Assembly (NCBI GenBank): GCA_019054805.1
Contig: JAHQIY010000008.1
Span: forward strand, 3,891,501-3,955,500
Length of the DNA stretch: 64,000 nucleotides
Source of the DNA: Brachionus manjavacas
Taxonomy: Eukaryota > Rotifera > Eurotatoria > Ploima > Brachionidae
Direction: 5' to 3'
The notes under the pieces: model-generated
What the model was told of the DNA's origin: nothing
The model's database searches: none
Seen by the model: the letters and a program-made list of their open reading frames with translations, nothing else
Position numbers and translations under genes: made by a program
In this document: in pieces, positions 1 to 64,000 of the stretch
Numbering within the stretch: the stretch's first letter is position 1
Layout of the letters: every line of letters begins with the position of its first letter

Positions 1-71
1 AAAAATATGATTATTACAGCATCTTCTATTGTGTCATCAAAATTATTTTCTAAAATACTCGCACTAGACAT
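1..71 (-). mobile_element. 5' end of a MULE transposase gene, cut by the window edge
   Basis: Read on the minus strand, an ATG at 71..69 opens a frame that runs off the window edge. Its first residues (MSSASILENNF, then DDT) match the start of the intact MULE transposase at 53746, which reads MSSSASILENNFNDT. This is a second, diverged copy of that family. The sequence upstream of the ATG differs from the intact copy, and a LINE tail lies within 30 bases of it. Whether the rest of the gene exists cannot be seen. Confidence 0.75.
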
Positions 72-96
72 TTTAATTTTGTAGTCATAAAATGAG

Positions 97-420
97 AGCT
101 TTTTTTTTATTTATTTGTTTATAAGTATCAAGTTAATGCTCCTTCAGAGTAAAACATAAATTAAAAAAATAAATAAATAAAAAAATAAAAAGAAAACAAC
201 ATAAAATAAGTTTAAATAGATTATAAATAAAATTTCAAACAATGGATTGGGATAGCTAGATTAAAGACATGTTTAAAAATTTTATAGTTCAGGAAATTAT
301 ATGCTAGCAATAACACATTGGATATTATATATCCGACCCATAGCTTATTGTCTAACTCAAGGTTTTTTATTGATTATTATTATAAGTAATTGTAAAAATT
401 GTCAAAAATTAAAATATAAG
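97..420 (-). mobile_element. LINE family A 3' tail (minus orientation)
   Basis: On the minus strand the segment ends in a conserved terminus (TACTCTGAAGGAGC, then TTGATAC) followed by an A-rich tail. The same terminus and about 250 bases upstream recur at 38155-38420. A related terminus closes the LINE copy at 63540-63590 and a fragment at 31130. It is a 5'-truncated LINE, only 3' UTR, with no coding sequence left. It probably lies in the large NDUFS1 intron. Confidence 0.6.
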
Positions 421-1479
421 GTATTTTTAATTATTTTTTGGTTTTCTTAATCTATAAATTGTCAATTATAAATAAAAAGCGATTCTTAAGTTTAGTGAAT
501 TTTTTTCAAATAAATGTACAGTTATTTAATATTTGTGATACCCATCAATTTCTTCTTTTTTTTTGCTTAATTATCAAATATTTAAACATGTCTAACCTCT
601 AAACATTTCAATATATCGTTACTTTTATTACTTAGACTTATTTATCTTTTTTTCCTATTACTTATTTGCCATTTTATCTTATTTAATTCAATTTTTAATT
701 TTTATTTTTTTTAACAGATAAAAAACTGAAAAAATAATATTTGTAGTATCTATTAAAAAATGTGAATTTTATTAAAATATGGTGGTATCAAAACTAAATT
801 CGCGCTTTAAAAATATTAGATTTATTAAATTAAAAAGAAATTTCGCTGGTTAAAGTGGCATGACTTGACTTTGATTTTGAAATTCAACTCAGTTTTAAGT
901 CATTATTAATATTGCAGTTTTTTTACCGAGGCGTTCACCGGAAATACCGTTTTATGCAGTCATTCTCGCGGCCACATGATTTTTTTAATTCAGAAAGAGA
1001 AAGGAAAAATAAAATTGAGAGTTTACTTGACTTGAATTAAGGCCTGTGACTTAAAAACAACTCTGGTAATGATGTAAGCTGTGGTGGCCATAAAGTCAGA
1101 GAGTGTGATTTTTGGTACTTTTTGGAAGTCATTTGTTTGAATATTGCTCATCCAACAATCAAGAATTGCTTCAAAAATGTCTTACAAGTATTTGTACTTT
1201 CTTCTATTGTAAAAAATAAATCTAAATTTGAATTTCATTTGAACATGCTTAATTCTTGTTTTATTTATTTAGATGAAAATTTTTTTTAGTGATAGACTTT
1301 AAAAAATTTGTATGTTTTGAATTTATAATATTTTGAAATATTATTTTCATAGTTTTCAATTGAAAGACCGAGAAAATTCTAAATATTTAAGTAAATAAAT
1401 TGAAAAAAATTATTTAGATTTTCACCCTATTTACCTTTCTTACTTGTCTTAAATTACTAAATAATAATTTTTAATTCAG
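421..1479. other. Gene-free stretch, probably NDUFS1 intron
   Basis: No preceding NDUFS1 exon was recognised here, so the intron before 1480 is at least about 1 kb and may run off the window. A short AAGTC-rich repeat end (about 1025-1075, finishing AACAACTCTGG) resembles ends seen at 13445-13508 and 49567-50134. Otherwise only AT-rich sequence. Confidence 0.5.
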
Positions 1480-2180
1480 TGGGCATCTCAAGTCGCTGCT
1501 TTGGACATTGGCTACAAGTCCGGAGTAGAGCAATTAAAAGCAACAAAACCCAAGATTGTGTTCCTAATGGGTGCTGATGAGGATTTGATATCTCGAAGTG
1601 ATTTGAACGAAGACACATTTATTATTTATCAAGGTCATCATGGTGATCATGGTGCTGAAATAGCTGATGTTGTGTTGCCAGGGGCTGCCTACACCGAAAA
1701 ATCTGGAACTTATGTTAACACAGAAGGCAGAGCTCAAAAAGCGGCGTTTGTTGTTGCACCACCTGGTAAAGCAAGAGAGGACTGGCAAATATTGAGAGCT
1801 TTGTCGGAAATCTTAGGCAATCCACTGCCATACGATGATCTAGATAGTTTACGAAAAAGAATGGCTGAAGTCAGTCCCACTCTGACTAGCTATGATCGAA
1901 TTGAGCCGGCAAATTTCATGCCGTTGAGTGTCGAGCTGAACCAAGTATTGTTCAAATTTTTAGTTATTTTTCTCAATAATTAAAAAAATTTAATTTTAAT
2001 TTTTAGAAACTGAAAACTACTTTATCCAATGAACCAATTCAAGCTTTTCAGACAGAGTTGAGTGATTTTTATATGACCAATTCAATTTCAAGAGCCTCGC
2101 TGACCATGGCTCGTTGTGTTCAAGCTTATAAAAAAAATAATGAACCTGTTAAACAAACCCAGTCTAACGTCAATCCATAA
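1480..2180 (+). CDS. NDUFS1: NADH:ubiquinone oxidoreductase 75 kDa subunit, C-terminal exons
   Basis: These are the last two exons of the largest iron-sulfur subunit of respiratory complex I (mitochondrial matrix arm, NADH electron entry). Exon 1480-1944 begins in phase 0 right after an AG acceptor and encodes [12 protein letters not shown] onward, including [20 protein letters not shown] and [16 protein letters not shown], hallmarks of the molybdopterin-oxidoreductase-like C-terminal domain. A 62-nt GT-AG intron (1945-2006) follows. The final exon 2007-2180 encodes the conserved [20 protein letters not shown] tail and ends TAA at 2178-2180. The iron-sulfur N-terminal exons lie outside the window to the left. 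Strong match to animal NDUFS1 by recognition; no break seen. Confidence 0.95.
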
Positions 2181-3120
2181 ACTGATTTCAAAACTTATAA
2201 ATTTAAATAAGAAATTTGGAATTTAAAAGTCTTTTTTTAGATTTAAAAATAAATATTTATAAATATTACGTCTAAATTAATAAAAAAATTTAATTTAATT
2301 TACTAAAAACAGAGATAATTTTTACATAGTGTTTAATAAACACATGATCACTTATTGAAAAATTAAAAAATATGAAAAAATAACCAGCAAATGTAAATCG
2401 TTTCAATACATCCTTAAAATCTAATTAAAAAATTTTGTTCAAACTTTTAATTATTGGAAAAAATTGATGAGGAAATAAAATTTTTAAGTTCATTTAAGTA
2501 ATCACGTAATTTTTTATAATGTGTTTAATATTAAGAGAACTTTTTGGCCGACCTTTCTCTATTTTTTGAGAATTCAACTAGTTTTTCTCCAAAATTTTTA
2601 TTTTTTCTGAAAATTGATTATTTTTATATTTTTAAAAATCTGACGCCCAATTTTATGCGACTGATCCCTACTCTTCTTGAAGAGAATTTAAGGAGCTTTC
2701 TAAATATGCTTAGTTTTTCTACAGGAAGTATATTTTTTGAGATATTTTGATTAAAAAAAAAAGACCTTGGTTATTATCTTTTCAAAGAGAATGGGGATCA
2801 GATAATTTAAAAAAATTAAGGATCAGTGTTTTAGTAGGACCATTCATATAAAATTTGTTTATTTTTTATCAAAAATAAAGCTTAAAATTTTAAATTTGGT
2901 TTTTCAATTTTTTTTTGTTTTTTAAATGTATTATAAAAAAATTATTAATACAAATTTTGACAAATTAAAAAGAAATTGACTAAATTATACAAAAAGGTGT
3001 TTAAAATTTCAAAAAGTATATTTGCAGTATTATTTTTTTTAAATTTTTATTGCATTTTTTCTAAAATATAAAGGATTAATTTGGAAAGAAATCCTAAATA
3101 AAATTTGTATATTTTCTTGG
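2181..3120. other. Intergenic AT-rich stretch
   Basis: This is the 3' flank of NDUFS1. Short open frames here (for example 2544-2750) have low-complexity composition and no recognisable domain. Nothing else seen. Confidence 0.6.
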
Positions 3121-3717
3121 AGATCTGGATGAGGTGATTATTATTATTTTTATTATTATAAGTTAATCTGCAACGGGTTTTAAACCGCGGAGCTAGGTAC
3201 CTCAAGTACATGGCTATGGCAGATAAGTAGTGTGATTTAACAACAAGTTTTAAATATAAATTCAAGAAATGAAAAATAAAGATAAAATTAAAAGTGTTAG
3301 TTTGATTTGAAATTATCATATCTATTTTTAAAAGCGTTCACTGTTGGTGCACTCGTAACTTCTGGTGGTAGCTCATTCCATAGGGGTACTGTTCTATTGG
3401 AAAAGAAGTGGTCTCTCGGTGAGCAGTTTTAAACAAATTGCCTGTATAGTCTCTTCCGTGATAATCTGGTTGAGCCAGCAGGTCCCATGTTTTCAGATGC
3501 AGGTACATTGGCTATTGGATGATACCAACATACTTGATTAAAGTTGTTTTTGAATTTGTAGAGTTGGATGATGTCCCCTCTTTCCCTCCTTTCTTCTAAT
3601 GTCGTCAGGTTAAGTGATGCTAATCTCCCTTGATATGATTTGTTTCTTAGTTGCGGAACACTCTTAGTAGCTCTTCTTTGGACCTTTTCGATTCAGAATA
3701 TAATTATTTTATTTATA
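3121..3717 (-). mobile_element. L2/CR1-like LINE, 3' end of ORF2 plus 3' UTR (relic)
   Basis: The minus strand reads as the extreme C-terminus of a non-LTR reverse transcriptase. Recognisable are IEKVQRRATKSVPQL, then RLASLNLTTLEERRERGDII, then RTVPLWNELPPEV and an FKNR motif, the usual ending of L2/CR1 ORF2 proteins. One in-frame TAA interrupts the frame, after RLYRQFV. The following 3' UTR contains a GC-richer block around 3170-3220 and ends in ATT/AAT microsatellite-like sequence near 3130-3165, as L2-type LINEs do. It is 5'-truncated and dead. Confidence 0.8.
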
Positions 3718-4400
3718 CGACAATTAGTTAAAGAAAAATGACGCCTAAATGTTTCAAAGATAAATGGTATCAAAAATACTTATAGTTGCATTAGAATTTT
3801 CAGTTTTTGTTTTGAAAAATTTGTCAACAGTATTGATAAAGTTAAAAAATATCTAGATTTTTGAGACCCTGGGGACCTCATTATTGTATTATCAAATGCG
3901 ATAAAGTATTTAAAAATTAAATTCTGGAAAAAATCCTTTCTATCATTAAAATTGTTAATGAAAAATTAATAAAATAATTTAAATTTTTATATATTTTTCT
4001 TGATTTTTATTTCAATAAAAGAAAAAATTATTTCATAAAATATGAGACAATTTATATTGTTGTAGTAGATAAAGAAACTTAGTCAAAGACTAAAGAAAAA
4101 ATTTTTTTAAATTATCTTTTTTCGGTTTATTAAACCCTAGAGCTAAATTTTTTAAAATTGTTAAGAAAATATGAACCTCAACACCGATGCATTTATCATA
4201 CACTTAGTGATTTAAGTTTTCATTAATTAAAACAATAATTATGAAATTTTATTCAATTTTTTTTATTAATAACTTTTCGAAAAAAAAATCAATTCCTGAT
4301 TAGATGGAAATCTGTTCGCAAGCTTTCTATAAAATTATTTGTAAAAGTTTATAAAAAAATTGAGATCTTCCATAAAAAGTTTAAAACAATTTTTTTTAAT
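3718..4400. other. Intergenic AT-rich stretch
   Basis: No coding or structured signal was recognised between the LINE relic and the stem-loop region. Confidence 0.6.
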
Positions 4401-4577
4401 GTGTAGCGCTAAGTTGGATCTGACACCAAGCTTTCGGCTTATCCATTATGACTGTGGTGTCACCAGTAAATAAGCAAACCTTTATTTGCTACACTTTTTT
4501 TATTTATAAGTTACAAAGAAATACTTAGAAGAGAGAATCAAGCTAACCGCTTGTTTTCTAAGCTTAAAGATCTTTGT
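4401..4577. repeat. Two adjacent nested stem-loop units of unknown nature
   Basis: Unit 1 (4401-4494) is closed by GTGTAGC/GCTACAC (4401-4407 with 4488-4494). Inside it are the pairs TGACACC/GGTGTCA (4421-4427 with 4456-4462), AAGC/GCTT (4428-4431 with 4437-4440) and AAATAA/TTATTT (4468-4473 with 4482-4487). Unit 2 (4513-4577) nests ACAAAGA/TCTTTGT, CTTAGAA/TTCTAAG and CAAGC/GCTTG around a 5-nt loop. Local GC is higher than in the flanks. It could be a small MITE, a TRIM/solo-LTR-like remnant (TGTAGC...GCTACA ends) or a structured RNA. I cannot decide. Confidence 0.45.
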
Positions 4578-6335
4578 TACCTCTTTCTATTTTAGCTTTA
4601 CCTAACCACGGTCTAGAACGGCCGTTTTCCAAAGATTTACTTATTTAGATCAAGTAAAGAAGAAACCAAGAAAAAATACTTGTTTTTCATTCATTCCAAA
4701 CTTAATAATTTTAAATATTTTTTGCTAATATTAAGCAATGAAGATTTAAACAAATCTTAATTAGTTTTAATATTTATAAAATTTCTACTTTGAAAAAAAT
4801 TGCATTTAATTTATAAATCAAACATCAAAATCTGATCAAATAATTATTTTTAGAGTTCTAAGTCTTTGCTGAATAAAAATTATATTTACCTTTAGTTAAA
4901 TGAAAATGAGACAGTTGGTGAATATGCAATAATGAGTTTTTCGATTAAATAAAATTTATTTCAGCTTCGAAGAGTCTCAGATCCGATGGAATTTTTAAAA
5001 TCTAATTTTTTATTCAGGTTTCAAAATTATTATTTAAAACCTTAATTTAATCATCTACTTTTTGGCTTATAATATTCAAATGGCTTCAAATAAAAATCAT
5101 CACGTATTTTAACCAAAAATCAAACTTTTTAAATATTTTATTTATACAGCTCAACATAAATTATAAAGACATGATTTGAATGGCGCTTTTATTTTTATTT
5201 CGATTTAATAATTTTTTATTTTTATTTTCTTAAGATAAATTTAAATAAATTTTTAAAATCTGTTAAAGATATTAATTCAGAATACAGTTGGTCCTTGGTC
5301 CAACAAAACAGTTGGTTTTTCAGAACACCCTTTTATAATGTAAAAAAAATTTTTTTAGTGTTTTATTCACAATTATAACTAAGTGTTAAAATTTATTTTT
5401 TAAAAATTAAGTTTTTAATATTATTTTAAACAATTTTTCGTCTCTTAATTACTAAATTTAGATCAAACAAGAATTATAAAGCTTTAAATTCAAAGTTGAT
5501 TGATGAATAAGATGTATTAAATTATAGTTTGTTTTTAAATCCAAATAATTTAAATTAAAAATAAAGTAAAGTTAACAAATTAATTTATTTCTATATATTT
5601 TTTTCTATCATTTGACACTTAAATATAAATAAAATTCTATCTTTTGAACGATGACCATATCTGAAGCTATTAAACTAATACCTTTTCTTTTTTTTAATTG
5701 CGCAATTATTTTTTCCTTCTTACAATCCAGAATGGTTGTATATTACGGAACTTTAGAACTAGCTGAAGCATATTGGTAGATCACCATTTTCTGGCAATAA
5801 AGTACTTTTTTGATTAAGTTATGAAAAAAAAACATCAGTTTAATTTTTTCGAAAATTATTTTTAATTAAGTGCAGGTCGACTGTATTTTAAAAATTTAAC
5901 AGATAATAAACTAAAAATTGTAAAATAAAATTGCAAAAGATATATTTTAGACTCAAAGTCAGACCAGAAAATAAGATTCTACTTACAATTAGAAAACATC
6001 TTAATTAAGATATACCTAGAGTCTAATGATCTTGCACTAATCATTTCAAAAGGTTTATTTTCTTAATCAATTGATTTTTTTAGTTATAAAGTAGACAAAT
6101 ATTTGGCTTCTGAATGCAAAAAAGTCACTTAAGCAACGCATTTAGAAATAAACAATGTTCCATGAGAAAATAAATTTCCTTGCGTTCAAAAAATAATATC
6201 AAACTTAAAAAACAATACTCAAAGAAATCTTATTATATCAGTTATAAATTATTTAAAATCATAAAACTACTTTTTGGTGTTTAGTTCTCATGATTTATTG
6301 CTATTTTATTTAGACTTTTTTCCTCGCATTAAACA
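4578..6335. other. Intergenic stretch upstream of the ankyrin gene
   Basis: AT-rich sequence without a recognisable exon, RNA gene or element. A pyrimidine-rich run followed by TTTAG near 6310 could be an acceptor for an untranslated leader exon of the downstream gene. Confidence 0.5.
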
Positions 6336-7733
6336 ATGATAACTCAGTTAGATAAGCATTTAAATGACCACTTTGATACCAGGGATTTAAGACCTCGTAC
6401 AACACCAAATCGCTCCAAAACGACTGGTGACAAGTCACATCAAACACTTAGACGCTCGGATTTACTTTTAAACCTTGCGTTCAATTTGAGCAAGGGACAC
6501 TATAACTTTGTAAGCGAACTTCTTAAAAGTAAACTTGGCAAACAAGGTACCATTGATTTAAATATAGATGAGACAGTAAAATTTGAACATTTAAAATTTG
6601 AGACAAATAATTTGAGCAAAAAATTCCTGCTCGGCAAAAATCCTTTAATTTTGTGCAATTATTTAAAAGAAAACGACTGGGCTCTCAGTCTCAGCCAACT
6701 TCTGGTACAGAATGGAGCCAACATAAGCCAAAGGGATCACTGTAATGGATGTAGTTCACTCCATTATGCTTGTGCTTTGCTCAAAACTGGAATAATTGAG
6801 TTTTTGCTAAGAAATATCAATCAAAATCTCAATTATTTAATAGATAACAATGGAAACTCTCCAATTTTCTATCTACTGGCATCTTATGGGTGCTTGGATC
6901 ATGAAAAGCAAACAGTGCTGGAAGAAAAAATTTTAAATGCACTCAAAATCTATTTAAACTATTTGAAACATTACAATTTTAAAATTAACATCCGGAATCG
7001 AAATGGTCTTAGCTTATACGGCTTATGGGAATTTTTTACCATAAATAATAAATTCCTATTAGAAAATAGTGTTTTTAAGAAAAGTTTGGAATCTATTTTA
7101 GAAGAAAACCCGGCATTGAGAAAATTAGATAAATATAAAAGTCTAATTGATTTAAAACCTGAGACGGATTATTACACTTTGAGTAGTAGGACTTGCATAG
7201 AAATATTTTTAAAACGTCATTTTTTAATTGATTTCAAGAATTTCAAATTTGTTCAACATTCAGCAAAAATTGATAATTATTTAATGTTGCTTTTTTTGGA
7301 CAAAGTTACGCCAAATTATTTGCCCATCAATTTTTGTTTGATTCGAGATGAAAGTGGATCAGAAAAAAATGTGGAAATATATCGGAAAAATGTTCACATT
7401 CCGATGAGTTGTGATCAGCATTATTTCAAATCATCAAATGAAAAAAAAAATTTAATTCAAAGCGATTTAAATTGGAGACATAAATTTAGTCAATTGTTTA
7501 GTTCAGTGGAAATAAAAAATTCGGAATCGTATCGAGCTAGTGCAAAATGTTTGATTGAAACACCCAAGGTGGAGCAGAGTATCCGGATCAGTCCTCATCA
7601 TAATTGTCATCAACATCAGCATCCAAATCAAAGTAATCACAGTCAACACGTTCATGAAGTCTCTCATGTTAATCATAAATCAGATCCAGGTAATAGTAGA
7701 AAGCATAAATTCCATTCTTTGCATCGAAAATAA
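6336..7733 (+). CDS. Ankyrin-repeat protein with His-rich tail
   Basis: This is an uninterrupted 465-residue frame starting at the first ATG after an AT-rich leader. Residues about 100-200 hold two to three ankyrin repeats, recognisable from LLVQNGANISQRD, the CSSLHYACALLKTGIIEFLL core and DNNGNSPIFYLLASYG. The stretch 200-400 has no domain I recognise. Residues about 420-450 are rich in His, Gln and Asn (HHNCHQHQHPNQSNHSQ). No signal peptide or membrane segment is visible, so a cytosolic or nuclear protein-binding role is likely. The exact family cannot be assigned from the sequence. Confidence 0.8.
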   Translation: MITQLDKHLNDHFDTRDLRPRTTPNRSKTTGDKSHQTLRRSDLLLNLAFNLSKGHYNFVSELLKSKLGKQGTIDLNIDETVKFEHLKFETNNLSKKFLLGKNPLILCNYLKENDWALSLSQLLVQNGANISQRDHCNGCSSLHYACALLKTGIIEFLLRNINQNLNYLIDNNGNSPIFYLLASYGCLDHEKQTVLEEKILNALKIYLNYLKHYNFKINIRNRNGLSLYGLWEFFTINNKFLLENSVFKKSLESILEENPALRKLDKYKSLIDLKPETDYYTLSSRTCIEIFLKRHFLIDFKNFKFVQHSAKIDNYLMLLFLDKVTPNYLPINFCLIRDESGSEKNVEIYRKNVHIPMSCDQHYFKSSNEKKNLIQSDLNWRHKFSQLFSSVEIKNSESYRASAKCLIETPKVEQSIRISPHHNCHQHQHPNQSNHSQHVHEVSHVNHKSDPGNSRKHKFHSLHRK

Positions 7734-9679
7734 TGGAAAAAATTGGTAAAGTAAGCTAAACAAATTAAGATATTTAATTGTTTTTTTTATTATATTATTT
7801 TTTAATCAATAATATACTTTAATGTTTTGTTTTTGATTTAACTCTTAATTTATTAGTTGGCTTTATTATCTAGAAAACTTGTGAGAATGCTACGAGCACA
7901 CTTTGGTAAGCGATTTGGTTGATTGCTGCTCATCCATCACAGTATCAGTATCAAAATGTGAATAGAAAACTTAAGATATAAAGATTATCGCTTATTTTAA
8001 AATAAATTAATAACGCCTAAATGATTTTCAAAGCTTGAGGTCCAAAACTCAATACTTACTATTACAACTGCAATTCTTTTTAAAAAAAATTTTTTTATTT
8101 AAATTTTAATAAAGATTTTTCTATTTTTCATTCTTCATGATTTTTATTTTTACTTATCCTTAAGGAGGTCAATTAATTTCTTTAATAAATAATTAAATAA
8201 ATAAATATAGGGAAATTACATAAAATTGATTAATTGATTTATTTAAAAATTCTTCCAATGATTATTTTTATCTTAAATTTTATTTTTAAATATTTAGATT
8301 ATTTTTAATTTTTTAATTTAAAATTTTTTTATATATTTTTTTTTATATATCTGACGAAACTTTTTTTCATCACAAATAAAAAAATAAATTTTTAATTAAA
8401 AAAAAATCAATTAAATAAAAATTAATTCAAATTGTTATCCAATATTGATATTTCTATTATTATTATTCAATTCAAATACAAATCGGCAATGCAAAAAGTA
8501 ATGAAAAAGACTGCGAAAATCTTTTCTTTTTCGCTTTTCTTTTCTAAATAAATTTTTTGTCTTTCTTTTCACGATTGAAGTATTATGAAAGATTAATTAA
8601 ATAATGAACTAATGAGTGACAAATAGAGAACTCAATTGAGTTTAGCTTAAAATACCCACTTAAAACTCTTAATTTTTCTGGTAAAATTATTTTGAAGACT
8701 TGTTTTGAAATGGTAACTTTTAAATGTTACTTGTAGTTGATTTTAGGATATAATCTTATATTAAGAAAGTTCGGACTGGGGTCAAGGAGGATCAGCCAGT
8801 TTTCGATATTTATTTTCATTCCATAAGTTTTTTCATTCTCTGGTAAGTGTTGTTGGTTTTGAATCCCGAATTTTGCAGTAATCAGTGATTTTTATTTCAT
8901 TTGACGCGCTTAAAACGATTTGAAGTGAGAAAAAATCAAAAATAAAAAAAAATTATTTTTTAAAATAAAATGTTATATTTTATTTTCTAAACAATGACAA
9001 TAATTGAAAAAACGGGACAGTTCAAAAGCAATTGATAATCATCTTAAGGTTTATTTATGAAAATTCAATTTTCTATATTCTTAATCAATCTATCTGTTAA
9101 AGCTTTTTTTACTTTCTTTATTAAAATCCATTTTTATTTTTTCTGCATGTTGCAATATGCTGTGTACTTCTTTGTTATCTTCTTCTAAACAATCGAGTAA
9201 CTCTTTCTAAGTAGAAGAAGACCAAAACAATCAGTCTAAGATACAAACAAATATTGGGGAAATGCCAGCTGAAAAGCATGCTAAAAATCCAGTTCTAGTC
9301 AACTGCAAATTCAAGCAAAAAGACCAAGAGGAAGACAATAAAAATTCAATAACAAGATCAAAAGCAACTGGCAAGCAAAAATTAATGAAATTTAATTTTT
9401 TCTTTTCTTTTTGATAATTTTATCTTTTTTACATCACTTAAAAAAATCTAACCTAATCAGTTTTTTTCTATTTTTTTGAAGCAATAAATAAATAAAATAC
9501 AATTTGATATCATTTTTTTATTCTTTTTCAAATGATAATTTTGCTTCATCATAAAATAGAAGTCTTTTAAAAAAGGACTCGACCTTTGAAATTAAATATA
9601 ATTTTTGTTTAATACGGTTTATTTTAACAAAAAAAATAAAATATTTAACATTAAAAAAAATATTAGATTTGAATCAAAT
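7734..9679. other. Intergenic stretch between the ankyrin and HES genes
   Basis: Mostly AT-rich. Around 9215-9415 a plus-strand frame of about 68 codons (lysine- and glutamine-rich) looks weakly coding but has no recognised domain. Nothing else supported. Confidence 0.4.
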
Positions 9680-10537
9680 TTACCATGGCCTCCAAACTTT
9701 GGAATCATTAGTTTCGTTTTTTTCTTCGTAATTTAAATAATTTGACTCAAATTCAGATGAGCTGGTGTTATAAGCTATTTCCTGATTTGTGGTATTCTGG
9801 TGTATTAAGTCCGATTCAGACTGACTTTCATAAGTATCGGTTTGATTAGAAAATACAATTTGTTCCTGCTGGGTATTTGAAAAACTATCGATATCAATCG
9901 ACTGATATTGTTTGTACAAGTTAATTATTAATCTTTGTCTGACCAATTCGTCAATCTCATTAGAAAAATTTTCAGAGCGATATGAATCGGAAGTTATAAA
10001 TTTTAGACACTCTTGAACGCACTCGTAGTAACCTGATTTGTATTTATCTTTTATATTTGGATCTTCACTTGTCCAAACTTCTTATCAAAAAATAATTAAA
10101 AAAATTTCAAATTAAAAATTTTGTTAAGTTTACTATTCATTTTTTGTTTTTGTAAATTTTTTAAATGCTTTACCGTTAATTCAAGAATATCAGCTTTTTC
10201 TAGCTTGTGATTCCGCACAGGCTTTAATTATTTATTTAAAATTAATTTATTTAGAAAAAAAAAAAGTTACATTATGATTTGTCTGATTTAGAATAATGCT
10301 TTTTAATTCTTCTAGGCTTCGATTGATTCTCTCGCGTCTTCTTTTTTCCATCAATGGTTTGGTATTCTTAGATTTTTATTCAAATTAATTTTGAACATTT
10401 AGATATTGAAAATAATCTACTTTTCTGTATTCACTAGCTTTGGCAGAAAGTTTAATAGCTAAATTATTTTTTCTGTGTTTTCGTTGATTGCTAATAAAAC
10501 TTATTTGATGAGGTGATGTTGCTGATGATGATGACAT
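9680..10537 (-). CDS. Hairy/Enhancer-of-split bHLH-Orange repressor
   Basis: This is a DNA-binding repressor of the HES/Hey class, normally a Notch target in cell-fate decisions. Four exons join in frame on the minus strand: 10537-10421, 10366-10271, 10221-10134 and 10077-9680, separated by 54-, 49- and 56-nt GT-AG introns, giving about 232 residues. Exon 2 carries the basic region and helix 1 (KPLMEKRRRERINRSLEELK). Exon 3 carries helix 2 (KLEKADILELTVKHLKNLQ). Exon 4 carries the Orange domain (SGYYECVQECLKFI) and a Ser/Asn/Glu-rich linker. The protein ends in WRPW, the Groucho/TLE-recruiting tetrapeptide, directly before the stop. The Pro before the basic-region Met matches the HES group. 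It appears complete and intact. Which HES paralogue it is cannot be told. Confidence 0.93.
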
Positions 10538-12088
10538 TTTGGTCTAGAAATTCATCAAAACAACTATCTAAAAGATAAGAAAAAAAAATTTTGTGTATTT
10601 TTTTTTGAAATTTTTTTATTTTAAATAAATTCCAAATTTTTTAATTATTTTAAAAAAATATCTAAAAAAATGAGTAGAAACAATTTCATTTTTGCAAAAA
10701 GCTTTTAATAATCGTGAAAATTGCTATTAAATTTTTTTATTAATCTCATATAGTTCCAAGTCCTAATTTGGTATAAACGAACTAATTGAAATCATATTTG
10801 CTTAAAAAAACAAAAAGTTATTATCTGATCTTTTTGTATAAACACTAGTCGTAAATTCTCGATTTGAGAATGTGAGGATTTATTTACTTTCCGCATTGAA
10901 ATCTAATCCTCAGTACCACTATCAGACTTTAGACAAGCAATGACTAGTTGAAATAAGTACGGTCCAGTTACACTTTTAAATTTCAAATTGGCTTTTTCAA
11001 TTGACCAGATTAGGAAAGATGGAATTATTGTAGAAAATATTTTTTTTCCAATCGAACAATCTTGAGCGAATAAACAAACAATGTATGCAGAGAGACAAAA
11101 ACACAAACAAACAATTTTTAGATTGGTAATGACTTGATCATTAATCAAATTTGCAAAGGAAAATACTTTTCCAAAGTAAAACTCATTGATTTCAAGAGGT
11201 TTAAATGTTTAGGAAGAGTTGTGCTAATTAGTTGGTTAGCAAGATTTAGGTCTTGTTTTGGGAAAAGTCATAAGTCAAATTGATTGTAATAAGATAGATT
11301 CAAATAAAGTACATATTGTTTTATCAATTTTTTTTGTCAAGTCGGCAAGTTATTTGTTCCTACGATTTAATTTCAATAAAGCACTGTGATAAATGCCCTT
11401 GGACATAAATTTTTTCAAAGTGAAAAATAGCCGTCAAAACTCGTATTTCAGGTATTTTGAGTATTAACCTTCTTTCATCCGTGTTAAATTATATCTATCA
11501 CAAGACGAAAAAGAAAGCTTAAAGTTCTATTTTTTTTTTATTGATTGAGATCTAAAATCAAGATTCGATGTTAGTTAGTGCATGATTTGTTATTTTAGCA
11601 TCGGTTTATCAAAATTATCAATCATATTTCTAATTTTTTTGCGACCTCTTTAAAAAAGTAGATCTCGTGTAAAACTTGATCAAAAAATAAATTTCAATTT
11701 TTTTAAATCTTGTCTAAAAAAAAGGGAATTAAATTTCTTTTAAATGATTGACAAATTTTTTTTATTTTTTATTTTTGTGAAATTTTCAAATTGTGTTTTC
11801 TTTTTGTTTTTTTTTAATTCTAAAAATTTTTAAATTTTTACTATTTCTAAAATTTAAAAAAAGAAAAAATCTTTCCAGATTAAATATTTTTGCTATACAA
11901 GTGCAATAAATTAAATTTAAAAAAAAATTAAGGTTTAGGCATTTGAAAAATGAATTTTAAATTTTAAAAATAAAAAAAAATCAAATCTCAATATTTTTTT
12001 ATACGCCCAAAATTTAATTAAATACACATTAATAAAATGCTTTTTATTCATGTGAAATTTAGCACCAAAGTCATCTTTGACTAATTGA
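10538..12088. other. Upstream flank of the HES gene; one doubtful minus-strand frame
   Basis: Probably holds the HES promoter. A minus-strand frame ending at 10903 (about 95 codons counting sequence upstream of 11148) has two hydrophobic stretches and an acidic C-terminus. It could be a terminal exon of an unrecognised membrane protein, but no homologous family comes to mind. The rest is AT-rich with no feature seen. Confidence 0.3.
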
Positions 12089-12420
12089 TTACATACGGAG
12101 CATGAATTCAAATCTTAAAGCTTTGTATACAGCATCTTGAGTCTCTAAAGAAACAACTGGAGTAGCCATGACCAATTTTTTCTTATTTGATTCTAAATTC
12201 AACATTTTTGAATTTATTGTATCTAGATCTGTATCTAAATTCTCCAAATTAATCACTGAGTCACAGGTTTCGTAATTTACACAGGATTTCCCATAAGCGA
12301 AATGAGCATCAGCAATTTAATAGCGACTTAATAGAGAACTTTTCCACTGCACCAGATTTGAATCAAAAATTTTATACACTTTTGGAAAATTCAATTTTTT
12401 GTGTACAGGACATCCGAAGA
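12089..12420 (-). pseudogene. Decayed coding fragment, unknown family
   Basis: On the minus strand a frame ending with TAA at 12091-12089 has non-random composition (for example DAHFAYGKSCVNYETCDSVI and MATPVVSLETQDAVYKALRF). An in-frame TAA lies upstream at about 12320, before a further coding-like segment (GCPVHKKLNFPKVYKIFDSN). The closely spaced Cys residues are reminiscent of small secreted-protein or EGF-like repeats, but this is not enough to name a family. It may be an exon with an intron I cannot place, or a pseudogene. Confidence 0.35.
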
Positions 12421-12615
12421 TAAATATTCAATTATTTCCTTTTTGTTTCATAATTTACTAAAAACCATAATTAAACTTAAATTTTAATTTACACTTATTT
12501 ATACTTGGACATTTATCTTTTTTATTTTTTATACTTTTATTCAATCTCTTGGCTGATAAGAAGGACTTTGACCCATTCTGAGCTACCTGGGGTATTCCCT
12601 AAACTTTTTAAATAA
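12421..12615 (+). mobile_element. LINE family B 3' tail
   Basis: The block AAGGACTTTGACCCATTCTG followed by an AGCTACCTGGGG-type sequence and an A-rich end recurs, diverged, at about 32541-32595, where it follows a reverse-transcriptase C-terminal relic. It is therefore read as the 3' terminus of the same LINE family, here reduced to its 3' UTR. Confidence 0.55.
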
Positions 12616-13218
12616 AAAAATAAATCTCTGAGTCAGAAGACCTATCACCATTTTGGTTACTTTAAAATTTTTGCAACAGTAGCGTCAACATCATTACTTT
12701 GTTCAAGTAAAACAACATCATTAAAAGTTCTACTTTTGAAAATTGAATAACTTTTTCTTTTTTCCATGATGTTTTTCATCAATTAATTATCATTACATAT
12801 TTGAGTATTTACGCTTTAAAATTTCTTCTTTGTTTTACCTTTCCTTTGGAAATGATCTCAAGCGACTGTCGCAATTCACAAAAAAAATACGATAAGAGTT
12901 AGCTCAAAATATGCGACCAGGTATATTTGGAAACATTTTGGAATTAATTGAAAAAGTAAAGAAAAAGATGTACAAAAAATGGGAAACCTAAATTAACTTT
13001 GGCCGACCCTATACAACTAATAAACATTGTGTTTTATATTAAAGCACTTTTTTTAGTATGATAATTTAAGTTCTTCTACATTTTTTTCTTTAAAAAAAGC
13101 TCATCTAAATATTAAAAAATTATGAAAAAAAAACTCCTATTTCATCCACGACTTTCTCTTCAATAGGAAATTTGTGATCTAAATCAACAAATCTCTCTCA
13201 AAAGTATTTGGAATCTCG
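12616..13218. other. Intergenic AT-rich stretch
   Basis: No recognisable gene or element between the LINE tail and the small RT relic. Confidence 0.5.
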
Positions 13219-13320
13219 AGGAGTGTACCCCAAGGCAACTATTTTTCACCAACACTTTTTTTCATTATTTTACAGCGAAATTACCGAAATTTTTTCAAGT
13301 GATATTCAATACAGAGCTGT
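13219..13320 (+). mobile_element. Short LINE reverse-transcriptase relic
   Basis: With one or two frameshifts the sequence reads like the GVPQG...SPTLF segment of a non-LTR reverse transcriptase, followed by YSEITEIFSSDIQYRA, the region just before the catalytic box. Very short and decayed. Identification rests on this motif alone. Confidence 0.4.
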
Positions 13321-13444
13321 TTAAAAGTCCCAATTTAAAACCGGAGAAAAAATTTACTTTGGAATCTAGGAACGTGGAGTCATCAAGATTAAGACAATTT
13401 TTTATTTTAAAATACTTAAAGAAATTTTCTAGTCATTATATTCA

Positions 13445-13508
13445 TCGTGAAAAAAAAAAGTCCGGACTTGGACTTGACTTGAGACTTGTGACTTTTAAAC
13501 AACTCTGT
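13445..13508. repeat. AAGTC-rich repeat end
   Basis: Repeated GACTTG units (GGACTTGACTTGAGACTTGT) followed by TGACTTTTAAACAACTCTG. The same style of terminus occurs near 1025-1075, 47560-47605 and at both ends of the 49567-50134 element. It is probably one terminus of a hAT-like MITE family with CAGAGTTG ends. Confidence 0.45.
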
Positions 13509-14211
13509 TCAAATAGCTCCTTTCAAATAACTCCTCAAATTAACTAAAATAATAATAATAATAATTAATACCTATCTTGTTATAAGAATACCAATTACTA
13601 AGACTTTTAATGGTAGTTCAAAAATTTAATAAAGATCTTAAAAAATATTTGTCTAAATGACTAATTACTCTAATTTAGAAGGCTTACAATTAATTTAATA
13701 ATAACTTATCTAAATGAATAAAAAATTCGTCTTAATTAAAAATTAATAAAATATTATGGTGATGGAGCTCTGCTCGAACAGAATTAAAAAATACAGATAA
13801 AAATTTTCTATAAAAAATTTCCAAAAAATCAAGTTGAAAATTCAAAGAAAAGACAACTGAACAATGGTACCCAAAATGTTGCAAATAAATCGTGCTGACT
13901 TTGCAACATGTCAATGACTAAAGGAGATTTTTTAAATGCAACTCAAAAAATATATAATTTTTTTTATACTTTATACAAGATATTTTTTTATTATTATTGC
14001 TTAGATTTTAATAACATGAGATATGCTGGTGACATATTTAATATTTATAGTTAAATTGAAGCTAAATTTTGTCTTTAAGTTTAAATAGAATAAATTAAAC
14101 TTTAAAAAATTTAACTGGTTCAGCTTAATATTTACGTAAAAACAAAATACCTTTGATTTTTAATGACATATTTATCAAAAAAACTGTATTAACAAAAAAA
14201 TAAAAAATACT
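13509..14211. other. Intergenic stretch upstream of the acetyltransferase
   Basis: Contains a short (AAT)n tract at about 13547-13567. Small antisense frames are low-complexity. No gene supported. Confidence 0.5.
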
Positions 14212-14220
14212 ATATAAAAA
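14212..14220 (+). promoter_or_regulatory. Possible TATA box of the acetyltransferase gene
   Basis: ATATAAAAA lies 28 bases before the ATG at 14248. If used, it would give a very short leader. In DNA this AT-rich a chance match is quite possible. Confidence 0.25.
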
Positions 14221-14247
14221 CTTTGAGGCATTCAAATCTATTTAAAA

Positions 14248-14931
14248 ATGAAGAGAACAATTTTTATTTTTATACTAATACAAACTTTAAATGGAAATAA
14301 TATTTTAAAGCCAATGCGGTTTGATCCTCCATCTAGAGTTGATATCGAATTAAAAAATGTAACTGAACTCAACGATGCTGAAAAAATGTTAGCCGGACTT
14401 CCATATAACGCAAATAACATTTATCTTGCAAATGGAAGAATTTATGCGAAACAAATGTGCAAAAAATACAACAGCATGGATCCACTAGATGACCGAGATC
14501 AAGTTTTAAAAGAACTTCTAGGAACGCATTCCAAAGGAAACTATATTGAACCGCCATTTTATTGTGATTACGGATCTAACATTCATCTTGGTGAAAATGT
14601 CTACATGAATCATGGATGCATATTGCTAGATGTAAATGAAATTAAAATTGGAAAAAACACATTTTTGGGCCCAAATGTTCAAATTTATACAGCTGGTCAT
14701 CCAACAGATCCAATTCTAAGGCGAAAAACCGAGTTTGGAAAGGCAATCACGATTGGCTGTGATACCTGGATAGGTGGTAGCGCAATAATTTTGCCAGGTA
14801 TAACTATAGGAGATGGAGTAACAATCGGTGCCGGTAGTGTAGTAACCAAAAATATTGAATCGTTTACTGTAGCAGTAGGAAATCCAGCAAGAGTGATCAA
14901 AAGATTAAATTTCACAAATTTGAATGATTAA
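14248..14931 (+). CDS. Maltose/galactoside O-acetyltransferase-like protein (left-handed beta-helix), bacterial type
   Basis: A 227-residue single-exon protein of the Maa/LacA/NodL family, which transfers acetyl from acetyl-CoA to a sugar hydroxyl. The N-terminal Mac domain (EKMLAGLPYNANN), the hexapeptide-repeat core (IHLGENVYMNHGCILLDV), the catalytic His in YTAGHP (H151) and the CoA-side signature WIGGSAIILPGITIGDG then VTIGAGSVVTKNI are all present. Bacterial members are about 185 residues. The extra roughly 40 residues are N-terminal and begin with a hydrophobic MKRTIFIFILIQTLNG, possibly a signal peptide. This family is typical of bacteria and fungi and unusual in animals, so horizontal transfer is plausible. 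Flanking tRNA-Ile genes and animal genes argue against simple contamination. The physiological acceptor sugar is unknown. Confidence 0.9.
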   Translation: MKRTIFIFILIQTLNGNNILKPMRFDPPSRVDIELKNVTELNDAEKMLAGLPYNANNIYLANGRIYAKQMCKKYNSMDPLDDRDQVLKELLGTHSKGNYIEPPFYCDYGSNIHLGENVYMNHGCILLDVNEIKIGKNTFLGPNVQIYTAGHPTDPILRRKTEFGKAITIGCDTWIGGSAIILPGITIGDGVTIGAGSVVTKNIESFTVAVGNPARVIKRLNFTNLND

Positions 14932-15234
14932 TTTTAATTTAAAAAATACTGATTAGGTTTGAATGAAAAGTTTTAATGGATGAAGATTTTTTAATAATAA
15001 TCAATACCTACGAAATTTAAAAAAATTTAAAATAATTTTTTATTTTTTTATAGATATTATTTTTCGATTAAAATAAATTTGACTTGCGTTTATTGAAAAA
15101 AATTTTTTCATAGTAAATTTAAAATCTTTAAACACACTTTTTTGAAATATAAAATATAAAAAAAATAATTTTCGTAATTTCATATTTGCTGATTACTTTG
15201 TTTTGATCTAAATAAATAAAATTTAAAAAAAATT

Positions 15235-15308
15235 TGCCCAGTGGGAGGATCGAACTCACGACCTTCGCGTTATTAGCACGACGCTCTAACCAACTGAGCT
15301 AACCGGGC
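15235..15308 (-). tRNA. tRNA-Ile (anticodon AAU), copy 1
   Basis: A 74-nt cloverleaf with acceptor stem GCCCGGT/ACTGGGC, discriminator A, D-loop TCAGTTGGTTAGA, anticodon loop CTAATAA (anticodon AAT) on a TCGTG/CGCGA stem, and T-loop TTCGATC. Intron-free, no encoded CCA, with a T-run downstream as a Pol III stop. Head-to-head with the plus-strand copy at 16364. The body is identical to the other three copies. Confidence 0.97.
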
Positions 15309-15442
15309 CTTGTTTAGTATTACAAAAATAAAAAAAAATAAATTTGATTTATTTTTAAATTTAATTTAGAAATTCAAATAAAGAATTAATTAAACACTTT
15401 TTAAAAATTTTTTCAAAAATTAATCTTTTTTGTTGGAATTGA

Positions 15443-15646
15443 AGATTTTTTATAGAATCCAAAAATTATTTAAACTTTGAAGATAACGTATTTGCTCGTA
15501 TTTACCGACATGTCGGTTACGTTATTCACGTTAATGCATCTTACGGCAACAACTCAAGATATTTACTCATAAATAATCAGAAAAGAAGCATACTCCAACT
15601 TATTTTTGATGTTATAAAAGAATTGAAAAATGGTATCATAATCTAA
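15443..15646 (+). other. Small coding-like frame between tRNA genes, unknown
   Basis: A 67-residue open frame without a Met start. It contains DNVFARIYRHVGYVIHVNAS and a helical-looking QLIFDVIKELKNGI end. Composition looks more protein-like than neighbouring frames. No family recognised. It could be a lone exon, a retroelement relic or chance. Confidence 0.25.
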
Positions 15647-16363
15647 ACATTGTTGAAAAAAAAATAAAAATATAATTTGGAATTTTTAATATTAAATTTT
15701 CTATCAATTGTTTTTTTCAAAATCAGATTAAAATCTTGTTTTTTATTTATTTGAATTTTTAAATCAAATTATTTTTTTTTCAAATTTAAATTAGAATTTT
15801 TTTTTATTCGAACATATATACAACTATATTAAAACTTAAATCTTAATTTTTTTAAAATGTATTTTTCGTTCTACAGATACTTTTAACTTATGTTTTTGAC
15901 CTTCATCTTTCATTCAAGAGTTCTAAAATTCTCAATTTTTTTGAGAAAAACTGAAATAAAATTCTTTTTTTGAAAAAAAGCATATCTCTGAATTAAGGCT
16001 AAGCATCAAAAACATTAGGAAAAAGTATCGGTAGGATGAAAAATTCATTTAAAAAAAATTTAAATTTATTGTGCAGCTAATTCCAAAAACATAATTAAAA
16101 TATAATTAGATTTTAATTAAAATATATCTAAATATTAAATCAAATACAATATTCGATTTACAACACTATTCATATTATGGTAGTGCTGTGATTTTATGTT
16201 TTTAACAGAATTTTAGTAAAAATTACAATAAAAATTCTAATAAAATAAATTACCGATTTTGATTTTGAGGTAAAAATCTCTAGGATTATGAGGAAATTTT
16301 GGGTTGGCTGAACATTTCTAAAATTTTATTTCTTTTATTATGATTTTGGTGTTATTAAACAAG

Positions 16364-16437
16364 GCCCGGTTAGCTCAGTTGGTTAGAGCGTCGTGCTAAT
16401 AACGCGAAGGTCGTGAGTTCGATCCTCCCACTGGGCA
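16364..16437 (+). tRNA. tRNA-Ile (anticodon AAU), copy 2
   Basis: Sequence identical to copy 1 over 74 nt, on the opposite strand 1055 nt away. The 5' flank TATTAAACAAG is shared with copy 4 and nearly with copy 1 (TACTAAACAAG). A long T-run starts 3 nt after the gene, consistent with Pol III termination. Confidence 0.97.
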
Positions 16438-17354
16438 AATTTTTTTCAATCAATAAAAGAGAAGATTTTTACCACATATTTTTTGGTCTATTTTTTATTA
16501 TTCAAAACGACTCAAAGGAAGAATTGGGGGCTTTTATAATTTTTTTTTAATTGACTCGGTTAAATTTTAGAACTCCTTAATTACTTTGAAAAATATCAAA
16601 ACTAAAATGTCTAAATTTTTATTTAAGGAAAAGATAAAATATTTTTATTTAAAACTCATAGCTTGTAGATCAATGATGAGTAATTAATTTTATTAATTTT
16701 TTTAGAGATCAATTATTAATTTTGATTAAATATTAATTAAATTGAAGTGATAATAGTTTAGGAGACTATAGATTATTTTTTTGTTGGAGATCAAATAGCA
16801 TTAAACGGCTAGAAGAAATAATAGAAGGTTTTCAATTTTTTGCTTTAATATAATTAATTTATGAATACTTAATCTTTTTTTCTAAATTTAAAATTAATTA
16901 TTTTAGAATAATTTCGGTTTTTTTCTTCAAATAATTAAAAAATTTAAATCAGCCCGATTATGGAATATTATGATGTTAACCCATTTTCAAATTTATAAAC
17001 AATTACTCTATGAAAATTTTCTCTTCTGAAATAATTAATTCCACTGAAGACATTGTATCCAGAAATTCAAAATCCAACTCTTCTCTAAAGTTCGAACTAA
17101 TGTTACAAAAATGGAAATAAGCAAAACTATAAAATACCGTTGAAGTGCATGCTCAACAGCTTCAGATGAGAATATGCAGGCAAAAATTTTGAAGAAAATT
17201 GAAAAATAAAACTCAATTTGATTTATGCTAAGCAACCGCTCTTTATGTTATTTACTTTTTCTTGTGCGAGTCGGCTCTTGTTTCTTGTTTGGCAAAAAAA
17301 AACTTTCATAAAATAAAAAAAGTTTAAAGCTTGTTAGAAGACATCTGCTAAGAA
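16438..17354. other. Upstream region of the PP2C gene
   Basis: AT-rich. A 36-codon plus-strand frame starting about 17011 (MKIFSSEIINSTEDIVSRNS) looks mildly coding and could be an upstream exon or uORF of the phosphatase gene. No support beyond composition. Confidence 0.3.
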
Positions 17355-20300
17355 ATGAGCTCGGCCTTGTATGACAGAATCAAATCGAATAAATATTCGA
17401 CGTGTGGGGAATACAAAAGTTTAAAGTATGGCATATGTGAAATGCAAGGCTGGCGCAACGAGATGGAGGACTCGAACTGCGTGTTCAAATCGGACTCGGA
17501 TCTCGACGAGTGGTCTTTCTACGCAGTATTCGATGGGCATGGTGGCAGTTTTATAAGTAAAATATCAGCTGATTATCTATGGGGACAAATCTACCAAGAA
17601 ATGATAGAAAGCTCAATTAGGTCTCGCAGTGACCCGAAAAATTCTCTTTTCCGCTTAAATTCGCTCTCACCCGAAGAAGTTATCAATTGTGTCAAGAGCG
17701 GATTTTACTCATTTGACCGCAAGTTATTCGAAAAGATCAAAACTTTGAATTATGAAGACAAAAGCGGCACCACTGTCGTGGCAGCCTTGATTACCATGAG
17801 CCACATTTATTTAATCAATTGTGGTGACTCGAGAGGAATTTTAGTCAGAGATAACCATATCGAATTGAACACATTCGACCATAAGCCTACCCAGCTGAAA
17901 GAGAGACAGCGAATCCAAAATGCCGGTGGTCTAGTGGCATTGAATAGAGTAAATGGTGGATTGGCAACAAGTAGAGGTTTGGGCGATTTTGACTACAAAA
18001 ATGTTCCCAATTTGGATCAAAATAAACAATTTGTTACTTGTGAACCGGACATTTATTTTGTCAAAAGAAACTTGAATGATCGATTTTTGGTTCTTGCATG
18101 TGATGGCATATGGGATGTAATGGACAATGAATCAGTTAAATCTTTGGTGGACCAGAAATTGCAGAATTTAAATGCCAACTTTGGAAACTCAATTGAGTTA
18201 ATAACTGAAGATTTGATCATGAAATCATTTGAAAGAGTAAATTTTTAATTAAAAATATATCTGAGCTAAAATCTCGATTTTTACGTCAATTTACGTAAAA
18301 TTACGTAAGTTAACCAAAAAAACAAGTGTCATTGCAGCACAGTATGTCACTGTTAAAGGACTTTTTACTTTAGAAACATTTCTTTTTGTATTCAACACTT
18401 CGGCTAAGAGTTTTGAGCAAATATTAAATGGTCATTATTTTATTTTAATTAAATTTTTTAATATTAGAAAAATATTATATGGAAAAAAAATATTAAATTA
18501 GTTAAAGTTGCTGTTCTTAATTTTACATTCCTAATTTAAGTGGTTCTTCAATTGGTACCTGTTTGGCAGCAGGCAGTAGTTGCAAATATTCAAGTTGAAT
18601 AGATAAGTTAATGAAATCCAAGCACATATTTTTTTGGCTATCAATTAATGGACTGACAAAAAAAATTACATATGATGACAAATAAATTAATTGACTGATA
18701 AAATAATTATTTGAGTGACAAAAATACTTTTTTGACTAATTAATTATTTTTACAACAAATTAATGATTTTGAGGTCACAATAAAAATCAAAATCTTGAAC
18801 TATAGCACCAAAATCAGAAGGAAGCTCTAGACGATTATGACAAACCGTTTTTTCCAAATCTCATCATCAAGCTAACTATGAGACATCGTCACAATTTAAG
18901 TTCATTCCTTACAATCTTAGAGAATTAAATTACTAAATAGCTTTTCTTTTTTTTCCTTATTCACTCCTTGCGAAGCATAGGGTCATTACTTTTGATTTCC
19001 ACTCAATTCGAACTAAATAGCTAAATTAGAACTAAAATAAAATAAAATAAAAATGAATAAAATTTTGTCAGTGCAAAATTATTAAATAGTCATCTCAATA
19101 TATATATATATGTCAGTCATTTAGTTTTTTTGTCAGAATAATTAGTTTTTTATTGTCAGCTAAAATAGATAAAATTAGTCACCACTTTTAGTTATTTTAG
19201 TCATCGTAAAAAAATTAAATTTGTCACCCCCAAAAAATTTAAACCTATTTTTTTTAGGAAAGCCGGATATCAGTATTTTTTAAGTCAATGTTTATTCATG
19301 CTCTCAACAACCATTTTCTTAATTGCTGAAAATGGCTTCTAAACCTCAGTATAGTCAGGATCATTTTGATTCTTTTTGGTGATTACTTTTATCCAACTCT
19401 TTATCTAGCTCCAGAGTAATTCCAAAAGTGTCTTGGGTGTCCATTCTTTCAACAAAACTAAAGTCTGATTCACTTTCCAAATCAATCATTTAAAAAAATT
19501 CTTTTATAATTTTAGAAATAATTCTTTAATCAAAAAATACAAAGAATTAAAAAAAAAATTAATGTGCATGTTTCTAAAGTAAACTTATCTTAGTGGTAAA
19601 AAAATTATTATTTCCAAGATTGATTCAAATTATTAAATATTAAATTAATTCAAAGATAATTTTTATAATTTGATTTTTTTTTATTTTTGAATTAATTCGT
19701 TAAGTTTTATTTAATTTTTGGGAAGCAGTCTAGCTTGCCTAATTGAAAGGGAAATTATTTACCTGCAATGTAAAAATATTTAGTTTTTGACTAAACTAAT
19801 TAATTTTTGTCAAGAAAAAAAAACTGTACGATTTGGAAATTACATTTTTTTTAGATTTAGTTTTTGCTTTAAATATTTTGTATATGTTTGTTTTTTTTTA
19901 CTTGTTTTCTGTACCGAGCTAGATTCAGATTTACGTGAAAGTAAAAATACGCATTTTTACGTAAAGATAGTTTTGTAAATTTACGTTTATTGACGTAATT
20001 ATACGATAATTTCCGTTATTTTACGTAAATTTACAGGATAAATTATCTGCTTTCTAATTAAATCCTTCAGCTCATTTAAAATCATTTCGATAGGATTCAG
20101 ACCTGGAGAGTTTGGCGGAGACCTTACCTATAAAAAAATCTAAAAAATTTTTTAATCAATTCAAGTGCAAACCCAGTTTATCCTGTTTCTTTCTAAAAAA
20201 ATTTCTTCGTAGAACAGATTTGTGCATGGGTAATTGTCTTGATGTAATATTAAAATTTTTGAATTATTTTTAGTTATGAATGGTATTATATGGGCGCGAT

Positions 20301-22105
20301 TGAATTTGCTGTAGCATTTTTTTTATGCTGAACAATCACTCAAATCACCAAAAATATTTAACCATACATAAATAAAACAAAAAAAATTCATAAATTTACA
20401 TTTTCTTAAGTTTTTTTACTTTTTTTTTTACTTTTTCTTACTATATTTTACGTAAATTTACTAATTGAGATTTTATATTTTATATTAATTTACGTAAAAT
20501 TACTTTTTTTTAATTGTTAGATAAAAATAGCTAAAAATTTTAAAATGTTTATTTTTTGAAAAATTTCAAGAAAAATAAGAAAAACAGCAGCTTTTTGGTC
20601 CTTTTAGAATTTCTTGTAAAATGAGTAAATTTACGTAAAATAACGGAAATTATCGTATAATTACGTCTATTAATGTAGATTTACAAAACTCTCTTTACGT
20701 AAAAATGCGTATTTTTACTTTCTTTTACGTAAATTTGCGTCAATTATCGTTATTTTACGTAAATTCATGTAAAATCATCATGGCGTAGCAGTACTGTAAT
20801 TTAACATTTTCTAAATAGTTCACACATTTTCGTGGGCTTCAGTTCACGAATTAGGGTAGGGCAATTTTTTTATAATTTTAAAATATCCAATACTAATATG
20901 TTAGTCACTAATCTCAAGGATGAGTGTAAAAGACTAAAAATTTTATTTCAAGGAAAATATTATTGATAAAGTTTCCCTAAAAATAAGATAATTTTGTTTT
21001 CTTTTAAAAAAATGATTCAAAATTTAATTTTTTTTCAAAATATGTCAAAAAATAAGAATTGAATTAGCACAAAATTTAAGAAAAAAAATTTAAAAAAATT
21101 AAGTAATTATTTGAATAAATAATGAATGAAAAATATAACTTTTATACTAACCGGAAGTGAATTCTCGAGTAGACGATTACTTTCAAAAGTAATATCTTAT
21201 AATGAAATAAATTTCACTTTCGAACAACACCTAAACATTTGAATTTAATTTTTTTTAAAAATCATAAAATAAATTTTAGTGAAATTCAAATAAGATATTT
21301 GATTCTTTATGCAATTAAATTTTGATACTCGAATTTGCAGTTATTTAAAATATTTGTTATTTGTTAAAATTTTAGTTGGAAAATACTTTAAGAAAATATT
21401 AAATTAGTAGTTATATTTACACGATTTGGCGCATGACATAATCTCTTGTTAATTTCTCAAAATTTACTTATTTTTGATGATAAATTAAAAAATTAAGAAT
21501 TCTTTAATTCTAGATTAATTATAAATGTGAAACGGCCTTGAAGCCTAAAAAACAGTGAAACGGCTTTTAGTGCTTCTAGCGTTCAATCTGTTAAAAAATT
21601 AATGAATGAATTTCCCTTGTGTTGACGTTAAATACATTCAAATAAGTAAATTAGTAAAAACTAACAATTAATAATTAAATAAAATAAATATATTTAATAA
21701 ATATTTAATTAGCTGACTATTAATTGAAAATTAAAACTAAAAAAGATATCAGTTTAAAAGTACAAGTCACGAATAGTTCAAAATGACAGAATTAAGCGAT
21801 AAAAATTTTTTAAAAAAAAAGACGTAAAATTCGATCAATTCAAATGAATTGAGATTTTAAAATATTTTTGTTTGACTTAATTATTCTTTAATCATTTTAA
21901 AGTAATTAAATTCTTACAAATCTTAATTTTTTTTAAGGGAAGCAAAGACAACATGAGTGCCATAGTTATTTATTTTAGTCAAAAATCAAATGAATCCAGG
22001 AGTATATCAAACAAAACTTTGCGAAAGGATTCGTCAAAATCAGACCAAAATAATAATATGAACATTAGAAAAAGCAGCTCAAATGTTTTTGGAAAAAGAG
22101 TATAA
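17355..22105 (+). CDS. PPM-family (PP2C) Ser/Thr protein phosphatase
   Basis: A metal-dependent phosphatase of the PPM1A/PPM1B type, about 349 residues from two exons. Exon 1 (17355-18236) carries the signature blocks in order: RNEMEDSN, VFDGHGG (metal-binding Asp), DKSGTTVVAALI, NCGDSRG, DHKP, NGGLATSRGLGDFDYK and ACDGIWDVMDN. It ends in codon AGA before a GTAAAT donor. Exon 2 (21938-22105) starts in phase 0 with GSKDNMSAIVIYFSQ, the conserved last metal-binding motif (family form GSRDNMS). It adds a Ser/Lys-rich tail ending TAA. The join aligns residue for residue with PPM1A around this motif. The 3.7-kb intron (18237-21937) holds a Tc1/mariner relic and other repeats. All catalytic Asp residues are present, so it is likely functional. 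Confidence 0.93.
18600..19250. repeat. TGAC-motif repeat region with inverted halves
   Basis: Irregularly spaced TGACAAA/TGACTAA units appear in one orientation at 18650-18790. They also appear as TTTGTCA/TTAGTCA, mainly the other orientation, at 19065-19230, suggesting the two ends of a degenerate terminal-inverted-repeat element inside the PP2C intron. No ends or target duplication could be fixed. Confidence 0.35.
19255..19487 (-). pseudogene. Decayed coding fragment in the PP2C intron
   Basis: On the minus strand ATG at about 19487 opens MIDLESESDFSFVERMDTQD and about 20 further residues. After an apparent frameshift a second coding-like segment follows (KPFSAIKKMVVESMNKH). It is probably the decayed gene of the repeat element around it, but the family is not recognised. 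Confidence 0.3.
19928..20740 (-). mobile_element. Tc1/mariner-like relic with about 110-bp inverted repeats
   Basis: Left (19928-20036) and right (about 20624-20740) arms are near-perfect inverted repeats built from TTTACGTAAA-type units, sharing for example AAAATACGCATTTTTACG. Between them the minus strand encodes transposase fragments: LHQDNYPCTNLFYEEIFLER (second catalytic Asp region, HQDN) and, after a break, SPPNSPGLNPIEMILNELKD (third catalytic acid region, PGLNPIE). This motif pair is specific to the Tc1/mariner superfamily. The N-terminal half is absent. Further ACGTAAA units at 18278-18310 and 20440-20510 may be pieces of related copies. It lies inside the PP2C intron. Confidence 0.75.
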
Positions 22106-23848
22106 TTGTTGAATGATACTATTAAAATTATATTTATATGTAAAAATTTTATATATAACTAACTAATTCAATTTTGAAAAATATTTGGTTAACAATAAAC
22201 TAAGTTATTTTGTATCATATTGATTTTTGAAGATCAATTATTAATTAATTTAATTTCTTTAATAAATTTTATTTTCAATATAAAAATTCAACATCATAAA
22301 AAAACAGAAGTTAATGGTACATGCCCAAACTTTATTTTACTGTCGCTGAATGAAGCATAGATGTGAAAAATTAAAAAGTCCAAATGAAAATATGCTCCCA
22401 ATAACACCTATTTACGGTGGCTGTTAATATGACTAACTATTTAAAGAGTTATCATTTTTATACTTTAGGTTAGAGTTCTACTCATTTAACTCATTTTATT
22501 CGTTTTACTCATTTTATACATTTTGTTCTTCGTTAGTTTGACTTAACCTTTTAAGCTTGGTTTAAAAGTATATAGAAACCATTAGTTGATCTTTGATGTC
22601 AAAAGGTTGAATAAAATTTTGAAAAATTCTATAAAATTTGTTATCATTTTTATCAAAAATATTTAAAAAAGATTAAATAGTTATTGATTATTTTTTAATA
22701 AATGATTCATCAATGATTAAATATTGATTAAAAGTAACAAAATTGAGCACATTATTTCCCTTCCCTGCTAATTTCAATAAACTCTTCGCCTATTCTATTA
22801 AAAAATAGAGCCCCAAACCAAAGTTTAAGCTAATAAAAAAACCTTTACCTTGTGCTTACCAAAAACCCTAAACTAGGGCTTCGTCCCGGACCCCTTTGGC
22901 TTTAAACACTGTTCCCTATACCAGGTCAGTGACCCGGGTCTCGGCTGGCTGCAACTGCTTCTAATTTACATGGGTTTCAAAGAAAAAGAGGGTTTTTATT
23001 GAAATAGCGGGATTTTCATTAAAATTTTATTTGACGAAAACATTGTTTGCTTATATTTTTATATGCTTAGATTAAATTATATATTTTTTTTTAGAAAATT
23101 TATTTTTTTATTTAATTGTAAATCTGTCCCAAGCCTTTGTTCACTTATAATAAAATAAAAAAGACTAAACATAAAAAAATAAAAAATTAATTTTAGCTTG
23201 AAATATTAGTTTAACTAATTGATTAATATTTGGGATTACTTATTTTAAATTTATCGAATTATCTTTGTTTCTAGCGGCACCCAGATAAGTCAATTAGTGC
23301 TCAAATTTAGGTAAACTGTAATTTTTTGTTGCTTGTGATCATTAGCCATTCATTGGTATGAACAAGAAGCAGATAATTTTGCAAAATCAAATTGATTAAT
23401 TCTAAATTATATAAGGCCAATACTGACTCCGTTGTGTAAACGCCATCTTACTATTCGTTCTTTCTTTCCAAAGCTCAAGACGTCTGGCGAAGTCTCTCTT
23501 TTGGTTAAACTATGATTTTTTAAAGTCAAAAACAACGAAATAGGCAAAATGAGCAAAATGAGTCGAAATATGAATTTTCTTTATGAAATCTAATTGAATT
23601 ATTTATGAATCTAATTGAAATATTTATTTATTAATTGAATCTAAATGAATTTTAACTTTTTTTGGTGATATTTTATGAACTTTACTGAATTATTGACCCA
23701 TAAGATTTTAAAAATTTTAGCCACAAAAATTATAGTTGAATTGTTTTATAAGAGAGAATTAATGATTATTTTCTTTTAAAAAAAAATTAGAAAAAAAAAT
23801 TAATAAACTAGTTATTTATTTTTAGAAATTGTTTACTTGAAAAAAATT
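22106..23848. other. Intergenic stretch with a GC-rich island
   Basis: A GC-rich block at about 22865-22970 (CTAGGGCTTCGTCCCGGACC and following) stands out against about 80 percent AT flanks. It may be a fragment of an unrecognised repeat. No gene was recognised. Confidence 0.4.
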
Positions 23849-23922
23849 TGCCCAGTGGGAGGATCGAACTCACGACCTTCGCGTTATTAGCACGACGCTC
23901 TAACCAACTGAGCTAACCGGGC
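23849..23922 (-). tRNA. tRNA-Ile (anticodon AAU), copy 3
   Basis: 74 nt, identical to the other copies. Head-to-head with copy 4, only 240 nt away. Its 5' flank lacks the TATTAAACAAG block seen at the others, so its upstream promoter context differs. Confidence 0.97.
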
Positions 23923-24162
23923 AGTATCACTCCCTTACGGAAAAATAATAAATCAAAGATTATCTTCAAATTTAGAAAAATATTAAAATAAAAAAGTTAT
24001 TACTTATTTATTTAATCGACAGAATCGGCGGAAATTAAAATCAATTTATTATTTTATTATTGTATTTTTTTATTATTTTATTCATGAGAAAAAAATAACA
24101 ATTTGTAAAAAATATAAATAGTCACTTTATAATATGGATTTTTTTTTGCGGTATTAAACAAG

Positions 24163-24236
24163 GCCCGGTTAGCTCAGTTGGTTAGAGCGTCGTGCTAATA
24201 ACGCGAAGGTCGTGAGTTCGATCCTCCCACTGGGCA
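24163..24236 (+). tRNA. tRNA-Ile (anticodon AAU), copy 4
   Basis: 74 nt, identical to the other copies. Shares the 5' flank TATTAAACAAG with copy 2. T-run just downstream. Confidence 0.97.
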
Positions 24237-24499
24237 AATTTTTTATAAAAAATTTAACTTTATAATTTTATTAAGTAGTTTATTTATTGGCATGTAATTT
24301 TTAATTATGCTATTAATATTGAAATAAAAAACAAAATTACTGAACTAAGGAACAAATGTATTTTTTTATTTCTTGTATAATAAAAAAAGTAATACAATTT
24401 GTATCAAATTGGAACAAAAATAATTAAACATAGACAAAATAATATTTGATCCAACTGATCAAACCGCGTTTTTTTTAAGTTGGGGCTGTGGATTTTTTT

Positions 24500-26040
24500 T
24501 TATATTGGCTCTTGTACAGGCGGATCGTCCGAATCTGATTCTTCATACACGCTGATACCCAAATCATTTAATTTTGAGTTTCATTTGGCTAACGAGTTAA
24601 GGCATTGGTTGAAGCTTTAAGGCAAACTGGACGATGCTTTCTTTCTAGTGGAATGTTCATTGCTAATTCCTTGATATAACAAAGTTCTCAAAATAAAGTT
24701 TAGTGAAAGTTTTAGAGAATTGTTAGGTGAATAAAATAGGGTTGGTTATCGAAAGGAAATTCGCTATTCGATTAAAAAATAATCATTATCGAACTGTTAA
24801 AACTAAACGATAAATTTTTGTAACGATAAACTTATATCGAAAAATATTCGATATAATTTTATATATCGATTTCTTCTTTAGTCGATCAAGTTCATTTTTA
24901 TTTTATTTATTCGAATTAACTGATCGAATATTGATATTGAATATATTAGTCGATTTTAATCGAACAAGCTTCATGTTCGAAACATTTTTTTGAAAAAAAT
25001 TATTACTTCAATGATATGAAAATATTTTAAGAAAATTAATGATAAATTTGTTTAATAATATTTCAAAAATAAGACTTGATTTTTAAAACTTATTTAGTTA
25101 GAATTTAATTTAAAAAAATAAAAAGACTTTAAAAAAATTTCATTTTTTTCAAATTAAAATGGCACTTTTCAAGAATTTAAGTTTTATGAATGTAACGCCG
25201 AGACATTTTACAAGGAATCCGATTCAAATGAGTTAAAAGATCCACTTTTGTTTTATAAATATTACAATATTAATTTACTAATACTAACTAGTAGTATTAA
25301 AGAGCTATTTTGTTTAATTGCTGCTTCAGTTCCTGCAGAAAGTCTTTTTTCTGCTGCTGGCTTTATTCAAAATGAAGAAAGAAACAGACTGAGTGCAAAA
25401 AATCTGGAAAAATTTACTTTTATATAGCTTAATTCAATCGTTTTAGAAAACAAAAAATAATTTTAAAGATTTTTAGATAATTTTTTAATTTTTTATTTAA
25501 TTTCGTAACTTATTTTAAATTTTTTTTAAATGACTTTTCAAGTTTTGTTTGGTTTTGTTAATTACTTATCTTTTAAAAATATCGAAAACATTTTTTTTAC
25601 ACTTTTGAATTAGATTTTTCGTTAATCGATTTATAAAATCGAACAATATAGTCGATTTAACTATTCGACTAACTATTGGATACAAAGGGATACTGTTGTC
25701 CAAATTTGTTCGATAGCTTTTCGATATTTGTAAAATTTATCAAATTAAGTAAATTAAAATTCTAAAAGATTTTTTGATAGATAAAAATAAGACATTTTCG
25801 ATTAAGCTAAAATTTCATCGAATGTAAATTTAACCGATTAAATCGATTAACGCTTAGTCGATTCACAACCCTAGAATAAAAACTTACTTAGCCGAGAACA
25901 TGCTGCAATCACATAAGTTGTTTGGAATTTCTTCGATAAAAGGCATTTTTATTGTCTAGCTCAATAATTTCCTCTATGGATAACACCAATAAACTCATCT
26001 TGTCGGAATCAGCTTTAGAACGTCTTAAATTAATTATTGA
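24500..26040 (-). pseudogene. MULE-like transposase C-terminal relic, split by a hAT insertion
   Basis: On the minus strand the right part (about 26040-25882) reads KMSLLVLSIEEIIELDNKNA and, in another frame, TTYVIAACSRLSK. The latter resembles the CxH end of a SWIM zinc finger, and a GTAAGT donor-like site follows it. The left part (about 24690-24500) reads MNIPLERKHRP, then ALTR and PNETQ, matching the MDIPIQ..RKKGRP..LEHQPKETQ tail of the intact MULE at 55510-55610. It continues to NDLGISVYEESDSDDPPVQE and a stop. A hAT element (24737-25873) sits between the two parts. The N-terminal transposase is not present. Confidence 0.55.
24737..25873 (+). mobile_element. Non-autonomous hAT transposon, complete ends
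   Basis: The element begins TAGGGTTG and ends CAACCCTA, and is flanked by an exact 8-bp duplication GAATAAAA (24729-24736 and 25874-25881), the hallmark of hAT insertion. Sub-terminal regions are rich in ATCGA/TCGAT motifs. An 85-codon frame (25173-25427) encodes the hAT dimerisation tail: DPLLFYKYYN, then ASVPAESLFSAAGFIQNEER and NRLSAKNLEKF. The catalytic core is missing, so it depends on another hAT transposase or is dead. Intact target duplications suggest it is not ancient. Confidence 0.92.
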
Positions 26041-26364
26041 AATAAAAAGTTTTTTTTAAGATATATATTTTTTTCAATTAGATCAAACTAGCTATCAAAG
26101 AAATAAAATAGTTACTAACTCAATCATTATTTAATTTAATTGTATTAAAAAATATAATTGACACTAACATCAGTGTTTTTGTTCTAGAAAATATTATTTT
26201 TGTCTTTTTAATATATTATACGCGTTATTTATTAGCCGTTTTTTAAAATAAAATAAAATAGATATTTTGCAAAAATTTATATTTTAAATAGATAATTCAT
26301 CATAAAAAATTTTCTTAAGAATTTAAGCATAATACATTAGAAATAAATTAAGTAATAAATGATT

Positions 26365-28110
26365 TTAAAAATTCTGAACCAAATTTATTGTTTCAAAATC
26401 ATAGTCTACATAAGGTTTCCAGCTTTCTTTTTCCGCTTTTTCTAAGTGTATTACTATTTTTCCATTTCCATACTAAAATTAAAAATTTAATTAAATTTAA
26501 AAAGTATTGAAAATTTTTTTTAATTTTCTTCCTTTCTCAATTATGATTGATTAAAAAATAAAATAAGTTTTTTTAAGCTTTAATACCTAATTCTTTAAAA
26601 AATAGCAAAATTAAGATTTTGAAATTTTTTCTTATAAAATTATTTTTCGTAATCTTTTTTATTTTTTAAATTTTTTCTTACCGTAATGCCGTGCGTTCTA
26701 GTTCAATGCATTAAACTTGTGGTTTCGGGAATAGATGCGGCACTAAACACGTGTTTTTCAATATTTCGTGACTTGGGTTTTAATGCAGCATCTAAAGTTA
26801 AGTTAGAAATAAAATTTGGGAATAAGTGCGGCTTCTATAACTGAAGCTCTTAAAATAATGCAGCATCAAAAGTTGAAATTTAAAGAAAAAAATATTCAAT
26901 ATTTTTTAATTTTTTTTAATTTTTTTTTTATTTTTGAATTTTTTTTAACTTATAAAAACACAAATTTTTATTATTAAAAACAATTTTCTTGAAACAAAAT
27001 GAGTAAAATTGAAAATATTTCAAGCCAAATGACAAAAAAAAGAAAAAGATACTCAATTGAGTTTAAAACTAAGGTAATAATGAAATATAAATCTTTGCAA
27101 AGTGATGAAACAAGTGAAAAAAGTAAAACAAGTGAAAAAAGTAAAACCGAAATCTAAAAGAGGACGAAAACCTGGAAGCAAAAACAAAAAGACGATCGAA
27201 AATGAAAAGAGAATAAGAGATGATACTAATCTTAACATAAAACAACAAAAAATCGAAAAACTTAAACAAGAATTAATTGAACTTGAGAAAAATTGAAATT
27301 TTGTTTATTTATTTTATAAATTAAATCGAAATCTAAAAAAAAAATCATAAAATTGCCTAAATCGATTTTTTTTTTTATTAAAAAAATATTTTTTTTTATT
27401 CAAAAAAATTAAAAAATATTCAAGTTTTGTTTTTAAAAATTTTCGAATAAAGAAGTAGCATTTAATACAGAAATTTAATAATAAAACCGGCATTTAAATT
27501 TAGGAGCTTGGCTTTTAATGCAGGTCTTAAACCTAGGTCATGAAAAATTCAAAAACACATGTTTAGACCATGCACTTAATTTCGAGTGCCACATGTTTAA
27601 TGCTGCCTTTATTCGCACGGCATTACGGTAATTAAATTTTAAATTAAAAAGTTTAGAAGCTAAAAGGCAGAATTTTTAAATAATGTTACTTTTTCTATTT
27701 TTCTTTTTTTCTATACTTTCTATTGATATTAATTTACCCATTTTTTGTTGCATATGAAATTATTTTAAAAAATGTAATTTAATTAATTCTTGCCTTTATT
27801 TCAGTTTTTTCAACCACGATTTGAGTTGGGAGACGCTTGATTTCAAACTGGTAAAGTCGCGATGAATTAGAAATTTTAATTGAAAAATTCATTGACTGTA
27901 TTTTGAAATCTTTGCTCATTAAAACTGCATTCGATGGAAATTTTTGAAATTTTTTACTAATTTTTCGCTTTACTTTTAACTCATCGATTATTAAAACGAA
28001 ATTGACAGTTTTATTTGTCTCTTCAAAAGAATCTTAAGAAAACAAACTTAAATAATAAACCAAATAAAAATAATTTACTTACAATTTGGAAGTACTATTT
28101 TAGAATTCAT
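26365..28110 (-). CDS. Small CS-domain (p23/SGT1-like) protein
   Basis: Three exons join in frame on the minus strand to about 124 residues: 28110-28083 (MNSKIVLPN), 28032-27794 (YSFEETNKTVNFVLIIDELK ... KTEIK) and 26472-26365 (YGNGKIVIHLEKAEKESWKP ... NLVQNF, stop). The first intron is GT-AG and 50 nt. The second is 1321 nt and uses a GC donor (AAG|GCAAGA) with a TTTTAG acceptor. The order YSFEET..VNF, a central beta-rich part and GKIVIHLEKAEKESWKP (family form: K...I.L.K.....W) resembles CS domains such as CacyBP/SIP, SGT1 or p23, which bind HSP90 or ubiquitin-ligase partners. The paralogue is not resolved. A TIR element occupies the long intron. Confidence 0.6.
26681..27628 (+). mobile_element. 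Non-autonomous TA-inserting DNA transposon in a gene intron
   Basis: The termini are perfect 15-bp inverted repeats CCGTAATGCCGTGCG (26681-26695) and CGCACGGCATTACGG (27614-27628). Imperfect homology continues for about 100 more bases. Flanking TA dinucleotides fit Tc1/mariner/pogo-type insertion. Inside, from 27000 on the plus strand, a frame starts MSKIENISSQMTKKRKRY and SIEFKTKVIM, like a pogo-type HTH N-terminus. It meets a stop, and an overlapping frame (27102-27295) has an AT-hook-like KSKRGRKPGSKNKK. A duplicated 18-bp unit at about 27109-27144 is present. No catalytic domain. Confidence 0.8.
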
Positions 28111-29642
28111 TCTCCAGTTGCTGTGGTTTTATGATCGTGTAAATTGTTAGAAATACTACTATCTATAATTTTTCTGGTTCAAGAGTATCAAATTTTGTTG
28201 TTTTCTATTTCAAAAAATAATGACCTGTCGAAAACAGTTTGCTTAATTTCTTAAATAAATACTGAGCGAGTAGTGGGTTTTAGTCAATTTAAAGAAATAT
28301 TAATAGTGCATTTTATGTTTCAAGGTTTATTTTAAATATTAATATTGAATTAAAAAAAAAGCCATGGGCCGTTTGTTCTTAAGGTCAATTTGAATTTTTA
28401 TTTTTCGTATCCGACATTTAAATTAAAATATTTTTCATCAAGTGTTATTGTTTTTAATGTTTATTCTGGTGATTTTTTGTGCTCTCTAATTTGAAAATGA
28501 TTTGTTCTTTTTATTTTTGGAATTCTAACAAATTTGATATCAAGTTTATGTACTTTTTAAAAACCTAATTTCAAATATTTTTCTTTTTTAAAAAATGCAA
28601 GGATTTAGAATTTTATTAATTTAATTTAGCCTTTCATTTTAAATGAAATTTCAGTTCTTTTATACAAAATTTTTATTTTTTAAAAAAATTTCTACCCAAC
28701 TTTACTCTCAAATACAAATTTTTAAATGAAAAAATAAACATTTTAACAAGAACTCAAAACTCTACTGCATAAAAAATAAGTGATTTTCAATTTGTAAGCG
28801 CGAGAACGCATTTTTTTTCAAACAGGGTTAGTGGTTGAAGTCAAGTGGTTGAACAGCTAAACAATTTATCTTTGCGAATTTATCTTAATTTATTTTTTTC
28901 GGTTTTTAAATTTACTGGGGATCAGATGGATGAAAATCCCATAATGTGCATAAATAAAAATCCCATAAATAAATTCAAAATATCTCAATCAAGTCTATTT
29001 ACCATCTTCCCTTTGACATCACGTCGGAAATTTTCTATAAATTTCTTGAAAAATTAAATTAGATACAATAAAGTTAAGGCTAGAAAAATTGTTTATTAGA
29101 TACTTAAAAAATTGTAATTATTTTTAATTATTTGTAATAATTTGTAAATTTTAAATTGTAATTAATTGTATTTTTTTTAATAAAAAAAAAATGGTCGATG
29201 GTCCTTTGGCTTTGGGGTATCCTAAGACTTCAAAAGTAAACAAAGTGGAAATTTTGGTTTTTAAAGGTCGAATGAATAAACGAATATTGTTATAGCTATT
29301 TTATCTGCCATTTTCGAATTCCTTACTCAATTCTGAGCATTTTTTTATACAAAAAGCTTAAAATAGCTTCAAAAATAACCGAGATACAGTTATCTAACTT
29401 AAACAAGTAATTAAAAAATAAAGAACTTTCGAGCACTGTAACTTTTGAGTGGGAGGTCAAATGTCAGAAAATTCTAACAGGTTATGATTCAGCTCATCGA
29501 AATCTATCAGTAAATATATAAAAGATTTATTTTTCGATCCTTGTAATCCGTTTTTTGTTCTGAATTTTCTTAACTTTTTATAGAAGAGTATTCTTGAAAG
29601 CGGATTTTTCTCCATCGTTTAAATAAATGAGAATCAATTTGG
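28111..29642. other. Intergenic stretch
   Basis: AT-rich. Short open frames such as 28845-29057 have no domain. The first part probably contains the promoter of the CS-domain gene. Confidence 0.45.
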
Positions 29643-29908
29643 TTTAATTTTTTGTGTTTGAATTACAAAATGTATCCAATTTTGAAATAACATTGAAAAA
29701 GTGTGATGTTTCAAATATTTTTTTCATAAATGTTTCTTATAAATTTTGCCTTTGAGTTTGTGATTTGATTATTAAAGATAATATTTGTTTAAAAACTATC
29801 TACACTCTGTTTTGCATATTTTATAAATTGAGTTTTTGTTAAAATGCATAAAATGAACGTCAATTTTGACTAAAATCAAAATTTATAAAGAAAAAAACAA
29901 AATTTTTT

Positions 29909-31010
29909 GGGTCTAGTCGGTTAGGTGAACTATGGTTCACCTGTTACTGGAACAATTCTTGTTCTTAGGTTTTATGAAATATTAGTTCACCTAATATAAA
30001 AAAGCTAATGTAATGATAAAAAATAGGAAAATTTTAGGAAAAAGATGAATATATGTTCCCCAAAGTTCGATTTGAAAAATTCGAACTCGTCAAACACTTG
30101 TAGGGTGAAAAATTAATTTTAATTTTCTTTAATTTTTATTATTTTATGCTGAAAGTCAAAGATTTAAGTAAAGAGTGCATTTGGGTATTTGGGATTATGG
30201 AAAGAGTAATACCAAGTCAATCAGATCAGAGCAAATACTATTTCTAAAGCTACTTCAAAAATAAAAAAAACAAAAAATTATTAATTAATTTTTATCAGTT
30301 TCGAGAATCAGGCATTCATTTATTAAATAGTTTTATTCAATTTGTTCAAATAATTTGAAATTTGTTCACCAAATTCTATTTTGAACAAGCATTGTGAAAT
30401 TTCATACAAACCTTTCCAAATTACAAAAATAAAATCTTTTTCATTAATTTAAATTGACAAAATTGAGCTTTTCAAAATTTGATGATGAAACAACATGAAA
30501 CAAAATATGTTTCACTAAATTCAACAAAAAAATATTACTTTTTATTAACAGGAAAATTTTAATGATAAAAAAAATATCAATATTTTGGAATTTATTTTTT
30601 TCTTGTCTAGATAATCTATTCAAAACAGAATATTTTTTTGCATTTTGTAAATTTTTCTTATTTAAATATTAAAATTCTGTCATCGTTACAATTGTAAAAG
30701 TTTAATTCTTCATTTCTATGTTAACATTCAATTTGATTTAAAAAAAATAAATTTATTGGGAAACAACCATTTAAATTTTTTCTTAAATTGGACTGTTAAA
30801 TGAAACATTGTTTGTTTCACCTTTTAAAAATTACAGAATAATCTGTACTTCAAAAGCCATATTTTTATTAAGAATTTAAATTTTGTTTTGAAATTTTTGT
30901 ATGAAAATTCACATTGCCTTTTGAACAAAAAAATTGGGTGAACCAATAACCTGAGAACAATAATTTTTCGGATAATAAGTGAACTTTAGTTCACCTAACC
31001 GACTAGATCC
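29909..31010. mobile_element. TIR/foldback element with GGGTCTAGTCGG ends and hairpin-bearing termini
   Basis: Left GGGTCTAGTCGGTTAGGTGA and right GGATCTAGTCGGTTAGGTGA (read inward) are terminal inverted repeats, each followed by a small palindrome (GTGAAC...GTTCAC). Homology between arms continues discontinuously for more than 150 bases, with palindromes such as TGAAAC...GTTTCA inside. No coding capacity. A related element with GGGTCTAGTC ends is at 33175-33991. I could not fix a target duplication. Confidence 0.65.
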
Positions 31011-31129
31011 AGTTTTTCAACGAATGGATATAAACTTTAATCTAACGAATTATTTATCTACTTTTTTTTATTTTTTATATTTTTATTAATTTTTTTATTT
31101 TATATTATTTAACTTTTTTTTTTAGTTTT

Positions 31130-31185
31130 TGTCATGTGTTTGTATTCTGAAGCAGCATTTGCTCGGTAGAAAATAAATAAATGAA
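31130..31185 (+). mobile_element. LINE family A 3' tail fragment
   Basis: GTATTCTGAAGCAGCATTTG followed by CTCGGTA and an A-rich tail matches the terminus of the LINE copy at 63540-63590. Confidence 0.55.
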
Positions 31186-31400
31186 TTGTTTAAAGTTAAA
31201 AAAGAATTTTCAATATTTTCAAATTTCCAAATAAAAATTAAACTCATTCTTTTTCACTAACGAGTTTAATTTCAAACATGATTATGCTTGCATTATTAAC
31301 TTAAAATTATTTTTTTTTTGAAACTGAAAAAAATATTTGAAACATCACACTTTTTCAATGTTATTTCAACATTTTGTAATTCAAACACAAAAAATTAAAT

Positions 31401-32002
31401 CATCTGGATTTCAAAATTTTTTAAGGCTAATTTTCAATTCTGATGTTAATTTTTTAAATCATTGTTTAATAATTTGAAAACAAGTTTTTTGGAATATTCT
31501 TCTTATCTTTCTACGTTCTTTGATTAAGTTTACTATGTCATGTCGGAGACAGAGAGGTTTTGAAATTTCTTTGATAACGACATGGTATGCTTTTATAAGC
31601 TGAGTCCATTATTTTCTGAGTAATTTTATATTTTAGATCTTATATTGATTGTTGCTAATTATTAAGATTTTGGTTATTAAGAACCATTTTTAAAATCTAA
31701 TTTTTTTTGATAATGATTTATGTGTTAATGAGTAATTTAATGATATGCTTAAGTCAATTATTTTATCTATTAACCAAGAAGAAACTTGAAAGAGGTCTAA
31801 AATTTCAAAATTTTGCCTTTTAAAAAATCAAAATTTGGACTCGTGTCATTTATTATTGAGAAGTTCAAATTATATTTCTTCCTTGACTAAAATTGCTTCA
31901 CCTCCTCCAAATTTTTTCTATATTTATTGATTTGTAGTTATTAAAGTTTAAAATACAAGCTTAACTTATCTATTGGTGACCTTAAGGTCCCACGAGATCC
32001 GT
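31401..32002. other. Intergenic AT-rich stretch
   Basis: No recognisable gene or element. Confidence 0.5.
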
Positions 32003-32600
32003 TCTCAACCTTCTTTGGCATTAAATTTGATTCAAAACTCTTTGAAAATTAAGTTATGCCTAAAATTAACCTAATTCGTAAGATAAAAGGTCCAAAACTT
32101 TACAACTCTATTTTCTTATGCAAAATAATTTTTAGAAATTTTATTCGATCTCAAATTGATTACTTATTCATCCCACTTTCAAGTTCAACCCAAAAAATTA
32201 TCAATGATGAACAAAAAATGCAAAAAAAAAATACTCAGGCATATCAAATTTTTCCCATTGAAAACGAAGATCAATACCATCCACAAGAGTCTAAACTTTG
32301 ACATGGTATCAACTAGATCTAAACTACTGTTTGATAAATGACTACATGACAAACACTCATGTTCCAAACAAAAAGTTCAACAGCTTATATGAAAATTTTA
32401 GAAAAATTATTTTTTAGTAAATCAAAACTTTATACTTTTTACTCCCAACTCATTAAAATTTACATTGTATTACCTCTGAAATACTCATAAAGTTTTTCTT
32501 TTTTAATATTTAGTTCTACATTTCAAATGCTAGGCTAAAATGAAGGACTTTGATCCATTCTGTGTGGCCTGAGGATTTCCTCAAAAAATATTATAAGTAA
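32003..32600 (+). mobile_element. LINE family B, ORF2 C-terminus plus 3' tail (relic)
   Basis: The plus strand reads FFGIKFDSKLFEN (the FLGI.FD..L motif after the RT palm). A stop follows, then KINLIRKIKGPKLYNSIFLC, IRSQIDYLFIPLSSSTQKII and, after a +1 frameshift near 32225, KCKKKILRHIKFFPLKT. This is the standard C-terminus of Jockey/CR1-like ORF2. It ends in the family B tail (GAAGGACTTTGATCCATTCT at 32541) shared with 12545-12610. 5'-truncated and frameshifted. Confidence 0.75.
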
Positions 32601-32684
32601 ATAAAATAGTTATTTAAGTTTAAGTTAAAATTTGATTCACTCAAATCAATTTTTATTTCATTGTGCAATAAAATATCTAGTCTG

Positions 32685-32800
32685 TATAGTTGAATGGTTT
32701 GCGTGTTAGTCATGCAAGCAGAGGATCGAGGATTCAAAACCCGCCGAGGATGAATAAATTTCCAAAATATCTCTGCAATACGGGGCGAATGTTTAAACTC
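32685..32800 (+). mobile_element. tRNA-derived SINE head
   Basis: An A-box-like TAGTTGAATGGTT (32687-32699) and a B-box-like GGATTCAAAACCC (32730-32742) are spaced as in a tRNA gene and look like degraded tRNA D- and T-arms. An anticodon-stem-like TTGC/GCAA pair lies between. The acceptor stem is not formed, so this is a tRNA-related SINE or tRNA pseudogene. A GC-richer body seems to continue to about 32990. Confidence 0.5.
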
Positions 32801-33174
32801 CTTTCGTCATTAAAAAAAAGGGGAGTGGTTTCAACTGGATAATAATTGCGGTGTAGATGATCAATTCGTTTCAGTAACTTCTGTGCAAGATCGAAGCTGT
32901 TGCTCAAAAAGATACTAGAAAAGGAGATGAGCGCCTCCCTATTATTCGCTCGAATAGAAAAAGGGCAATTATGATAAAATATTTGGAGAGTACTGAGTTA
33001 AAAAATTTTCAAATAATTTAACCTTACTGGGAAGATGAAAACAATTCCAATGTGTAACTGCTAACCTTTTTTTATTTCTACAAATACAGCCCTAATAAAT
33101 GATACTTTCAAAATAAATCACAACATGAACATTTTTCTTTCCAGGCTTGTTTTTAAGTCAAAAGCACAAAAATT

Positions 33175-33991
33175 GGGTCTAGTCCAAAATGTGAACATTT
33201 TGTTCACCTAATCTCTGGTCACATATTTGGTGACCAAAATAGATAAATAAAAAATAAAAAAACTTTTCGAGTCCAGTTTTTATTTTTTGTGAACATTAAT
33301 TTTAGAATAAAAGTTAAATTTTAAATGTAAATAAAAAAAAAGAAGATAAATACCAATTCATATTTTTATTAGTTTTATGTTTTTTTGTCATATGCAACTT
33401 TACACCCTTGATGGTTTTCATTAATTCTCCACATAAATCACACGCTACAGGGTTTGCATGTTCGCTGAGTGCTGTTTTTACTACATTCAAAGTTTCTTGA
33501 GAAGTAGTAATTTCAGTCATTGCTTTTTCTCCTGCGTTTAGATTTAACACGCTTAATTTCTTATCTATTGTAATAAAATTCTCACTAAAACTCAACTCGG
33601 CATCACTATCTTGGTTTTATTGGTGTATCATCGGATTTCGATTTAACTAAAGTTACGGATTCTAAATCAATATTTTCATCAAAAATTTTAACTTTTCAAC
33701 TAAATAATTTTTTTTTGAATTTTGAATAGAATGATGAAATTTAAATTGTAATTTTTAGCTTAATCATAGTGTAAAAGAATAAGAGTTAAAATAGGATTAT
33801 AAAATAGTGTTTTTAAAATATTTTAATTTTTATTTTTTAATCTAAAATTTGGTGAACATTTTTTTTTGTGACCAGCTTTTGGTCACCAAATATGTGACCA
33901 GAGATTATGTGAACAAAATGTTCACATTTTGGACTTGATGCTCATGGTCACATTTTTTTGTGAACAATTGTTCACATTTTCCACTAGACCT
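33175..33991. mobile_element. Second GGGTCTAGTC-ended TIR element
   Basis: The left arm from 33175 (GGGTCTAGTCCAAAATGTGA, then ATTTTGTTCACCTAATCTCTG and GGTCACATATTTGGTGACC) is repeated inverted at about 33885-33940. The right side then carries an extra hairpin-bearing copy ending CTAGACC at 33984-33990. The arms contain GTGAAC/GTTCAC and GGTCAC/GTGACC palindromes, as in the 29909 element. It encloses a zinc-finger coding relic on the minus strand. Confidence 0.65.
33314..33710 (-). pseudogene. C2H2 zinc-finger coding relic inside the TIR element
   Basis: The minus strand reads VKIFDENIDLESVTLVKSKS and, after a frameshift near 33610, DSDAELSFSENFITIDKKLS. It continues to one C2H2 finger, VACDLCGELMKTIKGVKLHM then TKKH (C-x2-C, H-x4-H). 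The finger type (TIKGLxLHxxKKH) is common in retroelement N-termini and transposases. It is presumably the DNA-binding remnant of this element's own protein. The frameshift makes it non-functional as a single frame unless spliced. Confidence 0.5.
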
Positions 33992-34679
33992 AGATTAAAC
34001 TAAGTTTTATTGTGGCGTGAGGAATATAAAAAAAAAAGAAATTTAGAATTGGCATTTTGAATTTTTTTACTTGTAGCTTAAAATAATCTGAAACATGCAA
34101 AGAAATTTGTAGCTGTGCGCAATTCGGACTGCTTGGATATGGATGCTTGCTTTAAGTTTTGTGGAATACTGTGATATAACAATTATACAAAATAATTATA
34201 ATTTATGCAAATCAACATTGACATAAAAAGCATTGAAAATTCTAGAATTTTTTATTTTTAATTTGAGGAAAGACAAAATTTGTGCATATTCGATATATTC
34301 TTTTTATACCAAATTACCATAATTAAAATCCAAAATAAAATTATTACTAATTTCGGGGAACAATTTTAGATGTGTATACACAATTAGAATTACACATAAG
34401 CATTTAATTATGCTTTTTTCAACAATTCAAACATCATCACGAACTTCATCATCATCATATTTTAATGGAAAATTCTTATTATAATTTGAACATAAATATC
34501 TATTAAATAAAAATAATTTTAAACAGAAAAGCCAAATTTATTACTTTAAACTCATATTACTGTTCTAATATAGAATCCAAAGAATACAATTATACTAAAA
34601 TTTAAGCTGAATTATTTATACCTTCATTTCTAATTAGATTTAGTATATTCTGACTCGCGAAAAAAAACACAATCAGAGT

Positions 34680-35306
34680 ATGTTTATCTGGGACTGGTTG
34701 ACCGGCATATTAAACTATTTAGGCCTGTACAAAAAAAGCGGCAAACTTGTTTTCCTAGGACTTGACAATGCTGGTAAGACAACACTATTGCACATGTTGA
34801 AAGACGATCGGCTAGCTCAACCACTACCTACACTCCATCCGACTTCCGAAGAATTAACTTTGGGAAACATAAAATTCACCACATTTGATCTAGGCGGACA
34901 TCAGCAAGGTTTGATTGACTTGGAACAAAAATGAAAATTAAAAAAAAATTATTTAGTAAGAAGAGTATGGAAAGAGTACTTTCCGGCTGTGGATGCGATT
35001 GTTTTTCTGATAGACGTGTGGGACCGTCAGCGTTTAAATGAGTCCAAGGCCGAGCTAGACTCGCTGTTGTTAGACGAACAAGTAATGAACTGTCCAGTGT
35101 TGATACTAGGCAATAAAATAGATAAGCCAGGAGCTATGGGAGAGCAAGAAATACGGCAAATATTCAATCTAAACGGCTTGACCACAGGCAAGGGCAATGT
35201 GCCTAGAACTGAATTGAGTGGAAGACCTATGGAATTGTTCATGTGTTCTGTCCTAAAGCGAGAAGGATACGGCGAAGCGTTCAGATGGTTATCACAATAT
35301 CTTTGA
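34680..35306 (+). CDS. SAR1: SAR1 small GTPase (COPII coat initiator)
   Basis: SAR1 recruits the Sec23/24 inner COPII coat at ER exit sites. Two exons, 34680-34908 and 34957-35306, flank a 48-nt GT-AG intron, giving 192 residues (family about 195-198). The N-terminal amphipathic helix [20 protein letters not shown]-loop [15 protein letters not shown], switch II DLGGH, guanine-specificity NKID and the C-terminal [17 protein letters not shown] are all present. After splicing the sequence reads [17 protein letters not shown], in line with animal SAR1 (GGHVQARRVW). The switch I Thr (LHPTSEEL) is kept. An AATAAA lies 65 nt after the stop (35371). Intact. Confidence 0.96.
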
Positions 35307-37490
35307 ACACCTGAATTAAATTTTTTAAATTTATACTTTCTTGTACGATTATTTCTAATTTTTTTAAGAAAATAAAATTCGTCTCTACGAGAGCTTGACT
35401 AATTTTTAATTCATTTATCATGGTCATGTCATTTTTTGCAAATTAGAAAATTAATCCAAGTCATTTAAGCTGAGATTTTAGATCAAAATGGACTGGTTAT
35501 ATCAAAAATTTTTCACATAATTATTTATTCTTTTATTTCAATTTTTTTTGATTAACAAAAACGATTTAATAAAATTTTCAATTCATTTATTTTTTAATTT
35601 TATTTTTTTTCAAACAAACAATCCAAATCGAAGTAAAGCTCGATTCTATTATTTTTAATTAATTTTTTTTTGTTATTTTTTTCATGTTTTTTTTCATTGC
35701 AATAAAAAATACAATATATCAGCTATTTGTGGCATTAATTTTTTAAAATTCGATTTGTTTTTCAAAATGTTTACTTTTGTTTTGTTGTTAAAAAATCTTG
35801 ACTAAAAGATTTTAAACAATACAATCTTAGAAAGAGTTTTAAAAATAAATTATGACTTTTGAATTATATGCCTTCAATAGACTGTATATCGACATAATTA
35901 AGAGGAAATTAAATTATATATCATTCCTTACTTTATGTTAAAAAATTTATCTAATTTAAAATAAAACTCGAGGTTAATTATCATTACTGCAATATGTTAT
36001 ATGAAATCAAAATAGTCTAAAAAAATCAATTTTTGTAATATTATTTTTTTATCTTTATTAATTTCTAATTAATTTACTTCATTATTCAATAGTGTTCTTA
36101 ATTAATTTTTATTTTCTTCAGTATTTTTTTGGATAATAAATTAGTTCTAAATTAAAATCTTTGATTAATTTCGAAAACTTTGCATTTTGTAAATTATTAA
36201 AAACTGCACAATAATCTTGTAGAGTTTTTGCAGATTTTAATAAAAGATTATTTATTTAGTTTGAAATAATTTGTATCTTTCAGAGCTGACAAATTTTTTT
36301 GATAAAAAAGTTTTTTAAATAAAAAGTCCAATAAAGAGAAAGTAGGAGTTTATTGTTTATTGATCATTTAACATTTTATAACCTCACTAAAATTTAGATT
36401 TATGTTTAGATTTTTAAAAAATTTAATTTAAATTTTGTTTAAATTTTATTTTGTTAATTTTGGCAAATCTAACTAAATTATTTCAAAAGGGAGTATAACA
36501 AAGCTATGCTATGATTAGAGTAAAATCTAAAATTAAATTTTAAATGCATTTTAAATTTATGAAATTTAATTTAGGTTTTCTTTTTTTTATTTCAATTACA
36601 TAATCGTTAATGTTAAATGTTAATTCAGGTTTAGGTTTTCTCTATTTTTATGTCTGCAAGGTTTTACAGAATACCAAAATTTTTTTCGTGAAAAAAAAAT
36701 TTAAACTATCAGATCGTGAAATTTAATGAATAATTAATTATCAAAAAATTAATCAAAAAAAAGAATTTTTTAAATAAAATTCTTAATAGGATCTTCCAAA
36801 TCACAATTAATCAAAATTTTGCTCTAATTTTTAAAAAGCTCGTAATAAATTAAAAAAAATCAATTATGCCGAATTGCATAATTTTTTTTTGTTAATCTAA
36901 AATTTATAAATTAATAAATTTTAAATTCCAACGAAATTAATTTGGTTATTTGAAATTTTTGTAAAATGAGCAATTTGAAGACTGAAAAAAAATTTCACTT
37001 CGACTTTTTTTTAACTTTTTCCTTCGACTAGAATTTTAATTTATTTTAGCAAAACCTTATGTTGATAATACAACAAAAGTTTTTCAACTTTTTTTCTTTT
37101 ACTTTAAATAAAATTAGCTCAGCAGAATTTAATTAGATTAGATTTTAAGTTAAAAGTAAAAATAAAAAATTAAGGACAAAAATTAGGCTCATTAAAATCA
37201 TGTACACAGTTTTTAGCAAGCATACCATACATTTAAAAAAAAGCCACAAATATTAAAAATATACACAATTAATAAGAAAAAATTATTTAATTTCACCACA
37301 TATTTATTAGAACAAGATTTTACCTGTTGCTCCGCTACCGCTTTTATAAAAATAAAAGAAAAAGAAATTAGTATTGATTATTTAATTGATTAATTTATTT
37401 TATTTATTACATTGAAAAATTCTTATTAAAAATTGATTTTAAGAATTTTTTCATAAGTGTCGATTAAATGATTTAATGAATATTTCTGTA
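35307..37490. other. Long intergenic AT-rich stretch
   Basis: Apart from the probable SAR1 polyadenylation signal at 35371, I see no exon, RNA gene or element ends in these 2.2 kb. Confidence 0.55.
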
Positions 37491-37798
37491 CAGTACGTCA
37501 CAAAAAATTAGAATCAAACTTTTTTTTCTATTTGATTGTTTTTTTGTTCATTATTTCGTTAACTCGGCTTTTCCTCTTACAGTCTTTGTCTGATTTTTCA
37601 AAAACACGGAATTTGCCATCACTGTTGATCAGTTATTTTATTTTTACCCATTTTTTCTCTATTTTGTCAGATTTTTGGGTAGTCTTAGTTTAAAAAAGCT
37701 TTCATTTGAAAAAAATTCATAGCTAACGATTTTTTTAATTGCAAAAAAACAATATTTTTATTTTTTTCAACTTAATTCTAACTTTTTGTGACATACTG
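37491..37798. mobile_element. Tc1/mariner-type MITE, complete
   Basis: A 308-bp element with inverted ends CAGTACGTCACAAAAAATTA and CAGTATGTCACAAAAAGTTA (read inward), flanked by TA on both sides (37489-37490, 37799-37800). CAGT ends and TA targets are typical of Tc1/mariner. No coding sequence. Confidence 0.8.
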
Positions 37799-38154
37799 TA
37801 CAAACAACATTTCTTGTAAGAAAAACTTGAATGAATGAATTTCAATGAATTTAAAAAATTTTTTCTTTTCTTAATTTTTTAATTAAAATTTATTTTTAAG
37901 TTGTAAAAAAATTAATAAATATAATATATATAAATCTAAAAAAATGGATTAAGACAATTATAAAAGCACTATATTCAAATATTAAAGTTAGTTATCGTAA
38001 GTATATGCATGAAAATGTTACCTTTTTTCACACATTTGGGTTTTAAATATTAAGATATTCTTAAATATTAAAAATAACCATATTTAAATCTCATTATTTT
38101 TTCTTCTTTTGAGCCTCTTTTGTTCCTTACCAAAAGTTCTGCATCTTCTACTGT

Positions 38155-38420
38155 TTTTTTATTTTTTTGTTTATCTGTATCAAGTGAATGCTCCTTCAGA
38201 ATAAAACATAAATTAAAAAAATAAATAAATTAAAAAAATAAAAAGAAAAAAATTTTAAATTTGTTTAAATAAAATATAAAGAAAATTTGAAACAATGAAC
38301 TGCAATAGCTAGAGATTAGACATGTTGAAATTTTAGATAGTTCAGTCCAAATAAGTAATTTTAAGGTAGCAATAAGACAATAGATCTGCATATTCGATAT
38401 CCGTCTCAAAGACAATTAAT
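38155..38420 (-). mobile_element. LINE family A 3' tail (minus orientation)
   Basis: Homologous along most of its length to 97-420, including TTATTCTGAAGGAGCATTCA then CTTGATACAG and the A-rich tail when read on the minus strand. Only 3' UTR is left. The shared sequence may continue with interruptions to about 38815. Confidence 0.6.
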
Positions 38421-39470
38421 CGAACCAAAAAAAATTGAATAAAATAGAAATAAATGTGAAATAACGGAAAATAAAAAAGATGTATTGAAAAAATTTATTA
38501 AATATTTTATTTTGAGTATTATTGATTAATTAGTGAAAATTATCAAAAATTAAAATATCAGGTATTTTTAATTTTTTTGTTTTTTTTTAAGCGAGTGGGG
38601 TAAGACGGACTGCTTGAGAGTCAATTGTTTCCTTTCAGCCCTGATTCGTGTTTCGTCTTTTATTCAATTTAAAGACATTTAAAAAATATTAAATTGTTAT
38701 TTTAGTCTTGAACAAAAAGTGATTTTTCAATATAATCAAGTTTTTGTTTCTAATTAATCTTTAAATTAGTAATAAATTTGTAAATTTATTTAATATTTGT
38801 GGCATTCAAGCCATCATATTCTTAAGTCTAATTTTTATTTCCACAATGATTATTTTGATTTGATTGTTTTATTTTTTGTGAAGACAAAAATATTGCTGCA
38901 TGATTTCAGCTTTATCAAAAAAAATAAATAAATTTAAGATATCTAGGATTGTCAAGACAATAAATTGCGCTCCATTAAAATTATTTCTGGAATTCAATCT
39001 AAACAATAAAAATATGCATCTTTTATTAAAAAAACTTCATTTTGTTTAGATTCAAACATATTTAAAGATAATTTGTTGCCTCTAGACTAAATTTAAAAAT
39101 AAAGAAAATTCAACTATTAGACAATTGAACGCCGAATAGCCCAGCATCTCAACCGATTCAATACACAACAAATTCTCACTAGGTGGATACCATCGCTCCG
39201 AAATCAATCAATTGTGAAGAAGACTGCCTATTTTGATTTTATTTTAATTTAATTTTCTGATTGTATTTTATTTTTTTTGAACACTTAAATTTTTAATTGG
39301 TGTGAGTTTATTAGGTATTTTGGCATTTCATACAAGGAACCTTTCCTATCTCTTCTATTATATGCCAAGCTAAATGAGCCATATAATAAAAAACTTAAAA
39401 CATACAGATTAAATTGAGTTATTGATTTTTTCAAAAAGCCCTATTGTAAAAAATCCACTGTAAATCTCTA
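38421..39470. other. Upstream region of RBBP6
   Basis: Contains possible LINE family A remainder to about 38815. The rest is leader or promoter sequence with no defined motif. Confidence 0.45.
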
Positions 39471-42400
39471 ATGTCTTATATTCATTTTAAAACACCTTAT
39501 AAGATAAATTATGACAAAGTTGCCTTTGACGGCACGAGCATAAGTCTTGGCCAGCTAAAGAAACTTATAGCTGATAAGCTCAAGTTTTCAAAACTAGACT
39601 TCGACCTCGAAGTCACAAACGCTGAAACAAACCAAGGTAAACAAAAGTTTTGAATTAATTCAGAAAAAAGAATCTAATTTTATTTTAAGTTTATCAAAAC
39701 GAAAACGAAACAATCCTCAAAAATTCTCATGTAAATGTCAAACGAAACTTGAAGAACGCTGGCGTGCCTTTAAGACCACAGTAAGTGTTTGCAAAATTTG
39801 TAATCAGCAACATATCCATGACTAAATTTATTTTTGACAGCTGAATTATTTTTATTTTTATCATTTTAGGAAATCTAAATTATTCTACAACTAAAAGGAC
39901 ATCCAAATTTAGTTAAATCCATCATTTAAAATCAAATTGAAAATAATCATAGCCCAAAGTGTTTAAATTTTTTCAAATAAAAATATTTACAAACAAATTT
40001 TTTAACTGTTCAACACCCTACATTCGAATAATTAGACAAAAAATTAATTGTGGCTCACAAATAAATACTAAGAAGCGTACGCAATCAGATAAATTTTTTT
40101 TTTGAATTAATGATTTCAATTTAAATTTTTTAATATTTAAGAAAAATAACTTTTTATCCATAAAGCTACCAAAGGTCTCTGTGCAAATAAAACATATAGA
40201 TTCTGTGAAATTTTTTTTAGATGGATGCTTAGATTATATTCAACTAAAAATTTTAATTTAAAAATAAAATTATTAAATTTGTCATTTTGATTTTTCTATG
40301 AATTAATAAAAATTAATTTTTGAAATTAATCAAAATTAAAATACCGGAAGCAAAAGACTAAATTAAATGTTTTAAGGCCACCAAAGGTCAGTCCGCCCGT
40401 TTCCGCTCCAACCCCAGCTCCAGCTCCTGCTCCAATTCCAACTCCAATTTTAAATCCACCACCCAAACAAGTTGTTCAAACTCAAACAGTTAAAAATGTG
40501 TCGGTAGCACCAAATTCCAATCCAGTACCAACACCAGCGCCAGCACAAGCACCAGTTCAGATAAAACAACTTTCCAAACCAGTGCATGATTCATTAGCAC
40601 CATTAAGCATACCATCAAAACCAATTGTGTATGTAGAAGAGCCAACAAAGACTAGCGAAACTGAGCCTGACAACCGTTCAGACGAAAAAGCCAAGCTTGA
40701 CACCTTTATGATGAATTCGATGACCAAACTAAGCAATGAGACAAATTTGGCAAAAAAATTCCTAGGGATGACCAACCGCTTTAGTGGACAACAAAATCAG
40801 CAAGTAATGAATCCTGCGGACAGGCCGATTCCGCCCGGGTATCTGTGCGTAATATGCCGGAAACCAGGCCATTTGAAGCAATTTTGTCCCGAGGCTGGCA
40901 CATTGCCTAAGCCCGAGGATCGGCCAAAATATCCAAGCGGCATACCAAGGACAAATTTGCGTCCCGCTCAGCCTAATGAAAAATTTGCCATGCTCGGCCC
41001 TGATGGCTATGTGGTTACTGAAATTGACAAAGTAGCGGCCAAAATTGTCAAGAAAGACAAAATTTTGTTCGATGATGATGAAGATGAGAAAACATTTGAA
41101 AAAAGTGTGGTTCACGAGCCTGCCGAAAAAATACCTAAAGAATTGCAGTGTCCATTTGGCGGTCATTTGATCAAGGACGCTGTTCTTGTGCCATGCTGTG
41201 GCCACTTTGTGTGCTGTGATGAATGCATCAAGCGAAAGATTGAGAACGAAGAAGAGCCCATAGTGTGTCCGCACGAAAAATGCGACCAGGAAATAGGACC
41301 TCTGGTTTCGATCACACCTTTTCATGAGACACGCAAAAAAGTACAAGAATACCTGAAAAATTCCAAACCCAACGAATCAAAGGACCCTTTTTTGGCACTT
41401 ATCTTTGATGAAGTGAGCAAAAACGAGCTCAAAGTGTCTCTGAACGGATCTAAATCGCCAGTACAAGACAGTAACGTGACTAGTTCAGAAAAGGCCTCGG
41501 CTGAACAAGCACAAACAGCGGCCACTGCTGCAGCAGCCAGCCCCAAAAATGAAGAAACCAAAGGCACACTTTCGCCAGGACAAATAGCATCAGTTACAAA
41601 TAAGCCAAATATTGTCGCACCACCTCAATTTCAGCCTAGACCAAGACCCAATTTCAATCCGAGCTTCCGTTCAAATATTGTACCTTTGACCAACAACTAT
41701 CCCAATCATCAGCCGCGACCAATCATGCACAATAACTTTAGTCAAATGTACAGACCACCATTTCAGTCACCATACGATCCAATGGGTGTGCCCATGGGAG
41801 TTCCAATGGGTCCGATGGGTCCGATGGGAGGGCCAATGATCCCGCCAAATAATGCATACATGCCCCAAGGCATGATGCCGCCTCAAATGCCGCATGGCAT
41901 GTATCAAGGTTCCATGATGCCCTCGATGATGCCCAATCCAGCTCATGGACACGCCATTGCCAGCAAAGAGGAATTCTATGAGTATCAGGAAAAGCTAAGA
42001 AAAGAAGCCGAAATGAAGCTGAAAGGTTCGTTCAAGCGATCCAGATCGAGATCGCGTTCCAGATACTCTCGTTCAAGATCCAGATCTAAGGGCAGATATA
42101 GATCGACTCGCTACAGGAGAAGCAAAAGCCGATCCAGAAGCAGGAACAAAAGTAGAGATCGTAACTACAAGCGCTATTCGCGGTCTAGGAGCCGTAGTAG
42201 AAAGAGAAGTCATTCTAGAGACAGAACTAGTAAGCCGCGAGGACCAAGAGGAGATAGTAAACTCAAGTCAACTAGGGAGAAAAGTCGAGAGAGAAAATCG
42301 GAAAAGTCTGAGAAGAGAGACGGAGCCAAGCTAAATGGTATTAGCGAAAATGTTGTGGTAACTATTGGAAAATCGAATGAAAGGCAAGTTACGTCTGATG

Positions 42401-42576
42401 AGTCGGATAAGCGGAAAAAATCCGAGCCTGATAAGAGTCAAAGAGAAAAAAGTGTTGATAGCAGCTCGAGTGATAGGGACAGTGGCAAAGAGTCTGGTGA
42501 TGGAGGCAAAAGACAAAAGCATAAGCACAAAAAGTCCAAGAAAAAGCACAGGAGACGCTCGTCGTCCAGACACTGA
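39471..42576 (+). CDS. RBBP6: RBBP6 / Mpe1-like DWNN-zinc knuckle-RING protein
   Basis: RBBP6 (yeast Mpe1) is a subunit of the mRNA cleavage-polyadenylation machinery with ubiquitin-ligase features. Exons 39471-39636, 39690-39780 and 40377-42576 join in phases 1 and 2, giving about 818 residues. Residues 1-85 form the ubiquitin-like DWNN domain (MSYIHFKTPYKINYDKVAFD ... NVKRNL). A Pro/Ala linker follows, then a CCHC knuckle CVICRKPGHLKQFC (about 243-256), then a RING-like region about 344-388 (CPFGGHLIKDAVLVPCCGHF ... CCDEC ... CPHEKC). Next come a Pro/Met/Gly-rich part and a long Arg-Ser domain (about 640-715), ending in a Lys/Ser-rich tail. The second zinc ligand of the canonical RING (CLIC in human) is Gly here. 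GC content is clearly higher than in the flanks. Confidence 0.95.
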
Positions 42577-43108
42577 ATTATAGTATCTTGTAGATTGGTG
42601 TGAAGATTCTTTGTTTGATAATTTTCTAACATGTCCTCTCACTTGCTTTTTTTGTTGGGGGGGATTTTTCAAGACTTGGAATTATTTAATACCAAACAAT
42701 TTTAATTTTTTTTAATTTAAAAAAAAAAACTTTTTTTGTTTAGCTTTGGTTGTTCATTTTATCATGATATACATATTTTATTGTTGAAAAATTTATTAGA
42801 AAGATAATTATTCGATTAAATAAAATCTTAAAATTAATTTTTTTTTTCAATGGTTTTTTATTAAAATTTATTTTAATTTAATTCAATTAATTTTACAAAT
42901 TGTGAAAGAATCGCAGATTTTATTTTAAAAAAATGAAATAAAATAGAAAAAAAATTCTTTTGTCTGAGTCTTTGTGAAGTCGTCGACCATCCTTTTTTTA
43001 TTAAAATGCCAAAAAATCTATTTTTTAATGGGTGGTATTTATTAAATAATCAAATATTTAGAATAATCATCAAAATACTTTTATTTTTTTACTAAAATTA
43101 AAGTTTAA
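42577..43108. other. 3' flank of RBBP6
   Basis: AT-rich 3' UTR and spacer. A G-run at about 42655-42663 lies in the 3' UTR. Nothing else recognised. Confidence 0.5.
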
Positions 43109-44190
43109 TCAAAAAAAAATATATACATCAATTAAAAAAAATTCATCATCAAAATATCTATCATGAGTTTTTTTTTCACCAACATCAAGTGTCTTAGCAT
43201 AATCATGAATTTCAGTTAATTTAATTTTAACAGCAATATTTATATAATGGCCCATTATATAAATATATATGCAACAGTTGCATATATAACTTTTTGAATA
43301 TCTCGGACAATTACATGAAATTCTCTCATATCTGACCAATTATTTTCATTTGAAAAATGTTTTTTTTTTCCAAAAATCTAAAATTTAAATTTTTTTTTAA
43401 ACGATTTTAAAAATAACTATTTTTTACCAAAAATTACGTTAATTTTGGTTATTTTTTGTAAAAATTACTTCTTTTTTATTCAAAAAAATTACTTTTAATT
43501 TCAAACATTTCGATCGGATAATGTTTGACATAATGTCCCAGTGTTTGATTTGGATCTTTTTCATTAAAAGTCCTCTAAGCATTACGAAGATAACTCGTGA
43601 ATTGCTTACTTAAATTAATTTTTTTTAATATTTTTCTTTGTTTACTCGATCTAATAGACATTTTATATAAAAACGTTCTAATAAAATATTCAAATTTTTC
43701 ATCTTAAGCTGGCGTAAAATAATAAAGAAAAAAAATAATTACAAATTGCATCATTCTGTCCTTGCTCAGCGAACCGAACTAGTCTGAGTAATTCCTTTTT
43801 ATTTGACATTTGAGTTGTAGAATGATAATTCCTGTTCAAAATGTCTTTTAAAGAGTCCTTAAAATTTTTCTATTCTTATCTTTTTTTTTTGCCATATCTA
43901 AGAATAAAATTTCATAAAAAAATTAATAAATAAATAAAAAGTTTGTTCTCTTAAACATATTTTTTGAACTTGGAAAATTTCTGACGACTAAATTGTTGCG
44001 TCAACCATCATTTGGTTATTATCCACTTCTTGGATTAATTTTATACGAGCACCTTATAAAAACTATAAATCAAAATAAAACCTTATCTAATCTATGAGAA
44101 ATGTATCGCTTTTTCTTCTGACCGATCTATTTGCTCAGCAATTTTTTTAAAATCAATGCTACTTGGTATCTGATCCAGATCCTTATTGTC
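43109..44190 (-). pseudogene. Decayed SWIM-zinc-finger (MULE-like) transposase
   Basis: Successive minus-strand fragments in different frames look coding: DLDQIPSSIDFKKIAEQIDR, ARIKLIQEVDNNQMMVDATI, FKDSLKDILNRNYHSTTQMS, KKELLRLVRFAEQGQND, and finally ERISCNCPRYSKSYIC. The last is the CxC start of a SWIM finger. It is interrupted by a short perfect hairpin (ATATGCAAC/GTTGCATAT near 43266-43286) and resumes as INIAVKIKLTEIHDYAKTLD. A SWIM finger at the C-terminus of a transposase is typical of MULEs. Family assignment is probable, not certain. Confidence 0.45.
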
Positions 44191-45061
44191 TATAAATTAA
44201 AGATAAATGATGTTTCAGTTTCAGTTAAACAAGAATTTATAATAAAAGAAATTGTAAGCTTAATTAAAGCTGGTTCGTGTTAAGATGAAAAGAAATAAAA
44301 TATTGAGGGTTAAAAAAAAAATTAGATTGGTTTAGAAGTTAAGTTCTTTATTTGAATATAAAGGCATCAAGAAAATAAGGTGTGTTTTAAAACTTTCATT
44401 CTCTAAATACATTATTCCCCATCAAACTTAATTTCAAAAAACAATTCTTAAATTAATATTTCTAAAGGTTTTAAAAAGTATTTCAGAAAAAATAATAATA
44501 TAGAAAAAAAACCAATAATCTAAAAATTGAGGAAACCTTGGTAAGAAGATATGAACTAGTTATCATTTTAACATTTTATTTTTTAATTTTTTACTATTTA
44601 AAATTGAAAATTTTAGAATAAAGGCTAAACTTTTATGTTAATTTTAAAAACTAAATAAAAAAAAACTTAAATACGGTAGCTTTCAAATAAGTTTATTGAG
44701 CAAAAAAACATAAAAAAAATATCTAGCAATAATTTTCAATTGTTTTACTTAGATATCAACTGCAAAAAACCTTAATTTTAAAAACCGCAAATTAAGCCAA
44801 AATTTTAAGTTGCCTTTTTTACTTTAAAATATTGGTGCAGTGTTTAAATGTGATTTTATGTTTAGACGCTGGACTTGAAGTTGATATTTGATGATAAATT
44901 ATTATTTTTATTAAAATATAGTTTGGGAGTAAATCTTGGGAACATCCGAATGGCACTAAGCTTTCGTTTGAACCCTCTTTTTTGAGTGTATTATAACATT
45001 AAAAAAAATTGACAAAAATTATTTTCAGTTTTAATAAAAAAAAAAAGATAAAAAAAAGTGA
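44191..45061. other. Intergenic AT-rich stretch
   Basis: No gene, RNA or element recognised. Confidence 0.5.
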
Positions 45062-46440
45062 TTAAATAATGTTGTCCAGAGCAGTTTTGTAACATTTGTA
45101 TTCTGTTGAACTGTCGCTTATAAATTTGACTATTTCGTTGTCGATTGTTGTGAGTTCGAGTTTGTTGGGTATAAATTTAATGAAAAGGCTATTGGCACGA
45201 TCTTCAATTAGGTCTAGTTTGAAGTGCTGGTGAATTGTTTTGGTTGAAGTTTTAAATGGAAACGATTTTACTATTCGGATGATTTTGTATTGAATTTTTT
45301 GCAATGGAATTTTGATTTTTTCAGTACCTGAATTTAAAAAAACAAAGCAGTAGACGAATATTGATATAGAAATGTGTTTATGAAATATGAATTTGACCAT
45401 TTTAAATTTTTGAACTGAATTAATTTTTGGAATAATTTTTTTGTCAACTTGTTTTAGATTCTCTTTGAAATTGATTTTGGGGTCTAAAGTAGCGTCTAAG
45501 AAGGTCGGGTTGGGTTCTAATTGAATGTTTTGATTTGCTACCTTGAGATTGAAGGTGTATTTTTTCGTGTAATTCTGTCTGAGACCAGCTGAAATGAACG
45601 TCGTATAACAGGTTTTTTCTTTGTAAATTGTCATTCCCCATTTTTACAGAACTCAATTATGATATTCATCGCTTTTTGAAAAACACGTTTAATTTCCCTT
45701 TTAGAGGAGTCAATGTACCAAATGCATAAGTCGTAAGTTTAGATGGCTATTTTTACAATTGGTGGAATTAACTTTGTCACTAAAATTCATATTAAACAGT
45801 TTCGTTGAAAGACAACTATCTAGAGTCACGCCAAATTATATCTTTTTGTGTCTTGAAGTGGCTTCATTATATTGTACTTGAAATGTTCTGTCTTTGAGAA
45901 AACTTTCTATCCAAATAGTGAGTGTTGCACTGAGCCTAAGTTGTTTCAGTTTTAAAAGTATACCTTCATGTGGAGTTTAATCGAAGGTTTTTTCAAAATC
46001 AAAAAACACAGCAACAGTGATTTTTTTGTGGGTAAAATCATGACTGATTGATTGAGTTATTCTGTATATATGTTGAGTTGATCTCTTCTTCTTGAAGCCT
46101 GCTTGGCAATCCGGGAGAATATTTGTTTTTTCTGCCCAAGTTTATATTTTGTTGTTATTACTAATTTTTCGAGTATTTTTACCGTACAGCTTAGATATGA
46201 TGAAATTTGGGTAAAAGGCTTATTTTTTTTTGAGAATCATTTTAATTTTTTAATTTTTTCATTTTGTCGGTAAGAAGCCAAATTTAATTGAGTAGTCAAA
46301 AAGTGAATCTAAACATATATTTACCTTGCGGCAGATATTTTTGAACTTTGCTATAGATACCATCTGCACCAGAGGAGGGCTTTGAGGCTTTAATCGTTTC
46401 GGTTAATTCAAAAGAAAGAAGTCGTTGCGTAATCTAAAAC
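45062..46440 (-). mobile_element. LINE ORF2 relic (reverse transcriptase to C-terminus)
   Basis: Minus-strand fragments run in RT order. ETIKASKPSSGADGIYSKVQ lies at about 46400-46340 (SSG.DGI motif), and a VFFDFEKTFD-like palm segment at about 46010 (family: DFSKAFD). LSATLTIWIESFLKDRTFQV follows at about 45930-45880. The final uninterrupted 190 codons (45634-45062) hold TFLDATLDPKINFKENLKQV and the C-terminal IQYKIIRIVKSFPFKTSTKT helix region. Several stops and frameshifts occur upstream of 45640. It is dead and has lost its 5' half. Confidence 0.75.
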
Positions 46441-46670
46441 CTAGTATTTTGATTTTAGTTCACCTATCTGATTGTAATGGATAATGTGGAAAAATTAACC
46501 GTAAATGATATCATATCGCAAATCTAATTTCTTTATTTTTTTCACAGATCTAAAATTATAACAAAATAAATTTATCAAAAATCGTCTTAATCAAAGAGAA
46601 AACAAAAATATGTGATCAAGTTTTAGCATTAAATTTTTTAATAGATTTTTAAAATTCTGAATTCAAATTT

Positions 46671-49600
46671 ATGATGATAAAACTATTTAAAAAATTATAT
46701 GTTGTTATTTTGAGCTTGACAACAATCAGCATTATCATCTATCTCACTTTAATTGCAACCGAATTAGAAAATTTTGAGGTAACAAATATATTGACATTTT
46801 TTTAATTTTCAAAAATATTTTTTTTCTTGTAGTCACAGCGAGAAATTTTAATCGAAAATGAACTGATATATGGAGACAATTATGATGAAAAGTATTATAA
46901 CAGATCTTTTGATGGCTTCAATGAATTTTATATAAAAAACCTGAAGAAAACTTATGATTGTAATTATCTTATAATTATTTAATAGAAAAAAAAAACTTGC
47001 CTTGCAAAAAAATTTGACTATTACGAAAGGATGATAAAAATTAAATATTTAATACTAAAAGATAAATTTTGATAATCAACACTGAATTTTTTTATAAGCA
47101 ACTGCAGGATTGGAAATTGGAAACAAATTGAGTGTTAGTTTTCTTTATGTTTTATTATTTCATGGTTCTTATAAAAATGGCCGAAATACATGAAAATTTT
47201 TTTGAAAAAAATAATGATAGCAAATTTGGTAAATTTTATAGCAATCGAATCACAACTGAAGATTATTCCACTATTAAGTTATTAGAAAAAAGCGTAATAT
47301 TATTGAATGAAATATTACTATTTCATTCACTTATGATATTTGATAATGCTTAAGGAATATCAATGCTATTAAGACTTTAAATTTAAATATCAAAAGGTAC
47401 TTCAATCATACCATCTAGACACTTACACACGGAAATCCTCATAAACACCTTATGTCTTCTATCAAAAAAACATAAAATAATTGTCATTCTAGGCAAAACT
47501 TAGAAAAGACTTTTTTTTTAGAAAAAAATTTTTTAAAACGAAACTTTAAAAGACTTTGAAAAGCCTTAAAATTACTTTGTTTTCTGACTTTTGAGCAGCT
47601 CTGTTATTTATTTATCTAATCTAATTGGCAAGTTTAAAAAAAATTAAATAGCTAATTTGTATAGAAAAATAAGAGATATAATTTAAGTTGAGAAAAAAAT
47701 GGGCGATCAGTATTTTGAGGAACGAAAAATAGCGAATAATACTCCAATTATTATTTGGTGGACTCCATTTACCATGGACATGGGCTCGTACAAAGAATGT
47801 AGAAATATTAAAAAAACATGTTTTTTTACCAATATTCGAAGGTACAGATCTCAATCAAATTATAAAGCATTCTTGTTCTACGGAACTGATTTTTCTTTGT
47901 ACGATTTACCTTTGCCGCGACTTGATCTCGAAGATTGGGGTTTGCTCCATGAAGAATCTCCGAAGAACAACTACTTGTTTTCATTCGAAAAAATAATGAG
48001 TCTTTTTAATCATACGGCGACGTTTAAACGAGAATCAGATTTGCCCCTACTTACCCAATACCTAACGAGCATTGAAGACTTAGAAAGCACGGAATTCTTA
48101 GTTCCAGTCAAGGAAAAAAATCTTTTTCAAGTGGAAGAAAATCTGGCCATGATCGCCTACATACAATCTGATTGTAACACACCATCGGACCGAGATATTT
48201 ATGTGAAAGCTTTGATGAAATACATTAAAGTTGATTCTTATGGAAAATGTCTTCACAATAAAGATTTGCCAAAAAAGTATCTACACAATTATGAACAATT
48301 ACCATAAATTCACGGTTTTGTAAAATTATTTTTTTCAATAAAATTTACGAGCAGGAATGGGTTATAAATAACAAGTGAGGTAATTATTAAGAAAAATTGA
48401 TTGACACATTAATTTTTAAATAATATATATAAAATACATATAATAATGGATTTAAGAATATAAATATATTATTACTAGTTTTCGATTTAAATTTAAGATT
48501 TTTTAAATAAATGTACTAAGATTTCACATTTCCATTTAAATGGCGAATTTTAGAGCATGAAAAATAAAAATCAAAAAACTCAAAAAATAATTTCTGACAA
48601 TTCAAAGTTGCAAACCCAATTTTTTGATTTTTCTTCCTTATGGCTTAAGATTCATAATGCCAAAAAACTCAAAAGCAAAGATTCTTTTAAAAATTAAAAA
48701 TTTTTCAAATTTCTAAAAAGATGTTTAAATTTTAATCAAAATATTGTGATGTGAGGACTTATCATCTTTATTAAAAGAAACAAAAATTTAAATCGAAAAA
48801 TGGTTATAATAAATTAGACATTTTTTAATTTTTGCATCGAAATGCCAAAAAAAATTTTTAAATTACAATTTGTGAGAAAGGATATTTCAGTTTTTATTTT
48901 TGTATTGTAAATTTTGTACTAAATTTTAATATTGCTTTACATTTTTTTTTTATTTCAATTGTAAACTTTGTCACAATTTTTTGATTTTATCAGTATTTTT
49001 TTTTAATTTGTTGCATCAACTGTATTCACAATACCCTTTATTTTTTAATTATAAATATAAGGATGATTTGCCCTAATGTTTACATAATCATCAAGTTAAA
49101 AGTAATAAAGTAATGCATTATCAAGTTTTAAATAAAAAATTTGTTATGCAATGTGATATTTTAGTACAAAAATTACAGTACAAAAAGTAAAAACTTAATA
49201 ATTTGTTTTCTAATTGTGCAAAAAAGGTTCTGTAAATAGTAAAATGTTGTTCTAAGCTCTGCAAAAACTCTGCAATTTATTAAAAATTTTAATCAAATAT
49301 ATTTTGATGGTGTGCATTTCACAGAAAATTGCAGAGTTTTTGCAGAGCTTAGAATTCGTTTGTACAAATTTTTACCATATTGTACTGTTTACAGAACCTT
49401 TTTGCACAATTAGAAAAAAAATAATAAAGTTTTTACTTTTTGTACTAAAATTTCACATTGCCAATTAGTCAAAATGTAGGTTATAGAAAAAATTAGTTCC
49501 GATTAAATTTATTAATTAATATATTTTTTTAATTTATTTATGGTCAAAACCGAGAAGACTCATAATCAGAGTTGATCGAACGCCAAAGTCATGTCTGAAG

Positions 49601-50967
49601 TTAGTCTTTTTTCAAGTCAAATCAAAACTTTGACTCTTTTTGTAAAAACAATTGATTAATTTCGATAAAAATTGTAGTGGAGTGAAGTTTTTTACATGAA
49701 TTGATTAGTTACGAGAATCAATTAAAAAATAATTCAAATTTTTTTCTTAATTCAATGAAAAAAAAGAGTGACAAAATGAGAAAAAAATAAATCAGTTTGT
49801 TTTTTATTAAAATTTTATTGACAATAAAAGGATTTTTATTATATAAATTAAAAAAAAAGGCGAGAAAAATATATAAAAATAAATCACTATTCTTAAGTTT
49901 ATTTCAGACTCTGTATAATCTTTGTTCAATATTAATACGAGTAAATTCAATTTTTTTGTAAATATTTTTTATTGAATTACATTATTAACTAATTCGATTT
50001 TTTAAAATCACCTCAAAACTTCACTACAGTTAAATTTTTTTTAAAATTCATTTTTTCAAAATTCTTTTATTTAACTAAACTTAAATTTCAAATTTTAAAA
50101 CTTCAAGTCTGACTTTGACTTTTGTCCAACTTTGCCCATGATGTTTATTCTTGTTTTATTTATTTAATTTTTAGCTTAAATCAAGCGGTTGTGAGCATGA
50201 ATTCAAAAGAATTTTATAAGATTATTGCCAAATATAAATTTGTATTCGCAATGGAAAATGCAGTGTGTGATGATTATGTGTAAGTTTAGACCTAAAAAAT
50301 CAAAATCACTAATAATTAGAATTAAAAAAGAACAGAAAAACTTTGGCGCTCTTTCTACATTGGATCAGTGCCTATTGTATATGGATCGTCAAAGTCAAAA
50401 GAAATATACCCCGATATTGACACTGCAATAGATATTCTTGATTTTAAGTCGCCCAAAGAATTGGCTCAATATTTATTAGAGTTGAACCATAATGATACAA
50501 AATATGAGAATTATTTGCGATTCAAAAGAAAAAATGGCGTGCAAAATCCTATACTAAAGGAATTAATGTCCAGGCGTAAATGGGGTATAGACAATGATCG
50601 TGAAAAAGGTTCTTATATTGACCATTTCGAATGCCTTGTTTGTGAAAGAATTCATGAAAATTTGAAGCGAACTAAAAATGGTGAAGCTAAGGTGTCATGG
50701 CAGGCGAATAAACAGCATTTTGGATGTCCTCCGCCTTTTACATTTAGTGAAGAAGGAATTTTATTGAATCAACCAAACAATTCAGATTATGCACCAAACA
50801 ATTTTTTGACAAGCTATCAATTTGGCTATATCCAGCAAAAAATCTTCTTGGATAAATATTATAACAAAAATTTTACCAATTTAACTTACAAGACATTACA
50901 CTTAGAAACATTAAAATATCACAAAGAACTATTTATTACTGGTAACAATAAAATTGATTTAAAGTAG
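46671..50967 (+). CDS. GT10 fucosyltransferase, FUT10/FUT11 (POFUT3/4) type
   Basis: An alpha-fucosyltransferase of the FUT10/FUT11 branch, an ER/Golgi type II membrane enzyme using GDP-fucose. The main exon (about 47699-48276) encodes PIIIWWTPFT, FLFYGTDFSLYDLPLPR, WGLLHEESPKNNYLFS and YIQSDCNTPSDRDIYVKALM then KYIKVDSYGKCLHNKDLP. A 1.9-kb intron follows. Exon 50175-50279 encodes the donor-binding start YKFVFAMENAVCDDYV, and exon 50331-50967 continues TEKLWRSFYIGSVPIVYGSS to the Cys-containing FECLVCERIHENLKR tail and the stop. Phases 2 and 2 match. Upstream exons 46671-46778 (MMIKLFKKLYVVILSLTTIS, a signal-anchor) and 46833-46959 are likely the N-terminus. Their link to the main exon is unresolved and may use another exon near 47130-47350. 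The catalytic part looks intact. Confidence 0.9.
49147..49461. mobile_element. Foldback MITE in the fucosyltransferase intron
   Basis: A 315-bp near-palindrome. The left arm (GCAATGTGATATTTTAGTAC ... TCTAATTGTGCAAAAAAGGTT ... AAGCTCTGCAAAAACTCTGC) is repeated inverted in the right arm up to GTCAATG-type sequence at 49455-49461. Arms are about 130-150 bp with a central AT-rich spacer. No coding sequence. No target duplication fixed. Confidence 0.75.
49567..50134. mobile_element. hAT-like MITE with CAGAGTTG end in the fucosyltransferase intron
   Basis: Left CAGAGTTGATCGAACGCCAA AGTCA and right CAAAGTTGGACAAAAGTCAA AGTCA (read inward) are imperfect inverted ends, followed by AAGTC-rich sub-termini. 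The flanking octamers CTCATAAT and CCCATGAT match at 6 of 8 positions, fitting an old 8-bp hAT duplication. Related ends occur at 1025-1075, 13445-13508 and 47560-47605. Confidence 0.55.
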
Positions 50968-51329
50968 AAGATTTTTGAATCTGGGAAAATTATTGAAAAA
51001 CTACTTTCCATCTTTTATCAATAAAAATTTGAATTGTTTAACTTGAACATCTTTTTTTTAAATTTTTTTATTAATTTTTTTTTGATTTTTTAATAATTTT
51101 GGAACAATAAAAAAGATAATAATGATACTGGAAGGATTCTAAAACTAATCAAATACAAAAGAAAACTAGGAAAGCTATAAAAAAAAATTCAAAAAGCATC
51201 TTCATAAGACAATTTTCAACCAAATTGATCGAAAATTAAAAGTCGAGATTTCAAAAATAAAAAAAATAATGTAATTAAAGACTTTGAAAAATTCAATCAT
51301 ACTCAAGGTAAATACTGGAATTCGATAAA

Positions 51330-51650
51330 AAAATTACTATTTTTAAATGGATTAAAAGCTTCCTTGAAAACAGGACATTCCAAGTTAGTCACAATAATCA
51401 TCTTTCACAAGAACAGCTAATAAAATGCGGTGTACCACAAGAAAGCTGCTTTTAACCTTCTCTTTTTATTCTCTATTTTAGCAATATCGCAAAATATATC
51501 CCAGATAATATAAAGATAGCACTTTTCGGAGACGACCTGTGTATTTGGATTCCTCGAGTATCAAAAAAAGAAATAGAATCAATTCTTCAAGACGCAATTA
51601 ACAAAATTAACCAATTTTGCAAAAAAAAAAGGATTTCATAATAAAAGGAA
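51330..51650 (+). mobile_element. LINE reverse-transcriptase palm relic
   Basis: The plus strand reads FKWIKSFLENRTFQVSHNNH, then IKCGVPQESC, a stop codon, SLFILYFSNIAKYIPDNIKI and ALFGDDLCIW. These are the GVPQGS and F.DD active-site blocks of a non-LTR RT. Truncated on both sides, with an in-frame TAA. Lies between the convergent fucosyltransferase and GT92 genes. Confidence 0.75.
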
Positions 51651-52135
51651 GAAAACTTGTCACATTACTTTTACCAGAGTTGGTTTAATTTCATTATCAT
51701 CAAAATTTAATTATCAACTCTTGAGTCAATTTGTTTGCAAAAGAAAAATTCTAAACAGCTTCGGTGTTAATTCATTAAAAATTGGTTATTTTTATTTTCA
51801 TTTTTCCGATTTAATGTTTTATTTTAATAAATAAAATATTAAAATTTAATTTATTCATTTAATATTTTTATTTAGATATCTCATAGCTAAAATAAATCTA
51901 ATTAAGGAAATGAAAGATTGTAGTTCAAAATCTTTGAAATGGGTTTAAAAATATGATGAAAATATTGATAATCAAACTTGATTTCACTAATTTGCATGTT
52001 TGTATTCTTAAAACATTGAAAATCTTTTCTAAAATGAGATAAGAAAGATATCTTCATGGGAATATTCTTTGGAGGATAAAAAAAGGGAAAATGGTGCATA
52101 ACAAATGATGTTCGATTGGTGTCATGTACATCGTC

Positions 52136-52182
52136 GGTGGTCGGTAAATCGAATAAAATAATTATTCGATTTACCGACCACC
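52136..52182. repeat. Perfect 21-bp hairpin inside the GT92 reading frame
   Basis: Arms 52136-52156 and 52162-52182 are perfectly complementary around a 5-nt AATAA loop. The insertion lies where the GT92 C-terminal GKS...HDT segment is expected and changes the reading frame. The form fits a template-switch inverted duplication; a sequencing or assembly artefact is possible. Confidence 0.85.
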
Positions 52183-53432
52183 AGGAAAAATCTACAATAA
52201 CTGCAGTTTTCAAGTTTCTTAAATTCCGGATTTTTTCCTAAAAAATTTTCATATTCTTTATAAATTGACACTAGTCTTTTGGCGTACTGAAATTCTTGAT
52301 TGTTAACAATGCTGATATTAAAATAATTTTCGGGACAATTCCTTAGTCCATTATTATAATCATTTATTTGAAAACTGAGCGCTTTCCCATTGAACTCTTT
52401 AACGTTGTCAATTTAAACCTCCAACTGTTTAAATAATTTGGGCAAAAAGTCATTTTTAAAATATAAAGCCATTTTGAAACTAACAGTGTCATTATTTTTT
52501 AAGTTCGCAAGATTTTTTGCATAATCTAAAAAATTTCCAAGATTTCTGTAAAAGTTTTGATTTTGAAACTCTTTGCCTGCTTTGAATTGGCCCAGGTCGA
52601 GGTCTTTATTATGTCTTGGGATAATAACTTCATCCTGATCTGCTATCATAACATTTTGGTAATCATTTTGATATCGTAGATAGCAGTCGTTAAAAGAATA
52701 CAAATCGTAAAGGTATCGTTGTTGGCTTGAAAAACCAAAAGAGTAAAAGTAGCTATAATTGCCAAAAGTTGAACTTGAATTTCGAAAGCCCATCATAGGA
52801 AGACATTGCATTTGAACCACTTCAATGTAATTTTCATATTTTTTAAAAAGATCGTGATAAATACTTCCTGTTCCAATAGAACCATTGTAGAAAACAATTT
52901 TGTCAACTCCAACAAGCTTGTTGATTTGAAACCACCATTCGAAGTCTGTTAAAATTTCATTAGAAAAGCTATATACCTTACTGCACAGAATTAATCTTTT
53001 ACTCGGCTTATTTTTATTTCTAAAAATTTTGGTTATAGGCTCAATTTTTTCAGAATGAGTCAATTTTTGTAATGAATTAATTTCTAAATATTTAATCTTC
53101 TCGTTTTCTGGAAAAATAAAATCTTTAATTTCTATGTATCCATAAGCAGCTTTTTCTCCCACAAACAATTGTTTGTACGATATATGCCGATTTTCTATCT
53201 TTGATTTTGCATTATAAGTATCATCATGATCTGACACCTTATAAATTTCAATCTCTTTTGTAAAATTTGAATCAAGATGTTTGATCAAAAAGAGTCTAAT
53301 AACTTTTATATCCTGATAGTAGAATAGAAGATTTCTTTTAAAAAAAATCTTGTTGTTAAAATAAATCTATTCCAAATCACATTCGTTTCGATTCAATTTT
53401 TCGTTTGAAATTCTTGTTATTAGTTTCTTTGG

Positions 53433-56035
53433 GCTCTTTAATATCTAGGCCATAAATTTAGAATAAAATACCCCAAATTTAAAATTTTTTACCCCAATTT
53501 TTTAATAAAATACCCCTTTTAATTAAGTAAACCATAAAAAATTAAGATTTACACCTAATTAAATAAGATGTTACTTTTTCTTTTATTTTGACACTAAATC
53601 AATTAAAACTACACCTAATTAATTAAAACGAACTCTAGTTTATTAAAATGAAACCTAAATTTTTTGACACTTTTTTAATAAATATTTAAAAAATATTCCT
53701 ATATAAGAAATTCAGCTTGCTAAAATGTGTATTGATTATTATTAAATGTCTAGTTCTGCGAGTATTTTAGAAAATAATTTCAACGACACCTTAAATGACG
53801 CTGAAGAATTGCCGAAAATAAAAAGAAGCGTATCTAAAGCGTACGATTTCCTTGAAGATTGTGAATCTTTAATGGAATTTAAAAAATTGGTCAAAAATTT
53901 ACATTTTGACAATGTAGCATGGAACTTTCATTCAAAAAATAACCTAGCCGATTGCGATAAACATACATTCAACTGCAAATTCAACAAAAAAGGCTGCAAA
54001 AAATCAATTTATTTCAAAGTCAAAAATGGTGAAATTGGTGGTTCAGTCTATATATCAGACAATGAACATTCAAATCATTCGAACGAAGAAAATTCAGCTA
54101 ATGTTCCTCCTAAAGTGAAAGAAAAAATTATTTATTTTCGTTCGCTTGGACAAGCAAAAAAAGAAATCAAGAGAAATTTAATCAAAGAAAATATTCAGCC
54201 ACCAACTGACAATCAAATTCAACATATTATAAATTCAGTTAGTAAGGACTTAAATAAAAATTGTTCATTGACAGATTTCAAAAAATGGTGCGAAGATAAT
54301 TCAGAGATTCCAGACGATGAAGACGCGGTTTTCGTTGGGAAATTTGAATATGCTGCCATGCCATCACAAATTTTTCGAGTGTTTTTAACATCAAAACGTT
54401 TAATTAAAATCGCAGAAAATGCTCAACATTTTTTGAGTGATGCTACGTACAAGTTAACATATGAAAATTTTCCAATTATTACAGGTGGTACAACTGATCG
54501 TAATAAAAGTTTTCATCCGTTCGGATTAGCTATATGTCGTACTGAAAATGAAGATGATTTCGGTTTTTTTTTCAACTCAGTCAAAGAAACACATGAAAAA
54601 GTATTTAACAAAACAGTTAATTTTTCAATTTTAATAGCAGATAATGCTGGTGCTATCACAAACGGATTTGCAAAAGTATTCGATTTAAAAACAAGAGTAA
54701 ATTGTTGGGCTCACGTCAATCGTAATATTGATATTCGTGTAAAATCAATTAGCAAATTACAAGCAGAACGAATTGTCTACGATATAAGCGAAATTCAAAA
54801 AATTTTTGAGCCAGAATTATTTCCAAGAGCTCTTAAATTATTTCAAGAAAAATGGTCAAGAGTCAATAGTCCAGCCATCAAAACATTTTTAGAGTATTTC
54901 GATAATCAATGGTGCAAAGATGGAAATAATGGTTGGTATGAAGGCTTTGCACCTGGTTTACCAAGTACAAGCAATTCATTAGAGTCAACTCATGCTCAAA
55001 TCAAGAAAATTTTAAATTCAAAACGTTTTGGTTTGATTCCATTTCTAAACGAATGTCGAGATAATATTTTGAAAGAATGGTCAACTGAACGTGCACCTAC
55101 ATTATCATTGATTGATCCAGAAACAAATCAGCCTCAAATCGTTGACAACTTAAATCAAAAAATATTTTATGAATTTCCAAATGTTACAAAGGATGACTTA
55201 GTAAAAGCTTATAAATGGAACAGTTATAACAAAACAATTATTCATTTGAAAGATGATAATTATTATTATTTAACTGCTGATGACAAGATAGATATCAACA
55301 AAGAACAATGTAAACAATACAATCAGTCATTAATTGAAAAAATGGTTTTCATTCGATCATATGATTACTTCCATTTTTAGTATTCGTAAAATTAAATTCA
55401 ATGAAAATAGTTGGACTTTGAGTAGTTGCAATTGTTGGTATTGGTTAAAAAATTACAAATGTTATCATCTTACAACTATTGCAGCAAGAAAAAAATGCAA
55501 TTTCGACTCAGTTGGTATGGATATACCTATACAAGCCAATAGAAAGAAAGGAAGGCCAAAAGACACAGCTGGACCACTTGAACATCAACCGAAAGAAACA
55601 CAAGCAACAAATTCGGCACCTAAAGGGATTGATACAGATGATGAAGATTCGAGTTCGACAAAAGAAAATCCATCAAAAATACCTCGAATTGATTCAATCA
55701 AACAAGTCGAAGAAAAGTTTTGTGATAAATGTGGCGCTAAAATGACTAAAAGAAGATATTGGGCTTGCTCAAATAAATGTGGAAAAAAGTAAATTTTTGG
55801 GGTAAGTATGCTCTGAATTCGACTAAATTTTTGGGGTTAAAAATAATAAAATAGTTCATTTTTATTAATTTTGGTATTTTTATAATTAATTTGGTGTCGA
55901 TTATAAAATAAAATTGTCATTTTATTTTTTTAATTTCTTTTTTATTTTTTGGTGTTATCTTAATAAAATAGGGGTAAAAAATTAAAAATTTGGGGTATTT
56001 TATTCAAAATTTGGGGTAATAAAACTAAAAAAGTC
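53433..56035 (+). mobile_element. Complete MULE (Mutator-like element) with 10-bp target duplication
   Basis: The 2603-bp element is flanked by exact GTTTCTTTGG copies (53423-53432 and 56036-56045); 9-11 bp is the MULE norm. Terminal inverted repeats are imperfect over the first about 28 bases, then strong (GAATAAAATACCCCAAATTT in both, read inward) with repeated TACCCC units. Inside is one transposase gene on the plus strand, opposite to the interrupted GT92 gene. A second copy starts at the left edge of the window. Confidence 0.9.
53746..55792 (+). CDS. MULE transposase (DDE), frameshifted before the SWIM finger
   Basis: A cut-and-paste transposase. The first frame (53746-55380, 544 codons) holds an N-terminal FLYWCH/GCM-like zinc site (C77, C84, H108, H111). 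The MULE DDE triad follows: D232 in LSDATYKLTYENFPII, D299 in LIADNAGA and E413 in NSLESTHAQIKK, with the CW.H motif VNCWAHVNRN between. It stops after YDYFHF. The frame then continues in another phase from about 55370 (IRKIKFNENSW) with the SWIM finger CNCWYWLKNYKCYH, a basic RKKGRPK stretch and a C-terminal four-Cys ribbon (CDKCG ... CSNKC) ending at 55792. A single-base frameshift is the simplest reading. All catalytic residues are present. Confidence 0.88.
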
Positions 56036-56135
56036 GTTTCTTTGGTTCACTAATGATATTAGGCAATTGTATTTTAATTTCAAAAAAAACAACTAAAAGA
56101 CAAGATATCAAAAACAGCTTGAAAATATTTTCCAT

Positions 56136-57119
56136 ACTAAAAAGTAATAAAAGGAAAACCTTAAAAAAATATAATTAATTGATTAAAAAATTTATTAAAT
56201 GATATAAAATAAATTTAATTTTTGCTTACGAATATTTTACCTAATAAACAAAACCTCTAAAAAAATAAAATAATAAAAAAAATGTAAATTATAAACTTAT
56301 CATGGTAATATATTTTTCGCAATCAATATAATTCCCTTTTCAAGATCAATTTCGGGTTTAAAGATATCCTAAAAAATTTTAACATTGAAAACCATAATAT
56401 TTCTGATATTGAATATCATAATAAAAATATTCTCAAAAGCTTGAGTGACTTAAACAACAATGTAAGATCGTTTCAAAATTTGGTCTCGAATTTGAAAAAT
56501 CTTTGCTAATTCTGAATTAATAAAATTTTTTGAAGAAGTTTTAAAAATTACGAGTGGAAATTATTAAGTATTAATCTTTTAAAATCGTAATTGAGAATAT
56601 TCACTAAATTCTAAAATTTAAAAAAATAGACTTGTTTTATGCAATGAAATAAATTTTTTAATTAGATTCATTATGTTTATAAAAATAAAATATCATTAGT
56701 GAATCAAAATACAAATTTATTTTTTCATTTTATTTTATATTGTATTATTTATTTTATTTTTAAATTTTTTTCTAAATTCACTGTTTTTTAGAAATATATT
56801 TTTTAATAAAAAATTTAGAATGAGAGGATTTGAATTACTGTATTATTTTTTTAATAAAATTCAGAATTAAATTAAAGGTTAAATTGAATTTATCAATTTT
56901 GTTCATAAATTCAGAGGAAAATAAAATTTTTTTAAATTTTCAGTCATTACAATTTTAAATAGTTTCTTGAGTCTTACTAAAAAAAAACAAATTTAAGAAA
57001 TTAATTTTTAATTAAAAATCAAAAATGGAATTCAATTTTTTATTTATTTGTATAATTAAATATTGAAAAATTTGAGGAAAAATTTTAATTAAGCAATTAA
57101 CAAAATATTTCAATTACAG
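56136..57119. other. Upstream flank of the GT92 pseudogene
   Basis: AT-rich sequence without recognised feature; should include the former GT92 promoter. Confidence 0.5.
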
Positions 57120-57620
57120 TATTGAGGAAAAGTTATGAGACACGCAGTCAGAAAAAAAAGGCTTTGTAAGTTAAAAAGTAATTAAATTTTTAGATTGCAA
57201 CTAAGAAAATATTTCATATTAAAGACATTATTGATTTGGTCTCATGTTTTTGGTCAACCAAAAAGTAAACGAAATGTGTCGTTCGCCTCAATTGAACTTT
57301 TCTCTACCAGTGAAGAGTTGTGTGTACATTTCGAAGAACCAAGCCTTGAAGTCTTACTCGCCTCCATCTTGCTTCTGTTGGTGCTCTGAACCAATTTTAA
57401 TTTGACGCTATGTCAAACCTAAAGAGATTATGATGTACTCCGTTGGGAACAACGATGGTCGCAGTTTCGGACAAGGTTTAGGACTGCTTATAGTCACATT
57501 TCTTGACCTTTTGCACAGTTACATGTGCATCGAATTTACCAAGTGTCTCGATTGAGGTTGTGCCGTCTTATGACCAGGTGAGGAAATCATTCGGACAGAG
57601 TCATGGTCATTTAAATCCAA
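57120..57620 (-). other. Possible retroelement coding relic
   Basis: GC-richer than the flanks. The minus strand shows coding-like pieces separated by stops, such as KFDAHVTVQKVKKCDYKQS and TLSETATIVVPNGVHHNLFR, reminiscent of the protease-to-RT spacer of gypsy elements. A gypsy RNase H relic lies 1 kb to the right but on the plus strand. Weak identification. Confidence 0.3.
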
Positions 57621-58438
57621 AAAGCAAATATCGTAAAATGTTAAAAATGTTGGCACATTCCTGTTGATGATCTACACGATTTAATTTCAAAAAAATTTCA
57701 GATTCTCTAGACTAAACGATCTTGTATAATTTAATGTAAAATGATTCTAATGTCAAAAAAATAATGTCAAAATATTTTATTGTCAAAAAATAATTTAAGA
57801 AAATAATGCTAGATTGATTTATTGCTAATTTTTGAATATTGTTGTAACATCGTTGTTATGATTTTGTTATATCTCATGTTACCTCTTTTTTTAGATCTTG
57901 ACTTGACTTAAGTAAAATGACCTCGGAGTCTGTCAAATAATCATGATAATGCTTTCCATTTGCTTCACTACTTTGTTCTGTTTAATACTAAAAACATATC
58001 TTGTTGAAGAGACTTTATTTGTTTGCTTTTCAACATTAAATTCTTGATAGAATATTATCTTTTGCCTATAAAACACTATTTTCCATTATTCGCCCGAAAA
58101 TTTAAGAAATAAACTTTAAAAAATTGACTTAAGAATAGTGACAATCTGATTGAACCAATGTCAAAAACGGCAAATTGTGAAAAACCTTTGTATATTTTTT
58201 TTTTACCAAGATTGAAAGCTTTGTGATAAGAGATCCATGTTGAAGTTTGCAACATTCAAGCTCTCTATATTTAATAATATCAATCTGTTTTCTACAGAAT
58301 TTGTAAAAAAAATCAAAAAATTTATAATTTATACAATATTTTAATGTTTTGCTTTATTAAATATTTTTTTTATCTTTATTTTAAAAAAATTATATAGATT
58401 TTTTATTATTAATTTGTAACAATTATTTATAAAAAATT
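57621..58438. other. Intergenic AT-rich stretch
   Basis: No gene or element recognised. Confidence 0.5.
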
Positions 58439-58554
58439 TAATAAATGAAGAGTTATTCGGTCTTTGATGGGATGGGCACTAGCCTGTTGATTAAACTTGA
58501 TATTAAAACAACAAAAAAAAATTAAAAGTAAAAAAAGCAGTTCTTGGTACTACA

Positions 58555-58915
58555 CTGGCAGGTATTGATCGCAACTGGCACACCGTTTTGGAGGCGGGCG
58601 CAAGCCCGATTGGAACAGAATCATTGCTCTACCGAATTGATCCAGAAAATGATAGAGAAAAGCGAATAATCGCGTATTGTTCAAAAGTTTTTTCAGAAGT
58701 TGAAAGACGCTATTCGCAAGTTGAAAAAAAGGCTCTTGCAGTCACGTAAGCTTGCGAAAAGCACATAATCTCCTTACTAGGCTCATCATTTGCGCTCTTC
58801 ACGGACAATAGGGCAATTATGTTGATTCATGGAAATTCATTTCAGGTTGATGGATTTTGACTTAAATATAGTTCATAAGCCTGGTCGCAGCCGATTATTT
58901 GTCACGACACCCAGT
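58555..58915 (+). mobile_element. Ty3/gypsy RNase H relic
   Basis: The plus strand reads VLEAGASPIGTESLLYRIDP and IIAYCSKVFSEVERRYSQVE, then KKALAVT with a stop where Trp is expected. ACEKHIISLLGSSFALFTDN follows, then, with a frameshift, FDLNIVHKPGR and ADYLSRHPVKPVE. This is the gypsy RNase H and its LSRHP boundary. From about 58985 to 59186 another RT-like piece (DDFKYLGSLVVPSETNKRSS) follows. All is degenerate. Confidence 0.8.
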
Positions 58916-59185
58916 GAAGCCAGTTGAAGTAGAGAAAGAGACCAGGCTTGTTGTGCAATTCGTCCACTGAATCGTGGTTGAATCGATCAATGCTCCGAGA
59001 TCTATCTCGCTTGATGAGATTGTCCATGAAATGACTCTATTTAATGGAAGAAAAATTAACTTGGGAGACGATTTTAAGTATTTGGGATCTTTGGTAGTCC
59101 CAAGTGAAACCAATAAAAGGTCAAGCTTGGGGGCCTTTTGGAATATCAAAATATCTTCTAGTCAAAAAAATCCACCCAAAATATG

Positions 59186-61200
59186 AAGATAACCATCTTT
59201 GAGACAGACTTTTCAACTGATATCTTCATTTTCCATTTAATAAGTCATTGTTCTAGTTCGTTGGTGTATTTATTTATCTTATTTTCTAGGTTCCCTTTCT
59301 TGTTATAAATGAAGAATGTAACTAGATCATCTGCGAAAAGCAGAGAGTATTCATTATTTGTTTTGTTTCTTTTTGGGATGTCATTAATATAAATACTAAA
59401 TAAAAGAGGACTTATTACTGAGCCTTGAGGATCAACTTCAGTTACTTGATATTCGTCGCTCAAGTGGTCATTCACATTTACCTTAAATGTCCTACTATCA
59501 AAAAATCTAATCCAGTTAGTCAAGTAATGAGGTGGATTCATTTTAATCAATTTAAAAAGTAGACCTTCATGCCAAACCCTATCAAAGGCTTTAGAAATAT
59601 CAAAAAAAAGGCCACAAACTCTTTTTTTTCTATTAAATGATTCCACAATTTTTTGAATTAAAAATAAAAGATTATCTGATGTTCGCCGGTGTTTCCTAAA
59701 TCCAGATTGCTCCTGGATAAGGAGTGAATTTTGTTCCAAATAATTGTATAATCTTGAAAATACTATGCGTTCCAGGAGCTTTCCTAAACAACTCGTTATA
59801 CTAATTGGTCTATAATTTAAAGGATCTTGTAAATTAGAGGCCTTTTTTTGAATCATTGTAATGTTCGAAGTTTTCCACGCTTTCGGGACCTTACCTTCTC
59901 TAAGAGATAAATTATAAAGTTCTGTGATTTCTATTAATGAATTTCTAGGTAAGTTTTTTAGCATTAAATTATGTATTTGGTCAGGTCCTGATGCCGCTTC
60001 ATTTTTCAATCTTTTTAATGCCATAATTAATTCATTTAAGCAAATTGGATCATTAAAATTACACTGATCATAATTTCTAAAAAATTCAGAGTTAGAATTA
60101 AGTATTTCGAAATTTTTCTTAGTATCAATTAATCAGAATTAGGACTAAATATTGAAGATAAGAGTTCTCCAAAGCATTTTCCCTTTTCTTCATTAGTTTT
60201 GAATTCCTTGTCATTTAAAAACAAATTTGGGATTAAATTTGATCCTTTTTTTGATCTAAATTTATTAATTTTTTTCCAAAAAAGTCTACTTGTAAGTGGA
60301 TTTTTTCTCATCTTCTTGATAAAATCAAACCAATTTTGATTCCAGAATTTTTTTAAAGAGGCCTTTATCTCGAATTTAAGTTGATAATATTTTTGCTTGA
60401 GCTTTTGAAAGCAAATTTTTTGAAAGGTTCTTCTTACTTTCCTGCTTTCTTTTATCAGAATAACAATGTTCGGGGGAAGACTGGTTTTGTAGATTTTCTG
60501 AGAAAGATAAGGAATGCTTTTATGAGAAGCAGAAATGATTTTTTCTAGAATTTTATCATTTAGTTGATCTATAGTGATGGAACTTTCAGGGAAAATAACT
60601 ATTTAGGAATTTAAGATCTCGCTAAATAATTGCCAGTTGGCTTTCTTATAGTTAAACTTTTTAGCTGCTGATTTATTTTCTAATTGAAAGCCCATAGAAA
60701 TCGATGCTTCGATTGGGAAATGGTCACTAGTCATTTCTTGACTATTTAGGACACAATCTTTATATTTTGTCTATCTTTATATTTAATTCGAACATCATTA
60801 AAGAAGGTTTCAAGTCTATGATTCTCGAAATCAGAGGGCAAGAAGTGAAATCGAAAAGTACAATACCTTCTGAGATCCGGGACTTTATTTGCATCTTCAA
60901 GTCTGAAAATGGTTCCATTGATATTGTTGTCACGATCGAAAACTTTGGCAAAATTAAAAGCAGCATTAAACTCTATTATCCAAACTTTGTTTGAAGAGAA
61001 ATTGTAGATACTTGTGATCGCATCATTTTCCACTTGGTTCAGGACGACATCAAGTGCACTAAATAAGACTTTATGGCTAATCGGTTTGTCTAACCTCTTC
61101 AAGTTTAGCTTGACCGAATTTTTAAATATCCACCGTCGGTTTTGGTTTGTTTTGTTGAGCGACATTGCCAACACACAACTTTCAACGGTTTTAAAATCAC
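59186..61200 (-). mobile_element. LINE family A, internally deleted copy (ORF1 plus ORF2 RT)
   Basis: On the minus strand, 61174-60746 encodes an ORF1-like protein (MLAMSLNKTNQNRRWIFKNS; an RRM-like VWIIEFNAAFNFAKVFDRDN region). It is joined abruptly to the last part of the ORF2 endonuclease (EMTSDHFPIEASISMG), then linker and RT: KNEAASGPDQIHNLML, YRPISITSCLGKLLERIVFS, GFRKHRRTSDNLLFLIQ, FFDISKAFDRVWHEG and SLLFADDLVTFF (catalytic FADD kept). Stops occur at 60600, 60131 and 59247 (TGA where the sister copy has TGG), and GVPQGS is changed to VDPQGS. The 3' end is cut at about 59186. The start of the endonuclease is missing, so it is dead. Confidence 0.85.
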
Positions 61201-61599
61201 GTGATGACGCTATTAATTAAATTTTGGTTTTTCAAATTTGCTAAGCCAAACGACAAATTTTCAAATTTAAAAAAAAAAAAAAAAAAATTTACAGTAAATA
61301 TAATTTTACAGTAAATTAATTATATACGTCATTATACCGTGAGCCCTTTTTCTTTATTTTTTTTCACACTTTTTTGTAAAATAAATTTTTCGGCTATTCA
61401 AAGTTATTTTTCATTTTACCTGTGAACCAGCTATAAAACACGCTCATTATCAATACCCTTATGATGCGACTGCGGTGGCTCTTTCAATGCTGATTTTCAC
61501 TGATAATAAGTCCTCTAAGTCCTCTAAAAATAAAGATTTTAGGTTAATCAACAGGCTAGTGCCCATGCCTCATGAGACTGATTAACACTTCATTTATTT

Positions 61600-62157
61600 A
61601 ATTGATAATTAAATATATATATACATATTAAAAAAGTAAAAAATTATAAAAATTGAAAAGAGTTATTGATTTAATAGCTTTTGAAAAATTTTTACAACAA
61701 GCTTTTTAAGTTAAATAATTCAAATTTTGATATAAAATCTCTGTTAATTAAATTTATGTTATTGAAAATTGAAAGCTTAAACGTTAAAAACTTCATCATT
61801 GATCTCTTCATCACAAAGCAATTTATTAATCTTACTATTTAAAATTCACAAGTGTGAAAAAAGTTAGTTTTGACACTTAAAAAATTCATAGAAAAAAATT
61901 TTCCCGCGGTCTTAAAATATCAAACAGTAAATATCAAACACAATTTTTCACACATTTTTTGCAATAATCTATTACAATAGACAGTAATCTCAGCGTATTA
62001 TTTTATTTTATTTTTTTTTGTTACTGCATCCATCAAATTAAAAAATGAACCGAAACAAAGATTATCAATTTACGTTACATCAAATGATTAGAAGATACGT
62101 CAACGATGGTACTAATATTAGAATTATATATATACATATATTTTCAATTTCATTTTT
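61600..62157. other. AT-rich spacer between LINE copies
   Basis: No gene or element recognised. A (TA)n-like stretch lies near 62126-62140. Confidence 0.5.
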
Positions 62158-63618
62158 AATTAATGTCTGCTACTGGAACGCATAGTATATTCAAGATTAT
62201 ACAATTTTTTAGAGCAAAATTCACTCCTTATCCAGGAGCAGTCTGGATTTAGGAAACACCGGCGAACAGCAGATAATCTTTTCTTCTTAATTCAAAAAAT
62301 TGTGGAATCATTTAATAGAAAAAAAAGAGTTTGCGGCCTTTTTTTTGATATTTCTAAAGCCTTTGATAGGGTTTGGCATGAAGGTTTACTTTTTAAATTG
62401 ATTAAAATAAATCCACCTCATTACTTGACTAACTGGATAAAATCCTTTTTAGACTCTAGGACATTTAAGGTAAATGTGAATGACCATTTGAGCGAAGAAT
62501 ATCAAATAACTGCAGGTGTTCCTCAAGGCTCAGTAATTAGTCCTCTTTTATTTAGTATATACATTAATGACATCCCTAAAAGAAACAAAACAAATAATGA
62601 ATACTCTCTGCTTTTTGCAGGTGATCTAGTTACATTCTTCATTTATAACAAAAAAGGGAACCTAGAAAATAAGATCAATAAATACCTCAACGAATTAGAA
62701 CAATGGCTTATTAAGTGGAAAATGAAGATATCGGTTGAAAAGTCGTGTTCATTAGTCTTTTCTAGGTACAAAAAAGAGAGTGATAATCTTAACTTAAAAA
62801 TTTATGGAAACAGAATAGAGAGACAAAAAGAAATCAAGTTTCTTGGTATTAAATTTGATTCTAAATTAAACTTTAATATACTGGTAGATGAAATTAAAGA
62901 GCGCTGCAATAAAAGGCTAAATATTATTAAGATATTGTCAAACAAAAAATGGGGTCTTAATCAGAACACACTAGGAAATCTATATAAATCTTTAGTCGGA
63001 TCAATTTTAGACTTTTCTTTTCCTTGCTTGAATTCATTTTCAGAAAATAATATCAAAAAACTACAAGCAATTCAGAATACAGCAGTCAGATCTATTCTTA
63101 AGTTAAAATATGATACTCCCTCCAACATCGTACATCATGAGGCTTTTAATAAACTAAAATTACTAACAGTCTCGAATCGGCTTTTTGAATTGAGTGAGAG
63201 ATATGTTGGGGCAGGACTGAGTCATTCTATTCCATTGGTTGTAAGACTGGTGAAGGAATACAAAGAAGGTTTCGAATCAAGATATATTGACTACCCAACT
63301 CCATTGTGTAATTGCTACCTTACTATTTCTTCTTTTTTTCCTGAAACTTGAACTATTTAAACATGAGCCACATGTAACAATCTTTTCCAATTTTATATAT
63401 TCTTAATTTTCATTTATTTAGCTTATTTACTTTTTTTTTAATTCTTTTTTTTTTTTTTTTTATCTTATTTAATTAACTTTAATTTTATTTTTATTTTATT
63501 TTATTTCATTTTTATTTTATTTTTTTTAATTTTTAACTTATTCTGAAGGAGCTCTAGCTCGGTACAGAAAACAATTTAAAAAAAAAAAAAAATTTAAAAT
63601 TTAAAAAAAATTAATGTC
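62158..63618 (+). mobile_element. LINE family A, 5'-truncated copy with target duplication
   Basis: The insertion spans 62168-63608 between 10-bp direct repeats AATTAATGTC (62158-62167, 63609-63618). It starts in ORF2 at LLERIVYSRLYNFLEQ and reads open through GFRKHRRTADNLFFLIQ, FFDISKAFDRVWHEG, TAGVPQGSVISPLLFS, the F.GD box, IKFLGIKFDSKLNFN and the C-terminal QAIQNTAVRSILKLKYDTPS to the stop at 63351. The 3' UTR ends TTATTCTGAAGGAGCTCTAG and an A-tail. The catalytic box is FAGD instead of FADD (GGT at 62620-62622). Near identity with 59245-60024 shows a common, fairly recent source. Confidence 0.9.
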
Positions 63619-64000
63619 AAACAAATAGATGAAAATGAGAATTATCTCTTGTACAACAAAACTTGATCTTTTTTAACACAATCTAATCTTGCGTCTAACA
63701 ATACAAATTTTATCTTCTAAAATGCGACAAATTTTTCGAAAGGTTCACATTGGAACAATTGGGACTAGGGTGATTTATTTATGATCGAGTGTTTTTTTTC
63801 TCTTTATAAGACATTATAATTGAAGTATTTTGAGAAATAATTATGAAAAAGTTTTAGCTAACAAAGGTAACTTGTTTTGAATAAAAAATTTTTAAAGTTT
63901 TTTCTCCACTCTTTGATTTAGCAATTGGTTCAATTAAGTTATTGCTGTTCCCTAAAATATAATTCAAATTTCATGAGTCATTTTTCTTTTAGATTTAGGG
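63619..64000. other. Terminal AT-rich stretch
   Basis: No feature recognised to the window end. Confidence 0.5.

Follow-up and report, generated by a model that had tools for sequence, protein, structure and literature searches.

A MULE DNA transposon inserted into a GT92 gene raises the question of whether the insertion destroyed a working gene or entered one that was already decaying. We addressed this question in the window, meaning the whole stretch of 64,000 nucleotides of Brachionus manjavacas DNA that was analysed, and in the genome assembly to which it belongs. We consider it highly probable that a recently spread MULE family inserted a copy into a GT92 gene, within its N-terminal part, and that this gene had by then most likely become a pseudogene.

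The MULE element and its family in the genome

Positions are those of the window.

53432 to 56035, plus strand: MULE DNA transposon, 2604 bp, GGCTCTTTAATAT...ACTAAAAAAGTC (GGCTC...AGTC), with copies in the same genome
53423 to 53431: left 9-bp target-site duplication GTTTCTTTG, from copy comparison
56036 to 56044: right 9-bp target-site duplication GTTTCTTTG, from copy comparison
53454 to 53501, plus strand: left inverted-repeat core, 48 nt, 92% complementary to the right core
55965 to 56012, minus strand: right inverted-repeat core, pairing with 53454 to 53501
53746 to 55380, plus strand: transposase ORF, 544 aa, with the MULE domain PF10551 at residues 231-327
55334 to 55792, plus strand: second transposase ORF, read in the next frame, which continues the first and carries a CxC...CxH pattern; it overlaps the 544-aa ORF

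The preliminary description had placed a MULE of 2603 bp between exact 10-bp direct repeats. That a MULE lies between direct repeats was confirmed by its inverted ends, in which a weaker extension of the terminal inverted repeats continues beyond the 48-nt core, and by the transposase domain, since the PF10551 match reaches 32.1 bits against a cut-off of 27.6 (E = 1.6e-7). Both sizes had to be corrected. The 10-mer GTTTCTTTGG occurs exactly twice on the plus strand of the window, at 53423-53432 and 56036-56045, but the duplication proper is one base shorter: among the 18 loci examined (L001-L018), all 17 copies with both ends are flanked by a perfect 9-bp duplication, L014 being devoid of a right end and the short derivative L019 having been left out. 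All 17 begin with GGCTC, so the window element spans 53432-56035 and measures 2604 bp, which leaves the net sequence of the joined flanks unaffected. The tenth base matches by chance, as G is both the next base of the target and the first base of the element. The 9-bp duplications have an A+T content of 84%, compared with 74% for the initial 1000 bases of these loci, a region that includes element sequence at some of them. No empty site of the window copy was found in its own genome with the right flank (56036-56400) as the only query, which matched itself only. The MULE insertion at 53432-56035 is real, clean and recent.

The genome contains at least 14 near-full copies, the window copy included (40 of 220 candidates scored), and the same search returned internally altered copies as well as more distant relatives, the latter mostly showing 66-84%. 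A protein search for MULEs, in which 80 of 751 candidates were scored, gave at least 82 matches, and the MULE population is hence large and diverse. Across the 14 near-full copies there are only seven substitution columns in 36,397 bases (six singletons and one shared), a count that leaves out the missing right end of L014. The window copy carries no private substitution and equals the majority save for run lengths. This near-identity suggests that the family spread very recently, that is, recent activity only.

Joined flanks of the other 16 two-ended copies were used to search the genome for empty sites. Contiguous empty relatives were found for three of them (L002, L005 and L006) and for none of the remaining 13 among the 40 of 270 candidates scored. 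Two empty sites for L002 contain the duplicated sequence once and agree with the joined flanks at every one of the 131 bases spanning the junction; a third aligned empty site shows two mismatches and one gap, and a fourth is a diverged match for L005. The contiguous places listed number eight for L005 (87-94%) and one for L006 (84%). These empty relatives of sister-copy sites show that the family inserts with a 9-bp duplication. The DDE transposase would insert the element through a 9-bp staggered cut, and filling in of this cut by the host would give rise to the target-site duplication. Two further copies, L017 (401-1706) and L018 (401-1707), share the same internal deletion, measure 1306 and 1307 bp and possess different 9-bp duplications, so that either the deleted non-autonomous form itself moved or the deletion arose twice. 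The insertion, the empty sites of sister copies and the deletion derivatives can all be seen in one assembly, which makes this 114-Mb eukaryotic genome a clean case of a young burst of MULEs.

The two parts of the transposase lie in different frames. The CxC...CxH pattern of the second part resembles a SWIM finger. Pfam detected no zinc finger in the window ORFs, gave no match of any kind for ORF 55334-55792 by itself and found no finger in a 411-aa ORF of copy L005 within which the pattern lies; in the diverged relative L028, a SWIM match lies just below the cut-off (E = 8.6e-4, 19.2 bits against 19.6). The frame break falls on an A-run, which counts 6, 7 or 8 A across the 14 copies. An intron joining the two ORFs was considered and rejected, since the relatives L027 and L028 read through this place without one and, where the A-run is longer (copies L005, L008 and L011), the frame stays open past it.

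The run at which the frame is interrupted varies from copy to copy, and the 14 copies differ in 24 indel columns, mostly at single-base runs of at least three, against the seven substitution columns. Run-length indels in excess of substitutions are the pattern of residual long-read assembly error. The frame differences between copies point to such error, with real slippage being possible. If the breaks were instead real, the copies would be non-autonomous and moved in trans by another member. This would agree with the finding that none of the 14 near-full copies (0/14) has a single open frame through both transposase parts and with the deletion derivatives at two loci with different duplications; it is, however, opposed by the error-like excess of indels and by the scatter of the breaks over different runs, and we regard it as doubtful. 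Far less credible still is that the family is transposing today, with a full transposase carrying the SWIM-like finger made only by slippage on the A-run that precedes this finger or from copies whose run length is in frame. If this were true, the length of the A-run would be a switch on transposition.

Elsewhere in the window, ORFs 59245-60024 and 62302-63351 lie on opposite strands and contain near-identical stretches, the latter matching the reverse transcriptase PF00078. ORF 14248-14931 encodes maltose-acetyltransferase and hexapeptide-repeat domains behind a signal-like N-terminus; the enzyme is of bacterial type and a candidate for horizontal transfer. One contig of the same assembly (C21, 1,221,242 bp; locus L051, 1-10000) is bacterial-type with dense ORFs and a COX1 match, and its gene cluster presumably comprises quinol-oxidase genes, the names other than COX1 being our assumption. 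Its 661-aa subunit shows at most 58% identity to any of the 80 bacterial loci retained out of 216. This contig is possibly a contaminant or symbiont contig.

The GT92 relic and its probable start

51905 to 53422, minus strand: rest of the GT92 relic, with stem, catalytic domain and a C-terminal part in a shifted frame
56046 to 56135, minus strand: probable start of the relic, ATG and hydrophobic stretch, 30 codons, not significant by sequence alone
53367 to 53369, minus strand: nonsense codon TAG, at a position that is Trp in all five aligned paralogs
52413 to 52415, minus strand: nonsense codon TAA within the relic
52136 to 52182: perfect inverted duplication with 21-bp arms and a 5-nt spacer, at which the frame shifts

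The assignment of the host to GT92 was borne out by a Pfam match and by alignments to paralogs encoded in the same genome. ORF 53288-52413 on the minus strand matches PF01697 (E = 3.5e-11, 43.6 bits, cut-off 23) over profile positions 1-123 of 249. A GT92 search of the genome lists 14 matches including the query; seven paralogs are open over 453-595 aa, but in the paralog L038 the N-terminal part is in another frame. With the paralog L030, the 317-aa open piece of the relic aligns at 37% over 336 columns (E = 2.7e-64), the 96-aa piece that follows at 44% and the C-terminal shifted-frame piece at 51%. Pfam gave no match for either C-terminal piece alone, nor for the paralog L036. Two fucosyltransferase GT10 ORF matches are located beside the relic at 47699-50967, an N-terminal part at 47699-48307 and a C-terminal part at 50368-50967.

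The two nonsense codons reported previously exist, and a further lesion is the frameshift at 52136-52182. Together with the insertion, these leave the window GT92 without an intact coding frame, that is, as a relic. The inverted duplication sits between the codons for FFLVVG and VHDTN, and the region comprises 61 nt against 48 nt in L030, a net gain of 13 nt. A mobile-element origin was rejected because no other match of the duplication was found in the genome. One of its arms encodes residues of the gene itself (VVGKS, where L030 has IIGNS), which makes an inverted templated copy, as in a template-switch mutation, the simplest reading. Judged from one relic and one diverged paralog, the duplication is probably such a mutation.

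The claim that the pre-insertion gene structure can be read directly held as well, and the flanks join in phase into an open frame. The 90 nt from the ATG at 56135 to 56046 and the 144 nt from 53432 to 53289 are in the same phase, as had been calculated, and the joined frame has no stop from ATG 56135 to 53370. Placing the GT92 start at this ATG was sustained in part: phase, position and a hydrophobic stretch, which GT92 paralogs of the same genome also have at the N-terminus, speak for it, whereas significant similarity to the paralogs is lacking. Protein comparison, a check that had been proposed, matched the catalytic part with GT92 but gave no significant match for the 30 right-flank codons.

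In a comparison with nine frames, the best paralog match of these 30 codons has an E of 0.16. The joined N-terminal piece reaches E = 0.035 with L039, though at a position that does not correspond. In the nearest paralog, L030, no ATG precedes the hydrophobic stretch. Were the right flank not part of the gene, the element would lie near the original 5' end and ATG 56135 would be a chance occurrence. Of 20,000 flank shuffles, 6.1% are open for 30 codons. The poor paralog match would fit a chance ATG, and so would the 2.4% of shuffles with an open ATG placed 20 codons or more upstream. Only 0.9%, however, combine such an ATG with a membrane-like stretch; the hydrophobic stretch sits at the expected place, and the 30-codon piece aligns N-terminus to N-terminus with L036 (19 aa, 37%). 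We consider a chance ATG unlikely. Based on phase, hydrophobic stretch and position, the right flank is likely the original GT92 start.

Order of decay and insertion

The window MULE equals the copy majority, yet the relic has accumulated two nonsense codons and a frameshift, which indicates that decay most likely came first. We compared the two nonsense changes, arising in about 67 effective nonsense sites within 444 codons, with the 0 private substitutions in the 2604 bp of the element in a likelihood test, which assumes equal neutral rates in relic and element, a chosen transition weight of 2 and the copy majority as the state of the element at insertion, and which rests on the two nonsense codons with the frameshift left out. 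The maximum joint log likelihood is -1.3 with free times, -5.7 if one nonsense codon came after the insertion and -8.7 if all came after it. Nonsense codons before the insertion are thus favoured over all-after by a likelihood ratio of about 1600.

The opposite order, in which the GT92 gene still worked when the MULE hit it and acquired its nonsense codons and frameshift later, would explain why the joined site keeps its phase and an open frame and why the 317-aa stretch from one nonsense codon to the other has stayed open. It would, however, have to reconcile two nonsense changes in so few effective sites with an element free of private substitutions, and the log likelihoods above weigh against it; we therefore regard this order as quite improbable. 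The GT92 gene would thus have decayed before the MULE entered it, and the insertion probably did not kill the gene. The preliminary description had the insertion interrupt the GT92 frame and used it to date the gene loss relative to the two nonsense codons, an order that is probably reversed; that the insertion broke a working gene is not supported. An insertion inside a gene need not be what killed the gene.

Comparison with known systems

Some MULE families are devoid of terminal inverted repeats. Animal MULEs listed in Table 1 of PMC6446971 include Phantom, Curupira and Spectre, and target-site duplications of MULEs are given there as 8-11 bp. The window element resembles these animal MULEs in its MULE DDE domain, its inverted ends and its 9-bp duplication, which falls within this range (PMC6446971). 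The words 'rotifer' and 'Brachionus' do not occur in the main text of PMC6446971, and the available text of PMC6555955 contains no occurrence of MULE or Mutator.

The GT92 of the window is like family PF01697 in the homology of its catalytic domain and probably in its N-terminal hydrophobic stretch, but differs from the family in its disruption by the insertion, the frameshift and the two nonsense codons. The duplication at 52136-52182 resembles the template-switch mutations at inverted repeats described in PMC8604942 in that the second arm repeats the adjacent sequence exactly in inverted orientation, and differs in that it is judged from one relic and one diverged paralog. The window MULE belongs to a known superfamily, is young and multi-copy, and lies inside a pseudogene.
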